From an uncultured Clostridia bacterium (GTDB lineage: Bacteria > Bacillota > Clostridia > Oscillospirales > Ruminococcaceae): DNA of 64,000 bases. The stretch lies in NCBI GenBank assembly GCA_947627985.1, contig CANQYD010000001.1:62001-126000 (forward strand), read 5' to 3'. Made by a program: the position numbers and the translations under genes. The notes under the pieces were generated by a model. The model did not search any database. It saw only the letters and a list, made by a program, of their open reading frames with translations, and was not told where the DNA came from. Below, piece by piece: positions 1 through 64,000 of this stretch (positions are counted from its first letter, which is position 1; every line of letters begins with the position of its first letter).

Positions 1-1
1 G

Positions 2-703
2 ATCGACAAGATCGCGAGAAAGTCGGAGAATGTATCCATCACCCGGGACGTCAGCGGCGAAGGCGTTCAGCAGGCTCTTCTGAAGATCATCGAGGGCACC
101 GTCTCAAACGTCCCTCCCCAAGGCGGCAGGAAGCACCCCGCGCAGGAGTTTATCCAGATCGATACCAAAAATATCCTCTTCATCTGCGGCGGAGCTTTTG
201 ACGGCATTGAGGATATTGTCCGCCGCAGGACCGACACTTCGACGGTCGGCTTCGGAGGACAGCTGAAACAGCCTGTCTCCTCGGCTGATATTTTAAAGAA
301 GATCACCCCGCAGGACCTTGTGAGATACGGTCTTATCCCCGAGCTAATCGGCAGGCTGCCGGTCATTACGGTTCTCGATCCCTTGGACGAAGAGGCGCTG
401 ATGAAGATTCTCACCGAGCCTAAAAACTCCCTTGAGAAGCAGTACAAAGCGCTCTTTGAGTATGACGGGATCGAGCTTCAGATCACAGACGAGGCAAAGC
501 GGGAGATTGCAAAAAAAGCCCTCGCCCAGAAAACCGGAGCAAGGGGGCTTCGCGCTATCGTCGAGGAAGCGCTTTTAAAGCCGATGTTTGAGACCCCGTC
601 GATGAGCGGCGTCAAGAAGGTCATCGTCACGCCGGAAGTGATCAGAGACGGCGCCGAGGTCATGATCGAGCGGAGCGAAGGCAAAAAGCTCAAAAAGGCA
701 TAA
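2..703 (+). CDS. clpX: ATP-dependent Clp protease ATP-binding subunit ClpX, C-terminal part (5' truncated by window)
   Basis: Frame 2 is open from the window edge: ...[16 protein letters not shown]...PPQGGRKHP...[10 protein letters not shown]...GARGLRAI(V/M)E, typical ClpX motifs. Confidence 0.95.
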
Positions 704-767
704 ATAATTGATAAAGGGGCATAAATTGCCCCTTTTGGCTTTAAATCAAAGTGAAAGGAGAGAGCGT

Positions 768-2033
768 ATGAACGTCCCTTTGGCTGATAGGATACGCCCG
801 AAAACCCTTGATGAGGTCGTCGGGCAGTCGCATATCCTCGGAAAGGGGAAACCCCTTCGCAGGATAATCGAGAGCGGAAGGATTCCCAACATGATCTTCT
901 ACGGAGCTTCGGGAGTCGGAAAGACCACGGTCGCCCGGATAATCGCAGAAAACGCCGGCATGAAGCTCTGCAAATTAAACGGCACTTCGGCTTCCGTGCA
1001 GGATATCAAGGACATCATCGCCGACACCGACACTCTTGACGGCTGCAACGGGATTTTACTCTATCTCGACGAGATTCAGTATCTGAACAAAAAGCAGCAG
1101 CAGTCGCTTTTGGAGCACATCGAAAACGGCAGGATCACGCTGATATCCTCCACCACCGAAAATCCCTATTTTTATGTGTATAACGCGATCATCAGCCGCT
1201 CTACCGTCTTTGAATTCAAGCCTATTTCGCCTTCCGAAGTGGTTCCCGCGATCGAACGGGCATTTAAGATTTGCGCGGAGGATTTAAATCTTCCCCTCGA
1301 CATCGAAGACGGCGTGACGGAATACATCGCAAGAGGCTGCGGCGGAGACGTGAGAAAATCCATCAACACGGTGGAGTTATGCGTTCTTAGTTCCGACGCG
1401 GACACAGCTCTTCATGTCACGCTTGAGACCGCAAAACTGCTTACCCAGCGCTCCAACATGCGCTACGACCGAGCGGGGGACGAGCACTACGACACACTCT
1501 CTGCGCTTCAGAAATCGATACGCGGCTCCGATGAAAACGCGGCGCTTCACTATGCGGCTCGGCTCTTGCAGACGGGGGACATAATCTCTTTGTGCAGGCG
1601 GCTTTTGGTGATAGCGGCAGAGGACATAGGTCTTGCGTATCCGATGGCGATACCGATAGTCAAAGCATGCGTTGACAGCGCCTTGCAGCTCGGAATGCCG
1701 GAGGCGAAAATCCCCCTTGCCGACGCTGTCGTACTCTTAGCTACGGCTCCCAAATCAAACAGCGGCAATGAGGCTATCATAGCGGCGCTTAAAGACCTCG
1801 ATAAATACGGCACTCCCGAGTTTCCGCGTCAGCTTCAGAACAAGCACTTCGACGGCGAAGGAGCCGAGGTCGCGGGTCAGAATTATCTTTATCCCCACGA
1901 CTTCCCGAACCACTGGGTGGAGCAGCAGTATCTCCCCGACATGTTAAAAGACCGGGTGTATTATATCTACGGCGAGAACAAGACCGAACAGGCGGCAAAG
2001 GCATATTGGGACGCGATCAAGAAAAAGAAATAG
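768..2033 (+). CDS. rarA: Replication-associated recombination protein A (MgsA/RarA AAA+ ATPase)
   Basis: MNVPLADRIRPKTLDEVVGQSHIL...FYGASGVGKTT...; GAAAGGAG SD upstream of ATG 768 (the track start at 708 is likely too early). Confidence 0.92.
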   Translation: MNVPLADRIRPKTLDEVVGQSHILGKGKPLRRIIESGRIPNMIFYGASGVGKTTVARIIAENAGMKLCKLNGTSASVQDIKDIIADTDTLDGCNGILLYLDEIQYLNKKQQQSLLEHIENGRITLISSTTENPYFYVYNAIISRSTVFEFKPISPSEVVPAIERAFKICAEDLNLPLDIEDGVTEYIARGCGGDVRKSINTVELCVLSSDADTALHVTLETAKLLTQRSNMRYDRAGDEHYDTLSALQKSIRGSDENAALHYAARLLQTGDIISLCRRLLVIAAEDIGLAYPMAIPIVKACVDSALQLGMPEAKIPLADAVVLLATAPKSNSGNEAIIAALKDLDKYGTPEFPRQLQNKHFDGEGAEVAGQNYLYPHDFPNHWVEQQYLPDMLKDRVYYIYGENKTEQAAKAYWDAIKKKK

Positions 2034-2948
2034 TTAAAACATGCTTTCGATGATCTTTCTGCACCCCTCCGGGGAATATCTCCAGTGCCGGATAACGCCT
2101 TCTCGGATAAAGTATTCGCATTTTTTATCCGGCTCGCCTTCGCAGACGTCGACGATAATGAGCTTTATCTTCATCTTCTCGGGGTTCACGGATTTGATAT
2201 AGACGCTTGCGGATTTCCCGACTGCTGCGCCTTCTTTGGGCTCGGCAAGACCCGCAAGGTTCGGGGTCAGCTCGACAAATACCCCGTAGCTCTCAACGCT
2301 TCTGATGATCCCCCTGACCGTCTCTCCCGCCGAGAACATCTCCGCGTTTTCCTCCCAAGTGCCGAGGAGCTCTTTATGTGAAAGATAAAACTTCTCCCCG
2401 TCGTAGTCCTTTAGGATCGCCTTGATCCTGTCTCCGACGGAAAATCGGTCGGACGGGTGACTGATCCTTGATACGGATATCGCGTCGATCGGGATCATCG
2501 AGCTTATCCCGCACCCGATATCTACAAAGCACCCGAACTGCTCAAGATGGGTGACAGTCGCGTCGATGATCTCCCCGATATTAAGTTTTAAAAGCCTTTC
2601 CTCAAGGCACCGCTGCTGCGCTTCCCTTCGGGATAATATCGCCACGGGACAGCCGCCGTCTTCAACGATTTCCTTGACCGTAAAGCATACCGGCTTTCCC
2701 ACTCTTGATATGATGGCGATGTCCTTTGTCCTTCCCTCTTTGATGCCTAATGCGCATTCCTCGCGCGGGATCACGGCTTTGCAGCTGGGAAGGGATATAT
2801 AAAGATCATGCGATGAAGAGCAGCTTTCGGCTTGGGCTTCGAGGATAACGCCCTTTTGCATGGCGATCTCAAGCGCCTCGGGGCTTTTTAAATATTCAAG
2901 ATTCTCCTCGCTGCCAATTAGCCCTCCCTCGGGCAGATATGTATTCAT
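2034..2948 (-). CDS. S1 RNA-binding domain protein (ribosomal protein S1-like)
   Basis: At least two S1-like repeats (GEIIDATVTHLEQFGCFVDIGCGISSMIPI; GETVRGIIRSVESYGVFVELTPNLAGL). Confidence 0.85.
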   Translation of the reverse strand: MNTYLPEGGLIGSEENLEYLKSPEALEIAMQKGVILEAQAESCSSSHDLYISLPSCKAVIPREECALGIKEGRTKDIAIISRVGKPVCFTVKEIVEDGGCPVAILSRREAQQRCLEERLLKLNIGEIIDATVTHLEQFGCFVDIGCGISSMIPIDAISVSRISHPSDRFSVGDRIKAILKDYDGEKFYLSHKELLGTWEENAEMFSAGETVRGIIRSVESYGVFVELTPNLAGLAEPKEGAAVGKSASVYIKSVNPEKMKIKLIIVDVCEGEPDKKCEYFIREGVIRHWRYSPEGCRKIIESMF

Positions 2949-3091
2949 TTTCCGTCATTCCTTTCGTTTCGCGATTTGTATAATTCTATGCCCCGGCTTC
3001 GGAAAATAGAATTTACGGGGGCTGTTTTAAATAATTTTGGTTGCATTTTGATAAGCGCTGTGCTATACTTATATAAAAATGGGAGACAGCG

Positions 3092-3844
3092 ATGAACCCT
3101 AAGTTTAAAAATCTTAAAAGAATAGAATTTTCCGTCACCTACTCCTGCCCCGGCAGATGCATTCACTGCTCGGAAGCGGGAAAGGGCAGCGAAGAGCATA
3201 TCTCGGGCGAAGCGGGAGCAAGGGCTGTCAAAAGGCTCGCGGAGATTTATGATATAAAATCCCTTATGTGCTTCGGCGGGGAGCCGCTTTTATACCCCGA
3301 CGACGCGTTTAAGATATTTTCAGCAGGCAGGGACTCACATATCCCTAAAATCCAGATAATCACAAACGGCTGTTTTTCCCGCTCGGATCAAATTATCGAA
3401 AAGACCGCTCACGGGCTCTTAGAAAGCGGCTGCAACAATGTCCTGATATCCGCTGACGCCTTCCATCAGGAAAATCTTCCGCTTGAGACCGTCATGAAGT
3501 TCGGGATATTGATATCCTCCCTCCTTCCCGGCTCGGTGAATGTCAGCCCCGCGTGGATAAAAGGTCCCGACGGGGACAATCCCTATGATAAAAAGACCGC
3601 GGAAATAATTAAAAAGTTTAACGATATCGGCATACCGTCGGGCAAGGGAAACATCATCTTCCCCGCGGGCAACGCCATAAAATATCTCGGGGAATATTTT
3701 GACCCCGAAAAGACCTACATAAACCCCTATGAGGAGGACCCGCGCGACATAAAAACCGTCTCGATAAACCCCGACGGAAGCTTATTCGGGGGAAATATCT
3801 ATCAGGACGACGCCGCCGAAATCTTAGAAAATTACCGGGAGTGA
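3092..3844 (+). CDS. Radical SAM protein, substrate unknown
   Basis: CPGRCIHC (CX3CX2C) near the N-terminus, GGEPLL motif; TTGCAT-17-TATACT promoter upstream. Confidence 0.8.
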   Translation: MNPKFKNLKRIEFSVTYSCPGRCIHCSEAGKGSEEHISGEAGARAVKRLAEIYDIKSLMCFGGEPLLYPDDAFKIFSAGRDSHIPKIQIITNGCFSRSDQIIEKTAHGLLESGCNNVLISADAFHQENLPLETVMKFGILISSLLPGSVNVSPAWIKGPDGDNPYDKKTAEIIKKFNDIGIPSGKGNIIFPAGNAIKYLGEYFDPEKTYINPYEEDPRDIKTVSINPDGSLFGGNIYQDDAAEILENYRE

Positions 3845-3850
3845 AGCATT

Positions 3851-4054
3851 TTGGATATCAAAAAGGGCGATCTGCTCACTATGAAGAAAAAGCACCCCTG
3901 CGGCTCGGATAAAATGCTTGTTTTGCGCTCGGGAATGGATTTTAAGCTGCGGTGCGAGGGCTGCGGCAGGGAGTTTATGATAATAAGATCAAAAGCCGAA
4001 AAGAACGTCCGAGCGGTGGACAGAACGAAAAGAGAAGAGCAAACCGAGGAGTAA
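3851..4054 (+). CDS. DUF951 family protein
   Basis: MKKKHPCGSDKMLVLRSGMDFKLRCEGCGREFMIIRSKAEK; TTG start. Confidence 0.8.
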   Translation: MDIKKGDLLTMKKKHPCGSDKMLVLRSGMDFKLRCEGCGREFMIIRSKAEKNVRAVDRTKREEQTEE

Positions 4055-4057
4055 TTT

Positions 4058-5131
4058 ATGTTTGAGAAGCTAACGGCACTTTACGATAAATATCAGCAGA
4101 TAAGCGAGCGGCTCGTCCAGCCGGAGACGGTCGGAAATCCCGCGCTTTACCGCGATCTGATGAAGGAATATTCCCAGCTCACGCCGATAATCGAGAAATA
4201 TAAGGAATATCTTTCAGCTGAGAGCGCCTTAAAAGAGGCGGAGGAACTGCGAAAGAGCGAGAGCGACCGCGATTTTTTGGAGATGATCGACGAGCAGTAC
4301 AACTCCGCAAAAGAGGACATGAAGAGGATCACCGAGGAATTAAAAATCCTTCTTTTGCCGAAAGACCCTAACGACAGCCGAAGCGTCATCATGGAGATAA
4401 GAGCGGGCGCCGGGGGCGAGGAAGCCGCGCTCTTTGCGCATTCTATGATGAGAATGTACACTCTTTATGCCGACTCCAAGCACTGGAAGGTCGAGGTTCT
4501 TAACATGAACGAGACCGAGCTCGGCGGTGTAAAAGAGGCTGCGTTTTCGGTCGAGGGCGACGGGGTATATTCAAGATTAAAGTACGAAAGCGGGGTACAT
4601 CGGGTCCAACGCGTCCCCGAGACGGAATCCCAAGGAAGAATACAGACCTCGACCGCAACCGTCGCGGTCCTTCCCGAAGCCGAAAATGCCGAGATACAGA
4701 TCGATGATAAAGATTTAAAGATAGACGTTTTCCGCTCATCGGGCGCGGGAGGTCAGCATATCAACAAGACGGAGTCGGCTGTCAGAATCACCCATCTCCC
4801 GACGGGTCTTGTGGTGGAATGTCAGGACGAGCGGAGCCAGCAGAAAAACCGCGAGCGCGCCATGAAAGTGCTCTGCTCACGCCTTTTGGAGAGAAAGCAA
4901 GCCGAGCTTGATCAGGCATACGCAAGCGAGAGGCGCTCACAGATCGGCACGGGCGACCGATCCGAGAGGATAAGGACATATAACTTCCCCGAGAGCAGGG
5001 TCTCGGACCATCGTATCGGGCTGACATTATATAAACTCGACCAGATTTTAAACGGCTCGCTCGACGAGATCATCGACGCTCTTGCGACGGCTGATCAGGC
5101 GGCAAAGCTTGCGAAAGAGGAAGAAAATTGA
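4058..5131 (+). CDS. prfA: Peptide chain release factor 1
   Basis: GGQ motif in SSGAGGQHINKTESAVRITHLPTGLVVECQDERSQQKNR. Confidence 0.97.
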   Translation: MFEKLTALYDKYQQISERLVQPETVGNPALYRDLMKEYSQLTPIIEKYKEYLSAESALKEAEELRKSESDRDFLEMIDEQYNSAKEDMKRITEELKILLLPKDPNDSRSVIMEIRAGAGGEEAALFAHSMMRMYTLYADSKHWKVEVLNMNETELGGVKEAAFSVEGDGVYSRLKYESGVHRVQRVPETESQGRIQTSTATVAVLPEAENAEIQIDDKDLKIDVFRSSGAGGQHINKTESAVRITHLPTGLVVECQDERSQQKNRERAMKVLCSRLLERKQAELDQAYASERRSQIGTGDRSERIRTYNFPESRVSDHRIGLTLYKLDQILNGSLDEIIDALATADQAAKLAKEEEN

Positions 5132-6150
5132 TAACGGAAACGGTTTTGCCGTCGGAAAGAGGCATAAGGCGAGCGGCTGAGATCATTAAAAGGGGAGACG
5201 TCGTCGCCTTCCCTACAGAGACGGTCTACGGTCTCGGCGCAAATGCACTTGATGAAGCGGCAGTGAAAAAAATTTTTGTGGCAAAGGGTAGACCCGCAGA
5301 CAACCCGCTTATAGTTCACATCAGCAGTCTTGACATGATGGAGACGGTCGCCGCGGATATTCCGGCTGAAGCGTATAAACTTGCCGAGCGCTTTTGGGCG
5401 GGTCCTTTGACAGTGGTCTTAAAAAAATCATCATCCGTCCCGTCCGTCACAAGCGGCGGGCTTGACACCGTCGGCATACGTTTTCCCTCCCATCCCGCCG
5501 CAAAGAGGCTGATAGAGCTTTCCGGGGTTCCGATCGCGGCTCCTTCGGCGAATTTATCGGGAAGCCCTTCCCCAACGACCTTTAAAAGGGTTTATGAAGA
5601 CATGAACGGTCGGGTGCCGATGATCATAAACGGCGGAAGCTGTGAATTCGGCGTGGAATCGACGGTAGTTTCTTTGAATAACGGCTGCGCGAGGATTTTA
5701 AGACCGGGTGCCGTAACCAAGGAAATGCTTGAGCAGGTCATAAAAAACGTGACCGTGGACCCGGGGGTACTCAGTGAACTCCCGGAGGGCGCAAAGGTCC
5801 GTTCCCCCGGCATGAAATACAAGCACTACGCTCCCAAGGCGAAGGTGATAATCGTCGCGGGAAGTCTTGAGGCATATCGGGAATATGTCCGCAGACACGC
5901 CAAAGAGCGCGACTTTTGCCTTTTGTTTGACAAGAGCGAGCGCATACCCGGCATTCATTATCTAACCTACGGCAGCACCGCTAAGGAGCAGGCTCACAGG
6001 CTTTTTGAAGCGCTCAGAAATCTTGACGCAAAGGGCGCCGAGACGGTCTATGCGCGCTGCCCCGACGCCTCGGGAATGGGTCTTGCGGTTTATAACAGAA
6101 TCCTGCGCTCAGCCGGGTTCAACATTGTAGAGGCAGAAAATGGAGAATAA
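5128..6150 (+). CDS. Threonylcarbamoyl-AMP synthase (Sua5/YwlC type)
   Basis: FPTETVYGLGANA...KGRPADNPLIVHI...RSPGMKYKHYAPKA; overlaps prfA stop. Confidence 0.95.
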   Translation: MITETVLPSERGIRRAAEIIKRGDVVAFPTETVYGLGANALDEAAVKKIFVAKGRPADNPLIVHISSLDMMETVAADIPAEAYKLAERFWAGPLTVVLKKSSSVPSVTSGGLDTVGIRFPSHPAAKRLIELSGVPIAAPSANLSGSPSPTTFKRVYEDMNGRVPMIINGGSCEFGVESTVVSLNNGCARILRPGAVTKEMLEQVIKNVTVDPGVLSELPEGAKVRSPGMKYKHYAPKAKVIIVAGSLEAYREYVRRHAKERDFCLLFDKSERIPGIHYLTYGSTAKEQAHRLFEALRNLDAKGAETVYARCPDASGMGLAVYNRILRSAGFNIVEAENGE

Positions 6151-6748
6151 AATTGCTATAATCGGGTTGACGGGTCAGAGCGGAGCCGGAAAATCCACGG
6201 CTTCAAATATCTTCCGAAGCTTGAATATCCCGGTGATAGACTGCGACGGAATCTCCCGAAAAGTCTCGGAATTTCCGGATTTTCTTGAAGCCGTCGATGC
6301 CGACTTCCCGGGCTATACCGATGAAAACGGGCTTAAACGCCGCGAATTCGGAAATCTTGTATTTAACGATCGCGAAAAGCTCAGACGTTACGGCGAGATC
6401 ATCTTCCCGCTGATAAAAAAGGAGATTTTCAAGGAGATCGATACCCTCGAAAAATCCGGTGAAAAGCTCGTGATCCTCGACGCGCCGACCCTCTTTGAGA
6501 GCGGAATGAGCGGCGTTTGCGAGTATATCGTCAGCGTGATTGCGCCTTTGGATTTAAAAATCAAGAGGATTTTGGAGCGCGACGGGATACCGGTCGAATT
6601 TGCGCAGTCGAGGCTTTCGAGCCAATATTCCGAAAAATTTTTCTACGACCGATCCGACGCCGTTTTGGTGAACGACGGGGGAGTGGAGGAATTTACCGAA
6701 AAAGTTACAAATCTTGCAAAAACGCTCAGGGAGAAATTTGATGTCTAA
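6140..6748 (+). CDS. coaE: Dephospho-CoA kinase
   Basis: IGLTGQSGAGKSTASNIF...DCDGISRKV; VILDAPTLFESG. Confidence 0.92.
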   Translation: MENKIAIIGLTGQSGAGKSTASNIFRSLNIPVIDCDGISRKVSEFPDFLEAVDADFPGYTDENGLKRREFGNLVFNDREKLRRYGEIIFPLIKKEIFKEIDTLEKSGEKLVILDAPTLFESGMSGVCEYIVSVIAPLDLKIKRILERDGIPVEFAQSRLSSQYSEKFFYDRSDAVLVNDGGVEEFTEKVTNLAKTLREKFDV

Positions 6749-7298
6749 AAGGTTCAGAGCGCTGATTTTGCTGATGATTTTCGTTCTCATAGCAGGTTGG
6801 TTTTTGATATTTTACATGCCCGACAAGGCTGCGGAATACATCTATCAGACGGATTTTGAGGAATATGTGGAAAAATATTCCGATGAATTCAATGTCGATC
6901 CGGCGCTCGTCTACGCCGTCATAAAAGTCGAGTCAAACTTCAATCCGTCGGCTGTTTCGGACGTCGGAGCGATAGGGCTTATGCAGATGATCGAGGACAG
7001 CTTCGACTGGGTCGCGTGGAAATTGGGTCGCGACGATCTTGATTATGAGGACCTCTACGACCCGGAGTACGCGGTGATGTTCGGGAGCTACATGGTCGGC
7101 TATCTCTATGACAGATACAAAAGCGTGGAGCTGACGGCAGCCGCATATCACGCGGGCATGGGAAAGGTCGACGAGTGGATAGAATCGGGACTTGTGGACC
7201 CGCAAAACGTCGATATCTCCGACATCAGCGGCAAAAACACCGCGCACTATGTCTCAAAGATTTTAAGGGCATATGAGCACTATAAAAAGAGCGAGTAA
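6741..7298 (+). CDS. Lytic transglycosylase (SLT domain), membrane-anchored
   Basis: FNVDPALVYAVIKVESNFNPSAVSDVGAIGLMQM...; N-terminal TM; ATG 6741. Confidence 0.9.
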   Translation: MSKRFRALILLMIFVLIAGWFLIFYMPDKAAEYIYQTDFEEYVEKYSDEFNVDPALVYAVIKVESNFNPSAVSDVGAIGLMQMIEDSFDWVAWKLGRDDLDYEDLYDPEYAVMFGSYMVGYLYDRYKSVELTAAAYHAGMGKVDEWIESGLVDPQNVDISDISGKNTAHYVSKILRAYEHYKKSE

Positions 7299-7319
7299 CC
7301 TTTTGGGGAGGTGCATATA

Positions 7320-8006
7320 TTGAATATTTCAAATAACATACTTAAACATTATCTGAAAAACGTATACTTTATCACCGGCACAGCCTACGCCGGCAAATCG
7401 ACGACGGTAAAGATGCTTGCCGAAAGATATGACATGATCTTCTGCGGAGAAAATTATCACAGCAAAGTGTCCGATAATGTGGCTTCTCCCGACTTTCAGC
7501 CGGATATCTACTATCTCAATAATCTTACGGATTGGAAGGATTTTGTAAGCCGATCTCCCGAGGAATATGAGCGATGGGCTTTCAGCGTGAGCAGGGAAGC
7601 CGCGGAATTTGAAGTCGCAGAGCTTATATCGGTATCAAAAGACAGGAAAGTTATCGTGGACACCAACATTCCGGTCGATTTGCTGAAGGAAATATCCGAT
7701 TATAATCATGTTTGCATAATGCTCTGTCCGCAGGCTATGAGCGTTGAGCGGTTCTTTGAGCGCGACGATCCCGAAAAGCAGTTTTTGTTGAATGTCATCA
7801 GGAGCTGCGACGACCCCGAAGCCGTTATGGATAATTACCGCCGCGGGCTTGCACTGATAAACAGTAAAAAGCATTATGATGAATTAGCCGACAGCGGATT
7901 TTTCACGGTGGTGAGGGAAGACGGCGGTGAAGATACCAGAGAAGAAGTCTGTAATCTGATTGCAAAACATTTTGGATTATACCAAATGGATATAGAAAGG
8001 AATTGA
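7320..8006 (+). CDS. P-loop NTPase/kinase-like protein, unknown function
   Basis: Walker A-like ITGTAYAGKSTTVKML; GGGGAGG SD placed for a TTG start at 7320 rather than GTG 7311. Confidence 0.6.
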   Translation: MNISNNILKHYLKNVYFITGTAYAGKSTTVKMLAERYDMIFCGENYHSKVSDNVASPDFQPDIYYLNNLTDWKDFVSRSPEEYERWAFSVSREAAEFEVAELISVSKDRKVIVDTNIPVDLLKEISDYNHVCIMLCPQAMSVERFFERDDPEKQFLLNVIRSCDDPEAVMDNYRRGLALINSKKHYDELADSGFFTVVREDGGEDTREEVCNLIAKHFGLYQMDIERN

Positions 8007-9415
8007 TAAAAATGTCAAAAGATGAGAAATCAATCGGCAAAACGCTTGAGGAAAAGCTTCTTTCAAAGCGCAAAAGCGGGCTTTTGAAACTGTCCGACGA
8101 GGAGATCGCCGAGGCTGACGCCTTCTGCGAGGGCTATATGCGCTTCCTCGACGACTCAAAGACCGAGCGCGAGGCGGTCACCTCCGCCATCGCCCTTGCC
8201 GAGGCAAACGGCTTCATGCCCTTTGATCCCAAGGCAAATTATTCCGCGGGAGACAAAATCTACTACAGCAACCGCGGAAAGAGTGTGATCTTCTGTGTGA
8301 TCGGTACCCAGCCCCTCGAAAACGGTACAAGGGTATTGGCGGCGCACATCGACTCGCCGAGGCTCGATTTAAAGCAGCACCCGCTCTATGAGTCAAGCGA
8401 TCTTGCGCTTTTGAAGACGCATTACTACGGCGGAATCCGCAAGTATCAGTGGGTGACGATCCCGCTTGCACTTCACGGCGTGATCTGCAAATCCGACGGA
8501 ACAACGGTCACCGTCAACATCGGCGAGGACGATAACGATCCCGTCTTTGTCATCACCGATCTTCTTCCCCACCTTGCGCAGGAGCAGTCCAAGAGATCGC
8601 TCGGCGAAGGCATCAAGGGCGAGGAGCTGAATGTCGTGATCGGCAGCCGACCCTTTAAGGACGACGAAGTCTCCGAGAAGGTCAAGCTCAACATCATGCG
8701 GATTTTAAACGAGAAATACGGCGTCGTCGAGGAAGATTTTCTCTCGGCTGAGCTTGAGATGGTGCCCGCCTTCAAGGCAAGAAATGTCGGTCTCGACTGC
8801 GGTCTCATCGGCGCTTACGGTCAGGACGACCGCGTCTGCGCATATCCCGCTCTTGAGGCGATTTTGGATTGCGATAACCCCGAGTACACTGCGATCGCCG
8901 TCCTCACCGACAAGGAAGAGATCGGTTCGACCGGAAATACCGGTCTGCGCGCCGCATATCTTAAAAACTTCATCTCTATGCTTGCAGACATGGCTGACGT
9001 CCCGGATTATACGGTCATCACGAACTCCAAGTGCCTCTCGGCAGACGTCACCGCAGGCTTTGATCCGACCTTCCCGGAAGTCGCCGATCAGCGCAATTTC
9101 AGCTGCTGCAATCAGGGCGTTGCGATGTGCAAATACACCGGCTCCCGCGGAAAGAGCGGCTGCAACGACGCCAACGCGGAGTTTGTCGGGTATGTCAGGA
9201 ATGTTTTTGATTCCAACGGCGTCATCTGGCAGACGGGCGAGCTCGGAAGGGTTGACCTCGGCGGAGGCGGAACCGTCGCCTGCTATATCGCGGAGCTCGG
9301 CATGGACGTTGTGGACATCGGCGTGCCGGTGCTTTGCATGCACGCGCCCTATGAGCTTACCGCAAAACTGGACGTCTACATGGCATACAAGGGCTTTTCT
9401 GCTTTCATAAAGTAA
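8003..9415 (+). CDS. M18 family aminopeptidase
   Basis: RVLAAHIDSPRLDLKQHPLYES...; DKEEIGSTGNTG; start may be ATG 8012. Confidence 0.92.
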   Translation: MIKMSKDEKSIGKTLEEKLLSKRKSGLLKLSDEEIAEADAFCEGYMRFLDDSKTEREAVTSAIALAEANGFMPFDPKANYSAGDKIYYSNRGKSVIFCVIGTQPLENGTRVLAAHIDSPRLDLKQHPLYESSDLALLKTHYYGGIRKYQWVTIPLALHGVICKSDGTTVTVNIGEDDNDPVFVITDLLPHLAQEQSKRSLGEGIKGEELNVVIGSRPFKDDEVSEKVKLNIMRILNEKYGVVEEDFLSAELEMVPAFKARNVGLDCGLIGAYGQDDRVCAYPALEAILDCDNPEYTAIAVLTDKEEIGSTGNTGLRAAYLKNFISMLADMADVPDYTVITNSKCLSADVTAGFDPTFPEVADQRNFSCCNQGVAMCKYTGSRGKSGCNDANAEFVGYVRNVFDSNGVIWQTGELGRVDLGGGGTVACYIAELGMDVVDIGVPVLCMHAPYELTAKLDVYMAYKGFSAFIK

Positions 9416-9448
9416 TCTCTCAGCGACCTTTGCAGGGGAGGGGACTAT

Positions 9449-9530
9449 CGGGCGAAGCCCCAGCCGATCGAAGATCGGCTGGCAGCCGCCTTCGGCGGCT
9501 GCCGTCCGCTTCGCGGACGGGCTTCGCCCG
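9449..9530. repeat. Cloverleaf-like palindrome: 12-bp closing stem around three consecutive perfect hairpins
   Basis: CGGGCGAAGCCC (9449-9460) pairs with GGGCTTCGCCCG (9519-9530); inside are CAGCCGATCgaaGATCGGCTG, GCAGCCGCCttcGGCGGCTGC, CGTCCGCttcGCGGACG. Confidence 0.85.
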
Positions 9531-9564
9531 GATCCCTCCTCCCGCACCCAACCCATATCCCCCC

Positions 9565-9590
9565 ACCGGAGCCTCCCTCCGGTATTTTTT
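9565..9590 (+). terminator. Rho-independent terminator after aminopeptidase
   Basis: ACCGGAG-cctcc-CTCCGGT followed by ATTTTTT. Confidence 0.75.
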
Positions 9591-9604
9591 ATGCCCGGAT
9601 TCCT

Positions 9605-9611
9605 TTCGACA
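9605..9611 (-). promoter_or_regulatory. Candidate Spo0A box (0A box) upstream of spoIIGA
   Basis: TTCGACA is the exact reverse complement of the 0A-box consensus TGTCGAA, ~50 bp upstream of spoIIGA. Confidence 0.5.
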
Positions 9612-9656
9612 ACATTCCCGCATTCGGGGTAGTAAACTTGTCTTTGGGTGAAGCGA

Positions 9657-10454
9657 ATGGAAATCTATCTCGACGTCCTCGTGATTTTGAATACATATTT
9701 AAGCTGGATTTTACTCAGCCTTACGGCGATGATCGCCAAAAAAACTCTCAGACCTTCCCGCTGCGCTTGGGCTTCTTTTGCGGGAGGACTCAGCTCGCTG
9801 ATGATCCTTATCCCAAGCGCTGTAAAGCTTCTTTCCTTTACATCATTTGTATTGAAGATGCTCTCCTGCCCGCTTATAATTTGGCTTGCCTTCCGCGGCT
9901 CGGGTATCAAAAAACTGTCCTGTTTATCGCTGATATTTTTTGCGATGAGCCTCTTCCTCGGCGGCGCGATGAATCTTATATGCCGTATCCTGAAAATGCC
10001 GCAAATAGCGCTCTCATGCGGGTTTATCTACATCGACATCACCCCTCTGACACTGATAATCTCCACCGCAATCATCTATGTCATCGTCTCGGTCGGCTCT
10101 AAAATATTTGAAAAAAATCTCAATATAAACAGCCGCTACAGGCTCAACTTCAGAATTGGCTGTAAAGCATTTTCACTTGACGCATCAGCAGACACCGGAA
10201 ACACTGCCAGAGACCTCTTTTCAGGTCTACCGGTCGTCATCTGCACCGGAATCGACATTGAGGGCGGCAGACATCTTCGGGTGGTTCCCTATAAAACGAT
10301 AAGCGGCGAGGGTATCTTATATGCCTACCGACCCGACGAGATCACCATAACTCCCGAGGGAAAGGAGCCGGAGGAGATTTCGGCTCTTGTAGCCTCTGCC
10401 GATCCTAAAGGCTCAAAACACGCGGTATTCAACCCTGCGGTTCTTTATAAATGA
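9657..10454 (+). CDS. spoIIGA: Sigma-E processing peptidase SpoIIGA
   Basis: [24 protein letters not shown], multi-TM N-terminus, aspartic protease-like DASADTGN motif; directly upstream of sigE. Confidence 0.9.
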
Positions 10455-10467
10455 GAGGAGAATAATC

Positions 10468-11166
10468 ATGGGACTTTTTGAAAAGCTGAAACGCCTTCTG
10501 CTGCGGCTTTCGCAGGACGGAGTTTATTATGTAAACGGACCGGAATCGCTTCCGCCGCCGCTTGAGCCGGAGGAGGAAAAGCTCGCCTTCGAGCAGCTTA
10601 AAACCGATCCCAAAAAAGCCCGGGAGACCCTCATTACCCACAATCTTCGGCTCGTCGTCTACATATCCAAAAAATTTGAATCCACCGGAATCGGCACCGA
10701 GGACCTCGTCTCGATCGGCACTATCGGTCTCATAAAAGCCGTCAACACCTTTAACCCCGAAAAGAACATCAAGCTCGCGACATATGCCAGCCGCTGCATC
10801 GAAAACGAGATTTTAATGTACTTAAGAAAGACCAGCCAGCAGCGCAACGAGATATCGATAGACGAGCCTTTAAATACCGATTGGGACGGCAACGAGCTGC
10901 TTCTTTCCGACGTCTTGGGTTCCGATGAGGACGACGTCGGCAGCAGGATCGAGAGTGAAGCGGAGCAGACCGTGATCCTTGACGCCATAAAGCGGCTCGG
11001 TCAGCGTGAGAGGTTTATCATGGAGATGCGCTTCGGGCTCTTAGGCGGCAAGGAAATGACCCAAAAAGAAGTCGCCGACATCATCGGCATCTCACAGAGC
11101 TACATCTCAAGGCTCGAAAAGCGAATACTTCGCGACCTCAAAAAGGAGTTGGAAGCGATCTGCTGA
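10468..11166 (+). CDS. sigE: RNA polymerase sporulation sigma factor SigE
   Basis: [45 protein letters not shown]; follows spoIIGA. Confidence 0.95.
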
Positions 11167-11196
11167 TATTTTCCATATAATGGCTTCCTGATATTT

Positions 11197-11226
11197 GCAT
11201 ATCGCGGACAAAGGCAGGCAATAATT
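11197..11226 (+). promoter_or_regulatory. Candidate sigma-F/sigma-G type promoter of sigG
   Basis: GCATA (11197-11201) - 15 nt - GGCAATAATT (11217-11226), resembling the forespore consensus GYATA / GGnnAnAnT. Confidence 0.5.
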
Positions 11227-11260
11227 ATCTTACAAACCAAGTCGGGGAGATAATGTTGCC

Positions 11261-12031
11261 ATGCAGTATCAGAAGGTCGAGATCAGCGGGGTAAATACAT
11301 CAAAACTCAAACTTCTCACGGAAGAGGAGAAGATGGAGCTTTTGAAAAAAGCCCGTTCGGGGGACAAATCCGCCCGAGACGAGCTTATAGAAGGCAATCT
11401 GCGGCTCGTTCTGAGCGTGATCCAGAAGTTTATGGGGAGGGGTTCCCAGCCCGACGATCTTTTTCAGGTCGGGGTTGTGGGTCTCATAAAGGCGATAGAT
11501 AATTTTGATTTATCTTTAGACGTCAAGTTCTCGACCTACGCGGTCCCGATGATAAGCGGTGAGCTGCGGCGATATCTTCGCGACAACAACGCTATCCGGG
11601 TCAGCCGATCGACAAGAGACCTTGCATACCGGGCGATGCAGGTCAGAGAGCAGCTCCAACGTGGTTCCGAAAAGGAGCCGACGGCGCAGGAGATCGCGAA
11701 GGTATTGGGCGTGCCGAAGTCGGAAGTGGTCTTTGCGCTTGAATCGGTCAGCGAGCCGATCTCGATATATGAGCCGGTCTATTCAAATTCGGGGGATGTT
11801 TTGTACATGCTCGACCAATTAGGCGACAAGTCGTCGGACGAGAATTGGATAGACGAGATGATGATAAGAGAGGCGATCAAGAACCTCTCGGAGCGCGAGA
11901 AAAATATACTGTATCTTAGGTTTTACCGGGGTAAAACGCAGGTCGAGGTAGCGAAAACGATCGGGATATCGCAGGCGCAGGTGTCGAGACTTGAAAAGGG
12001 TGCGATAAATCGCATCAAGTCGAGCGTGTAA
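11261..12031 (+). CDS. sigG: RNA polymerase sporulation sigma factor SigG
   Basis: MQYQKVEISGVNTSKLKLLTEEEKMELLKKARSGDKSARDELIEGNLRLVLSVIQKF. Confidence 0.95.
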   Translation: MQYQKVEISGVNTSKLKLLTEEEKMELLKKARSGDKSARDELIEGNLRLVLSVIQKFMGRGSQPDDLFQVGVVGLIKAIDNFDLSLDVKFSTYAVPMISGELRRYLRDNNAIRVSRSTRDLAYRAMQVREQLQRGSEKEPTAQEIAKVLGVPKSEVVFALESVSEPISIYEPVYSNSGDVLYMLDQLGDKSSDENWIDEMMIREAIKNLSEREKNILYLRFYRGKTQVEVAKTIGISQAQVSRLEKGAINRIKSSV

Positions 12032-12049
12032 TCAAAGGATAGAAGGCAG

Positions 12050-12440
12050 AGGTCAGAGGGTAGATTCTGCACCCAGCCTTAGTCGAGACAAGTCAAATTT
12101 AGGATCAAGCCCTTTTAAAGGGCTTGCGGAATCCAAGGGCGGAGCCCTTGGTCGCGCTCCGCAGAGCGCGAAATCCCCGCAAAAAGGACAGCAAGAGCTG
12201 TCCTTTTTGCTTTTATCGTTCAAAAGAGGGCGACGAAGTCGCCCGAAACCGGAGGGGTGTGGGGAACCCCGCAGGGGTGCCCCACGGAGCCGAGCGAAGC
12301 GAGGCTCAAATGCCCCCTCTCCCTTGGGAGAGGGGGCTGGGGGTGAGGGTAGCCCCTCCCCACTGGGGCGGGGTTGGGGAGGGGGAAAGCTCGGAAAGGG
12401 GCACGGGGAAAACCCCGCAGGGGTTGTCCCCAACATAGTA
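12050..12440. repeat. Modular multi-hairpin intergenic repeat, copy A
   Basis: Consecutive hairpins at 12107-12125, 12133-12151, 12153-12170, 12181-12208, 12228-12244, 12259-12285, 12287-12307, 12313-12336, 12405-12431; order and sequence recur at 45.5 and 52.1 kb. Confidence 0.88.
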
Positions 12441-12713
12441 GCAGCGTCGGAATGAAATAAACAACGACTTAAATATAAAATTGTAATCCCCGCCCTCCCC
12501 TACTCATTGTAAAAAGGTATTCGTTCATTTTCCCGCCGGAAAATGAACTCATGCTATTTTAAGCCGACCCCCACCCCTGGTTTACTCTTGTGCAGACTTG
12601 TATTTGTGCGAACATCCTCCCCCTAAAAAGGGGGAGGATGTTCGGGGGAGAGGTGCACTAGTCAACAAAAATCGTACACAAATTTCAAAAAATCATAATA
12701 AGAAAATTGTGAA

Positions 12714-13580
12714 TTATACACCACCCCCTGCTAAATTAGACTCCCTAAACTGCTTCGGCGTCAGATAGCCCAATGAATACGCAGGACGCTGTTCGTTGAA
12801 GAATGTAATGTAATCGTCTATCTCGCTTTGCACAGGCTTTTCGCCGGTTACATGAAGGTCTGTGAACAGCTCTGCTTTGATCCACCCGTTGATAGCCTCC
12901 ATCGCCGCGTTGTCTGTCGGCGTGCCTGCCCGTGACATTGAGCGGGTTATTCCGTACATCGGCAAAAGCTCGTTAAACGCTTTGGACGAATACACGGAGC
13001 CTTGGTCTGAATGAAGAATCATTTTGTATTCGGGATGCTGCTTTTTGAGCTCAATTAGATCCTCCAACCCGCTTATGTAAGTCATACGATCCCCACGTTT
13101 TGATGAAAGAGAATGGCATACAATCTCATTGTTCCACAAGTCCATATACAAAGTAAGCTCGTAGTAGACACCCTTCACATAAAACGCAGTCATATCGCTG
13201 ACTATGCATTGTAACGGCTTGTCGATCTGCATCTCAGACAGCAAAAGATTCGGAAATATGCGATAAGGCTCGCCCGGTTTTTTGTACTTATAATGCTTTG
13301 CCGTGCTCTTGATTCCTGCCGTTTTACAGCATTTATAAGCGTATGGATTGGAAAGGGCAATCCCGGTATCAAGCCGTATTTTAGCGTTCAGCCAACGATA
13401 TCCGTGTGACGGATATTTAAGATGATACTCCTGAAACAGCATGATCTTGCTAATAAATGCTTTTGTTCTGTCCGAGGGATTTGAAAGCCGCTTTTTCCAA
13501 CTGTAGAAGCTGCTACGATGTATGTCCATCGTTTCACATATCAACTTTACTGGGAAATCTCCGGACAGCTCCATAATCAC
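12714..13580 (-). CDS. IS3-family transposase OrfB (DDE integrase core)
   Basis: IVSDMTAFYV...ILHSDQGSVYSS...TPTDNAAMEAINGWIKAEL. Confidence 0.93.
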   Translation of the reverse strand: MIMELSGDFPVKLICETMDIHRSSFYSWKKRLSNPSDRTKAFISKIMLFQEYHLKYPSHGYRWLNAKIRLDTGIALSNPYAYKCCKTAGIKSTAKHYKYKKPGEPYRIFPNLLLSEMQIDKPLQCIVSDMTAFYVKGVYYELTLYMDLWNNEIVCHSLSSKRGDRMTYISGLEDLIELKKQHPEYKMILHSDQGSVYSSKAFNELLPMYGITRSMSRAGTPTDNAAMEAINGWIKAELFTDLHVTGEKPVQSEIDDYITFFNEQRPAYSLGYLTPKQFRESNLAGGGV

Positions 13581-13948
13581 TTGGTATTCGTTTTGCCGTA
13601 CAGAATTACCGTACCATCCCCCTTCACCTCGTATCCTTTTTTTAGCCGGGCCTCTGTTATCCGAGCTTTTACAATCTCTTGGATAAGCTGCTCCTTTGTC
13701 ATGGATTCCAGTTCTTCCATTGCTGCTGGCGGCGTCTGAAATGATGGCGCTGCAATCGAATGCTTTGCTGCCTGTTTTGGCGGAAGCTGATTGACATCGC
13801 GATACAGTCTCATATAGTCTCGCGCTGTTTGCTCGCTGATGTCATAGATTTCTGCCGCCTTACGGCGAGTGATTTCACCTACATAGAGCTTACGCCCGAT
13901 GTCCAATCTTTGTTCTTTGGTGTACTTCATTTTGAACCTCCTGTTCAC
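13577..13948 (-). CDS. IS3-family transposase OrfA (HTH)
   Basis: MKYTKEQRLDIGRKLYVGEITRRKAAEIYDISEQTARDYMRLYRD; GTGA overlap with OrfB; the conserved start is probably Met6/7. Confidence 0.85.
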   Translation of the reverse strand: MNRRFKMKYTKEQRLDIGRKLYVGEITRRKAAEIYDISEQTARDYMRLYRDVNQLPPKQAAKHSIAAPSFQTPPAAMEELESMTKEQLIQEIVKARITEARLKKGYEVKGDGTVILYGKTNTK

Positions 13949-14051
13949 ATTTGTGAATTACTTGTGCGGAAGATGATTTTTTCCTGTCTTATATTATACC
14001 ATTTTCTGTACAAAATCTACCCCCTACGTGTACGATTTTAGGATAGCACTA

Positions 14052-14245
14052 CACTCCCCACCGGGGGAGGGGTTGGGGAGGGGGAAATGGGAAAGGGGTC
14101 AGCAGAAGCCGGTTTTGTAACCAATCGCACTTCGCAATCAAAAACGCAAGATTGCTCGTGCTCTTGGACAAAACCCCGCGTCTGCGGGAAACCCCGCAGG
14201 GGTTGTCCCCATAAAGCCGAGCGAAGCGAGCCCACCCCCGCAGTT
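14052..14245. repeat. Diverged/partial copy of the modular intergenic repeat, right of the IS
   Basis: Contains CTCCCCACCGGGGGAGGGGTTGGGGAGGGGGAAA, AAACCCCGCAGGGGTTGTCCCC and GCCGAGCGAAGCGAG modules shared with copies A-C. Confidence 0.65.
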
Positions 14246-14305
14246 GACAAATTCTTTCATTTGTGCTATCATATTCTCGCAATCAAATTTACGGAGGTAA
14301 AATTT

Positions 14306-14914
14306 ATGAAAAAGCTTTTAACCTTGGCTCTTGCGCTCATGATGGCGATGTCCCTGCTGTCCGCATGCGGCTCGGCACCCCTTCCCACAGCCGACGAGAT
14401 CAAGGGCTCGGTGGACGGAAACGTCTACACCAACGCCTATACCGGGCTTAAATTCACCGCTTCCGGCGACTGGTACTTCATGTCCGAAGACGAGATCGAG
14501 GAGATCACCGGCACCACTCAGGAAATTTTGGATCAGTCCGGGTCCGACGCCGACGTCACCGCTTCCATCTATGATATGATGGCGATGGATCAGGTTACCG
14601 CCAACAACGTCAACGTCATGATACAGATAGTCGGGGATTCCGACGACGTAGATTTTGACGAGGTCTTGGACGAATCCGAGGCTGAAATTCTCGAGATGGG
14701 CGCTTCCATCGGCGCAAATTACTCCTTCTCGGAGCATTCCACCGTCACCCTCTCGGGCATCGAATTCCATAAGCTCACCGCAACCGCCGACTACAGCGGA
14801 GTGACCTTCGTTCAGGGCTGCTACATAGCGGTCAAAGACAACGTCTGCCTCAACGTCACCCTCACAAGCTACGACGGCACGCCTCTTTCCGACATCGAGG
14901 CTATGTTCAACTGA
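14306..14914 (+). CDS. Putative secreted lipoprotein
   Basis: MKKLLTLALALMMAMSLLSACGSAP lipobox; GGAGG SD upstream of ATG. Confidence 0.8.
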   Translation: MKKLLTLALALMMAMSLLSACGSAPLPTADEIKGSVDGNVYTNAYTGLKFTASGDWYFMSEDEIEEITGTTQEILDQSGSDADVTASIYDMMAMDQVTANNVNVMIQIVGDSDDVDFDEVLDESEAEILEMGASIGANYSFSEHSTVTLSGIEFHKLTATADYSGVTFVQGCYIAVKDNVCLNVTLTSYDGTPLSDIEAMFN

Positions 14915-14924
14915 TAAAAACCTC

Positions 14925-14953
14925 TTGACACGCGCGGTTTATTGTGATATAAT
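14925..14953 (+). promoter_or_regulatory. Sigma-A promoter of T-box/tyrS
   Basis: TTGACA - 17 nt - TATAAT. Confidence 0.8.
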
Positions 14954-14959
14954 ACCGAA

Positions 14960-15215
14960 AACCCAATATTTCAAAGACATTGACGGGAAGAGTAACCTTT
15001 CGCAAAAGAACCAAAGAGAGCTTTCGGCAGGTGTGAGAAAGCGTTGAGCCAAAGGCGAAGTACATCCCCGAGTCCGCGTTCTGAAAATTTTTCTGATGAT
15101 TAGGAACGCGCGCTTAGCACACGTTACAGTGCTCTGAGGCGGGTATATCATGCCCGTGAACAGAGGTGGTACCGCGATAATTCGCCCTCCGGATATTTCC
15201 GGGGGGCTTTTATTT
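14960..15215 (+). ncRNA. T-box riboswitch (tyrosine)
   Basis: GAACAGAGGTGGTACCGCG T-box core, CCCTCCGGA-tatt-TCCGGGGGG + T-run terminator, candidate specifier TAC at 15061-15063; upstream of tyrS. Confidence 0.92.
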
Positions 15216-15236
15216 TGATATTAAGGAGAATAAAAA

Positions 15237-16436
15237 ATGGGAATTTACGAAGAACTCAAAGAACGCGGGCTGATAGCTCAGGTGACGGACGAGGCGCTTA
15301 TCCGCGATCTCATCAACTCCGGCAAGGCGACGTTCTATATCGGCTTTGACTGCACCGCAGACAGCCTTACCGCAGGTCATTTCATGGCTTTAACGCTCAT
15401 GAAAAGGCTCCAGATGGCAGGTAACAAGCCCATCGCGCTTATCGGCGGCGGCACGACGATGATCGGCGACCCCTCGGGGCGTTCCGATATGCGGAAGATG
15501 CTGACCCGCGAGGACATCGACCACAACGCCGAATGCTTCAAAAAGCAGATGTCCCGCTTCATCGAATTCGGCGAAGGCAAGGCGATGATGGTAAACAACG
15601 CCGACTGGCTGCTTAATCTCAACTATGTCGATCTTTTAAGGGAAGTCGGAGCATGTTTCTCGGTCAATAACATGCTTCGGGCAGAGTGCTACAAGCAGCG
15701 CATGGAAAAGGGCTTGTCCTTCCTCGAATTCAACTACATGATCATGCAGTCCTACGACTTCTACTATCTCTTTAAAAACTACGACTGCAACCTCCAGTTC
15801 GGCGGCGACGACCAGTGGTCGAACATGCTGGGCGGCACCGAGCTTATCCGCAGAAAGTTAGGCAAGGACGCTTCTGCGATGACGATAACGCTCCTCACCG
15901 ACTCGAACGGCATGAAAATGGGCAAGACCGCCGGCAACGCTGTCTGGCTCGATCCCGACAAGACATCTCCCTATGATTTCTTCCAGTATTGGAGAAATGT
16001 AGGCGATGCTGACGTCATCAAGTGCATCAAGATGCTGACCTTCCTGCCGATGTCTGAAATTCACGAAATGGAAAAATGGGAGGGCTCCCAGCTCAACAAA
16101 GCCAAGGAAATCTTAGCATATGAACTCACCAAGCTCGTCCACGGCGAAGACGAGGCAAACAAGGCTTTGGAAGCCGCAAGAAGCGTATTCGGCGGCTCCG
16201 GTTCGAGCGAGAACATGCCGACGGTAGAGGTAGATACCCCCGAGATCGGCATTTTGGACGCTCTTGTAAAGGCGGCTCTTGCTCCCTCAAAAGGCGAGGC
16301 AAGAAGGCTTGTCCAGCAGGGAGGAGTGAGCGTTGACGATGAAAAAATCGGCGACGTCATGCATATCGTAAAGATCGGCGGCGGCGTTATCCTTAGAAAG
16401 GGCAAGAAGCAGTTTGTGAAGCTGATACAAAAATAA
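15237..16436 (+). CDS. tyrS: Tyrosyl-tRNA synthetase
   Basis: FYIGFDCTADSLTAGHFMAL; KMGKTAGNAVWLD; C-terminal S4-like domain; T-box with TAC upstream. Confidence 0.96.
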   Translation: MGIYEELKERGLIAQVTDEALIRDLINSGKATFYIGFDCTADSLTAGHFMALTLMKRLQMAGNKPIALIGGGTTMIGDPSGRSDMRKMLTREDIDHNAECFKKQMSRFIEFGEGKAMMVNNADWLLNLNYVDLLREVGACFSVNNMLRAECYKQRMEKGLSFLEFNYMIMQSYDFYYLFKNYDCNLQFGGDDQWSNMLGGTELIRRKLGKDASAMTITLLTDSNGMKMGKTAGNAVWLDPDKTSPYDFFQYWRNVGDADVIKCIKMLTFLPMSEIHEMEKWEGSQLNKAKEILAYELTKLVHGEDEANKALEAARSVFGGSGSSENMPTVEVDTPEIGILDALVKAALAPSKGEARRLVQQGGVSVDDEKIGDVMHIVKIGGGVILRKGKKQFVKLIQK

Positions 16437-16468
16437 ATATTAAATTTTTACCTTTTGACAATTTACAC

Positions 16469-16497
16469 TTGAATTCCTCCCCGGAATGTGATATACT
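16469..16497 (+). promoter_or_regulatory. Sigma-A-like promoter
   Basis: TTGAAT - 17 nt - TATACT with TG extended -10. Confidence 0.6.
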
Positions 16498-16522
16498 TAA
16501 TAGGATATTATTCCGAGGAGGC

Positions 16523-18349
16523 GTGAAGGTGAAAGGCTTTAGAAGATTTCTTTCAGCGGTTTTGATACTGTCTCTGCTATGCTCCTGTGCCGAGAGGTAT
16601 GAGGAGCCGATCGCTTCCGAATCGGTGCCGCCGTCGGTCATCATCGAGACCTTCGGCGCCGATTCTTCCGAGACATCATCGCCGTCCGAAGAAACCCTTT
16701 CCACCGAGCTTTTCCTGCCTTCTGTCACTCAGCCTCCCGAGACCACTACCGCGAGGATTTATAAAACCGATCCCCCCGAGACCGAGGCGGATATCACCGA
16801 GACCGCTGCGGAATCCGATGACGCCCCGTCGATCAGTCCCGCTTCAGGCTTCATGAAAGCCGTCAGCGATGTCAATGTCCGCAAGCTTCCCGACCCCGAC
16901 AGCGACAGGGCGGGTCATCTTGACAAAGGCGACAAGATCGAGATCACCGGGCTTTTGGCAAACGGCTGGGTCAGGGTCATATATAAAGGCGAAGAGGCGT
17001 ACATCAACGGCAAGTACCTGAGCACGGTATCGGATACCTCGGAGCCCCCTGTTACGGAGCCGACAGAATCCACCGAACCTCCCGCCACCACCGTCACGAC
17101 CACCGAACCCGTGACCACTGCTACCGAGGCGACCACCGTCACCACGACAGCCGCCACGACATCTGCAACCACTACAGTTACCACCACAGAACCCGAGGAG
17201 ACGGAGGACGTCACCGAGCCGGAGCCGATGGACGTTCTCATCTCGCCAAACGGCTATACGGCTCTGAATTACCCGGTCCAGAAGGCTGTCTGGCTTGCCT
17301 ATCTCGACATCGACGAGATGATAAAAAACGCCTCGGAAAGCGCTTTCCGGCAGAGGATAGCCTCCGAGTATGATAAAATAATTTCTCTCGGCTGCAACAC
17401 GGTTTATGTGCATGTTCGTGCATTCGGCGACGCATATTATTACTCCTCGATCTTCCCGTTTGCCGCCTCCTATGCCGACCGTGCGGGGGTCATGCCCCCC
17501 TATGATCCGTTAAAGATCATGATCGATGAGGCGCACTCCCGGGGGCTGAGCTTTCACGCTTGGGTCAACCCTATGAGAACGACCTCCGATGATAGATTTG
17601 AAGAGATCGACAGCAGCTGCATTTTAAAGCAGTGGTATGATTCAGACGCCACAAACGGCACGTTTTTGGTATATGACCGCTCTACCGACTACTACTGGCT
17701 GAGTCCCGCATATCCAGCCGTACGGGCGCTTATCTGCGCAGGTATAAGCGAGATCGTCTCAAACTACAACGTAGACGGCATTCATATAGACGACTACTTC
17801 TACCCGACGACTTCATCATCTTTTGACAAGACCGCCTTTGAAGCCTCGGGCGAGAAGGATCGGGCTTCATGGCGAAGATCGGTAGTTAGTTCACTTGTAA
17901 AGGAAATATATTCCACCGTCAAAGCCTGCAACGGCACGGTCCTGTTCGGGGTATCGCCGCAGGGAAATCTTGAAAATAACCGGGATTCTCTGTATGCCGA
18001 CGTCGCGCTGTGGTGCTCTCAGCCGGGATATCTTGATTACGTCGTCCCCCAAATTTACTACGGATTCAATGACAAACTGTCCTTTGATACCGCGATAAAG
18101 CAGTGGAAGGACACCGTCACCTACGGCGGCATAAAGCTTATCTGCGGGATTGCGGCGTATAAAGTCGGCGTGAACACCGAATGGAGCTCGGGCCGCATAC
18201 TTTCAGACGAGACGGATTATTCAAAATCCTCGGGATATGACGGAGTCGCATATTACCGAAGCGGCTCGCTTTTCGGCTCGGCGAGTTCGTCTCCGAAGCT
18301 CATGGAGAAGGAGACTGCGGCTCTTTCGGATTCCGTAAAGCAATTTTAA
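16523..18349 (+). CDS. Lipoprotein with SH3-like domain, Thr/Pro-rich linker and DUF187/GH10-like glycosyl hydrolase domain
   Basis: Lipobox LLCSCAE; VSDVNVRKLPDPDSDRAGHLDKGDKIEITG (SH3b); KAVWLAYLDI...NTVYVHVRAFGDAYY...FHAWVNPMR; DGIHIDDYFYP. GTG start at 16523 or 16529. Confidence 0.85.
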   Translation: MKVKGFRRFLSAVLILSLLCSCAERYEEPIASESVPPSVIIETFGADSSETSSPSEETLSTELFLPSVTQPPETTTARIYKTDPPETEADITETAAESDDAPSISPASGFMKAVSDVNVRKLPDPDSDRAGHLDKGDKIEITGLLANGWVRVIYKGEEAYINGKYLSTVSDTSEPPVTEPTESTEPPATTVTTTEPVTTATEATTVTTTAATTSATTTVTTTEPEETEDVTEPEPMDVLISPNGYTALNYPVQKAVWLAYLDIDEMIKNASESAFRQRIASEYDKIISLGCNTVYVHVRAFGDAYYYSSIFPFAASYADRAGVMPPYDPLKIMIDEAHSRGLSFHAWVNPMRTTSDDRFEEIDSSCILKQWYDSDATNGTFLVYDRSTDYYWLSPAYPAVRALICAGISEIVSNYNVDGIHIDDYFYPTTSSSFDKTAFEASGEKDRASWRRSVVSSLVKEIYSTVKACNGTVLFGVSPQGNLENNRDSLYADVALWCSQPGYLDYVVPQIYYGFNDKLSFDTAIKQWKDTVTYGGIKLICGIAAYKVGVNTEWSSGRILSDETDYSKSSGYDGVAYYRSGSLFGSASSSPKLMEKETAALSDSVKQF

Positions 18350-18364
18350 AGATGTGGAGATAAG

Positions 18365-21256
18365 ATGAAAAAATTTCTATCACTCCTCTTGGCTACGCTG
18401 ATGATTATCGCGCCCATGAGCGAGTATTCGGACCTGACACTTTTTGCGGAGGAAAGCGAATCTGCACCGATCGCCCCGGATGAGGGCTTTTTGGCGTTTC
18501 CGGACAGCATGAAATCCTCCGTGATAACGATCGGTCGGGATATCTTTGCCGACCCTGCGCAGGAAGCCGAGGACACGCAGAAGGAGATAGATAAAATACT
18601 TGACGATTTTGAAGGATACGGCTTCAACACCGTCATCATCGACACCGAATGCGACGGAGTGACCTACTACGAGATCGACGAGCAGATATACACAAGAGGC
18701 TCACCCCTCAATATGCTGCTTGATTCCGCGGTCGCAAGGCACTTCTTTATATACATAACTTTTGATGTGAACGCGGCTCTGCGAAACAGTTCCTACACGT
18801 CTTTGGGGGACAAGATCGATTATCTTGCCTACTGCGTCCACAGAATAACCAGTAAATACCTTATCGACGGCATTATTTTGGAGGATTACTACTCGGAAGC
18901 CGGGGAGGAGAGCTATTCAATATACCGCTCTTCCGGCTCGGGGATAGGGTATGAAAATTGGCTTTTGGAAAATAATGCATATCTCTTCGGGCTTGTATCC
19001 GACGCCATCAGGGCTACAAGCTCCTCCGTCGCGGTCGGGATCGCGATAGACAATATGTGGCTCAACGACTCCTCCGATGAGCGAGGCTCCGACACCGACG
19101 ACGATTTCGAGGCATATAAAGACGGAAGCGCCGACACAAGGGGATATATCCTCGGCGGGCTTGCCGATTTCATGGTGGTATATTGCTACGGCGGACTTGA
19201 AAGCTCCAGCCTCGGTTTCAAAGAGGTATCGTCATGGTGGAACGACCTTGCCGAAGAGGCGGATATCCCGATGTTTATCAAGCACGCTAATTCCCGCGTG
19301 AGTTCATCTGATCGAAGCTGGGCTGTAGATCAGCTCGTAAAGCAGGTCATCGAAAGCGAGAAGCTTTCAAAATACCGCGGAAGCGTATTTGAAAGCTATG
19401 AACAGCTCGGCAGCAACCGCGTCTCCACCGACGCGCTGATGAAATATTACGACGGCAAGATCGACGTAAACGGTCTCTATTCAAACCTTAAGATGGTCCT
19501 TCCCGACAAGCGCGAGTTCGTGACATATGAGCCCACGCAGATTTTCCAGGGTACTTTTGATCCCAACTTCCCCGTCTATTATAATGATGAGGAATTAAAA
19601 CTCAACGAAGCCGGAAACTTCTACTTCGTCGAGGACCTCGACGTCGGTCTCAACACCTTCACATTCCGCAACAAGGCGGATAAGGTCACATACCGCATCA
19701 CAAGAAAAGTCGACGTCTTAAGAAGCGTCCTTCCGGAAGCAGGCACGGTAATGTATGTCGAAGGCGAATCGAGGATCGCGGTAGACGTCATCGCCTACAA
19801 GGGCTCGAAGGTCAGGGCTTCCTTAAACGGCGACACCATCACCCTCCAAGAGGAGGAGATCAGGGCTGACGACCTCGACGCGAACACATATTACACCCAC
19901 TTCACCGGCTACTTCGAGGCTCCCGAGGGAATCGTCGGCGAGGAGCAGGACCTCGGAAACATCACGATCTCCGGCTCTTACGACGAATTCAGCAAGGAAT
20001 CGGAGACCGCGGCTCAGGTCATCGTCAACGCGATACCCGTAACAGCCGAGGCGGCTCAGCTCGTGAGGATCAAGCATGACAATACTTTAACATATGATTA
20101 CTACACTACGGATAACATCGCAAACCCGACGAGCCCGCGTCTGCCGGCGGGTACGGTTGATCTGTATGTCAACACCGTCACCTACAATACCCAGTCCGAA
20201 GGCGTGACAAGAAGCTACGACTACTATCTCACACAGTCGGGTCTCAGAATAAGAGCCGACGCATGCGAGCTCATCGACGGCTACACGTTCATCGACAACA
20301 CCGCGGTCTTTAACGGCGCGTACACAAGCGGAGGCGACACGGTCCTGAGCTTGCAGCTGGGATATCAGACGCCGTTCACGGTCTCCTATGATTCTTTAAG
20401 CTATGAAAATCCGAACAAGGGCGATTATCTTGTAAGCAGCTTCAAGCCGGAATATGTTCTGATCACGTTCGATCACCTGACTTCCTACTCCGGCACGCCT
20501 TACTTCTCGGGAGACTGCATATTCAACTCCGGCGAGTGGAACACCGTCACCGTCAACGGCGAACAGAAATATCAGCTTAGATTAAGGCTTTCAAGACCCG
20601 GCGTGTTCATGGGTTACAAGTCGAGCTACGACGGAAACGGCGGGCTCACCATCACCTTCAACGGCTGTCCGACGTCGCTGTCCGGTGTGACGATCGCCAT
20701 CGACCCCGGTCACGGCTACAACACCAGCGCGACTTCGGTTGACCCGGGAGCCGTGGGACATGTAGTCGAGGCGGATATCAACCTCGCGATCGCAAAAGAG
20801 CTGACTTCTCAGCTAAGAAATGCCGGAGCAAACGTCTATATGCTTCCCTCCGACACGACATACATCAGCGTCTACGACCGCTCAAGCTACGCAAGAAGCC
20901 ACTACGACCCGGATATCTACATCGCCGTCCACTGCAACTCTGTGGAAAAGGGCGAGGGGGTCCGAGGGGTCGAGGCGTATTACTTCACGCCGTTCAGCCA
21001 GCCGCTTGCGGCAGCCGTATCGAGGAGGATGGCGAGCTACTACGAGCAAAACGTCTACGGCGACGGCAAAAACCGCGACAGAGGCGCCAAGTACAACTAC
21101 TTTGCCGTCACGCTCGAGCAGGAGTTTGCCTCAATTCTTGTCGAGTGCGGATTCGTCACCGACTACGACGAGGCGATGGCGATGAACAATCCCACCCATC
21201 AATCCGGTCTTGCCGGGGCAATAGTCGAAGCGGTCCGGGATTATTTACAGCGTTAA
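18365..21256 (+). CDS. Large secreted N-acetylmuramoyl-L-alanine amidase with N-terminal glycosyl-hydrolase-like domain
   Basis: C-terminal amidase_3: VTIAIDPGHGYN...DINLAIAKELTSQLRNAGANVYM...YIAVHCNSVE...ILVECGFVTDYDEAMAM; N-terminus DGIILEDYYSEAG resembles the catalytic region of the preceding gene. Confidence 0.88.
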   Translation: MKKFLSLLLATLMIIAPMSEYSDLTLFAEESESAPIAPDEGFLAFPDSMKSSVITIGRDIFADPAQEAEDTQKEIDKILDDFEGYGFNTVIIDTECDGVTYYEIDEQIYTRGSPLNMLLDSAVARHFFIYITFDVNAALRNSSYTSLGDKIDYLAYCVHRITSKYLIDGIILEDYYSEAGEESYSIYRSSGSGIGYENWLLENNAYLFGLVSDAIRATSSSVAVGIAIDNMWLNDSSDERGSDTDDDFEAYKDGSADTRGYILGGLADFMVVYCYGGLESSSLGFKEVSSWWNDLAEEADIPMFIKHANSRVSSSDRSWAVDQLVKQVIESEKLSKYRGSVFESYEQLGSNRVSTDALMKYYDGKIDVNGLYSNLKMVLPDKREFVTYEPTQIFQGTFDPNFPVYYNDEELKLNEAGNFYFVEDLDVGLNTFTFRNKADKVTYRITRKVDVLRSVLPEAGTVMYVEGESRIAVDVIAYKGSKVRASLNGDTITLQEEEIRADDLDANTYYTHFTGYFEAPEGIVGEEQDLGNITISGSYDEFSKESETAAQVIVNAIPVTAEAAQLVRIKHDNTLTYDYYTTDNIANPTSPRLPAGTVDLYVNTVTYNTQSEGVTRSYDYYLTQSGLRIRADACELIDGYTFIDNTAVFNGAYTSGGDTVLSLQLGYQTPFTVSYDSLSYENPNKGDYLVSSFKPEYVLITFDHLTSYSGTPYFSGDCIFNSGEWNTVTVNGEQKYQLRLRLSRPGVFMGYKSSYDGNGGLTITFNGCPTSLSGVTIAIDPGHGYNTSATSVDPGAVGHVVEADINLAIAKELTSQLRNAGANVYMLPSDTTYISVYDRSSYARSHYDPDIYIAVHCNSVEKGEGVRGVEAYYFTPFSQPLAAAVSRRMASYYEQNVYGDGKNRDRGAKYNYFAVTLEQEFASILVECGFVTDYDEAMAMNNPTHQSGLAGAIVEAVRDYLQR

Positions 21257-21298
21257 TTAAATTTTGCGACAAATGTCAGAAAGGCAGGAGAAAATAAA

Positions 21299-22147
21299 TT
21301 GTATAAAATCCTTAAGAAGCGGGAGCTCAACTCTCAGGTGACACTGATGGAGCTCTACGCACCTCTCATCGCCAAAAAGGCGAAGGCGGGGCAATTCGTC
21401 ATTTTCAGGATCGACGAGTTCGGGGAGAGGATTCCTCTCACGATCGCCGACTGCGACGTTGAAAAAGGCAGCGTGACCATCATCTTCCAAAAGGTCGGGA
21501 GATCGACGATCATGCTCGGCAACCTAAACGAAGGCGACAGCATTTTGGACCTTGTGGGACCTTTAGGCGTTCCGACCGAAATCCCCGAGGGAGCCAAAAA
21601 AGTCGCGGTCATAGGCGGAGGTGTAGGCTGCGCGATAGCATATCCCCAAGCCAAGGCGCTCTATAAAGCGGACGTGGAGGTCGACGTCATCGCGGGATTC
21701 AGAAGCAAAGACATCGTTATTTTGGAAGATGAAATGCGCGCCGTATCGACAAATCTTTACATCACGACGGACGACGGCAGCTACGGCATGAAGGGTTTCG
21801 TCACTAATAAGCTTCAGGAGCTCATCGACGCGGGAAATAAGTATGACTGCGTTATCGCGATAGGTCCGGTCCCGATGATGAAATTCGTCTGCGCCGTAAC
21901 AAAGCCCTACGGCATCAAGACCATCGTCTCCTTAAACCCGATAATGATCGACGGCACCGGAATGTGCGGAGGCTGCCGGGTAAGGGTAGGCGGTCAGATA
22001 AAATACGCATGTGTTGACGGACCCGATTTTGACGGTCACGAGGTGGATTTTGACGAGCTGATGAAGAGAAATTCCGCATACAGGGATATCGAAGCCCACG
22101 ACAGAGAGCACATTTGCAGATTGACGGGAGGAATTGCCAATGCCTAA
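21299..22147 (+). CDS. Sulfide/dihydroorotate dehydrogenase-like FAD/NAD-binding protein (NfnA/NfnAB small-subunit-like)
   Basis: TTG start; ferredoxin reductase fold, CGGCRVRVGGQIKYACVDGPDFDGHEVDFD [2Fe-2S] ligands. Confidence 0.88.
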   Translation: MYKILKKRELNSQVTLMELYAPLIAKKAKAGQFVIFRIDEFGERIPLTIADCDVEKGSVTIIFQKVGRSTIMLGNLNEGDSILDLVGPLGVPTEIPEGAKKVAVIGGGVGCAIAYPQAKALYKADVEVDVIAGFRSKDIVILEDEMRAVSTNLYITTDDGSYGMKGFVTNKLQELIDAGNKYDCVIAIGPVPMMKFVCAVTKPYGIKTIVSLNPIMIDGTGMCGGCRVRVGGQIKYACVDGPDFDGHEVDFDELMKRNSAYRDIEAHDREHICRLTGGIANA

Positions 22148-23522
22148 CATGCAGCCCGAAAAAACGCGCCCGTATGAACAGGACCCGAAGGTCAGGGCGC
22201 ACAATTTCAAGGAGGTCACCTCCTGCTACACCGAAGAGGAAGCCTTAAATGAGGCTCAGAGATGCTTAAACTGCAAGAACAAGCCCTGCGTATCGGGTTG
22301 CCCCGTCGGCGTGAGAATACCCGAATTTATTGAAAAGATACGCGAAGGCTGCATCTCCGAGGCGTACGACATCATCAAGACCACAAACGGTCTGCCTGCC
22401 GTCTGCGGCAGGGTCTGCCCGCAGGAGAGCCAGTGCGAATCGAAATGCGTGCGGGGGATAAAGGCTGAGCCGGTCGGTATCGGCAGACTTGAGAGATTTT
22501 GCGCCGACTACATGGCGGACAAGTCCCAAGTCCCCGAAAAGCCGGAGCCGAACGGTCACAAAGTCGCCATCGTGGGATCGGGTCCCTCGGGACTTTCCTG
22601 CGCGTCAGACCTTGCAAAGCTCGGATATTCGGTCACGATCTTTGAAGCGTTTCACACCGCCGGCGGAGTTTTAATGTACGGTATTCCCGAGTTCAGGCTC
22701 CCGAAAGCCACCGTGCAGCGCGAGATCGACGGCTTGAAGGCTCTCGGAGTGGATATAAAGACGGATATGGTAATAGGCAAGATTCTTTCTGTGGACGAGC
22801 TCTTTGAGCAGGGCTATGAAGCCGTATTCATCGGCACCGGCGCCGGGCTTCCGAACTTCATGAATATCCCCGGCGAGTCGCTTGTCGGAGTTTTCTCGGC
22901 TAATGAATACCTGACAAGAACCAACCTCATGAAGGCTTATCTGGACGAATACGACACGCCTATCTCCAAAAACAGTGCGATTGCCGTTGTAGGCGGCGGA
23001 AACGTCGCTATGGACGCGGCAAGATCGGCTTTAAGACTTGGCGCAGATAAGGTTTACATCGTCTATCGCCGCTCAGCCGATGAAATGCCGGCAAGGCGGG
23101 AGGAAGTCCATCACGCGGGCGAAGAGGGGATAGAGTTTAAATATCTCACCAACCCCGTCGAGATTTTGGGCGACGAAAACGGCAGAGTGAGGGCGATTAA
23201 GTGCGTAAAGATGGAACTCACCGAGCCCGATCAAAGCGGCAGAAGGGGAGTAAAGCCGATACCCGATTCCGAGTTTGAAATTCCCGTGGACGGCGTCATC
23301 ATGGCTATCGGCACCTCTCCCAACCCGCTTATCAGATCAACCACTCCTGGACTTGAGACCAACCGCCGCGGCTGCTTCGTCGTCAACGAGGACATGCTCA
23401 CGACACGAGAGGGAGTTTATGCCGGAGGAGATGCCGTCACCGGAGCCGCAACCGTCATCTTGGCGATGGGCGCCGGAAAACAGGCTGCCGCTGCTATCGA
23501 CAGGTATATAAAGAACAAATAG
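22134..23522 (+). CDS. NADPH-dependent glutamate synthase-like flavoprotein (GltA/NfnB type)
   Basis: RCLNCKNKPCVSGCPVGVRIPEFI...CGRVCPQESQCESKCV; GSGPSGLSCA; overlaps previous gene. Confidence 0.9.
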   Translation: MPMPNMQPEKTRPYEQDPKVRAHNFKEVTSCYTEEEALNEAQRCLNCKNKPCVSGCPVGVRIPEFIEKIREGCISEAYDIIKTTNGLPAVCGRVCPQESQCESKCVRGIKAEPVGIGRLERFCADYMADKSQVPEKPEPNGHKVAIVGSGPSGLSCASDLAKLGYSVTIFEAFHTAGGVLMYGIPEFRLPKATVQREIDGLKALGVDIKTDMVIGKILSVDELFEQGYEAVFIGTGAGLPNFMNIPGESLVGVFSANEYLTRTNLMKAYLDEYDTPISKNSAIAVVGGGNVAMDAARSALRLGADKVYIVYRRSADEMPARREEVHHAGEEGIEFKYLTNPVEILGDENGRVRAIKCVKMELTEPDQSGRRGVKPIPDSEFEIPVDGVIMAIGTSPNPLIRSTTPGLETNRRGCFVVNEDMLTTREGVYAGGDAVTGAATVILAMGAGKQAAAAIDRYIKNK

Positions 23523-23532
23523 GAGGTAAATT

Positions 23533-23931
23533 ATGTTTAAATCCGTATTGCTGACTGCCGCTCCGACCGGAGCAAGCGCCGCAGGATCGATGTACACCTT
23601 AATCTTCATGGTGCTGATGCTCGTCGTCCTCTACTTCATCATGATAAGACCCCAGCGCAAGAAGGAAAAAGCCGACGAGGAGATGCGCAAGAACGTGCAG
23701 GTCGGCGACGAGATCGAGACGGTCGGCGGGATCGTCGGAATAATCGTCAAGGTCGAGGAGAAGACGGTCGTCATCGAGACCAGCTCCGACCGCTGCAAGA
23801 TGAGGATCAAGAAGTGGGCGATCGCCCAGAATGTCTCGGCGACCGAGGAGAAAAACGCCGCTGCCGAGAAGGCAAAAGCAGCCAAAGAGGAGAAAAAAGG
23901 CAAGAAAGACGAGCCCATCGAGAAGGACTGA
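23533..23931 (+). CDS. yajC: Preprotein translocase subunit YajC
   Basis: YFIMIRPQRKKEKADEEMRKNVQVGDEIETVGGIVGIIVKVEEKTVVIET. Confidence 0.93.
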   Translation: MFKSVLLTAAPTGASAAGSMYTLIFMVLMLVVLYFIMIRPQRKKEKADEEMRKNVQVGDEIETVGGIVGIIVKVEEKTVVIETSSDRCKMRIKKWAIAQNVSATEEKNAAAEKAKAAKEEKKGKKDEPIEKD

Positions 23932-23945
23932 TTCTAAAAAGCTTA

Positions 23946-23988
23946 TCCCCCGAATATCGTTTATAAAAACGGTATCGGGGGATTTTTT
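23946..23988 (+). terminator. Terminator-like hairpin abutting the next start codon
   Basis: TCCCCCGA...TCGGGGGA with inner TATCGTTT/AAACGGTA stem, then TTTTTT directly before ATG 23989. Confidence 0.8.
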
Positions 23989-24360
23989 ATGCCATTTTTC
24001 AAAGCGGTCAGAATAGGTCTTTTGGGAGGTTTCGGGGTATTTTCGGCGGCATGTATCGGGGTGTCTTTACTACAGCAGTTTATGGATATTCCCGACCCCG
24101 TTATGAGCTTTTTCGGGATATTTATCCTCGGGCTTTCGTCGTTTTTCTCGGCATATTTTTCCACTCAGCTCTGCCGAACCAAAGGTCTGATACAAGGGCT
24201 TATCTGCGGCTTTGCGGTCTTTATGATATTATGCGTCTTTTCAATCATCTTTTCCGCCCCCGAGCTCAGTTTTGACATCTTAAAAAAGGCGCTTGCGATC
24301 ATCATCTGCGGCTCGGTCGGGGGTATCAAAGGAATCAACACAAAAAAGACCGGGCTGTAA
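23989..24360 (+). CDS. TIGR04086-like membrane protein
   Basis: ~120 aa, several TM helices, adjacent to yajC as in other Clostridia. Confidence 0.65.
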   Translation: MPFFKAVRIGLLGGFGVFSAACIGVSLLQQFMDIPDPVMSFFGIFILGLSSFFSAYFSTQLCRTKGLIQGLICGFAVFMILCVFSIIFSAPELSFDILKKALAIIICGSVGGIKGINTKKTGL

Positions 24361-24407
24361 TAAAGTTGTCCGAGCCGGAATATAATTTACAAAAAAAGGA
24401 GATTTCA

Positions 24408-25268
24408 ATGGAAAGCAAGATCACACAGGCTTTGGAGCTTTTGCCGGCGCCTGCCGCTTCGGCAGTCAGGGCGTTCGGAGCTCTTGAAGATATCGATGAG
24501 ATACGCCTTCGCTCACACCGACCTCTGACCCTTTCAATCGGTCGCAGGGACGCTGTTTTAGACTATAAGACCGAAGCCGAGGACATCGAATCGGTCTTTC
24601 GCTCGGCGTTCAACTATTCTTTGCATACCCATCAGCGAGAGCTTTTAAACGGCTCGGTGACTGTTAGAGGAGGCTGCCGGGTCGGGATATGCGGCACTGC
24701 CGTCACGGGAGCGGGAGGCGTCGAGAGCGTAAAATACATAAGCTCTGTAAATATTCGTATCGCAAGGGAGATAAAAGGGTGCGCCGACGAAGTGATCAAT
24801 ACATGCTTTAAAAGCGGCCCCAAGGGACTTTTGGTGATAGGTCCGCCGGCTTCCGGAAAGACCACTCTTTTGCGGGACATCTCCCGCCAGCTCGGCTCGC
24901 GTTTTAGAATATCTTTGATAGATGAGCGCGGCGAGATTTCGGCAGCCTCGGGAAGTATACCGCAAAACGACGTCGGCATTTTAACTGACGTATTCTTTTC
25001 CTACCCGAAAGCCGAAGGGATCGAGACAGCCGTTCGGGTGATGAGTCCGCTTGCGGTAATAGTCGATGAGATAGGTTCAGAGCGCGACCTAAAAGCCCTT
25101 GAATTCGCGCTTCACTCGGGGGTAAGCATAATTTCAGCCGTTCACGCGGAAAATCTTGAAGACGCTCTTAAAAAGCCGATCATCAAAAGTCTCTACGACT
25201 GCGGAGCGTTTTCCTATGCCGCGGTGTTAAATCATGAAAGAAAAGCGGAGGTGGAAAAAATTGTTTAG
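24408..25268 (+). CDS. spoIIIAA: Stage III sporulation protein AA (ATPase)
   Basis: LLVIGPPASGKTTLLRDISRQL...SLIDERGEIS; first of the eight-gene spoIIIA cluster. Confidence 0.95.
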   Translation: MESKITQALELLPAPAASAVRAFGALEDIDEIRLRSHRPLTLSIGRRDAVLDYKTEAEDIESVFRSAFNYSLHTHQRELLNGSVTVRGGCRVGICGTAVTGAGGVESVKYISSVNIRIAREIKGCADEVINTCFKSGPKGLLVIGPPASGKTTLLRDISRQLGSRFRISLIDERGEISAASGSIPQNDVGILTDVFFSYPKAEGIETAVRVMSPLAVIVDEIGSERDLKALEFALHSGVSIISAVHAENLEDALKKPIIKSLYDCGAFSYAAVLNHERKAEVEKIV

Positions 25269-25728
25269 GATATATCTCTGCGGCGCTCTGAGCCTGTCGA
25301 CATTCATGATCTCAGCCGAGCTTCACCGTCTCCGCGAAAAGGAAGCGGACGAGCCGAAGAGGCTTGCGGAAGCGGTCTCGAAGATGATACCCCTTGTATG
25401 CTACGACTCAGCCGACGTCTACACCCTCTCAAAGAGCGCTATGACGGGCTTTCCGGAGTTTTCAAAGATCACTGCCGGCAATTTCCCGGAGCAGTGGAAA
25501 AGCGCCTGCAAGACTATACATGATCCCGAATCCGCAAAGCTGATGAGCCTGTGCGGAGACATCTTGGGCTCAAGCGACGGCGACAGCCAGATCGAGCGGC
25601 TGCGGCTTTTGAGAAGCGATTTAAGAGCAAGAGCGGAGGAGCTGAAAAAGCGCTGTCAGGGCACGAAGAGGCTCTATTACACCCTCGGGGCGCTGTCGGG
25701 GCTTGCGGCGTCGGTGATGATGATTTAA
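25234..25728 (+). CDS. spoIIIAB: Stage III sporulation protein AB
   Basis: Position in operon; N- and C-terminal TM segments. Confidence 0.85.
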   Translation: MKEKRRWKKLFRIYLCGALSLSTFMISAELHRLREKEADEPKRLAEAVSKMIPLVCYDSADVYTLSKSAMTGFPEFSKITAGNFPEQWKSACKTIHDPESAKLMSLCGDILGSSDGDSQIERLRLLRSDLRARAEELKKRCQGTKRLYYTLGALSGLAASVMMI

Positions 25729-25737
25729 GGAGAAAAA

Positions 25738-25932
25738 ATGGACGTAACACTGATTTTTCAGATAGCGGGTCTCGGGATAATCGTAGCCGTGCTGAGCCAG
25801 CTTTTAAAGCGCGCCGAGAGGGACGAGCAGGCGCTGATGATAACCATAGCGGGGCTTGTCATCGTGATGGTTATGCTTGTAAACGAGATATCCGACCTCT
25901 TTGACACCGTCAGAACGGCGTTCGGCTTCTGA
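25738..25932 (+). CDS. spoIIIAC: Stage III sporulation protein AC
   Basis: 64 aa, two TM helices, position in operon. Confidence 0.9.
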   Translation: MDVTLIFQIAGLGIIVAVLSQLLKRAERDEQALMITIAGLVIVMVMLVNEISDLFDTVRTAFGF

Positions 25933-26321
25933 TGGACATCGTAAAAGTCGCCGCGGTATGCATGATAACGGCGATCCTTGCAAAAGTCATACAGCCGACA
26001 AACCGCGATCTTGCGGCTGTTTTATCGGTCTCGGCGGTAATCTTCTGCGCTTTTATCGCCATAGACGGCATAAGCGGAGTATTTTCGGGCGCCGACGGGC
26101 TTTTAAGCGGTGCGGGAATACCCTCGGGCTGCCTGTCCGTCGCATTCAAAGCCTTGGGAATATGCTACATAAGCGAGCTTTGCGCGGCTTCCTGCCGGGA
26201 CTGCGGGGAGACGGCTCTTGCCTCGGCTGTCGATATGTCTGGAAGGGTCGCGATATCGCTTCTCATGCTCCCGCTGATACGGCAGTTTATCGAGATTTGC
26301 AGGGCGGTTTTAGACGCATGA
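25932..26321 (+). CDS. spoIIIAD: Stage III sporulation protein AD
   Basis: MDIVKVAAVCMITAILAKVIQPTNRDLAAVLS; position. Confidence 0.9.
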   Translation: MDIVKVAAVCMITAILAKVIQPTNRDLAAVLSVSAVIFCAFIAIDGISGVFSGADGLLSGAGIPSGCLSVAFKALGICYISELCAASCRDCGETALASAVDMSGRVAISLLMLPLIRQFIEICRAVLDA

Positions 26322-27415
26322 AAAAGCTCCTGACGATCCTCTCGGCGCTCCTTCTTGCCCTCGCTTTTTCGGTGACCGTTTACGCGGAAGATGATTTGGG
26401 TGAAGATATCTACAGCTCCGTGGGCGGGATAGATATTGACGATGTCAAAGATGATCTTTCAGACCTCGGAATAGATCCTAATGAACCCGAGACCGTAGAA
26501 AATCTGAATCCGCAGTCGGCGGTATCATATATAAAAAAGCTCTTCATGTCGGCGCTGAGAGGACCTTTGACGATGATCCTGACAGTGCTCGTCTTTGCCG
26601 CGATATGTTCCGTCTCCCAAACTCTGAGCTTCAAGGCGGGGGTCTACGGGGAACTCTTTGTGCTCGTATGCTTCATATCATTAAGCGGAAGAGCCGTCGA
26701 AGCCTTTTCACTCGGGGTCGGAGCGGTCAAAGGCGCAAGCGGCTTCATGCTCTCATATATCCCGATATTCGGCTCGATTGCAGCCGCTTCGGGAAATCTC
26801 TCGGCAGCCGTTTCCTACAACGCGATACTTTTATATTTCTGCGAAGCCGCGGCGCTTGCGGCATCAGGAATTTTAAGACCTCTTCTCTGCTCGATGCTTG
26901 TCCTCTCGGCGGCACAGGCTTTAAGCCCCGAGCTTGCGGGTATAACATCGGCGATAAAAAACGCCGTGACCACGCTTTTAGGCTTTGTGATGACGATGTT
27001 TTTGGGGATAATCGGCTTGCAGAGCGCCGTCGGCAGGACTGCCGAGGGGCTTGCCGTCAGAGCCGGGAAGTACGCCGTCTCAAGCTTTGTACCGGTGATC
27101 GGATACTCTTTATCGGAATCCTACCGAACCGTCAGCCTGAGCCTGAGTGCGATAAGAACGGCTGTCGGAGCCTTCGGAGTTGTCATAATCTGCCTGTTTA
27201 TGCTCTCGCCGATAATCTCAGCCCTTGTCTACAAAACCGCCTTCATTCTCTGCGGGTGGATATGCAGGCTGACCGGTGCAGAGCGGCTTTGCGGGCTGAT
27301 GTACGGTCTTGCCGACGTCTTTTCCTTCCTCTCGACGGTGCTTATCTTCTTCATGCTTATGCTCACCGTCGCGACGGGAATGCTGATACTTTTGGGAGGG
27401 ACGATCCTCACATGA
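26318..27415 (+). CDS. spoIIIAE: Stage III sporulation protein AE
   Basis: Multi-TM protein from ATG 26318 overlapping spoIIIAD stop; track start 25901 is out of context. Confidence 0.9.
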   Translation: MKKLLTILSALLLALAFSVTVYAEDDLGEDIYSSVGGIDIDDVKDDLSDLGIDPNEPETVENLNPQSAVSYIKKLFMSALRGPLTMILTVLVFAAICSVSQTLSFKAGVYGELFVLVCFISLSGRAVEAFSLGVGAVKGASGFMLSYIPIFGSIAAASGNLSAAVSYNAILLYFCEAAALAASGILRPLLCSMLVLSAAQALSPELAGITSAIKNAVTTLLGFVMTMFLGIIGLQSAVGRTAEGLAVRAGKYAVSSFVPVIGYSLSESYRTVSLSLSAIRTAVGAFGVVIICLFMLSPIISALVYKTAFILCGWICRLTGAERLCGLMYGLADVFSFLSTVLIFFMLMLTVATGMLILLGGTILT

Positions 27416-27876
27416 AAACTCTCGCCGGGATAACCCTTGCCGTATGCGCGCTTTCGGTCGTCCACACGGCTCTTTCGATGCTTGCGCCCGATAGGTACCG
27501 CCGAGAAATGCGGACGATAGTCGCGCTCATAGCTGTTGCGGCGCTTGCTCATGTGATATCGGGCGCGGATTTTTCCTATGATGATTTTGATTTCGGGGAT
27601 TTGTCGGGCGGTGCATTTTTAAGCCGCGACGACCTAATAAAAAAAGAACTTGAGGACAAGATTTCCGACTATATATCCTCTCTTTTATCGGAGAGGGGGA
27701 TAGTCCCGAAAAAAATCTCGGTGACTGCGACTATTGACGGGCAGCGGCGCATATCTATTACAAAGGCAAGTCTTACCTTAGACCGGACCTACCGCGAGGA
27801 GGAGCCTAAGATATCCTCCCTGATACGGGAGAACGTGGCAGACATTCCGATAGATTACTTTTACGGGGACGGATAA
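27412..27876 (+). CDS. spoIIIAF: Stage III sporulation protein AF
   Basis: MKTLAGITLAVCALSVVHTALSMLAP; ATGA overlap with spoIIIAE; position. Confidence 0.85.
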   Translation: MKTLAGITLAVCALSVVHTALSMLAPDRYRREMRTIVALIAVAALAHVISGADFSYDDFDFGDLSGGAFLSRDDLIKKELEDKISDYISSLLSERGIVPKKISVTATIDGQRRISITKASLTLDRTYREEEPKISSLIRENVADIPIDYFYGDG

Positions 27877-28380
27877 ATGATTGAAGAGATAAAAAAGAAG
27901 CTCGGCGAGAAGCCCGCTCCGAGGCTGCTGATATATTCCGCGGCTGCCATAATCTGCGTTTTGCTGCTGCTGTTTTTAAAAAATCCCTCGGGCGACGACG
28001 TCAGAATCCCGGATATTCCCGTCGATGACATAAAGCCCGAGGCAACAGATTACGCCTCGGAGCTTGAAGATAAACTGCGGCTCATCGTCTCCGAGATCGA
28101 AGGCACGGGAAAAGTCAGCGTGATGGTGACGGTGTCGGGAAGCGAGGAGAAGATATATGCCGAAAACATCAGCGAATCTGACGGCAGAAGCGACTCGGAG
28201 ACCGTCATCATCGGCTCCAAAGAAGCGCTTTTAAAAGAGATCAGACGACCCGAAGTCACGGGTGTACTGATCGTCTGCTCGGGCGGCGACAGACCGCAGA
28301 TAAAGGAAAAGGTGGTAAATGCGGTATCTACCGTATTGAATATACCCACAAGCAAGGTTTATGTGACCAAATCAGAATAA
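27877..28380 (+). CDS. spoIIIAG: Stage III sporulation protein AG
   Basis: LEDKLRLIVSEIEGTGKVSVMVTVSGSEEKIYAEN. Confidence 0.93.
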   Translation: MIEEIKKKLGEKPAPRLLIYSAAAIICVLLLLFLKNPSGDDVRIPDIPVDDIKPEATDYASELEDKLRLIVSEIEGTGKVSVMVTVSGSEEKIYAENISESDGRSDSETVIIGSKEALLKEIRRPEVTGVLIVCSGGDRPQIKEKVVNAVSTVLNIPTSKVYVTKSE

Positions 28381-28392
28381 CAGGAGGATTTT

Positions 28393-28956
28393 ATGAGAAA
28401 TTTCCGCAAAAGCTTCAACATGAGGATCAACAAAAAACACATCATTCTTGCCGGGCTGACGCTTCTTTTGGGAATCGCAGTCTATGCGAACTACCGCCTC
28501 AGCACCGAGAAAATCCCGACCACGGAGGTCATGGAAGGCGTTGATCTGAGCGATACATACGGCGAAGTGCAGTATGTAAACGGCACGTCTTTGGACAGCT
28601 ATTCCTCGGAGGATTACTTCGCCCAGGCGAGGCTTGATAAGCTTTCAGCCCGCGACGAAGCCGTCGAGACCTTAAAGATGGTCCTTGAAGGTCAGGACAT
28701 CACCGATGAGGAACTTGCGACCTACACCGAGAACGCAGTCAATCTTTCATCTTTGATCGAGAGCGAGACGACGGTGGAAAATCTCATCTTAGCCTGCGGA
28801 TATGAGGACTGCGTCGTATATCTCGACGGCGAGAACGCAAGCGTCGTAGTCAAGTCAGACGGGCTTTCGGCGTCGCAGGCGGCAGAGATCAAGGACATAC
28901 TTCTGAACGAGACTTCGGTTGAAAATGAAAATATCAGAATTTTTGAGGTAAAGTAG
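28393..28956 (+). CDS. spoIIIAH: Stage III sporulation protein AH (SpoIIIAH-like)
   Basis: YFAQARLDKLSARDEAVETLKMV; position. Confidence 0.93.
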   Translation: MRNFRKSFNMRINKKHIILAGLTLLLGIAVYANYRLSTEKIPTTEVMEGVDLSDTYGEVQYVNGTSLDSYSSEDYFAQARLDKLSARDEAVETLKMVLEGQDITDEELATYTENAVNLSSLIESETTVENLILACGYEDCVVYLDGENASVVVKSDGLSASQAAEIKDILLNETSVENENIRIFEVK

Positions 28957-28985
28957 TTGAATTTCTTTTCGGAATGTGTTATACT
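28957..28985 (+). promoter_or_regulatory. Sigma-A-like promoter of the Asp23-family gene
   Basis: TTGAAT - 17 nt - TATACT; spacer closely resembles that at 16469-16497. Confidence 0.6.
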
Positions 28986-29057
28986 TATACCGTATAAATG
29001 CATAAAGGATTGCGAAGCCTTCACATTTCAGCAAGGAAGTAAAAAGGAGTATGAAAT

Positions 29058-29420
29058 ATGGAAAATTCCCAGACCGGAAAAAAGGGCACTCTCAGAGTCT
29101 CCGAGAGCGTAATAGTCACCATCGCAAAGAACGCGGCGCTTGAGATCGACGGCGTATACAAAATCCCGTCCAAATCTTTTAGGATCAAGAGCCTTCTTTC
29201 CTCGCCGTCAGACCCCTGCGACATCAGGGTCTCGATGACGGAAGGAGTATGCGCGCTCAGCGTTCCGATAGTCATTAAAAGCGGGTACAACTCCGTCACA
29301 GTGAGCGAGCAGATTCAGGAAAGAGTCAAGTCTGCGGTGCAGTCGATGACCGGCGTCACCGTGGCAAAAGTTGACGTCACCGTCAGCGACGTATACTTCG
29401 ATACCTCTGAAAACGCCTGA
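29058..29420 (+). CDS. Asp23/Gls24 family envelope stress protein
   Basis: GTLRVSESVIVTIAKNAALEIDGVYKI...VSEQIQERVKSAVQSMTGVTVAKVDVTVSDV. Confidence 0.9.
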   Translation: MENSQTGKKGTLRVSESVIVTIAKNAALEIDGVYKIPSKSFRIKSLLSSPSDPCDIRVSMTEGVCALSVPIVIKSGYNSVTVSEQIQERVKSAVQSMTGVTVAKVDVTVSDVYFDTSENA

Positions 29421-29486
29421 TAAACCAATAGCCGAACGGTTTTTGCCGTTTGGCTGTTGGCATATTTTGTAAAACTGGAGATAAAA

Positions 29487-29900
29487 ATGACAAGACATGA
29501 AAAGCGGGAAGCCGAGTTTTTGCTTCTCTTTGAAAAGACCTTCCGCAATGAATCCGTATCTGAGCTCGTGACGATGCATGAGAGGGACTATGAGTACGAG
29601 TGCGACGAGGAGATCGAAAAAACCGCCTCGGAGGTGGTCGAAAAGCTTCCCGAGATAGATAAGATCATCGAGAAATTTTCCCCGAAAAGAAAAGTTCAAA
29701 GAATCCCGAGGGTGAATCTCACGGCTCTTCGGCTCGCGATTTTTGAGATACTTTACCGCGGCGACGTGATCCCGACAAACGCGGCAGTCAACGAGGCTGT
29801 CGGACTTGTGAAGGCATATGCTCAGGACAGCGACGTAAAATTTGTGAACGGCGTCCTCGGTGCATTCACGAGGAGCCTGAAAAATCCCGAAAATGAGTAA
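29487..29900 (+). CDS. nusB: Transcription antitermination protein NusB
   Basis: RVNLTALRLAIFEILYRGDVIPTNAAVNEAVGLVKAYAQDSDVKFVNGVLGAF. Confidence 0.92.
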   Translation: MTRHEKREAEFLLLFEKTFRNESVSELVTMHERDYEYECDEEIEKTASEVVEKLPEIDKIIEKFSPKRKVQRIPRVNLTALRLAIFEILYRGDVIPTNAAVNEAVGLVKAYAQDSDVKFVNGVLGAFTRSLKNPENE

Positions 29901-30834
29901 CTTTTTGGGATTTGACACCAGCAACTACACCACCTCGGCGGCGGCATATATTTCCTCTTCCGGGAATATGATAAGCCGCAAAAAGCTGCTTCCCGTGAAA
30001 GAAGGGGAGAAGGGGCTTCGGCAGTCGGACGCGCTTTTTCATCATGTGCGTCAGCTTCCCGAGATATATCCCGACGTCCTTTCTTTGGGTGATTTTTCCG
30101 CATGTGCGGTATCGTCAAGACCGAGAAATCTCCCGGGCAGCTACATGCCCTGCTTCCTTGCGGGTAAAACCCTTGCGGACGGGATATCGAAAAGCCTCGG
30201 GATACCGCTTTATGAGACCTCACATCAGGTCGGGCACGTCTTGGCGGCGCTTTATTCATCGAAAAAAACGGAGCTTTTGTATCGGAATTCCCCATTTATT
30301 GCCTTTCACCTCAGCGGCGGCACGACCGACTGCATCTTATGCACCCCCGACCCCGACGAGATCATAACCTGCCGGGAGCTGCTTTCGTCATCTGACCTAA
30401 AGGCAGGTCAGGCGGTGGACAGGGTAGGGCTGATGCTCGGGCTTAAGTTCCCATGCGGACCCGATCTTGAAAAGCTTGCCGAACGGTCCGATCGGATTTT
30501 TAAGATAAAACCCGCGGTCAAGGACGGCTGCCCGTCGTTTTCGGGTCTTGAAAATAAATGTCGGGAAATGCTTAAAAAAGGCGAATCCGCGTGTGATATC
30601 GCGCTTTACTGCATAAAATATATCGAGACCTCCCTTATCGCGATGACCGAGGCTGCGCTCGGATTATCGGGCGATCTGCCTCTTGTCTACGCAGGAGGGG
30701 TCATGAGCAACAAGATCATCAAAAACGCCGTACTTGAGCGCTTTGAGGCATATTTTGCGGAGCCGGAGTTCTCCTCCGACAACGCCTGCGGTATCGCACT
30801 TTATGCGGCTCTCAAGAGCGGATTGAAGGTATAA
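29893..30834 (+). CDS. TsaD/Gcp-like (peptidase M22) paralog
   Basis: FLGFDTSNYTTSAA, HQVGHVLAAL, HLSGGTTDCIL, VYAGGVMSNKII; between nusB and xseA. Confidence 0.82.
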   Translation: MSNFLGFDTSNYTTSAAAYISSSGNMISRKKLLPVKEGEKGLRQSDALFHHVRQLPEIYPDVLSLGDFSACAVSSRPRNLPGSYMPCFLAGKTLADGISKSLGIPLYETSHQVGHVLAALYSSKKTELLYRNSPFIAFHLSGGTTDCILCTPDPDEIITCRELLSSSDLKAGQAVDRVGLMLGLKFPCGPDLEKLAERSDRIFKIKPAVKDGCPSFSGLENKCREMLKKGESACDIALYCIKYIETSLIAMTEAALGLSGDLPLVYAGGVMSNKIIKNAVLERFEAYFAEPEFSSDNACGIALYAALKSGLKV

Positions 30835-30835
30835 T

Positions 30836-32038
30836 ATGGCAATTTACACCGTAACACAAATCGCAAACGTGCTGTCGGCAAAGCTTAAGACCGAGCCGAA
30901 ATTTCGGGGGATCGCTGTTAAAGGCGAGCTTTCCGACGTCGGTTCCGACCGCTCGGGGCACCTCTATTTCCGTCTGAAAGAGGGGAATGCCGGGCTTCGG
31001 GGCGTGATGTTTTCGCAAAATGCCGCCAAGCTGAAATTTCTTCCTATCGAGGGAATGTCGGTGATCGCGTACGGCGGTATCGACTACTATCAGCGCGACG
31101 GCAGCTGCGAGATCGTGACTACCCAGCTTCTTCCGGCAGGGGAGGGAGCCGAATATCTCGCCCTTGCAAAGCTCAAGGAAAAGCTGACGGCTCTTGGGGT
31201 ATTCACAGCCCCAAAGAAGCCGATACCCCGATATCCCAAGTCGATCGCGGTCGTCACCTCTCCCAACGGAGCCGCCATCATGGACATAAAAAACATCGTT
31301 TCACGCCGCTACCCCGTCGCCGAGATCAGGCTCTTTCCGACGCTCGTTCAGGGGATAAGCGCCCCGGAAAATATCGCAAAAGCCCTTTATGAAGCGGATT
31401 CATCGGGCTGCGACACCTTGATACTCGCACGCGGGGGAGGCTCCTCCGAGGATCTTTCCGCGTTCAATGCCGAGGCGGTGGTGATGGCTGTATATAACTG
31501 TCAAACTCCCATAATTTCGGCAGTCGGGCATGAGACGGATTGGTCCCTTTCCGACCTTGCAGCCGACCTTAGGGCGCCGACGCCGTCGGGCGCGGCAGAA
31601 CTCGCAACGCCGGACATCACGGTGATGATACAGGAGATAAACATCATCGCAACCGATCTTAAAAAGCTGGTCGGCTCAAGAATTTCAGCAAAAAAAGAGG
31701 AGCTTAAAAGCTTTGAATTCGCGCTTGCGGGATTATCCCCGAAATCGAAAATCAAAGCCCGCGTGGACGGTCTCAAAGCCATTGAGGAAACGATGGAATC
31801 CGCAAAGAATCATAAACTTGAGATTTGCAGGATCGCTATTTCCTCGCTCGGCGAAATGCTTTCCGGGCTGAATCCCGAAAATATTTTGAGCCGCGGCTAC
31901 GCCATGGTTTACAAGAACGGAACCGTCGCAGACAGCGCAGATAAGCTCTCGGCGGGCGACAATATAAAAATAGTCATGCGCGGCGGAAACGTCGGCGCAG
32001 AGGTCAAAAAAGTGTTGGTGAACGAAGATGAACTATGA
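30836..32038 (+). CDS. xseA: Exodeoxyribonuclease VII large subunit
   Basis: YTVTQIANVLSAKLKTEPKFRGIAVKGELSD...RLHLYFRLKE-type region; IAVVTSPNGAAIMDI; NPENILSRGYAMVYKNG. Confidence 0.95.
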   Translation: MAIYTVTQIANVLSAKLKTEPKFRGIAVKGELSDVGSDRSGHLYFRLKEGNAGLRGVMFSQNAAKLKFLPIEGMSVIAYGGIDYYQRDGSCEIVTTQLLPAGEGAEYLALAKLKEKLTALGVFTAPKKPIPRYPKSIAVVTSPNGAAIMDIKNIVSRRYPVAEIRLFPTLVQGISAPENIAKALYEADSSGCDTLILARGGGSSEDLSAFNAEAVVMAVYNCQTPIISAVGHETDWSLSDLAADLRAPTPSGAAELATPDITVMIQEINIIATDLKKLVGSRISAKKEELKSFEFALAGLSPKSKIKARVDGLKAIEETMESAKNHKLEICRIAISSLGEMLSGLNPENILSRGYAMVYKNGTVADSADKLSAGDNIKIVMRGGNVGAEVKKVLVNEDEL

Positions 32039-32207
32039 GGAATCGGTAAAGAGGTTAAGGGAAATCTGCTCGAAACTCAGGGACGAAAACACGTCCTTGG
32101 AGGAGACGGCGTCGCTCTATAACGAGGGCAAAAAGCTTTTGGATGAGTGCCGCAAGACGCTGGATAAAATTTCAAGCGAGATCGGAAGCGGTGATCAAAA
32201 TGGCTGA
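32028..32207 (+). CDS. xseB: Exodeoxyribonuclease VII small subunit (not in ORF track)
   Basis: MNYEESVKRLREICSKLRDENTSLEETASLYNEGKKLLDECRKTLDKISSEIGSGDQNG; overlaps xseA and ispA. Confidence 0.92.
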   Translation: MNYEESVKRLREICSKLRDENTSLEETASLYNEGKKLLDECRKTLDKISSEIGSGDQNG

Positions 32208-33114
32208 TTACTCCGACCGCTTAAGGCTCGAAGCCGAGAAGATAAACGCCTGTTTATCGGCATTTCCGGAGCTTAAAATATCCGAAAATTCGCCTTGGGA
32301 GAAGGTACTTGAAGCCGAAAATTACGCCCTTTCGGCAGGCGGTAAGAGAATCAGGGCAGCGCTTTGCGTGATGTTTTATGAGCTTTTCAGCGGCTGCAAA
32401 AATATCCCCGAATATGTCTACGAAGCCGCCTGCGCTATTGAGATGATGCACACGTTTTCCCTTATCCACGACGACATGCCCGAGATGGACGACGACGACT
32501 TAAGACGTGGCAAACCCGCCGTTCACGTCGCATTCGGAAACGCGGTCGGGCTTCTATCCGGCGATGGGCTTGCGATACTTCCGTTTGAGATCATCTCCCG
32601 CCTTGCAAGTGAGGGAAAAATCAATCCCGAGACGGCGATTAAGCTCATCGGGATACTCAGCGGCTGTGCCGGAAACCGCGGAATGATCGCGGGTCAGATG
32701 CTCGATCTTTGGAGCGAAGACAATCCCGAGCGGATCGATGAGGGCTTCTTGGTAAAGATGTCTGAACTTAAGACCGGGAAGATGCTGATCGCCTCCTGCC
32801 TCTTCGGAGCCGTACTTGCGGACGCAGATGAAATGCAGATGAAATCCGCCGAAATTTATGCAAAAAACGTCGGGCTTGCGTTTCAGATCGTCGACGACAT
32901 CTTGGACTTGACCTCCACCAAAGAGGAGCTCGGAAAGCCGATCGGAAGCGATCTTGAGCGGCATAAACCGACGTTTGCCGACGTTTTGGGACTTGAAAAC
33001 TCACAGAATGAGGCTCGCAGGCTGAGTAAAGCCGCGGCTGACGAAATCGGAAAATATCCCGGCGGAGGGCTTCTTGCCGAGCTTGCCGTCGGACTTGCAG
33101 ACAGAAAAAAATGA
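32200..33114 (+). CDS. ispA: Polyprenyl (farnesyl/geranyl) diphosphate synthase
   Basis: GGKRIRAALC; FSLIHDDMPEMDDDDLRRGKPAVH; FQIVDDILD. Confidence 0.94.
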   Translation: MADYSDRLRLEAEKINACLSAFPELKISENSPWEKVLEAENYALSAGGKRIRAALCVMFYELFSGCKNIPEYVYEAACAIEMMHTFSLIHDDMPEMDDDDLRRGKPAVHVAFGNAVGLLSGDGLAILPFEIISRLASEGKINPETAIKLIGILSGCAGNRGMIAGQMLDLWSEDNPERIDEGFLVKMSELKTGKMLIASCLFGAVLADADEMQMKSAEIYAKNVGLAFQIVDDILDLTSTKEELGKPIGSDLERHKPTFADVLGLENSQNEARRLSKAAADEIGKYPGGGLLAELAVGLADRKK

Positions 33115-33123
33115 CCGAAAGAT

Positions 33124-34938
33124 GTGATATCCTTGAAACACACTCTTCTTAAAAAGCTCGATCTCCCGGCTGATCTAAAGCGGCTCGGTCCCGAAAAGGA
33201 AGCCGTTTTATGCGAGGAGATCAGGGACAAAATCATCAACACCGTTGCCGAAAACGGCGGGCATCTGAGCTCGAATCTGGGCACGGTGGAGCTGAGCGTC
33301 GCTCTTCACAAGGTTTTTGAGTCGCCCGCGGACAAGATCGTCTTCGACGTGGGTCATCAGAGCTATGCCCACAAGCTGCTGACGGGAAGATACAGGGAAT
33401 TTCACACTTTGCGGAAAAAAGGCGGAATTTCCGGCTTTACGCGACCCGATGAGAGCGTTCATGATCCCAACGTCAGCGGTCACAGCTCGAACTCGATCTC
33501 AATAGCGCTCGGTATTGCCGAGGCGATGAAGCTTTCGGGAGATGATCATCATGCCATCGCGGTCATCGGAGACGGCGCCATGACAGGAGGACTTGCGTTT
33601 GAGGGTCTCAATAACGCGGGAAATTCGGGCTGCAACATCATCGTGATCTTAAACTACAACGAGATGTCGATATCAAAAAATATCGGCGGTATCGCGGCAT
33701 ATCTCTCTGAACTTCGCACTCAGGACGGCTACCGCCGCTTAAAATCGGGCGCCAAGAAGGTCTTGGGAGCTATCCCGGTCTTAGGCAAGCCAATCTACAA
33801 CGTACTTTCAGCCTCCAAGGACTCCATCAAGGAAAAGCTCATTCATTCGACGATGTTTGAGGACTTCGGCTTTGAATTCATAGGTCCGGTGGACGGACAT
33901 AATCTTGAAAAATTAGAAGCGGCTCTCAGGTCTGCAAAAGAGCTGGGAGGACCCGTTCTTGTTCAGGTCAATACGAGGAAGGGGAAGGGGTATCTTCCTG
34001 CCGAACAGCAGCCCGGAGAATTCCACGGCGTGACCGGGTTTGACGTCAAGACGGGCGAAAAGCCGCCGGTGGGGGACTGTTATACCGATGAATTCGGCGA
34101 GGAGCTGGCTAAACTTGCCAAAAAAGACAGCCGTATCATCGGGATCACGGCTGCGATGAAGTACGGGACCGGGCTCAATCACTTCAACAACGGGCTTAAG
34201 GATCGGCTGTTTGACGTCGGCATCGCCGAGGAACATGCGGTCAGCTTCGGCGCCGGGCTTGCGTCGATGGGAAAAATCCCGGTGTTCTCGGTATATTCCA
34301 GCTTTTTACAGCGTTCATATGACGAACTGATCCATGACGTCTCGATTCAGGGGCTGCACATGGTCCTTGCGATCTGCAACTGCGGCATCATCGCAGGCGA
34401 TGGCGAGACTCATCAGGGAATATTTGACATACCTTTTTTGACGACGATCCCCAGGATCACGCTCTATTCCCCGGCAAACTACGAGGAGATGCGGCTCTGC
34501 CTTAACAATGCGCTTTACAAGGATAAAGGGCTCGTCTGCATACGGCTTCCCAAGGGCGGGGAGAATGTCGCCGACAGCGTCTCCCTCGGCTTCACACTGA
34601 CCGAGCGAGGCTCCGACCGGCTGATAATTTCCTACGGCAGGGAGTCAGAAGAATGCGAAAAGGCAGCCTCCGACACCGGCGTCGACAGCTTAAGGCTGAC
34701 AAGGATTTTCCCTTTACAGAAAGAGCTCTTGGGGATTATCCGCCGATACCGCAAAGCCTACATCTTTGAAGAGTGCTACAGCTTCGGCTCAATAGGCGAA
34801 AAACTGGCTTCGGAGCTTAACAATATCACCCGAACGGCTATTGATGATTTTGTCCCCACCCTCAGCTACCGTGAAGGCTTAGAGCTTTACAGCCTCTCGG
34901 CGGAACAGATTGCCGAGAAGATCAGGGAAGATCAATGA
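33124..34938 (+). CDS. dxs: 1-deoxy-D-xylulose-5-phosphate synthase
   Basis: HLSSNLGTVELSVALHKVF...DVGHQSYAHKLLTGR...GDGAMTGGLAFEGLN...IAEEHAV. Confidence 0.96.
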   Translation: MISLKHTLLKKLDLPADLKRLGPEKEAVLCEEIRDKIINTVAENGGHLSSNLGTVELSVALHKVFESPADKIVFDVGHQSYAHKLLTGRYREFHTLRKKGGISGFTRPDESVHDPNVSGHSSNSISIALGIAEAMKLSGDDHHAIAVIGDGAMTGGLAFEGLNNAGNSGCNIIVILNYNEMSISKNIGGIAAYLSELRTQDGYRRLKSGAKKVLGAIPVLGKPIYNVLSASKDSIKEKLIHSTMFEDFGFEFIGPVDGHNLEKLEAALRSAKELGGPVLVQVNTRKGKGYLPAEQQPGEFHGVTGFDVKTGEKPPVGDCYTDEFGEELAKLAKKDSRIIGITAAMKYGTGLNHFNNGLKDRLFDVGIAEEHAVSFGAGLASMGKIPVFSVYSSFLQRSYDELIHDVSIQGLHMVLAICNCGIIAGDGETHQGIFDIPFLTTIPRITLYSPANYEEMRLCLNNALYKDKGLVCIRLPKGGENVADSVSLGFTLTERGSDRLIISYGRESEECEKAASDTGVDSLRLTRIFPLQKELLGIIRRYRKAYIFEECYSFGSIGEKLASELNNITRTAIDDFVPTLSYREGLELYSLSAEQIAEKIREDQ

Positions 34939-35732
34939 CGCGGCTTGATTTCGAGATGGTATCCCGCGGGCTTGCGGTTTCCCGCGAACGTGCCAAGGAA
35001 TATATTTCCAAAAATTATGTCACAGTGAACGGCAAACCCGCCTCAAAAGCGGCATTGGACGTCTTAAGCGATGATCAAATCGAGGTCAACGGCGAAACTT
35101 TAAAATATGTAGGCCGCGGCGGGCTCAAGCTTGAACATGCCTTAAAAGCCTTTGGGATCGACCTTTCCGGGCTCACTTGTCTCGACATCGGAGCCTCCAC
35201 CGGAGGATTTACCGACTGTATGCTCTCATTCGGAGCCGCTAAGGTTTATGCGGTAGACGTCGGGCACGGACAGCTTGCCCAAAAGCTGGTAAATGACCCT
35301 CGGGTGGTGAATTTTGAAGGTGTAAATGTAAAAGACTTTACACCAGATATGCTTTCGGAGCCGATCGATTTTGCCGCCTCCGACCTCTCTTTCATATCCG
35401 TGAGATATGCAGCCTGTGCTCTCAAAGAAATTTTAGAGCCCGGTAAAAGTGCGGTTTTGTTGATAAAACCGCAGTTTGAAGCCGGGAGGAAGTATCTCGG
35501 CAACAGCGGCGTGGTGAAGGACAAAAAGGCGCATGTTGAGGTGCTTGAATCCCTCACGGCGTACTTTGAAAGCCTCGGGTTCGGCGTCAGAAATATCCTT
35601 CCTTCCCCCATAAAAGGCGGGGACGGGAACATTGAATACCTTGCGCATCTTGTAAAGGATAATGACTTTACACATAATAATTTCGACTTCCGCGGCATAG
35701 TCTCGCGGGCATTCGGAGGTGAGAGCCGTTGA
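34935..35732 (+). CDS. TlyA family RNA methyltransferase/hemolysin-like
   Basis: N-terminal S4 plus FtsJ-like CLDIGASTGGFTDCMLSFGAAKVYAVDVGHGQLAQKL. Confidence 0.93.
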   Translation: MTRLDFEMVSRGLAVSRERAKEYISKNYVTVNGKPASKAALDVLSDDQIEVNGETLKYVGRGGLKLEHALKAFGIDLSGLTCLDIGASTGGFTDCMLSFGAAKVYAVDVGHGQLAQKLVNDPRVVNFEGVNVKDFTPDMLSEPIDFAASDLSFISVRYAACALKEILEPGKSAVLLIKPQFEAGRKYLGNSGVVKDKKAHVEVLESLTAYFESLGFGVRNILPSPIKGGDGNIEYLAHLVKDNDFTHNNFDFRGIVSRAFGGESR

Positions 35733-36616
35733 CGGCGTTCATTTACCCTAATTTTTTGAAAACGCACTCCAAAAGCTGCACCGCTCAGGCGTGCGAGATA
35801 CTCCGCTCGATCGGTTTTGACCTTTTATTGCCTGATTTTGCGCGATCTGAGGTGGATATCGGCTGCTGCGATTTTTCGGCTCCCGAGGAAGCTGCAAAGT
35901 CCTGCGACATCATCATCTCGATCGGCGGAGACGGCACTATCTTGAAATGCGCCGGGCTTGCGTCTAAAAATTCCAAGCCGCTCCTGGGTATCAACTGCGG
36001 ACGGTTGGGATTCATGGCGAGCCTTGAGCGAAGCGAGCTTGAGCTTCTGAAAAGGCTCTCCACCGGGCAATATAAGCTCGACGAGCGCATGATGCTCTCG
36101 GTCTCGGTGATCTTTGAAGATGACAAGTTAAAGACCTTTACAGCCCTGAATGAAGCTGTCATATCATCCGAAAGCGGCAGGGGAATTCGGGACTTCACGG
36201 TGCTTGCTGACGGGATTACGGTCTCATCGCTTCGAGCGGACGGATTGATATTTTCTACCCCGACCGGCGCCTCGGCATACTCTCTTTCAGCCGGGGGACC
36301 GCTGATAGAGCCGAGCCTTGACTGTATCGAGTTCACGCAGATATGCCCGCATTCCCTGTTTGCAAGAACGATGCTTTTCGCCCCGGATAAGAGGATCGAG
36401 ATAAAGTTTGAATCAGACGGAAACACTAACGCCGCTCTTTCGGTTGACGGCAGACCCCCGATCCGGCTCTCGGAAAGGGACAGAGTAATCATCACCCGAT
36501 CAAATCTTCGCTTAAAACTCATCGATATCGACGAGAGAGGCGGAAGCTACTTTAAAGCAATAAATCACAAGCTGATGCAGCCGGCAAAGCCGGGAGATAT
36601 AAATACGGAGGAATAA
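35729..36616 (+). CDS. nadK: NAD kinase
   Basis: ISIGGDGTILKCA; GINCGRLGFMAS; FSTPTGASAYSLSAGGP. Confidence 0.94.
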   Translation: MTAFIYPNFLKTHSKSCTAQACEILRSIGFDLLLPDFARSEVDIGCCDFSAPEEAAKSCDIIISIGGDGTILKCAGLASKNSKPLLGINCGRLGFMASLERSELELLKRLSTGQYKLDERMMLSVSVIFEDDKLKTFTALNEAVISSESGRGIRDFTVLADGITVSSLRADGLIFSTPTGASAYSLSAGGPLIEPSLDCIEFTQICPHSLFARTMLFAPDKRIEIKFESDGNTNAALSVDGRPPIRLSERDRVIITRSNLRLKLIDIDERGGSYFKAINHKLMQPAKPGDINTEE

Positions 36617-36618
36617 AA

Positions 36619-37068
36619 ATGAAAAACGACAGAAAAAAGGCAATTTTGGACATCGTAGCCCACTACGAGGTCGACACTCAGGAGACCCTTCAGGCTCTTC
36701 TTTTGGAGAGGGGATTTGCGGTCACTCAGGCGACGGTATCAAGGGACATCAACCAATTAGGGCTCATCAAGACGATGGGTGAAGGCGGAAGTTACAAATA
36801 TTCCCTGCCGAGGACGGAAAGAGACGTTGCGGCAAAGGCGAATCTTGTGAGATATTTTTCCGACTCGGTCTACAGCATCGATCGGGCGATGAATACCGTC
36901 GTCATCAAGTGCCATTCGGGCACCGCAAACGCCGTCTGTGCGAGGCTTGACAGTGCCGATTATAAGGATATCGTCGGCACCTTGGCGGGAGACGACACCA
37001 TCTTTGTGCTCATGCGTTCGGAAGACGACGCCGCAAGAATGCTTAATGAGCTTGAACATCTTTTATAA
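36619..37068 (+). CDS. argR: Arginine repressor
   Basis: AHYEVDTQETLQALLLERGFAVTQATVSRDINQLGLIK; C-terminal GTLAGDDTIFVL. Confidence 0.94.
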   Translation: MKNDRKKAILDIVAHYEVDTQETLQALLLERGFAVTQATVSRDINQLGLIKTMGEGGSYKYSLPRTERDVAAKANLVRYFSDSVYSIDRAMNTVVIKCHSGTANAVCARLDSADYKDIVGTLAGDDTIFVLMRSEDDAARMLNELEHLL

Positions 37069-37092
37069 TACCAAAGGAAGAAGAGATTCACC

Positions 37093-38757
37093 GTGCTAAA
37101 GGAGCTGCACATAGAAAATCTCGCGGTCATTGAAAACGCGACAATATCGCTCGGACCGAGGCTGAACGTGTTCACCGGAGAGACCGGCGCGGGCAAGTCG
37201 ATACTTATCGGCGGCATAAACGCTGTGCTCGGGCAGAGAGTTTCCCGGGACATCGTGAGAGCCGGAGCCGAAAAGGCTTATGTATCGGCTGTTTTTACCG
37301 ATCTTTCGGATAATGTCTGCGGCAAGCTTCGGGAGCTCGGATTCGAGCCGGAGGACGAGCTGATAGTCTCCCGCGAGATATCGGCTGACGGCAGGGGAAG
37401 CGCACGGATAAATTCCCGGGCTGCAAGCATATCCGCGATAAAAGAGCTCGGAAATATGCTCATAAATATCCACGGTCAGCAGGACAGCCAGGTGCTTTTG
37501 GACCCTTCCCGGCACCTCGGAATTTTAGACAGCTTCGGGCTTTTGGAGCCGGTTTTGGAGGATTATAAAGCCTCCTTCCGGCAGCTTCAGAGCGTGGCGA
37601 GGAGGATATCGCAGCTTAAGCAGAACAACCGTGAAAAGGCGGCAAGGGTCGCATATTTGCAGTCGGTTGTGAATGATATACTGCCGCTCGGGCTTGAGCC
37701 GGGTGAAGACGACTTGGTCGAAGAGCGCTTCAAGGTCCTTGACAATGCATATGAACTCTCGCGGGCGCTGGGTGCCGCGTCTCTTTTGATTTCGGGTGAT
37801 GATGACGGCGGCGGCGCTTCGGGAAATGTCTTGGAGGCGATTTCGGAATTATCGGGCGCCGAGGAGCTTTTGCCCGCGCTTAAGCCTCTTTCGGATCGCT
37901 TAAACTCCGTCTCGATCGAGCTTTCCGACATCTCGGACGAGCTTATCCGGCTTGCGGATTCACTTGATTCGGACCCCGAAGAATATGCAAAACTCTCCGC
38001 ACGCCGCGATGAACTGAGCCGCATAAAGCGCCGCTACGGGCTCGATCTTGCGGGGGTCATTGATCTCTATAACAAGTCAAACGAGGAGCTCGGGTCGATC
38101 ACGGGAGCCGACGGGGAGTTAGATAAACTGTCCAAAGAAATGGACTTGCTTTTAAGCGAAGTCACCAAAAAAGCCGAGAATCTGCGAAAACTCAGAATTG
38201 AGACCGCCGAGCGCTTCAAAAAAGGCGTCGAGGAGGAGTTAAAATTCTTAAATATGCCGGACGTGCGGCTTGAAGTTAAGCTTGATCGCGGCAAACTGAC
38301 CGGTACAGGAATGGATTCCGCAGAATTTCTGATATCCGCAAACCGCGGCGAAGAGCCGAAGCCGGTCGCGAGGATCGCCTCCGGCGGCGAGCTTTCAAGG
38401 ATCATGCTTGCCCTGAAGAGCGTTCTTGCCGACCGAGACGACATTCCCACACTGATTTTTGATGAGATAGACTCCGGCGTCAGCGGAAGAGCGGCTCAGA
38501 AGATCGGCATAAAGCTTCGTGAAATTTCAAGAGGCAGGCAGGTTCTGTGCGTCACCCATCTTGCACAGATCGCGATAAACGGCGACGACCACATTCTGAT
38601 AGAAAAAAACAGCGTGAGCGACCGCACATTCACCGAGATTCGACCCCTTGATTTTGAGGGCAGAAAGCTCGAGATCGCAAGGATTATCGGCGGCGAAAAC
38701 ATCACGGAAACGGTACTTAAAGACGCCGAAGAACAGCTTATTTCGGCGCAAAAATAA
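37093..38757 (+). CDS. recN: DNA repair protein RecN
   Basis: MLKELHIENLAVIENATISLGPRLNVFTGETGAGKSI; ASGGELSRIMLALKSV; FDEIDSGVSGRAAQ. Confidence 0.96.
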   Translation: MLKELHIENLAVIENATISLGPRLNVFTGETGAGKSILIGGINAVLGQRVSRDIVRAGAEKAYVSAVFTDLSDNVCGKLRELGFEPEDELIVSREISADGRGSARINSRAASISAIKELGNMLINIHGQQDSQVLLDPSRHLGILDSFGLLEPVLEDYKASFRQLQSVARRISQLKQNNREKAARVAYLQSVVNDILPLGLEPGEDDLVEERFKVLDNAYELSRALGAASLLISGDDDGGGASGNVLEAISELSGAEELLPALKPLSDRLNSVSIELSDISDELIRLADSLDSDPEEYAKLSARRDELSRIKRRYGLDLAGVIDLYNKSNEELGSITGADGELDKLSKEMDLLLSEVTKKAENLRKLRIETAERFKKGVEEELKFLNMPDVRLEVKLDRGKLTGTGMDSAEFLISANRGEEPKPVARIASGGELSRIMLALKSVLADRDDIPTLIFDEIDSGVSGRAAQKIGIKLREISRGRQVLCVTHLAQIAINGDDHILIEKNSVSDRTFTEIRPLDFEGRKLEIARIIGGENITETVLKDAEEQLISAQK

Positions 38758-38771
38758 AGGAGGAAGTTTAT

Positions 38772-39314
38772 ATGGTTTATGTTTATCTGGCTAACGGTTT
38801 TGAGGAGATCGAGGCTCTTACCCCGGTCGATTGCTTAAGAAGATGCGAGATAGAGGTCAAAACGGTGGGCGTGAGCGGAAGAGCCGTCACGGGTTCCCAC
38901 GGGATATCCGTCTTTTGCGATCTTATAGCCGAGGAGGCTGTTATTGATGATCGAATCGACATGATCATCCTTCCGGGAGGCATGCCGGGCACTTTGAATC
39001 TTGAAAAATCTCCCTATGTCCAAAAGGCGATAGATTTCTGCACCGAGCATGACAAACCCGTCGCGGCTATCTGCGCGGCTCCCTCGATCTTGGGTCACAA
39101 AGGTCTTTTAAAGGGCAAAAAAGCGGTCTGCTATCCCGGCTTTGAGGATCAGCTTTTGGGAGCAGAAGTTTTGGAAATTCCCGCCGTTACCGACGGCAAG
39201 ATCATCACCGCCTGCGGAATGGGCGCGGCTCTTGAATTTTCCTATGAGATCATCTCTATGCTGATATCAAAAGAGCGCGCAAAGACGCTACTTAAGGCGC
39301 TCAACAAAAAATAA
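38772..39314 (+). CDS. DJ-1/PfpI family protein
   Basis: VYVYLANGFEEIEALTPVDCLRR; AAICAAPSIL nucleophile elbow. Confidence 0.93.
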   Translation: MVYVYLANGFEEIEALTPVDCLRRCEIEVKTVGVSGRAVTGSHGISVFCDLIAEEAVIDDRIDMIILPGGMPGTLNLEKSPYVQKAIDFCTEHDKPVAAICAAPSILGHKGLLKGKKAVCYPGFEDQLLGAEVLEIPAVTDGKIITACGMGAALEFSYEIISMLISKERAKTLLKALNKK

Positions 39315-39331
39315 ATCCCGAAGGAGAAGCC

Positions 39332-40690
39332 ATGAGAGAAGATATATTCGACACCTATCTCAGGTCGATTTTAGATAAATCAAACGTCAAGTCGGACGAC
39401 TCCGCCGCTCCGCCGACAGGTGAAATATACGCCGACAGAGACCCCTCGGAGGCTGTACCGATCAAATTTTCCGACGACGAGCCGGTTAAGGAAGATTTCG
39501 AGGATAAGACCATCGCAATCGGCGGCGGCACGCAAAAATTCGTCTCGGCGCCCTCAAATCCTCAGCCTCAGCCGCAGCCGAGACCGGTCCGAAAAGTCAA
39601 AAAGAAAAAGGTCCGCAAGGCAAATTATTCCGCCTATGGGGGGATAGTTTTGGCGACTTTGGTGCTCTGCTGCTCCATCGTCATCTCCCTTTTCGTGATC
39701 GTTGTCGGTCGCGACTTTTTGGGGATCGATACCAACACCAACCGCTTCACTCTTTATATAAAGTCGGATATGACGGTACGCGACATCTCCCAGTATTTAT
39801 ATGAAAACGGCGTAATCGAGTACCCCGAACTCTTTACACAGTTTGCAAAACTCAGGGTAGGGGACGGAAGCGTCTACCCCGGGGACATCGAAGTCACCCC
39901 GGCGACGAGCTATCCCGAGCTTGTCGACAGCCTCACCACCATGAGGCAGGCTCACCCGACCGTCACCGTGACCTTCCCCGAGGGCGCTACAATCGAAGAC
40001 TGTGCAAAAATCCTTGAAGAAAACGGCGTATGCTCGGCTGATGAATTCATCTTTGCCTTTAACAGCAACGTCTACGGCTTCGACTTTGAAACGCACGTCG
40101 GCTCGTCGCCCTTGAAATACTACAAAAACGAGGGATATCTCTTCCCCGACACCTATGAATTTTACGCCAGCGATCCCGAGAACGACTTTGAGGGCGATTC
40201 CGTCTACAACATCGTCAGGAGGATTAAAGAGCGCACCAACGAGATCATGAATGAGGACCTCATCAAGCGCTGTCAGGATCAGGGAAAGACCCTTGAGGAG
40301 GTTGTGACGATGGCTTCCATTTTGCAGCTCGAATCGGGAAATCCCGAGGAGATGCCGAAGATCGCTTCGGTCTTTTACAACCGCCTTGCCCATCCCGATA
40401 TATATCCTCACCTTCAGACCGACACGACCACTAAGTATATCGGGGTAATAAAGTCCGAATCGACAATGGATTTCCAGGAGATGTATGACGCCTACGACAC
40501 CTATGTCTGCCAAGGTCTTCCGGTCGGACCGATCTGCAACCCCGGTCTTGCCGCGATAGAGGCGGCGCTTAATCCCGCGGACACGAGCTACTACTTCTTC
40601 TGCTCGAGTCCCGAGACAGGCGTATTCTACTACGCCGAGACATATTCCGAACATCAGGACAACGTCAAGCTTGCGGGTCTTGAAGTATGA
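39332..40690 (+). CDS. mltG: Endolytic transglycosylase MltG (YceG-like)
   Basis: VTMASILQLESGNPEEMPKIASVFYNRL...LQTDTTTKY; TM segment. Confidence 0.92.
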   Translation: MREDIFDTYLRSILDKSNVKSDDSAAPPTGEIYADRDPSEAVPIKFSDDEPVKEDFEDKTIAIGGGTQKFVSAPSNPQPQPQPRPVRKVKKKKVRKANYSAYGGIVLATLVLCCSIVISLFVIVVGRDFLGIDTNTNRFTLYIKSDMTVRDISQYLYENGVIEYPELFTQFAKLRVGDGSVYPGDIEVTPATSYPELVDSLTTMRQAHPTVTVTFPEGATIEDCAKILEENGVCSADEFIFAFNSNVYGFDFETHVGSSPLKYYKNEGYLFPDTYEFYASDPENDFEGDSVYNIVRRIKERTNEIMNEDLIKRCQDQGKTLEEVVTMASILQLESGNPEEMPKIASVFYNRLAHPDIYPHLQTDTTTKYIGVIKSESTMDFQEMYDAYDTYVCQGLPVGPICNPGLAAIEAALNPADTSYYFFCSSPETGVFYYAETYSEHQDNVKLAGLEV

Positions 40691-41898
40691 TATACCCCGA
40701 GATTTTGGCTCCCGCCGGGGATTATGAATGCTTTGAAGCGGCTTTAAGATACGGCGCCGACGCGGTTTATCTTGCAAAAAAATCCTTCGGTATGCGATCG
40801 GCTCCCGAGAATTTTTCGCAGGGCGATCTGATATCCGCCTGCAAATCCGCTCATGAAAAGGGGATAAGGGTATATCTTACCTGCAACACCCTTCCTCATT
40901 CCCGTGAGCTTGAAGCGCTTCCCGATTTTGCCAAAGAAGCGGCGGAAGCGGGAGTTGACGCATTTATAGTCAGCGACATCGGCGTGATGAGCATTCTTAA
41001 AAATCTTGCGCCCGACATCGATATTCACATTTCAACTCAGGCGGGAGTCGTGAATCATGCGACCGCTTCCGAGCTATATAAAATGGGCGCCAAGCGTGTA
41101 GTTTTGGCGCGGGAGCTTCATATCGATGAGATAAAAACTATCCGGGACAAAACCCCTCCCGAGCTTGAGATAGAGACCTTTGTCCACGGCGCCATGTGCG
41201 TATCCTTTTCCGGAAGATGTCTTTTGTCCCAATATCTTACAGGCAGAGACGCCAACCGGGGAGAATGCGCTCAGCCCTGCCGATGGAGTTACGCCATCAT
41301 GGAAAAGACGAGGGCGGGGGAGTATTTCCCGATTTCCGAAAGCGACGGAGGGACGTATATCTTAAACGCCGAGGATTTATGCATGATCGAACACCTTGAC
41401 AAGCTGCATTCGGCGGGGGTGTCGAGCTTTAAGATCGAAGGGCGCGCGAAGTCGTCATATTACGTCTCGGTGATAACAAACGCCTACCGAGCCGCAAAGG
41501 AACACCTTCTGAATCACCCCGGCGAGCCGCTTCCCGAGTGGATAAAAGAGGAGACGGAGAAGGTCTCCCACCGAAGATATTCAACGGGCTTTTATTTTCC
41601 GGTTGATCCTCCCACGCAGAATCTTTCGGACGGCGGGTACATCAGGAGCTGGGACGTAGCCGCAACGGTCGAGCAAAGCGACGGGGAATATCTAATGATC
41701 CGCCAGCGGAACAGATTTTTCAAGGGAGATACTCTTGAAGCGCTCTTGCCGCTTGAAAAGCCGGTGCCGATCGTTGCGGACGAGATTTTTGATTCCGAAG
41801 ATCAGCCGGCAGACGCGGCAAACAAGGCATATGAACGGTACAAAATAAGGTGCGGGATAAATCTTCCCGAGGGTACCGTACTGAGAATAAAAAAGTAA
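40687..41898 (+). CDS. U32 family peptidase / RlhA-YrrO-like
   Basis: PEILAPAGDYECFEAALRYGADAVYLA; FVHGAMCVSFSGRCLLSQYLTGRDANRGECAQPCRW. Confidence 0.93.
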   Translation: MIYPEILAPAGDYECFEAALRYGADAVYLAKKSFGMRSAPENFSQGDLISACKSAHEKGIRVYLTCNTLPHSRELEALPDFAKEAAEAGVDAFIVSDIGVMSILKNLAPDIDIHISTQAGVVNHATASELYKMGAKRVVLARELHIDEIKTIRDKTPPELEIETFVHGAMCVSFSGRCLLSQYLTGRDANRGECAQPCRWSYAIMEKTRAGEYFPISESDGGTYILNAEDLCMIEHLDKLHSAGVSSFKIEGRAKSSYYVSVITNAYRAAKEHLLNHPGEPLPEWIKEETEKVSHRRYSTGFYFPVDPPTQNLSDGGYIRSWDVAATVEQSDGEYLMIRQRNRFFKGDTLEALLPLEKPVPIVADEIFDSEDQPADAANKAYERYKIRCGINLPEGTVLRIKK

Positions 41899-41910
41899 AG
41901 GAGATTGACT

Positions 41911-42864
41911 ATGTATCCTGTTTTGCTGAAAGCGCCTCTCAAAGACTATATCTGGGGAGGCAGGAAATTAAAGGAAGAATACGGCTTCGAGACCGATCTT
42001 GAACGGGTCTCGGAGGCGTGGGTCTTGGCATGTCACAAAGACGGCGACGGGGTCGTCATGAACGGTGAAATGAAGGGGAAGACGCTGTCGGAAGTCCTCA
42101 GAATCTGGGGGAATGCAGCCATCGGCGAAAAAGCCGCGAAATTCCCATATTTCCCGCTTTTGATAAAGCTGATCGACGCCTGTGACCGCCTTTCTTTGCA
42201 GGTCCACCCGAACGACGAGTACGCGATGAGGGTCGAGGGGGAATTCGGCAAGACGGAGATGTGGTACGTCGTCGACTGCGAACCCGGAGCAGAGCTGATC
42301 TACGGTCTCACCAAAAAAATCGGCAAGGAGGAGTTTGAACGAAGGATCCGCGACAACACCATCGAGGAGGTATGCAACTTCGTGCCCGTCAAAAAAGGCG
42401 ACGTGTTCTTCATCGAAGCCGGCACGCTTCACGCGATCGGAAAGGGGATTCTCATCGCTGAGGTCCAGCAGAATTCAAATACTACATACCGCGTCTCGGA
42501 CTACGGGCGCCTCGGAGCCGACGGCAAGCCGAGGGCACTGCATATCGACAAGGCGATCGACGTCACTAAAACCGAGCCCCCGACGGTTCCATATGGCGCG
42601 GTCGGTGAGATAAGAAAGGTCGGAAACAGCGAGATCAGGCTCCTTGCGACATGTCCGCTCTTTACCGCCGAAGCCCTGAATTTGGACGGGGATTATGATA
42701 TCAACTGCGACGGTTTTACCTCGGCTGTGGTGCTTTCGGGTGATGTCAAAGCCGCGTGGGACGGCGGGGAATTGAGCATGACAAAGGGCTCCAGCCTGTT
42801 TATTCCTGCCGGAATTGAAACGAAGCTTAGCGGCAGGGGAGAGGTGCTTCTGAGCCGGGTATAA
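41911..42864 (+). CDS. manA: Mannose-6-phosphate isomerase, class I
   Basis: LKDYIWGGRKLKEEYG; LSLQVHPNDEYA; GTLHAIGKGILIAEVQQNSNTTYRVSDYGR. Confidence 0.92.
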   Translation: MYPVLLKAPLKDYIWGGRKLKEEYGFETDLERVSEAWVLACHKDGDGVVMNGEMKGKTLSEVLRIWGNAAIGEKAAKFPYFPLLIKLIDACDRLSLQVHPNDEYAMRVEGEFGKTEMWYVVDCEPGAELIYGLTKKIGKEEFERRIRDNTIEEVCNFVPVKKGDVFFIEAGTLHAIGKGILIAEVQQNSNTTYRVSDYGRLGADGKPRALHIDKAIDVTKTEPPTVPYGAVGEIRKVGNSEIRLLATCPLFTAEALNLDGDYDINCDGFTSAVVLSGDVKAAWDGGELSMTKGSSLFIPAGIETKLSGRGEVLLSRV

Positions 42865-42942
42865 AAAAATTTTTGAAAAAGTATTGATTTTTGCATTTAA
42901 GTATGTTATAATATCGCTTGTGCTCCGATGAGGGGCACTTAC

Positions 42943-43020
42943 GGTGGGTATAGCGTAGTTGGTTAACGCGTCAGATTGTGGTTCTGAAGACCGTCGGTTC
43001 GAGTCCGACTATCCACCCCA
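42943..43020 (+). tRNA. tRNA-His (GTG anticodon), CCA encoded
   Basis: G-1 + GTGGGTA acceptor...GATTGTGGTTC anticodon loop...GGTTCGAGTCC...TATCCAC-C-CCA. Confidence 0.95.
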
Positions 43021-43107
43021 AGCCGTCGCGGACTCCGTATCGTTCGCGACGGCATTTTTATAAGATAATGAATGCCGTCGCTCATTCACTCCGTCGCTCC
43101 GGCTTTT
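43021..43107. repeat. tRNA-trailing repeat, copy 1
   Basis: AGCCGTCGCGGACTCCGTATCGTTCGCGACGGCATTTTTATAAGATAATGAATGCCGTCGCTCATTCACTCCGTCGCTCCGGCTTTT, one visible mismatch vs 51710-51796. Confidence 0.9.
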
Positions 43108-43163
43108 ACCCCAAAAATGCAGGCATTTTCAGGGGGGAAGGGGAAAGTTTTAGGAGAGGCGTC

Positions 43164-43200
43164 ATAGGGGAGAACACTTTTCAAAAGTGTTCTCCCCTAT
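43164..43200. repeat. Perfect 18-bp inverted repeat, GGGGAGAAC hairpin family
   Basis: ATAGGGGAGAACACTTTT-C-AAAAGTGTTCTCCCCTAT. Confidence 0.9.
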
Positions 43201-43237
43201 AATAACATTTAAAGGTCGGAGCGATATCAAATCGCCT

Positions 43238-43447
43238 TTACTTCACCACCCCGCCCCTGAACCCCTCGCTTATCTCTCTCAGTTCCTTCTTCCCATCAAT
43301 ATAATCCCTGTAAACTTCCAACATGTCCCCCGCGCCGTACAGTCCGCACGCCGAGCAGTTTTCGCACTCGTTTCCGTCGCACCCCAAGCCTTTCCTGACA
43401 ATCTCCTCACGCTCTTTTCGGGTCGTGTCCTTGATCAGATATTTCAT
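43238..43447 (-). CDS. Small Cys-containing protein of unknown function
   Basis: MKYLIKDTTRKEREEIVRKGLGCDGNECENCSACGLYGAGDMLEVYRDYIDGKKELREISEGFRGGVVK; GGAGG-type SD before ATG 43447. Confidence 0.7.
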   Translation of the reverse strand: MKYLIKDTTRKEREEIVRKGLGCDGNECENCSACGLYGAGDMLEVYRDYIDGKKELREISEGFRGGVVK

Positions 43448-43686
43448 AATTTTACCTCCAATTCCAATTTTGAAGTTGTCAATATACACAGTATATCACA
43501 ACACTTTTATGATTTCCGTGACTGTTGCTGAAAATTCTGTGAAATCTTTTGCATTTCGCTTGACATCTTGACAAAAGGATAATAAAATAGTATACGAGGA
43601 AAAGTTGGATTTTCCGACGACGGATTTTTACAGCTTTTCCCGGTGCAAGTTTACTGTTAATATTATATAAAAAGGAGAGTTTCATT

Positions 43687-45477
43687 ATGGCAACATTGAC
43701 CAAAAACCCAAATGTAAACAAATGGGTCGATGAGATGATCGCACTTTGCAAACCCGACAAGGTCGTCTGGATCGACGGCTCAAAGGATCAGCTTGACGGT
43801 CTCAGAGCCGAGGCAGTTTCCACCGGCGAGATGATCAAGCTCAACGAGGAAAAACTCCCGGGCTGTCTCTATCACCGCACTCTTCCCAACGACGTCGCAA
43901 GAGTCGAGGACCGCACTTTTATCTGCTCAAGAAAGAAAGAGGACGCGGGACCGACTAACAACTGGTGCGACCCCAAGGAGATGTATGCGAAGCTCACCCC
44001 AATGTACGACGGCGTCATGAAGGGCAGAACGATGTACATTATCCCTTACTCCATGGGTCCTATCGGTTCGCCTCTTGCAAAGGTCGGCGTTGAGGTCACC
44101 GACTCCATCTACGTTGTCCTCAACATGGCGATCATGACCCGTATGGGCGCTGACGCCTTCAAGAATCTGGGAGACACCTCCGACGACTTCGTAAGAGGTC
44201 TGCATTCCAAAGCCGACGTAGATCCCGAAAAGAGATATATCGTGCAGTTCCCCGAGGACAACACGATCTGGTCTATCAACTCCGCATACGGCGGAAACGT
44301 GCTCTTAGGCAAGAAGTGCTTCGCCCTCAGAATCGCCTCTTATCAGGGCAAAAACGAGGGTTGGATGGCAGAACATATGCTGATTTTGGGCATCGAGAAG
44401 CCGAACGGCGAGATCAAATACGTCACCGCCGCTTTTCCGTCCGCCTGCGGCAAGACAAATCTTGCGATGCTCATTCCTCCGGAGGGATATACCAAGCGCG
44501 GTTATAAAGTCTGGACTGTCGGCGACGATATCGCATGGCTGAAGCCCGGTCCCGACGGCAGACTCTACGCCATAAATCCCGAAAACGGCTTCTTCGGAGT
44601 AGCTCCCGGAACAAATGCCCACTCTAATTACAACGCCCTTGCCTCCACGAGAAAGAACACCATCTTCACCAACGTCGCTATAAATAACGACGACATGACC
44701 GTGTGGTGGGAGAAGCTCGATAACAATCCGCCTGTCAACGCGACAGAGTGGAAGGGCGAGAAGGTCAACGGTCCCGAGTATGTTGCCGCCGGCAATAAGC
44801 TCGCTCACCCGAATTCAAGATTTACAGCACCCGCCGAGAATTGCCCCTGCATTTCTCCCGAGTTCAACAACCCGCAGGGCGTGCCGATCTCTGCGATAAT
44901 CTTCGGCGGCAGACGTGCAAAGACCGCTCCGCTGGTATACCAGTCCTTCAACTGGCAGCACGGCACCTTCGTCGGCTCCATCATGGCTTCCGAGACTACT
45001 GCCGCCGCTACCGGCGCAGTAGGCGTTGTGAGACGCGACCCGATGGCGATGCTTCCGTTCTGCGGATATCACATGGGCGACTACTGGGCGCACTGGCTTG
45101 AAATGGGCAAGATTTTGGGCGATAAGGCGCCGAAGATCTTCAATGTAAACTGGTTCAGAACCGACGAGAACGGCGACTTCATCTGGCCCGGCTACGGCGA
45201 CAACATGAGAGTTTTAGACTGGATCATCGACCGCTGCGAGGGCACTGTTGACGCGGTAGAGACCCCGATCGGCTACGAGCCGAAGCCGGAGGATATCAAT
45301 GTCGAAGGTCTTGACGGCATCACCACCGAGACGATTGCCGACCTCCTCTCGGTCGATAAGGACCTCTGGAAGGAAGAGGCAAAGGGCATCGGCGAGTTCT
45401 ATCAGAAATTCGGCGACAAGCTCCCGAAGGAGATGGCAAAGGAGCTGTCCGACCTCGAGGCAAGGCTTTCCAAGTAA
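43687..45477 (+). CDS. pckG: Phosphoenolpyruvate carboxykinase (GTP)
   Basis: TAAFPSACGKTNLAMLIPP; GFFGVAPGTNAHSN; FGGRRAKTAPLVYQSFNWQHGTFVGSIMASETTAAATG. Confidence 0.97.
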   Translation: MATLTKNPNVNKWVDEMIALCKPDKVVWIDGSKDQLDGLRAEAVSTGEMIKLNEEKLPGCLYHRTLPNDVARVEDRTFICSRKKEDAGPTNNWCDPKEMYAKLTPMYDGVMKGRTMYIIPYSMGPIGSPLAKVGVEVTDSIYVVLNMAIMTRMGADAFKNLGDTSDDFVRGLHSKADVDPEKRYIVQFPEDNTIWSINSAYGGNVLLGKKCFALRIASYQGKNEGWMAEHMLILGIEKPNGEIKYVTAAFPSACGKTNLAMLIPPEGYTKRGYKVWTVGDDIAWLKPGPDGRLYAINPENGFFGVAPGTNAHSNYNALASTRKNTIFTNVAINNDDMTVWWEKLDNNPPVNATEWKGEKVNGPEYVAAGNKLAHPNSRFTAPAENCPCISPEFNNPQGVPISAIIFGGRRAKTAPLVYQSFNWQHGTFVGSIMASETTAAATGAVGVVRRDPMAMLPFCGYHMGDYWAHWLEMGKILGDKAPKIFNVNWFRTDENGDFIWPGYGDNMRVLDWIIDRCEGTVDAVETPIGYEPKPEDINVEGLDGITTETIADLLSVDKDLWKEEAKGIGEFYQKFGDKLPKEMAKELSDLEARLSK

Positions 45478-45479
45478 GA

Positions 45480-45922
45480 CGAGTTCAGAATGCAGAAATC
45501 AGATGTCAGATTCTGCACTCAGCCTTAAACGAGATAAGTCAAAAAGGTTTTGCCCCGCTTTTCCTTAAAAAGCGGGCGGGGTCGAGGGGCAGAGCCCCTC
45601 GTCGCCCGTCGCAACGGGCGAAATCCCCGCAAAAAGGACAGCGAGAGCTGTCCTTTTTGCTTTTATCGTTCATAGGAGCTCGGCGAAGCCGAGTGACAGC
45701 CCGGAGGGGTATGGGGAACCGTGCAACGGTGCCCCACATTGGGAGGGGGTATGGGGGAACCCTCGCCGAGGGTTCCCCCAACAAAAAATCGGCGACGAAG
45801 TCGCCCGGGAGCCGAGCGAAGCGAGGCTCAAAAAACCCCCTCCCCACCGGGGAGGGGCTGGGGTGGGGGAAGCCCGGAAAGGGGTATGGGGAAAACCCCG
45901 CAGGGGTTGTCCCCATATATAA
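45480..45922. repeat. Modular multi-hairpin intergenic repeat, copy B
   Basis: Same module order as copy A, but stems changed compensatorily: CGAGGGGCagaGCCCCTCG 45583-45601; CGCCCGTcgcaACGGGCG 45603-45620; ACCGTgcaACGGT within 45711-45737. Confidence 0.88.
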
Positions 45923-45961
45923 CGAAAGTGGTTGTCAGCAGATTTTTAGGAAAGGGGTTTA

Positions 45962-45995
45962 AGGGGAGAACCCTTTTACAAAAGGGTTCTCCCCT
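45962..45995. repeat. 16-bp inverted repeat, GGGGAGAAC hairpin family
   Basis: AGGGGAGAACCCTTTT-AC-AAAAGGGTTCTCCCCT. Confidence 0.88.
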
Positions 45996-46473
45996 CGGAT
46001 TTGCCGACCGAAGCTCGGCAAAATAGCAGTATGCTTTGAAAAACTGCTTTGTTACGACAGCATGGGAAATAAGGCAAGCCTTGATAATACGCAAGTGCCC
46101 CATATCCTCCGCTCCCTTTGCCAAAAGGTAAATCAAATTCCCGCAAGAGCAGAAATTTGATATGCTGTTTAAAGCAGACCCCCACCCCCGCCGAAGCTTG
46201 TGCAGACTTAAAGTCAAGCGGAACCCCCTTCTCCTAAAAAAAGGAGGGGGGAAAGGCTTTGAAAAGCGTCCTTCCCTAAATATTTTCCCACCCTTTGTGC
46301 AACATTAACCTTTTAACATCAATCTTTGACATATTTTCTACCTATTTGCCGATTTACATTCCCGAAAAAGCGTGTATAATATTTATTAAGGCACGCTATC
46401 ACGACATCTTCATAATATAATGTTCCAAGTAAATGCAAAGCGGGGGAGTGAAAAGCTCTCCCGTTTTGCGTTG

Positions 46474-46501
46474 TTGCATTTTTCGCGCGGCATGATATAA
46501 T
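46474..46501 (+). promoter_or_regulatory. Candidate sigma-A promoter for the ECF sigma/serpin operon
   Basis: TTGCAT - 16 nt - TATAAT. Confidence 0.5.
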
Positions 46502-46576
46502 AAAAATATTCTAAACCCTGCATATGCAGCCGCGTTTTTGCGACATATATAGTAGAAGACGCAAGGAGGGATAAAA

Positions 46577-47131
46577 ATGGAGGACGCCGAGATCATTGCG
46601 CTGTATCATCGCCGTGACGAACGTGCAATCACCGAGACCGACATCGCTCACGGTGCTTTCTGCCGAAGGATCGCGATAAATATTTTGGACATACGGGAGG
46701 ACGCCGAGGAGTGCGTCAACGATACTTGGCTCGCGGCATGGAATAAAATGCCGCCGGACAGACCCGACTGCCTTCGTGCTTTCTTGGGTCGTATCACGAG
46801 AAATCTCTCAATTTCAAGATTTCGGAAGATCAGGGCAAAAAAGCGCTTTTCCGGCATGGAGATCATGCTGAGCGAGCTCGGGGAATGCATATCCGACTCA
46901 AATGTTGATAAAGACATCGACGGCAGGGAGCTTTCGCGTATCATCTCGGGGTGGCTCGACCGCTTGGACAGAACCGACCGAGCCCTTTTTGTCCGCAGAT
47001 ATTGGTACGGCGATCAGCTCAAAAATTTAGCGGAGGAGTGCGGGATCCCGGTGGACAAACTCGCAAGGAAGATGCAGCGGCTCCGTCTGAGCCTCAAAAA
47101 AGAACTCGAAAAGGAGGGCGTCGAAATATGA
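46577..47131 (+). CDS. ECF-type sigma-70 family RNA polymerase sigma factor
   Basis: DAEECVNDTWLAAWNKMPPDRPDCLRAFLGRITRNLSISRFRK (region 2); region 4-like LDRTDRALFVRRYWYGDQLKNLAEECGI; GGAGG SD. Confidence 0.92.
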   Translation: MEDAEIIALYHRRDERAITETDIAHGAFCRRIAINILDIREDAEECVNDTWLAAWNKMPPDRPDCLRAFLGRITRNLSISRFRKIRAKKRFSGMEIMLSELGECISDSNVDKDIDGRELSRIISGWLDRLDRTDRALFVRRYWYGDQLKNLAEECGIPVDKLARKMQRLRLSLKKELEKEGVEI

Positions 47132-48888
47132 ACGAAGAGGACCTTTACGACGGCATCACAAATATCCGGGACGACCAAATCAGTGCTGCGGAGGAACTTC
47201 CAAAGTCCCGAAAAACTCCATGGCTAAAGGCTTTGCCGATAGCTGCCGCGTTCATTCTCGTTGCAGCCGTCGGGATATATCTCTCAGCCCTCGGCAGAGA
47301 TAATTTCAATAAAATTCCCGATGAAGATGACCCTGCCCCTCCCTCGGTTACGACGGTTTTTGAAACCTTGCCGTCTCCTTCCTCAACTTCAGCATTGACA
47401 TCTTCATCTCCGACCGAATCTGCACCGCCCGCACTTACCACGGAAATCCCGGCTACCGTACTTTTACCCGATACAATGTCCGCCGAACCCGGCTCTACCC
47501 ACACTATCGCCGAGATCACACCCGAACCCGAGATAACAAAATCCACCGTACCCAAAGAAACCGTCGCAACTGACCTCCCGCAGACGGAATCATCAGCCCC
47601 AAAAAGCAAACCCGAGACCCAATCCGACCCCGAACCCATCGAAAATAAAGTCGGACACGCGCTCATGCTTGCAAGCCCCAACTATTCCGAAACGATCGCA
47701 TACCGGGAGGACATGTCGCAGGAGGAGATTTTGGAATATTACAGCGCCCGCGTTGAAAAGGGTCAGCTCTCAAAGACATACAGCAGCCGCCTCGGGGGAT
47801 TCACCGAGAAGATCATGCCGGCGCTCCTAACAAATTCCGGGGACCGAAACCGCGTATGTTCGCCTCTTAATCTCTATCTTTCCCTCGCGATGCTTACCGA
47901 GATCACCGACGGCAGCACCAAATCTCAGCTCCTCGATCTTTTGGACTGCCAAGATGAAGACGCCCTCCGCGAGACCGCCGACGCCGTCTACAGGACGAAT
48001 TACACCTTCGACCCGACCTTTGTCAGCAAGCTTGCAAATTCCGTCTGGTTAAGCGATGATTTTAGATATTTTAAGCCGCCGATATCGACGCTTTCCGAAA
48101 CCTACCGAGCCTCCGTTTACAGCGGCAGAATGGGAAGCGGGGAATATGACGAAATGCTCCGCTCTTGGGCTGATGAGAACACCGGCGGGCTTCTTGACGG
48201 CATGACCTCCTCCCTGCACTTTGACCCCGAGACCGTGATATCTCTTGCCTCCACCGTCTATTTCAGCGGCAGATGGTCGGAAGAATTCAATGAGGACATG
48301 ACCGACGCCGGAATTTTCCACACGCCTTCCAAAGACGCCGAAGCCGATTTTATGCATGCAAAACGCGATACCTCCTATTATTGGAGCGATCACTTTTCCG
48401 CGATAAATTTAAACATATCGGACGGTCCCTGCTCGCTCTGGCTCTTTTTGCCTGACGAAGGCGTGAGCACAGATGAGCTGATAAACAGCGGTGAAATAAC
48501 CGACTTTTTAAGCGCCGGGATCACACAGCGAAACAGCAAGTTTGTAAACGTCAACATGTCGATACCGAAGTTTGACGTCATGGGAGGCGCCGATATCAAA
48601 AGCTCCCTGAAAGCCCTCGGCGTGGCTGATATTTTCGACCCCGACAGTGCCGACTTTTCGCCGCTTGTGGGTGATGATAAGGCATTTTTGTCCGGGATCA
48701 TGCATGACGTCCGCGTCAAAATCGATGAAGAGGGGATAGAGGGAGCGGCGCTTACTGTTTCGGCTGTCGCGGGAGACCCTATGCCTCCCGATGAAAAAGC
48801 CGATTTTATCCTCGACCGACCATTTGTCTTTGCCGTCACGACATATAACGACTGCCCTATATTTGCGGGAGTTGTGAATGAACCGTAA
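47128..48888 (+). CDS. Anti-sigma-like N-terminal tail + TM + linker + serpin (I4) domain fusion
   Basis: MNEEDLYDGITNIRDDQISAAEELPKSRKTPWLKALPIAAAFILVAAVGIYLSALG; P/S/T-rich linker; serpin motifs NRVCSPLNLYLSLAMLTEITDGST, LANSVWLSD, VNMSIPKFDV, EEGIEGAALTV hinge, RPFVFAVTTYNDCPIFAGVV; ATGA overlap with sigma gene. Confidence 0.9.
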   Translation: MNEEDLYDGITNIRDDQISAAEELPKSRKTPWLKALPIAAAFILVAAVGIYLSALGRDNFNKIPDEDDPAPPSVTTVFETLPSPSSTSALTSSSPTESAPPALTTEIPATVLLPDTMSAEPGSTHTIAEITPEPEITKSTVPKETVATDLPQTESSAPKSKPETQSDPEPIENKVGHALMLASPNYSETIAYREDMSQEEILEYYSARVEKGQLSKTYSSRLGGFTEKIMPALLTNSGDRNRVCSPLNLYLSLAMLTEITDGSTKSQLLDLLDCQDEDALRETADAVYRTNYTFDPTFVSKLANSVWLSDDFRYFKPPISTLSETYRASVYSGRMGSGEYDEMLRSWADENTGGLLDGMTSSLHFDPETVISLASTVYFSGRWSEEFNEDMTDAGIFHTPSKDAEADFMHAKRDTSYYWSDHFSAINLNISDGPCSLWLFLPDEGVSTDELINSGEITDFLSAGITQRNSKFVNVNMSIPKFDVMGGADIKSSLKALGVADIFDPDSADFSPLVGDDKAFLSGIMHDVRVKIDEEGIEGAALTVSAVAGDPMPPDEKADFILDRPFVFAVTTYNDCPIFAGVVNEP

Positions 48889-48894
48889 AAAATT

Positions 48895-48920
48895 GAGCCG
48901 ATCCCAAAGCGGGTCGGCTC
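48895..48920. terminator. Hairpin between converging genes (likely bidirectional terminator)
   Basis: GAGCCGATCC-caaagc-GGGTCGGCTC flanked by A-rich left and T-containing right sides. Confidence 0.65.
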
Positions 48921-48925
48921 GAAGT

Positions 48926-49066
48926 TTATCTGTTCACGATGGGAAGACAGATGTTATTAACAAAGACGTATGCGCTCGGTCTGATGAGCTTTTCAAACTG
49001 CTTTCTGCCGTCGTGAAGCCTTTTTACGCTCATAAGCTTTCTTCTTAAGTCAAACTCGTTTTTCAT
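48926..49066 (-). CDS. 46-aa small ORF, unknown function (not in ORF track)
   Basis: MKNEFDLRRKLMSVKRLHDGRKQFEKLIRPSAYVFVNNICLPIVNR*; GGAGG at 49074-49078, 7 nt before ATG; TATAAT-like -10 further upstream. Confidence 0.6.
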   Translation of the reverse strand: MKNEFDLRRKLMSVKRLHDGRKQFEKLIRPSAYVFVNNICLPIVNR

Positions 49067-49188
49067 AATTAAGCCTCCGAAATTAAATATTCAGGACCTC
49101 AGCCTGTGATCATATTATATCCCGAAATTTTAAAAAAGGCTTGCAGAATTTTTGCTTTTGTGGTATGATTTTTGTATGAGGTGATAAA

Positions 49189-49923
49189 ATGGGTTATACG
49201 GTTAGCGACAAGAAGCTCAAATATCTTGAATTTATCCATCGCGAGGAGTCAAAGCGGCACCATACATACACCGAAGATATGTATCAGTACGACCTCTTAA
49301 AAGCGGGGGATATGAAGGCGGTGGAGGTCGGGCACAAGATGTTCTCCTCAAATCTGACGGGGCACATCTCCGACGACCCTCTGAGAAATTATAAATATTT
49401 ATTCGTAGCCGCGACAACCCTTGCCTGCCGAGCGGCGATCTCGGGAGGAATGGAATCGGAGAGGGCTTTTAATATCAGCGACCTTTATATCTTAAAGATG
49501 GACACCCTTAATTCCGTCGATGATGTTATCTCCCTGCATTCGGAAATGCTCGAATTTTACACAAAGGAGATGGCAGGACTTGACAAGGGAAAGGTCTATT
49601 CAAAGCCGGTGATTCAGAGCATAGACTATATCTACAATCATCTTCATGAGAACATCGGTCTTGCGACTCTTTCCGAGCACACGAACCTGAACGGGAGCTA
49701 TCTCTCAACTTTATTCAAGCGGGAGACCGGAAAGACCGTCACTGAGTACATTCTTTCAAAGAGAATGGAAGCCGCGGAAAATATGCTGAAATTTTCCGAT
49801 TACAGCTGCTCCGAGATCGGCGCGATACTTGCATTCAGCTCTCAGAGCCACTTTACGCGGGTATTTAAATCCTACACCGGGAAAACTCCCGCCGAGTACC
49901 GAAGAAACAATTATCCCGGCTAA
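49189..49923 (+). CDS. AraC family transcriptional regulator
   Basis: C-terminal double HTH: GLATLSEHTNLNGSYLSTLFKRETGKTVTEYILSKRMEAAENML...SQSHFTRVFKSYTGKTPAEYRR; promoter TTGCAG-17-TATGAT. Confidence 0.93.
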   Translation: MGYTVSDKKLKYLEFIHREESKRHHTYTEDMYQYDLLKAGDMKAVEVGHKMFSSNLTGHISDDPLRNYKYLFVAATTLACRAAISGGMESERAFNISDLYILKMDTLNSVDDVISLHSEMLEFYTKEMAGLDKGKVYSKPVIQSIDYIYNHLHENIGLATLSEHTNLNGSYLSTLFKRETGKTVTEYILSKRMEAAENMLKFSDYSCSEIGAILAFSSQSHFTRVFKSYTGKTPAEYRRNNYPG

Positions 49924-49966
49924 ACATCGATAAACAATAAAACCAATTTAATTTTCGGAGGACATC

Positions 49967-50395
49967 ATGCATAAGACAACAAAAATCGTTCTGATAATCT
50001 GCGCGGCTGCAATTTTACTGACAATAGGCTGGTTCGTTTTAAACCGCTACGGCTATAATCACCCGTCTTTGACGGTATCGTTCATAACTTCGGGGGAAGG
50101 GGACCGCACGATGACGATGCCGCATATCGAGATCAAAGAGCGCTCATCGATGGGTGTATCAGAGAGCTGGAACGACCGCTATTTTGAGGCGTATGAGATA
50201 GTCGATCAGATGATAGCGTATGCAAATTCCTGCCGCACCGACGAGCCCTATAACTTTGACAGCAAGGTCGAGACAGTTGACGGCAAGACCGTTTTCACGC
50301 TGAGCGGGGAATATACCGAAAACGGCGAAGTGAAGCAGGTTCTTAAGACATATTCGCTTGATTATATTCTGACAGAGGACATTGAGGAGCACTGA
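49967..50395 (+). CDS. Single-TM membrane protein, unknown function
   Basis: N-terminal TM; GGAGG SD; C-terminal GEYTENGEVKQVLKTYSLDYIL shared with next gene. Confidence 0.6.
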   Translation: MHKTTKIVLIICAAAILLTIGWFVLNRYGYNHPSLTVSFITSGEGDRTMTMPHIEIKERSSMGVSESWNDRYFEAYEIVDQMIAYANSCRTDEPYNFDSKVETVDGKTVFTLSGEYTENGEVKQVLKTYSLDYILTEDIEEH

Positions 50396-51507
50396 TGAAG
50401 GTAAACCGTGAATCGGGAAAAGCGCTTACTTTAAACGACTTCATAAAGCCGCTGATGTGGTTATTCATGATCTTTTCGGCGGTCGTCTTATACTGCGTCA
50501 TCATCTATTTTATCCCGGAGTACGAGATCGGCTGGATATCGCACAGCTACCCAAATAAGACTGTGGACGGGGTCGAGAGCTTCGTCATCTACCCGAGAAT
50601 CGATACAAAGAGCAACAAATTTTTCTTTTTGAATATCGGCAGCTTCTCGAAAATTAAGGAAAAGACGCAGAAGCCCTTTGAGATACTCATCGAGTGGCAG
50701 AATATGTCGGAAGAGATCATGAGCTGCCCGCCTTTTTGGATGGAAGGTCAGTACATTGTCGAAGGCGACAGCGCAAAACTCGTCATGAACGGCTACTACA
50801 CCGTTGACGGCAGGAAGATCGATATTTATAAGGAATATCCACTTGATTATGTGCCCGTCAAAAAATCCGACTACGGACCGATCAGATATGCCGAAAAGCT
50901 GAAATATATACCGGAAGACGTGCGGCAGAAGTCGATGGCGGCATATGCAAAAAACAAGCGTGATATCGAGGACCTCATGGAAAACGGCACCGTGCTGAGG
51001 CGGCACAGGGTCTTTTTCTCGATACTCTTCACGCTCATCTACGCCGTGGTGATAATTCTTCTGCTAAAGTATTATCGGAAACATCACCCAAAATTTACGG
51101 TGGATTTTGTATCAAATGACCAAAAACCCGGTTCGGATTTTTACTATGTTCTTCCAAAAATCAGCTACAGCGGGAGATATTTTCTGAAATTTGAGGTGCA
51201 GCCTGCGGATCATCTGCTGATAGAATTTTCCGAGATGAAGCGGGCTGAGGACTGGCTGAAAGGCTATTGCGAGGGCTTTGGGGATAAGCTTCCCGCGAGG
51301 TTTGAGGGGAGTTATCTCACGGCGGTGATCGGCTCGAAGTATCATCTTCGGGGGTTTTACACCGAAGGCGGCGTTAGAAAGGACATTTCGGAGGACATCG
51401 GGTTTGATTTCACGGTTTATCCGCAGAATGCCGACCCGCCGGAGGATATGCGAGCAGACCTGAGCTGGGGGTACGGGAAAAATTTTTCAAAACCCCTTGA
51501 CATTTGA
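50395..51507 (+). CDS. Membrane protein with two tandem copies of the same domain
   Basis: Two TM+domain units ending GYYTVDGRKIDIYKEYPLDYV and GFYTEGGVRKDISEDIGFDFTV; abuts previous gene. Confidence 0.65.
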   Translation: MKVNRESGKALTLNDFIKPLMWLFMIFSAVVLYCVIIYFIPEYEIGWISHSYPNKTVDGVESFVIYPRIDTKSNKFFFLNIGSFSKIKEKTQKPFEILIEWQNMSEEIMSCPPFWMEGQYIVEGDSAKLVMNGYYTVDGRKIDIYKEYPLDYVPVKKSDYGPIRYAEKLKYIPEDVRQKSMAAYAKNKRDIEDLMENGTVLRRHRVFFSILFTLIYAVVIILLLKYYRKHHPKFTVDFVSNDQKPGSDFYYVLPKISYSGRYFLKFEVQPADHLLIEFSEMKRAEDWLKGYCEGFGDKLPARFEGSYLTAVIGSKYHLRGFYTEGGVRKDISEDIGFDFTVYPQNADPPEDMRADLSWGYGKNFSKPLDI

Positions 51508-51525
51508 TTTGTTTTCGGATATAAT
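51497..51525 (+). promoter_or_regulatory. tRNA promoter
   Basis: TTGACA - 17 nt - TATAAT, overlapping the end of the preceding CDS. Confidence 0.8.
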
Positions 51526-51556
51526 AATTTAGTCGGCTGTGAGAAGCAGTCGGTCT

Positions 51557-51632
51557 GCGGATTTAGCTCATCCGGTAGAGCGCCACCTTGCCAAGGTGGA
51601 GGTAGCGAGTTCGAGCCTCGTAATCCGCTCCA
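51557..51632 (+). tRNA. tRNA-Gly (GCC anticodon), CCA encoded
   Basis: GCGGATT...CCTTGCCAAGG...GTTCGAGCCTC...AATCCGC-T-CCA. Confidence 0.95.
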
Positions 51633-51635
51633 TAC

Positions 51636-51709
51636 GGTGTCATAGCCAAGTGGTAAGGCGTAGGACTGCAACTCCTTGACCCCCGGTTCAAATCCGGGTG
51701 ACACCTCCA
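51636..51709 (+). tRNA. tRNA-Cys (GCA anticodon), CCA encoded
   Basis: GGTGTCA...GACTGCAACTC...GGTTCAAATCC...TGACACC-T-CCA. Confidence 0.95.
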
Positions 51710-51796
51710 AGCCGTCGCGGACTACGTATCGTTCGCGACGGCATTTTTATAAGATAATGAATGCCGTCGCTCATTCACTCCGTCGCTCCGGCTTTT
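51710..51796. repeat. tRNA-trailing repeat, copy 2
   Basis: Near-identical to 43021-43107; related shorter units near 51831-51860 and 52024-52056. Confidence 0.9.
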
Positions 51797-52079
51797 CCCC
51801 ACAAAATCCACGGATTTTGTGGGGACCTCTGTCGCAAGCTCCATATCGCTTGCGGCGCTTTTTAATGCTACGCATTTGAAAGCATCGCTCACTCATTCCG
51901 CGCCAGATGCGATTATTTCTCCAAGAGCTCCGCAAGCCGAGGTTTTATGGTGAGCGAGAGCGATTGGCAAGAAATAACGCTTCTGATTCCGCCTCTTCCC
52001 CAAAACGCAAGCGTTTGCGGGGACCCCGTAAAGTCGCGTACTCCGTATCGTTCGCGACGCCTATTTTTTGCAATAATTA

Positions 52080-52435
52080 TAGTCGAGACAAGGCGAGTTT
52101 AGGATCAAGCCCTTTTTAAAAGGCTTGCGGAATCCAAGGGCGGAGCCCTTGGCCGCGCTCCGCAGAGCGCGAAATCCCCGCAAAAGGACAGCGAGAGCTG
52201 TCCTTTTTGCTTTTACCGTTAAAAAGAGGGCGACGAAATCGCCCGAAAGCCGGAGGGGTGTGGGGAACCCCGCAGGGGTGCCCCACATTCGGAAAGGGGC
52301 TTGGGGAAAATCCCACAGGGGTTGTCCCCAACACAAAACCGGCGACAAAGTCGCCCGGAGCCGAGCGAAGCGAGGCGCAAAACCCCCTCTCCCTTCAGGG
52401 AGAGGGGATTGGGGGTGAGGGTGAAATTTAGGAGA
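52080..52435. repeat. Modular multi-hairpin intergenic repeat, copy C
   Basis: CCAAGGGCggaGCCCTTGG, CGCGCTCcgcaGAGCGCG, AAAAGGACAGCgagaGCTGTCCTTTT, GTGGGGAACCCCGCAGGGGTGCCCCAC in same order as copy A. Confidence 0.88.
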
Positions 52436-52443
52436 GGGGACAT

Positions 52444-52476
52444 AGGGGAGAACCCTTTAATAAAGGGTTCTCCCCT
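52444..52476. repeat. 16-bp inverted repeat, GGGGAGAAC hairpin family
   Basis: AGGGGAGAACCCTTTA-a-TAAAGGGTTCTCCCCT. Confidence 0.88.
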
Positions 52477-52527
52477 GCAATTATTCCCTAAGTAGGGCTA
52501 ATAAGGTTTAGGAGAGGGACATCCCCC

Positions 52528-53523
52528 TCACTCATACACCCCCATCCTCCTCTTGATCTGCCTGATATCCGTCCCGATAAACCTCAGCGTCCTGAACATT
52601 CCCATCAGACGAGACATAATCCTGTCGTCGTAAAACTTCGCCAGTTCCTCAAGGCTGAGGTTGGAGCTGATAATGGTCGGCTTCGAGAGGTTCAGCCTCG
52701 AATTGATGACATTATACGCAGCCGATGCGTTGAAAGGGGAATGCAGCTCGCTCCCGAGGTCGTCGATGATGACTAAGTCGGCGTTCATCAGCGTCCCCAA
52801 AGTGTCGCCGTCGGACCTTCCGAAGTGCTCCTTCTCGATCTCCCTGAAAAAGCTCTGAGCCGAGTCAAATGCCGCCGAGAAGCCCTTTTTACGCACTTCT
52901 TTTGCGATGCATCCCGATAAAAACGTCTTCCCGAGACCCGTTTCCCCGAGCATGAAAACCGACGGCGAGTGCTCCGAAAAGTTTTTGGCATAATCAATGC
53001 AGAATCTGAGATTATCCTCCATTATCTGCCTTGGATTATAATTTTTCCCTGCGTATGTGATGCTCTCGGGGTAGTAGGTGATGTCAAAATCCGCAAAATC
53101 CGAGAGCTTTATCGAGCAAAGCCGGTTGAGTTCTTCGACGGAATATTTATCCAAAAGCTCGCTCACGCATTCGCACCGATTGCCCTCCCTGACGCCGGAA
53201 TCCCGGCATTTTTGGCAGAAATAGTGAATATTCAGATAATCCTCCGGCAGACCGTAACCCCGAAGCAGTTTCCCGAGGCGATCCTGCGCCTTTAAGTTGC
53301 CGTCGCGGATTTTTTCAACAGCCGATCTGATATCTCCCGACTTTGAGAGGATAACCTCGGCAAGCCTGTCCTTTGTGGAAACTATTTCCATATATACCGA
53401 GTACGCCTCGGGATATTTTTCTCTTATTTCCCTCACCCTCGCCGACTGCACCGCGATGGCTGTACTACGCCTTTTATCGAGCTCGTCGTATGCTTTTTTG
53501 ATAGATTCCGAACTGTAATTCAT
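52528..53523 (-). CDS. DnaC/DnaI-like helicase loader ATPase
   Basis: FMLGETGLGKTFLSGCIAKEV (Walker A), LVIIDDLGSE; start ATG 53523 with SD inside upstream gene. Confidence 0.88.
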   Translation of the reverse strand: MNYSSESIKKAYDELDKRRSTAIAVQSARVREIREKYPEAYSVYMEIVSTKDRLAEVILSKSGDIRSAVEKIRDGNLKAQDRLGKLLRGYGLPEDYLNIHYFCQKCRDSGVREGNRCECVSELLDKYSVEELNRLCSIKLSDFADFDITYYPESITYAGKNYNPRQIMEDNLRFCIDYAKNFSEHSPSVFMLGETGLGKTFLSGCIAKEVRKKGFSAAFDSAQSFFREIEKEHFGRSDGDTLGTLMNADLVIIDDLGSELHSPFNASAAYNVINSRLNLSKPTIISSNLSLEELAKFYDDRIMSRLMGMFRTLRFIGTDIRQIKRRMGVYE

Positions 53524-53524
53524 C

Positions 53525-54478
53525 TTACTGACCTCCGCCGAGTGTAAATTGGTCGAATTCGTCGATGTCAAACGACCGCTCTTTTGATGATGTCTCCGGC
53601 TTTTGCTCTTTCATCGCCGAGGCGACGTCCTTTATTCCCTTTTCATTCCATGATTTTAAAATCTTGTCGATATACGGAAAAGACAGCTTATTTGTCGCGT
53701 CAACGCATTTTTCCCGGGCAAGTGAGATCATCTCTATCCCGAATCCCATATCCTTCCACGAACTTATCAGCTTAGACTGCTTCTGCGAAAGCTTGATATC
53801 TATCCCGAAATCATGCTTGACCTTGCTCTCGAAGCTGTGAAGCTCGCCGAGCCTCATGAATTCCTCTTCTATCGCGTGAAAATCGGTGCAGCCCTTCTCA
53901 AAGAGGCTCTTGCCGACGGTCTCGTAGTACCCCGGCGAGGTCTTCCCGAGATCACGGCAGTGCGACAAAATCAGAATTATCGACTGGTCGTCGAAGCCGA
54001 GGTAGTCCCGAAGATATATAAGAACGATGTGGTCGCTGTGCTTTAAAAGCCGTCCCAAGCTCTGTTCGGCGTTGACAAAAAGGTCCTTAAGACCCGCTTC
54101 CGATTTCAGCTTTTCGGCGATGTCCTTCGGCTGTAGCCTCGTGGGTCCTATTTTTGTATTGTCGGGCTGATTTGGTTTTGCTTGATTTTGATCATAAATC
54201 TGCTTCGGCGCCTCTTTCGGAGTTTGGGCAGATGATACATGATCTCCGGCATTATCTATAACGCCCAAGGCTTGCCAATGCATATAAGCCTCGTCAAGCT
54301 GCTGACGGTTTAGACCGGTAGCAGCCATTATCTTCTCATCGCTCGGCTCACCCTCGCTTGCAAGTAAGTACAGGATCAGTTTCAGCGCAGGCTCCGTCGC
54401 GAGTTTAAGATACTGATCGACAAGCGCGCAGGGGACCGAAAAATATCTCTTCCAGAGTTTATCGTTCAATGCGGGCAA
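53525..54478 (-). CDS. DnaD domain replication/primosome protein
   Basis: DnaD-like C-terminal repeats (QSLGRLLKHSDHIVLIYLRDYLGFDDQSIILILSHC); paired with dnaC-like gene. Confidence 0.8.
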   Translation of the reverse strand: MPALNDKLWKRYFSVPCALVDQYLKLATEPALKLILYLLASEGEPSDEKIMAATGLNRQQLDEAYMHWQALGVIDNAGDHVSSAQTPKEAPKQIYDQNQAKPNQPDNTKIGPTRLQPKDIAEKLKSEAGLKDLFVNAEQSLGRLLKHSDHIVLIYLRDYLGFDDQSIILILSHCRDLGKTSPGYYETVGKSLFEKGCTDFHAIEEEFMRLGELHSFESKVKHDFGIDIKLSQKQSKLISSWKDMGFGIEMISLAREKCVDATNKLSFPYIDKILKSWNEKGIKDVASAMKEQKPETSSKERSFDIDEFDQFTLGGGQ

Positions 54479-54645
54479 AATATCACTTCCTTATTCTTAA
54501 TATCAAGTATAGCACATACGGGGATAATTTTCAACATTTTTTTGCAGGCGGACAAAATCCGCAATATTTAGTAAATTTCCTCTTGATATTTACAAAGTGT
54601 TGTGATATACTATATAATGAATATTCTTGTGAAGGAGTTTTTATC

Positions 54646-55053
54646 ATGACAGTTATCGAGATCACAAGAGAGCTCGGAAAAGCTATCCAAGCCGACCCGA
54701 GATATATCGAGTACAACGCGGCGCGTCAGGCTAACGACGCCGACGAGGAGCTACAGCAGCTCATCGGTGAGTTCAACATGCAGAGAATGCAGCTGAACCG
54801 CGAGATGTCAAAGACCGAAAACAAGGATCAGGACAAGATCGCTCAGATGAATCTTTCGATCCGCGAACTCTACGGAAAGATCATGTCTAACGAGCATATG
54901 GCGGTATTTAACGACTGCAAGACCGCCTTTGACGATCTTATTTTGGAGGTTCAGAACATCATCACCCTCTGCGCCAACGGCGAAGACCCTGCAACCTGCG
55001 AGCCCAAGTCGAGCTGCACCGGAAGCTGCGCCACCTGCGGAGGCTGCCACTAA
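54646..55053 (+). CDS. YlbF/YmcA family protein with Cys-rich C-terminus
   Basis: ELGKAIQADPRYIEYNAARQANDADEELQQLIGEFNMQRMQLN; tail CANGEDPATCEPKSSCTGSCATCGGCH; promoter TTGATA-17-TATACT. Confidence 0.85.
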   Translation: MTVIEITRELGKAIQADPRYIEYNAARQANDADEELQQLIGEFNMQRMQLNREMSKTENKDQDKIAQMNLSIRELYGKIMSNEHMAVFNDCKTAFDDLILEVQNIITLCANGEDPATCEPKSSCTGSCATCGGCH

Positions 55054-55084
55054 TTTAAATAAATAAGAACAGGGGGCGATCGGT

Positions 55085-57676
55085 TTGCCGCTATTGATCA
55101 AGGATATCGACATTTCAAAGGTGTCGCAGGGCATGAGGCAGTATCTCGACTTCAAGCTCGCGCACATGGATAAAATTGTCTTTTTCCGTCTCGGAGATTT
55201 CTACGAGATGTTCTTTGACGACGCCGTCACCGCCTCCAAGGTCCTTGATCTGACGCTCACCGGCAAGGACTGCGGACTGTCAGAGCGCGCGCCGATGTGC
55301 GGCGTGCCCTTTCACGCCTGCGATTTTTATATCAAAAAGCTGATCGAAAACGGCTACAACGTCGTCATCTGCGAACAGACCGAGGACCCGGCTCAGGCTA
55401 AGGGAATAGTAAAGCGGGACATCATAAGGATCGTCACGCCGGGAACCCTCACCGACACCTCGATGCTCGACGAAGGCTCCAACAACTGGCTTTGCTCGGT
55501 CTATATAGAGAATCAGGAGGCGAGCCTGATTTTTGCGGATATGTCCACCGGCGAGGCTCATCTCTACACCGAGTCGGGAAAGGATTTCGAGCAGGGGATT
55601 ATAGATCAGCTATCGCGCTTCATGCCGTCAGAAATCATCGTTCAGCCCCGATTTGAACTGCTTGAAACTGCGGTGAAATTCATAAAAAATAAGCTTCACT
55701 GCGGCTTTTCAAAGCTGCAGGATAAAGAATTTGATCCCGAGTACCGCCGTGAGGACATTCTTGCGCAGTTTTCCGCGGATAATACATCGGATATAGGGAT
55801 ATCCTCCGCCGGGGGAATGTGCGCCGCCGCGGCTCTTTGCGGTTATATAAAGGACACGCAGAGGGTCGGAATCGGGAGATTTTCCAAGGTGGAAGTGCAC
55901 GACGGCGAACAGATAATGGAGCTCGGCTACACCGCAAGGACTAACCTTGAGATCATGAAGACCATCAGGGGCGACAGCAAAAAGGGCACGCTTCTTTGGG
56001 TCATCGACCGCACCAAGACCGCTATGGGCAGGCGGCTTTTAAAGAGCTGGCTCGACAAACCCCTCGTCAGCCCCTACAGGATAATTCAGCGCCTTGACGC
56101 GGTTGAGGAGCTTATATCAAGCGGCTCGGGACTGCCTGTTTTATGCGACATTTTAAGCGGCGTATATGATCTTGAAAGGCTGATGACGAAGGTCTTATAT
56201 AAGACCGCTCAGCCTAATGATCTGCGCGCACTTTCATCAACAGCGTTAATTATTCCTCATATAAAGGACAGGCTGTCGGAATTCAAGACGCAGCTTTTAA
56301 ATGATCTTAATTCAAAAATTTCACCCCTTGAAGATATCGCAAACCTCATCGAATCCGCCATTTCCGAGGATTCCTCCGACGGCGGAATGATAAAGCCCGG
56401 CTTTAACGAGGAGCTCGACTATCTAAAAAATATCCGTGCAAACGGGGAGGGGATAATCTCCCAGATCGTCGAGCGTGAGCGCGAGAGAACGGGTATACGC
56501 AACTTAAAAGTCGGATATAACCGCGTTTTCGGCTACTATATCGAGGTCACAAGATCGTTTTACGACCTCGTCCCGCAGGACTACATAAGAAAGCAGACCC
56601 TTGCAAACTGCGAGCGGTTCGTCACCGAAGAGCTCAAAAAGACCGAGGAGCAGATTCTCGGCGCCGAGGAAAAAATCTCGGCTCTTGAGACAAAGATTTT
56701 CTCGGAAATCAGGGACTTCGTCGGCTCTCGGCTCAATGAGGTGCAGAGAACCGCTTCGGCTCTTGCGGCTGTAGATGTCCTCTGCTCCTACGCTTCCGTC
56801 GCCGTCTCCAACAACTACGTCAAGCCCGAGATCGCGATCGACGGCATAATCAATATCCGAAACGGTCGTCACCCCGTCGTTGAGCTGACGCTTGAAGACG
56901 AAGTTTTCGTCCCTAACGACGCATATTTAGACCTCTCTTCTAACCGAATGGCTATCATCACGGGTCCTAATATGTCGGGTAAATCGACATTTATGAGGCA
57001 GGTAGCTTTGATCACTCTGATGGCTCAGATAGGCTCTTTCGTGCCGGCGGATTATGCAAAAATTTCCGTTGTAGACCAGATTTTCACCCGCGTGGGCGCT
57101 TCCGACGATCTGTCTTCGGGGCAGTCTACTTTCATGGTCGAGATGTCGGAAGTCGCCGAGATCGTAAGACGCGCTACAAAAAACAGCCTTGTAATCCTTG
57201 ACGAAGTAGGTCGCGGAACGTCTACCGTCGACGGAATCAGCATCGCAAGAAGCGTTGCGGAATACATCGCCGACCCGAAGATCATCGGCTGCAAGACCCT
57301 CTTTGCGACTCACTATCACGAGCTGATATCAATGGAGGGCGAGGTCCCGGGGGTGCTCAATTACAGCGTTGCCGTCAAAAAATCGGGCGGAAGCGTGAGA
57401 TTTTTAAGAAAGATCGTCAGGGGCGGAGCAGACGAGAGCTACGGCATAGAAGTAGCAAAACTTGCGGGTCTTCCGAAAAAGCTCGTAGATCGGGCGAAGG
57501 AGATAATGTCCGGCATGAATACCGAAAAGCCGGAGCAGGTAAGCGATAACGAGCAGATAACTTTTGACCGAATCGGCGAGAGCGAAGCGATCGCAAGGCT
57601 TAAAAAGACAAATATCGACGAGCTTTCCGACGCGGAACTAAGAGAGCTCATCGAGGACATAATCAGCAATATTTAA
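55085..57676 (+). CDS. mutS: DNA mismatch repair protein MutS
   Basis: FFRLGDFYEMFFDDA; ITGPNMSGKSTFMRQVALI; DEVGRGTSTVDG; FATHYHEL. Confidence 0.97.
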   Translation: MPLLIKDIDISKVSQGMRQYLDFKLAHMDKIVFFRLGDFYEMFFDDAVTASKVLDLTLTGKDCGLSERAPMCGVPFHACDFYIKKLIENGYNVVICEQTEDPAQAKGIVKRDIIRIVTPGTLTDTSMLDEGSNNWLCSVYIENQEASLIFADMSTGEAHLYTESGKDFEQGIIDQLSRFMPSEIIVQPRFELLETAVKFIKNKLHCGFSKLQDKEFDPEYRREDILAQFSADNTSDIGISSAGGMCAAAALCGYIKDTQRVGIGRFSKVEVHDGEQIMELGYTARTNLEIMKTIRGDSKKGTLLWVIDRTKTAMGRRLLKSWLDKPLVSPYRIIQRLDAVEELISSGSGLPVLCDILSGVYDLERLMTKVLYKTAQPNDLRALSSTALIIPHIKDRLSEFKTQLLNDLNSKISPLEDIANLIESAISEDSSDGGMIKPGFNEELDYLKNIRANGEGIISQIVERERERTGIRNLKVGYNRVFGYYIEVTRSFYDLVPQDYIRKQTLANCERFVTEELKKTEEQILGAEEKISALETKIFSEIRDFVGSRLNEVQRTASALAAVDVLCSYASVAVSNNYVKPEIAIDGIINIRNGRHPVVELTLEDEVFVPNDAYLDLSSNRMAIITGPNMSGKSTFMRQVALITLMAQIGSFVPADYAKISVVDQIFTRVGASDDLSSGQSTFMVEMSEVAEIVRRATKNSLVILDEVGRGTSTVDGISIARSVAEYIADPKIIGCKTLFATHYHELISMEGEVPGVLNYSVAVKKSGGSVRFLRKIVRGGADESYGIEVAKLAGLPKKLVDRAKEIMSGMNTEKPEQVSDNEQITFDRIGESEAIARLKKTNIDELSDAELRELIEDIISNI

Positions 57677-57688
57677 AGAGGTAAAAAA

Positions 57689-59563
57689 ATGTTTATCAAG
57701 GTTCTTGACAAATCGGTATATGAACTGATAGCGGCGGGCGAGGTCATCGAACGCCCTTCGAGCGTTGTCAAGGAGCTTGTGGAGAACTCCATCGACGCCG
57801 GCTCGGGGAGCATTTCTGTCGAGATTCGTAACGGCGGACGGACATTTATAAGGGTTTCGGACAACGGCTCGGGAATCCAGCCGGAGGACATTCCGACGGC
57901 GTTCGAGCGGCATGCCACATCTAAAATCAAAACAAAAGAGGATTTGGACTCCATCGCGACTTTGGGATTTCGGGGCGAGGCTTTGGCGTCGATTTGCGCG
58001 GTCTCGAAAGTCGAACTGCTGACAAAATGCCGCGGAAGCAGCTACGGCGTGAAGTTTTTAATAGACGGCGGGGAATGCATGGATTATGAGGAATGCGGCT
58101 GTCCCGACGGCACCGTGTTTACCGTCAGGGATCTCTTTTACAACGTCCCGGCGAGGTTAAAATTCTTAAAAAAGGACGTAAGCGAGGGTAACGCGGTCGA
58201 AAACATGGTCTCAAAGATCGCTCTGTCCCACCCCGAAATCGCTTTTAAATTCATACGCGACGGCAAGAATATCTTCGTGACCCCGGGCGACGGCAGGCTC
58301 TCATCGGCTGTATATTCCGTGCTCGGCAGGGAGTTTGCGGGCTCGCTTTTGCCGGTGGATTACACATTAAGCGGCGTTTCCGTGTCGGGATTCGTCACAA
58401 AACCCCTGAGCGCAAAATCCAACCGTTCCTTCCAGAATTTCTTTGTAAATTCAAGATTTGTAAAATCCGTCACCTGCATGGTCGCACTTGAAGAGGCATA
58501 CCGCAATCAGATCATGGTCGGAAAATTCCCCGGCTGCGTTCTGAAGATAGATATTTCCCCCGCGAGTACCGACGTCAACGTGCACCCCGCGAAGCTTGAG
58601 ATCAGATTCAGCGAGGAAAAACCGGTCTACGACGCCATCTACTTCGCCGTCAAAAACGCGCTGATGATCTACGACACCCCCGACAACGGCGGCATGATAA
58701 ATGAAGCCGTGCACACTCCGAAGCCCGTTCTTACCCGCGCCGAGATATTTGCAAAGCCGGAGGAGCCGGTAAAGCAGTTTTCCTTCGGATCGTCCGCGGC
58801 AAGGGAGGTAACGGTCGGCGGGAAGAATTATAACGACATTTCGCCGAAGATAATTGCAGCCGCGGAGCCCGTTCATACAAAAGATCAGCCGAAGAGCTCA
58901 TTTACATTTTCAAAAGTGTCCGAAAAGGAAGATTTTTCGGATTATGCACCCGCCCCCAAGCCTTCTAATGATATCGAAGCCTTTGATCCCGCGACCCCCG
59001 ATATAAAGGTAGCAGGGGAGATATTCAGGACCTACATCGTCGCCACGAGAGGGGACGAGATGTATTTAATCGACAAACACGCCGCTCATGAACGGCTTAA
59101 TTTCAATAATTTAAAAAAAGGTATCGCCACGGTGGACGCCCAACAGCTTTTGACCCCGTTCACCGTAAAACTCAGCTATGACGGGCACACTGCCGTCTGC
59201 GACAATATCCCGCTTCTTGAGCGCTTCGGCTTCACATTTGAGCCGCTTGATCCCCCGGATATTAAGCTCACCGGCGTGCCGATACTTCTTACGGACGACG
59301 ACCCTGCCGATATTCTTACCCAAGTCGCCGACAATTTGGCGGCTGGAAAGGTCAACGGAGCCGACGAGATTTTTGACGAGCTGTTCCACTCCGTAGCCTG
59401 CAAAGCCTCGATCAAGGGCAATCAGGTGAACGGCATTGAGGAGCTCGAACACCTCGCCAAAGCCGTTTTCGATGAGGATATACGCTACTGCCCACACGGC
59501 AGACCCACCACAGTAAAGTTCACAAAATACGAGCTGGAAAAGCTCTTTAAGAGGGTGCAGTGA
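57689..59563 (+). CDS. mutL: DNA mismatch repair protein MutL
   Basis: IAAGEVIERPSSVVKELVENSIDAGS; DNGSGI; GFRGEALASI; C-terminal DKHAAHERL. Confidence 0.97.
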   Translation: MFIKVLDKSVYELIAAGEVIERPSSVVKELVENSIDAGSGSISVEIRNGGRTFIRVSDNGSGIQPEDIPTAFERHATSKIKTKEDLDSIATLGFRGEALASICAVSKVELLTKCRGSSYGVKFLIDGGECMDYEECGCPDGTVFTVRDLFYNVPARLKFLKKDVSEGNAVENMVSKIALSHPEIAFKFIRDGKNIFVTPGDGRLSSAVYSVLGREFAGSLLPVDYTLSGVSVSGFVTKPLSAKSNRSFQNFFVNSRFVKSVTCMVALEEAYRNQIMVGKFPGCVLKIDISPASTDVNVHPAKLEIRFSEEKPVYDAIYFAVKNALMIYDTPDNGGMINEAVHTPKPVLTRAEIFAKPEEPVKQFSFGSSAAREVTVGGKNYNDISPKIIAAAEPVHTKDQPKSSFTFSKVSEKEDFSDYAPAPKPSNDIEAFDPATPDIKVAGEIFRTYIVATRGDEMYLIDKHAAHERLNFNNLKKGIATVDAQQLLTPFTVKLSYDGHTAVCDNIPLLERFGFTFEPLDPPDIKLTGVPILLTDDDPADILTQVADNLAAGKVNGADEIFDELFHSVACKASIKGNQVNGIEELEHLAKAVFDEDIRYCPHGRPTTVKFTKYELEKLFKRVQ

Positions 59564-60489
59564 TGATAAACGCCGTCGCCGTCGCGGGACCGACCGCCTC
59601 CGGAAAGACCGCCCTCGCGATCCATCTTGCAAAGCGCTTTGGCGGAGAGATCGTCTGCGCGGACAGCATGCAGATATATAAAAATCTCGACATCGCGACA
59701 GCAAAGCCCACTCCCGACGAGCTTTCTCAGGCTAAGCACTGGCTTGTGGATTTTCTCGACCCCGGTGAAGAATTTTCCGTTGCGGATTATGTAAGGCTTG
59801 CGCATGAAGCGGTTTTTGATATATCAAGCCGCGGCAAGCTTCCCGTTATCTGCGGAGGCACCGGGCTTTACATCGATTCACTGCTTCAAAACATAAGCTT
59901 TTCCGAGGAGGAATATGACCCCGAGATCAGGCGCGAACTATCGGAAATCGCCAAGGAAAAGGGCGGGAGATATCTTCTTGAAGAGCTTAGAAAAATAGAC
60001 CCCGAAGCTGCTTCAAAGCTCCATGAGAACAACGTAAAGAGGATAATCCGGGCGATAGAAGTCTATAAAATATCCGGCGTGACCTTCACCGAGCAAAACC
60101 GCATGAGCCGAAAAAATCAAAGCCCCTACCGATATTTAAAGCTTGTCATAATCTTCAAGGACCGGGAGATTTTGTATCAAAGAATCGATAAACGCGTTGA
60201 TGAAATGCTTAAAATCGGGCTTTTGGAGGAGACCGGGAGGGTCTTAAATGACGAGACGTTAAAGACAGCCTCTCAGGCGATAGGATATAAGGAACTCCAG
60301 CCCTATTTTTCGGGTGAAAAGGAGCTTTCGGAGTGCGTTGAAAACTTAAAGCGCTCTACAAGAAGGTATGCAAAAAGGCAGATAACATGGTTCAAGCGGG
60401 ACCCCGAGGCGGTGCCGATATATGCCGATTCGGGCGACATCTTCGCGCAGGCTGAGGAGCTTGTCGAAAAGTTTTTAAAAGGAGAATGA
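59560..60489 (+). CDS. miaA: tRNA dimethylallyltransferase
   Basis: VAGPTASGKTALAIHLAKRFGGEIVCADSMQIYKNLDIATAKP; QAIGYKEL; RRYAKRQITWFKRD. Confidence 0.96.
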   Translation: MMINAVAVAGPTASGKTALAIHLAKRFGGEIVCADSMQIYKNLDIATAKPTPDELSQAKHWLVDFLDPGEEFSVADYVRLAHEAVFDISSRGKLPVICGGTGLYIDSLLQNISFSEEEYDPEIRRELSEIAKEKGGRYLLEELRKIDPEAASKLHENNVKRIIRAIEVYKISGVTFTEQNRMSRKNQSPYRYLKLVIIFKDREILYQRIDKRVDEMLKIGLLEETGRVLNDETLKTASQAIGYKELQPYFSGEKELSECVENLKRSTRRYAKRQITWFKRDPEAVPIYADSGDIFAQAEELVEKFLKGE

Positions 60490-60492
60490 GAG

Positions 60493-61704
60493 ATGACCTA
60501 CAGACGGGTTCGGGACGCACTGCTGATGTTTTTGATAGCTCTCTGCGTCTTCGCGATCATCGGCTCGCAGATCTATATCAGCGTCCACGGCAGTGAAAAT
60601 ACGCAGGACGCGGTTCTGTATACATATAAAGAGAGCATCAGCTTCACTGGGGTTTTTGTAAGAGACGAGACCGTCATCTACTCCGATTACAAAGGCAGCG
60701 GGGTGATGCACTACACCGCCTCCGACGGCTCGCGTCTGTCAAAAAATTCAGCCGTCGCGATCATCTACGACGACTATACCCAGATATATAACCGCTACCG
60801 CATCGACCGCCTTAAGGAGGAACTCGAAAATCTCAAGCGCGCCAACGACCCCGGCGTCACCGATTACGCCCAGCCGGAGTTTATAAACACCCAGATCGCC
60901 GACAACTACCGAAATCTGCTTCTCAATTTAAATGAGGAAAGCCTCGACATCGTCTACGACGACAGCTTGGATCTTTTGAAGCTGATGAACATCTACAATG
61001 TCGCAACTAACGTCGAGAGCGGATTCGATACCCGCATCGGCAAGCTTGAAGAGGAGATCAAGAACCTCTCGGCAGCTCTTAAAGACCCGGAATCCACCGT
61101 AACTTCGGCGGATACGGGGTACTTCACCTCTCATGTAGACGGCTATGAATCGAGCCTCACCACCGAAAAAATCCCCGAGATGACGGTGGAGGATATAAAG
61201 AAAGTCATCGACAATCCCGACAACAAGAACGCCTCCGACAGGCGCGCGATAGGTAAGGTCTTTAAGAATTATTCCTGGAAGATGGTCGGGGTGATAGACG
61301 TCGCCAACCGCTTCTTTGTGCATGATAATCTTAAATTTTCCATCGATTCATCGGAAAAGACCCACACCGTCACCGTAGACAGCATAACCCCGACAGGAAA
61401 CGGCAACGAGGCGATCATCGTCATCAGCTGCGACGAGCTTGACAGCGAGCTTGCGAGCACAAGAACCGCAGACGTCGAGCTCACTTTCATCGAGGAGACG
61501 GGAATACGGGCTCCGAGAAAAGCGATAAGGTTTGTAGGCGGCGAAAAGGGGGTTTATGTCATGGTCGGCGAGCAGCTTGAATTCAAAAAGCTGGACGTCA
61601 TATATGAGGGCGACGACTATGTTCTGTCAAAAAACACCTCCGACAGCGACTATCTGAACCTCTACGACCGCATCGTTATCGACCAGATTTCCCGGAAGGA
61701 ATAA
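60493..61704 (+). CDS. HlyD-like efflux/periplasmic adaptor-type protein
   Basis: N-terminal TM, coiled-coil region, C-terminal beta-barrel-like GIRAPRKAIRFVGGEKGVYVMVGEQLEFKKLDVIYEGDDYVLSK. Confidence 0.7.
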   Translation: MTYRRVRDALLMFLIALCVFAIIGSQIYISVHGSENTQDAVLYTYKESISFTGVFVRDETVIYSDYKGSGVMHYTASDGSRLSKNSAVAIIYDDYTQIYNRYRIDRLKEELENLKRANDPGVTDYAQPEFINTQIADNYRNLLLNLNEESLDIVYDDSLDLLKLMNIYNVATNVESGFDTRIGKLEEEIKNLSAALKDPESTVTSADTGYFTSHVDGYESSLTTEKIPEMTVEDIKKVIDNPDNKNASDRRAIGKVFKNYSWKMVGVIDVANRFFVHDNLKFSIDSSEKTHTVTVDSITPTGNGNEAIIVISCDELDSELASTRTADVELTFIEETGIRAPRKAIRFVGGEKGVYVMVGEQLEFKKLDVIYEGDDYVLSKNTSDSDYLNLYDRIVIDQISRKE

Positions 61705-61743
61705 ATTTTAGGAGGATTTTTAATAAAAATTCTCTCAAAAACC

Positions 61744-61772
61744 TTGACAACCGAGCCAAAATATAAGATAAT
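61744..61772 (+). promoter_or_regulatory. Sigma-A promoter of sepF
   Basis: TTGACA - 17 nt - GATAAT. Confidence 0.65.
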
Positions 61773-61859
61773 ATATAATATGGACAAAGTGTATATAAGT
61801 TTAAATGGAAGTAAGATTTTAAATGACAGGGGTTTTACCCTGAATATGGAGGACTGAAT

Positions 61860-62276
61860 ATGAGCGTATTTGATTCAATCAAGAATTTCGTTCTGGGCGA
61901 GGACGAGGATTACCAGCCCATCTACGAAGAAGAGACAGCACAGACGGTAGACGTGGCTGAAGAAAGACGCAACCGCGAGGTCAAGATTGCAGCGACTGCG
62001 ACCGTTCAGATCGTTTTAGCGCGCCCTGCCGATTTCTCGGAGGTCAAGTCTATCGGCGACGACTTAAACAATCAGAAAACCGTTCTTCTGAACCTTGAGC
62101 AGGTCAAGTCGGAGGACGCAAAGAGGATCATGGACTTCATCTCGGGCGTGGCGTATGCTAACAACGCGACCATCAAGATGACCGCTCAGAAGACTTTTGT
62201 CATCATGCCTAAAAACGTCGGCTTCTCGGGAGTCGATCTGATGAGCGAGCTTGAAAACAACGGCTATACCTTCTGA
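61860..62276 (+). CDS. sepF: Cell division protein SepF
   Basis: VQIVLARPADFSEVKSIGDDLNNQKTVLLNLEQVKSEDAKRIMDFISGVAYANNATIKMTAQKTFVIMPKNVG. Confidence 0.95.
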   Translation: MSVFDSIKNFVLGEDEDYQPIYEEETAQTVDVAEERRNREVKIAATATVQIVLARPADFSEVKSIGDDLNNQKTVLLNLEQVKSEDAKRIMDFISGVAYANNATIKMTAQKTFVIMPKNVGFSGVDLMSELENNGYTF

Positions 62277-63031
62277 TGTCCCGACCCGCTGTATCCTCGG
62301 GCGATGAGGACAGGCTTCTGATACGCCATCTTTTCGACCTGAGCGAGCGAAGCATAAGGAGCGGGCAGACGCTTTTTTCAAACTTTCTGGACGATAGGCA
62401 GCTTGCGATTTGCGAGGCTGCCTTGAAGTCGGATAAGAAGGAATTTACCACCCTCGGAGGATATGAATCCGCCGAGCGGAGAGTGTTTGCCTTCGGCGAG
62501 GTGACGGGGGATACAAATCTCCCATTTACTGCCGCAGTTTTTAACTATCCCGAATCGGCTCCGCTTTCCCACAGGGATTTTTTGGGAAGCCTGATGTCGT
62601 TAGGCATAAAGCGTGAGCTCTTGGGGGATATTCTCGTCGGAAACGGGAGAACGGCTGTTTTTGTGATAAATACCGCCGTCCCGCTTGTCAAGGACATCTC
62701 AAAAATCGGCAGGACGGGCGTTAAGATCAGTTTTGATTTTAAAGATGATGATATCCCCGTCCCGAAATTTGAGGATATCAGGGCAACTGTAGCTTCCCTT
62801 CGGCTTGACAGCGTTGTCGCCTCAGCTTTAAGGCTTTCAAGAGAAAAAGCGTCGGATCTGATACGTCATGAGGGAGTATCTCATAATCGGATCATGACCT
62901 ATTCCCCGGCTGATCGGGTCGAGGAAGGGGACAGATTTTCTATCCGCGGCTTCGGCAGATTTGATCTTTATGAAGTCGGCGGGCAGTCAAAAAAGGACAG
63001 GATATTTATAACCGTCAGAAGATATAAATAG
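62276..63031 (+). CDS. YlmH-like S4 RNA-binding protein
   Basis: DFLGSLMSLGIKRELLGDILV; S4-like SREKASDLIRHEGVSHN; follows sepF. Confidence 0.9.
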   Translation: MSRPAVSSGDEDRLLIRHLFDLSERSIRSGQTLFSNFLDDRQLAICEAALKSDKKEFTTLGGYESAERRVFAFGEVTGDTNLPFTAAVFNYPESAPLSHRDFLGSLMSLGIKRELLGDILVGNGRTAVFVINTAVPLVKDISKIGRTGVKISFDFKDDDIPVPKFEDIRATVASLRLDSVVASALRLSREKASDLIRHEGVSHNRIMTYSPADRVEEGDRFSIRGFGRFDLYEVGGQSKKDRIFITVRRYK

Positions 63032-63093
63032 CTTCGCCTCTTAAAGAATTTTCCGAACATTTCCATATAATAACAAACAGGAGGTAATCAACT

Positions 63094-63837
63094 ATGAACG
63101 CACAGGACATTTCAAACAAGAAGTTTGAGAAATCGACATTCGGCTACAAGCCCGAAGAGGTCGACGAGTATCTTCGTGACGTGGCGACGGCATACGCCAA
63201 GGTCGTTAAGGAGAAGGAAGAGGACGAGCTCAAAATCGTTAAGCTCGTCGAGAAGATAAACGAATACCGCGGAGATGAGGACGCCATTCGCGACGCCTTG
63301 CTGGTCGCTCAGAAGGAGGGCAACCGAATCGTCGCCGAGGCAAAAGCTCAGGCGGAGCAGATAATGCTCGAAGCCAACTCAAAGCGCGACGCAGCCATGG
63401 CGGAGATCGAAAACGACTGCGAGAACCTAAAGCGCCAGCAGATCGAGAAGGTCGCGGCGGCGATCAAAGCCGAAAGCGATAAGCTCAGCGCCGTCGAAGC
63501 CGCGGCAAAGACAAGGCTCGACATGCAGGCTGATAAATTAAACGCCATGAAAAAAGAGGTTACGGAATTCAAGAGAAAGCTCATGGTTATGCTCGATCAG
63601 CAGATAAAGAGCGCCGTGGCTTTGCCGGAGCTTACCGATGAGCAGATCGAGAATATTTTAAATACCCAGCCGACCGATGTTCCCGCGCAGCCCGAAGCGC
63701 CTCAGCAGCCCGAAAAGCGCGCCGAGGAGAAGCAGGAAAAACATGAGGACAAGACCCCGACTGCTTTCGGATTCTCGGAATTCAAGAGGCAGAATTATTC
63801 CGCAGACGAGCTGAAATTCGGACAGCGCCGCAACTGA
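63094..63837 (+). CDS. divIVA: DivIVA domain protein
   Basis: MNAQDISNKKFEKSTFGYKPEEVDEYLRDVATAYAKVVKEKEE. Confidence 0.92.
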   Translation: MNAQDISNKKFEKSTFGYKPEEVDEYLRDVATAYAKVVKEKEEDELKIVKLVEKINEYRGDEDAIRDALLVAQKEGNRIVAEAKAQAEQIMLEANSKRDAAMAEIENDCENLKRQQIEKVAAAIKAESDKLSAVEAAAKTRLDMQADKLNAMKKEVTEFKRKLMVMLDQQIKSAVALPELTDEQIENILNTQPTDVPAQPEAPQQPEKRAEEKQEKHEDKTPTAFGFSEFKRQNYSADELKFGQRRN

Positions 63838-63855
63838 TACATAAGTCTTTGAATC

Positions 63856-63893
63856 GGGGCATAACCCGTGTTATGCTCCGATATTTTTCATAC
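63856..63893 (+). terminator. Rho-independent terminator
   Basis: TCGGGGCATAAC-ccg-tGTTATGCTCCGA followed by TATTTTT. Confidence 0.8.
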
Positions 63894-63913
63894 AACGAAA
63901 GGAGCATTTTTAA

Positions 63914-64000
63914 ATGCCGGTTGATTACAACAAGACCCTCAACCTCCCCGAGACCGATTATCCCATGAGGGGAAACCTCCCGACAAAGGAGCCGGGAATG
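63914..64000 (+). CDS. ileS: Isoleucyl-tRNA synthetase, N-terminus (3' truncated by window)
   Basis: MPVDYNKTLNLPETDYPMRGNLPTKEPGM; SD AAAGGAG. Confidence 0.85.
   Translation, partial: MPVDYNKTLNLPETDYPMRGNLPTKEPGM

Follow-up and report, generated by a model that had tools for sequence, protein, structure and literature searches.

Class II anti-sigma factors of the CnrY type have a cytoplasmic part of less than 50 aa with two helices that wrap around the sigma factor, and Class I anti-sigma domains comprise at least 50 aa, often with an Hx3Cx2C motif. RsgI-type anti-sigma factors have an N-terminal domain of their own and an autocleaving periplasmic domain, and their partner is SigI. In Clostridium thermocellum, RsgI and SigI form many paralogous pairs, in which one conserved cytoplasmic module is connected to swapped C-terminal sensors, including peptidase-like ones (PMC12203970). 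RsiV holds the sigma factor SigV and both binds and inhibits lysozyme, after which signal peptidase and a site-2 protease destroy it (PMC5014341, PMC6066255). As for serpins of gut bacteria, that of Bifidobacterium breve is protease-inducible and autoregulated via a two-component system (PMC8012564), and the siropins inhibit neutrophil elastase and proteinase 3 (PMC5127057).

The locus described here combines an ECF sigma factor with a membrane-anchored serpin. It is located in the window, i.e., the whole stretch of 64,000 nucleotides from an uncultured Ruminococcaceae bacterium that was analyzed (Table 1). The product of the first gene matches Sigma70_r2 of Pfam above the cut-off (E = 6.8e-9) and the ECF superfamily model TIGR02937 with 54.5 bits (cut-off 42.9), whilst the match to Sigma70_r4_2 (E = 0.0015, 18.6 bits) stays under the cut-off of 25.7 bits. 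With only the Sigma-70 regions 2 and 4 in ~180 aa, it has the build of an ECF sigma factor. The second open reading frame (47128-48888, + strand) encodes a protein of 586 aa, which consists of a 32-residue cytoplasmic tail, one transmembrane (TM) helix, a disordered P/S/T-rich stalk, and a complete serpin; its residues 1-220 match no domain recognized by Pfam. A longer version from a GTG at 46951, proposed by the program listing the reading frames, is spurious, since the ATG at 47128 with the ATGA overlap is the version kept in relatives. The ATGA overlap reported in the initial annotation was borne out, and the N-terminus, TM helix, spacer (disordered at about residues 59-161), hinge EEGIEGAALTV, and full serpin domain described there are all present. 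Thus, the gene has the position of an anti-sigma gene: it lies directly 3' of the sigma gene, is translationally coupled to it, and encodes a single-pass protein with its N-terminus inside. The hairpin behind the serpin stop codon suggests that the two genes form a bicistronic unit, and an autoregulated two-gene unit is the simplest reading of the locus.

Table 1. Features of the sigma-serpin locus (positions in the window; residues of the 586-aa protein).
Feature	Position	Strand	Basis
Putative ECF-type autoregulatory promoter	46520-46544	+	Motif common to same-genus orthologues
Ribosome-binding site AGGAGG of sigma gene	46564-46569	+	Sequence
ECF sigma factor gene	46577-47131	+	184 aa; Pfam Sigma70_r2 and TIGR02937
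Cytoplasmic anti-sigma-like tail, residues 1-32	47128-47223	+	Non-serpin tail profile; low-confidence AlphaFold2 helices
Single TM helix, residues 36-55	47233-47292	+	Sequence; AlphaFold2 helix; basic N-terminal side (N-in)
P/S/T-rich disordered stalk, residues 59-161	47302-47610	+	pLDDT below 50
YSETIAYRED, degenerate copy of the conserved A.YPEMP.YPD just before the serpin	47683-47712	+	Alignments
Serpin domain, residues 225-586	47800-48885	+	PF00079, E = 5e-56; Foldseek
Hinge and reactive-centre loop, P17 E534 to about P4' (EEGIEGAALTVSAVAGD/PMPP)	48727-48789	+	Alignment with fusions and solved serpins
Terminator-like hairpin just 3' of serpin stop	48893-48922	+	Count of such sites not clearly above shuffles

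The putative promoter is composed of a -35 element GCATAT (46520-46525), a spacer of 14 nt, and a -10 element GCGAC (46540-46544), followed by ATATATAGTAGAAG. The orthologues of the same genus have GCATAT-N14-GCGAC or GCGTC, followed by a TATATTATAGAAG-like stretch, at about 30-60 nt upstream of the start codon. When the longer pattern was searched in the window genome and in genomes G399 and G401, the match without mismatches was the operon itself, and the copy at the operon of G410 has GCGTC and one mismatch. Thus, by its sequence, the operon looks like the one obvious site of this pattern in four genomes of the genus. A two-box pattern of the ECF type, written after inspection of the sequences, was enriched upstream of the paralogous sigma genes, with 37 occurrences in 110 upstream regions as compared to 1.4 in dinucleotide shuffles. 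Together, the genus-shared motif and this enrichment support the autoregulatory ECF promoter assumed earlier. Further upstream, there is a near-consensus sigma-A promoter, TTTACA-N16-TATAAT (46353-46380), with a strong hairpin (46432-46472) about 50 nt past it, which may represent a short leader or an independent small transcript. No match to a known RNA leader was found near the gathering score of Rfam upstream of the sigma gene.

An AlphaFold2 model of the serpin protein, built on an alignment of 42 relatives, shows two short predicted helices in the cytoplasmic tail (residues 3-11 and 15-22, pLDDT about 60). With less than 50 aa, the tail would fit CnrY in length, and it has two helices predicted at low confidence ahead of one TM helix; CnrH (4cxf, E = 1.5e-6) is the closest solved relative of the window sigma factor. 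A comparison of the tail with the PDB chains, CnrY included, gave no detectable match in sequence. Also among the other solved or curated anti-sigma domains in Pfam, NCBIfam, and the PDB chains, no significant match was found. A zinc anti-sigma domain was ruled out because the tail lacks Cys and His and has no match in Pfam or NCBIfam, and with 32 aa and no anti-sigma domain match the tail does not belong to Class I (ZAS or three-helix ASDI) either.

The identity of the tail emerged from comparison with its counterparts. A profile of 25 tails from proteins without a serpin, when searched against the whole genome, recovered the window serpin tail with an E-value of 1.6e-11. Exactly seven full-length matches were present, each directly behind one of seven ECF genes; six of these are members of the profile by construction, but the serpin tail is not. 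On a profile of non-serpin tails, the cytoplasmic segment of the window protein scored 16.1 bits, whilst the best of 1,700 shuffles of the cytoplasmic residues reached 7.8 bits, and 15 of 17 serpin tails outscored all of their own shuffles; tails of the L056/L059/L076-type subclade have weak scores. The shared consensus is approximately A-I/M-x-x-I-D-x-x-x-I-x-E-A, followed by a basic stretch and the TM helix. As a basic stretch and a TM helix suffice for a signal anchor, and as weak matches elsewhere in the genome (the next one at 2.5e-5) cover only that half, the tail and TM helix could merely anchor a surface serpin next to an unrelated or coincidental ECF gene. This reading is highly improbable: full-length matches in the genome are confined to positions behind ECF genes, shuffling of the cytoplasmic residues abolishes the match, and the pair is kept across genera, whereas other inspected serpins of the family start without the tail. 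Hence, a generic signal anchor, the outcome that the initial annotation had opposed to its own proposal, is largely refuted by the profile and the shuffles, and its guess of a zinc-less anti-sigma factor fits a short two-helix module that is common to every paralogous ECF partner in the genome.

The genome of 2.16 Mb contains six further paralogues of the window sigma factor (32-43% identity; two more distant ECFs were excluded from this set). Each of their genes has an overlapping or abutting partner encoding the same type of tail with a quite different ectodomain. These six ECF/anti-sigma pairs (L002-L007, on contigs C22, C8, C48, C52, C3, and C3, respectively) have mostly unrecognized ectodomains. 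When relatives were included, a tail gene was found behind 35 of 36 loci with an ECF of this group, and in an additional set of paralogous ECF loci almost every one has it as well. The exception among the 36 (L101/L214, G409:C16) is an orthologue of the window sigma gene whose contig extends only about 430 bp further downstream. Neither a tail gene nor a serpin gene is found in those 430 bp, which may reflect a lost partner or an assembly break. The tail family is widespread among the relatives, and Pfam and NCBIfam hardly cover it; DUF4179, the RsiV-type domain, is matched by 2 of 30 members without a serpin. Because of the profile score and the restriction of the seven full-length matches to positions behind ECF genes, the tail is, on the grounds of homology to the cytoplasmic parts of other ECF partners, the cytoplasmic module that is common to an anti-sigma family with swapped ectodomains, the serpin being one of these. 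Paralogous pairs in one genome, a common cytoplasmic module, and swapped ectodomains are also features of RsgI. In contrast to RsgI, the partner is an ECF sigma factor, and none of the RsgI domains was matched in the window protein (Pfam, NCBIfam), which was therefore not assigned to that family. A serpin ectodomain is not named for RsgI in the literature examined.

The sigma-serpin pair, whose conservation the initial annotation had considered decisive, is retained in relatives. In the family, serpins are present in 107 of 397 genomes, and within 60 serpin regions, picked so as to include lower-scoring serpins, 13 loci besides the window, from about 12 genera, have an ECF gene overlapping or abutting a gene for a tail-TM-serpin protein. 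Three orthologues from the same genus keep the pair, with sigma factors that are 64-66% identical. When 85,462 species genomes were scanned, 68 related loci were obtained, 55 of which showed the ECF-tail-TM-serpin architecture, mostly with the ATGA overlap; since the motifs for the scan were derived from six close fusions, this is not an unbiased frequency, and a few of the 68 loci come from genomes that were also part of the family search. Carriers include Ruminococcus flavefaciens (YRD2003), Ruminococcus sp. YE71, Mageeibacillus, Acutalibacter, and many Oscillospiraceae, Lachnospiraceae, and Clostridiales bins, largely from rumen, caecum, colon, and rabbit gut. Given the same-genus orthologues and the dozens of loci in other genera, the pairing is beyond chance.

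Other inspected serpins of the family have lipoprotein, secretory, or dockerin-type starts and no tail. Those of L178, L181, L185, and L199 have a similar YP-type motif before the serpin, lipoprotein-like starts, and no adjacent ECF gene; thus, this serpin clade also exists outside the switch. At L064 (G198:C112), a second gene for a TM-anchored serpin without the tail motif is located directly upstream of the sigma-serpin pair. At L202, L203, and L204, a second ECF gene follows the pair, and its partner begins with MRTKEERLLDVIGDTKDRNVLAAV and scores poorly on the tail-plus-TM profile.

Sigma factor, tail, stalk, and serpin have evolved in different ways. On the sigma tree, the serpin label requires 12 changes, at least six of which are forced by well-supported branches, as compared to a mean of 39 for shuffled labels. 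Thus, the serpin is clustered, yet it has been gained or lost several times, and a single origin of the sigma-serpin pair was rejected. Among 61 fusions, tail divergence correlates with that of the sigma factor (r = 0.73) and less so with that of the serpin (0.48). Partial Mantel correlations are 0.67 for tail and sigma factor given the serpin and 0.29 for tail and serpin given the sigma factor, both above all 2,000 permutations. As the closeness of tail and sigma factor on the DNA may contribute, this co-inheritance supports, but does not prove, that the two are a cognate pair. With omega values of 0.03-0.27, the tails evolve under purifying selection, whilst in most pairs the stalk is the fastest-evolving part. 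Between L171 and L175, the sigma-tail-TM part is 67-88% identical at the nucleotide level, whilst the serpin part is mostly 97-100% identical, over a tract of about 1.2 kb on the serpin side of the gene (L171:4300-5500). This is a recombination tract, and it shows that the serpin evolves independently of the sigma-tail unit.

This mobility between sigma lineages, with at least six forced changes and separate recombination, and the unrelated ectodomains that the other six pairs of the genome carry on the same tail, can also be explained if the protein is a genuine anti-sigma factor whose serpin is merely a delivered effector. The fusion would then only tie serpin display to sigma activity, and the signal would be another one, e.g., envelope stress, a ligand of the stalk, or loss of secretion. 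We consider this unlikely, as the variable ectodomain is normally the sensor in such families (RsgI, PMC12203970; RsiV, PMC5014341) and as, within the genus, the sigma factor seems to act mainly on its own operon.

The ectodomain itself contains all parts of a serpin. The PF00079 match spans positions 6-370 of 370, consistent with a complete fold, and in the AlphaFold2 model a long helix (residues 198-234) leads into a confidently modeled serpin, which Foldseek aligned with tengpin, conserpin, and PAI-1 at E-values down to 1e-28. The reactive loop has a low pLDDT at residues 547-557. In the fusions, the hinges keep P17 Glu, P15 Gly, P12 Ala, and P8 Thr, with Cys, Val, or Ile at P14; in the window hinge, EEGIEGAALT, P9 Leu and P14 Ile are atypical. 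Inhibitory serpins have P17 Glu, P15 Gly, small residues at P12-P9, and an exposed loop of 17 residues, and judged by alignment the hinge is of this inhibitory type. At P2-P1, most fusions have Gly-Ala/Gly, which hints at a target of the elastase or subtilisin type. By counting, P1-P1' in the window protein would be Asp-Pro. Such a bond is a poor one for serine proteases, and the scissile bond of the window protein is therefore uncertain. The idea that Asp-Pro is an autocleavage site was dropped, as it is not conserved in other fusions.

Perhaps, the serpin is not inhibitory but serves as a binding domain, by which a ligand is sensed, or a protease that is bound without being trapped. The residues at P14, which replace Thr or Ser, and the predicted Pro at P1' of the window protein would fit such a function, as would the stronger conservation of P2-P1 and P3' in the fusions than in the free serpins of the family. 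The fusions are, however, more alike overall (mean identity 48% vs. 33%), which explains part of their loop conservation, and P15 Gly, small residues at P12-P10, and P8 Thr are retained, which makes a non-inhibitory domain improbable.

We propose, with a probability of roughly 0.58, that the protein is an anti-sigma factor which, similar to RsiV, both senses and inhibits its target, in this case extracellular proteases. Via its short tail, the protein would keep the sigma factor at the membrane, with the serpin displayed outside the cell on a flexible stalk. Extracellular proteases attacking the serpin or the stalk would be trapped, and the ectodomain would be shed or cut. The remaining membrane stub would be removed by regulated intramembrane proteolysis, i.e., by a site-2 protease and then a cytoplasmic protease, and the freed sigma factor would transcribe its own sigma-serpin operon again, so that the spent inhibitor is replaced. 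In this model, we infer sigma binding, protease inhibition, the nature of the signal, a protease, and the relay of proteolytic steps, whilst computation shows the architecture, the homology of the tail, its conservation with the pair, the joint inheritance of sigma factor and tail, the promoter motif, and the inhibitory-type hinge.

The initial annotation had suggested that rearrangement of the serpin itself releases the sigma factor. Such rigid coupling is unlikely, since the stalk is disordered and the distance between the end of the TM helix and the first serpin motif varies about five-fold among the fusions, from 38 to 201 residues; for the same reason, loss or cleavage of the ectodomain, rather than a transmitted change in shape, probably starts the relay. 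No obvious conserved site-1 sequence was found in the stalk. The plainer alternative offered earlier, a tethered serpin with its own regulator, describes much the same object; here, the tether is the regulator. It is possible, but rather doubtful, that the protein is a single-use covalent receptor, in which the sigma factor is freed by a transmembrane signal that consists in the suicide reaction or in the loss of the used serpin. If so, one inhibitor would be consumed, and its replacement ordered, per signaling event, which would amount to a self-titrating protease thermostat on gut Clostridia.

The sensor-inhibitor that we favor shares with the RsiV/SigV system of Bacillus and Clostridioides (ECF30, DUF4179) a sigma gene followed by a gene for a single-pass anti-sigma factor, a short cytoplasmic part, and, to judge by its putative promoter, self-induction. 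By analogy, its ectodomain may both inhibit and sense an enzyme, as that of RsiV does for a host enzyme (PMC5014341). It differs from RsiV by the absence of a DUF4179 match, on account of which membership of that family was dismissed, and of obvious amphipathic helices past the TM helix. Furthermore, its ectodomain, carried by a long disordered stalk, is a predicted suicide inhibitor of proteases, whereas RsiV has a reversible lysozyme-binding domain. With the B. breve system it has in common a serpin of a gut bacterium and, probably, its autoregulation, protease induction being a feature of B. breve; there, however, the sensor is a separate two-component system, whilst the window serpin and the anti-sigma factor are parts of one protein. 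Siropins and the cellulosomal serpins of Clostridia belong to the same superfamily and occur in the same kind of hosts, but no anti-sigma tail or sigma neighbor is mentioned for them.

A literature search, with subscription papers mostly outside its scope, found no published description of a serpin with an ECF sigma or anti-sigma factor. What is new is the type of ectodomain, a serpin, in a switch of the known ECF/anti-sigma kind. To our knowledge, serpins are known as inhibitors and not as receptors. If the proposal is correct, gut bacteria would sense host, dietary, or rival proteases directly via a serpin, with sensing, neutralization, and resupply coupled in two genes, and the RsiV principle, i.e., sensing and inhibition of the same enzyme by an anti-sigma factor, would be extended from lysozyme to proteases. 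Moreover, the locus points to ECF switches with swapped ectodomains as a large family in Oscillospirales and Lachnospirales that has been little explored and of which this genome alone has seven.
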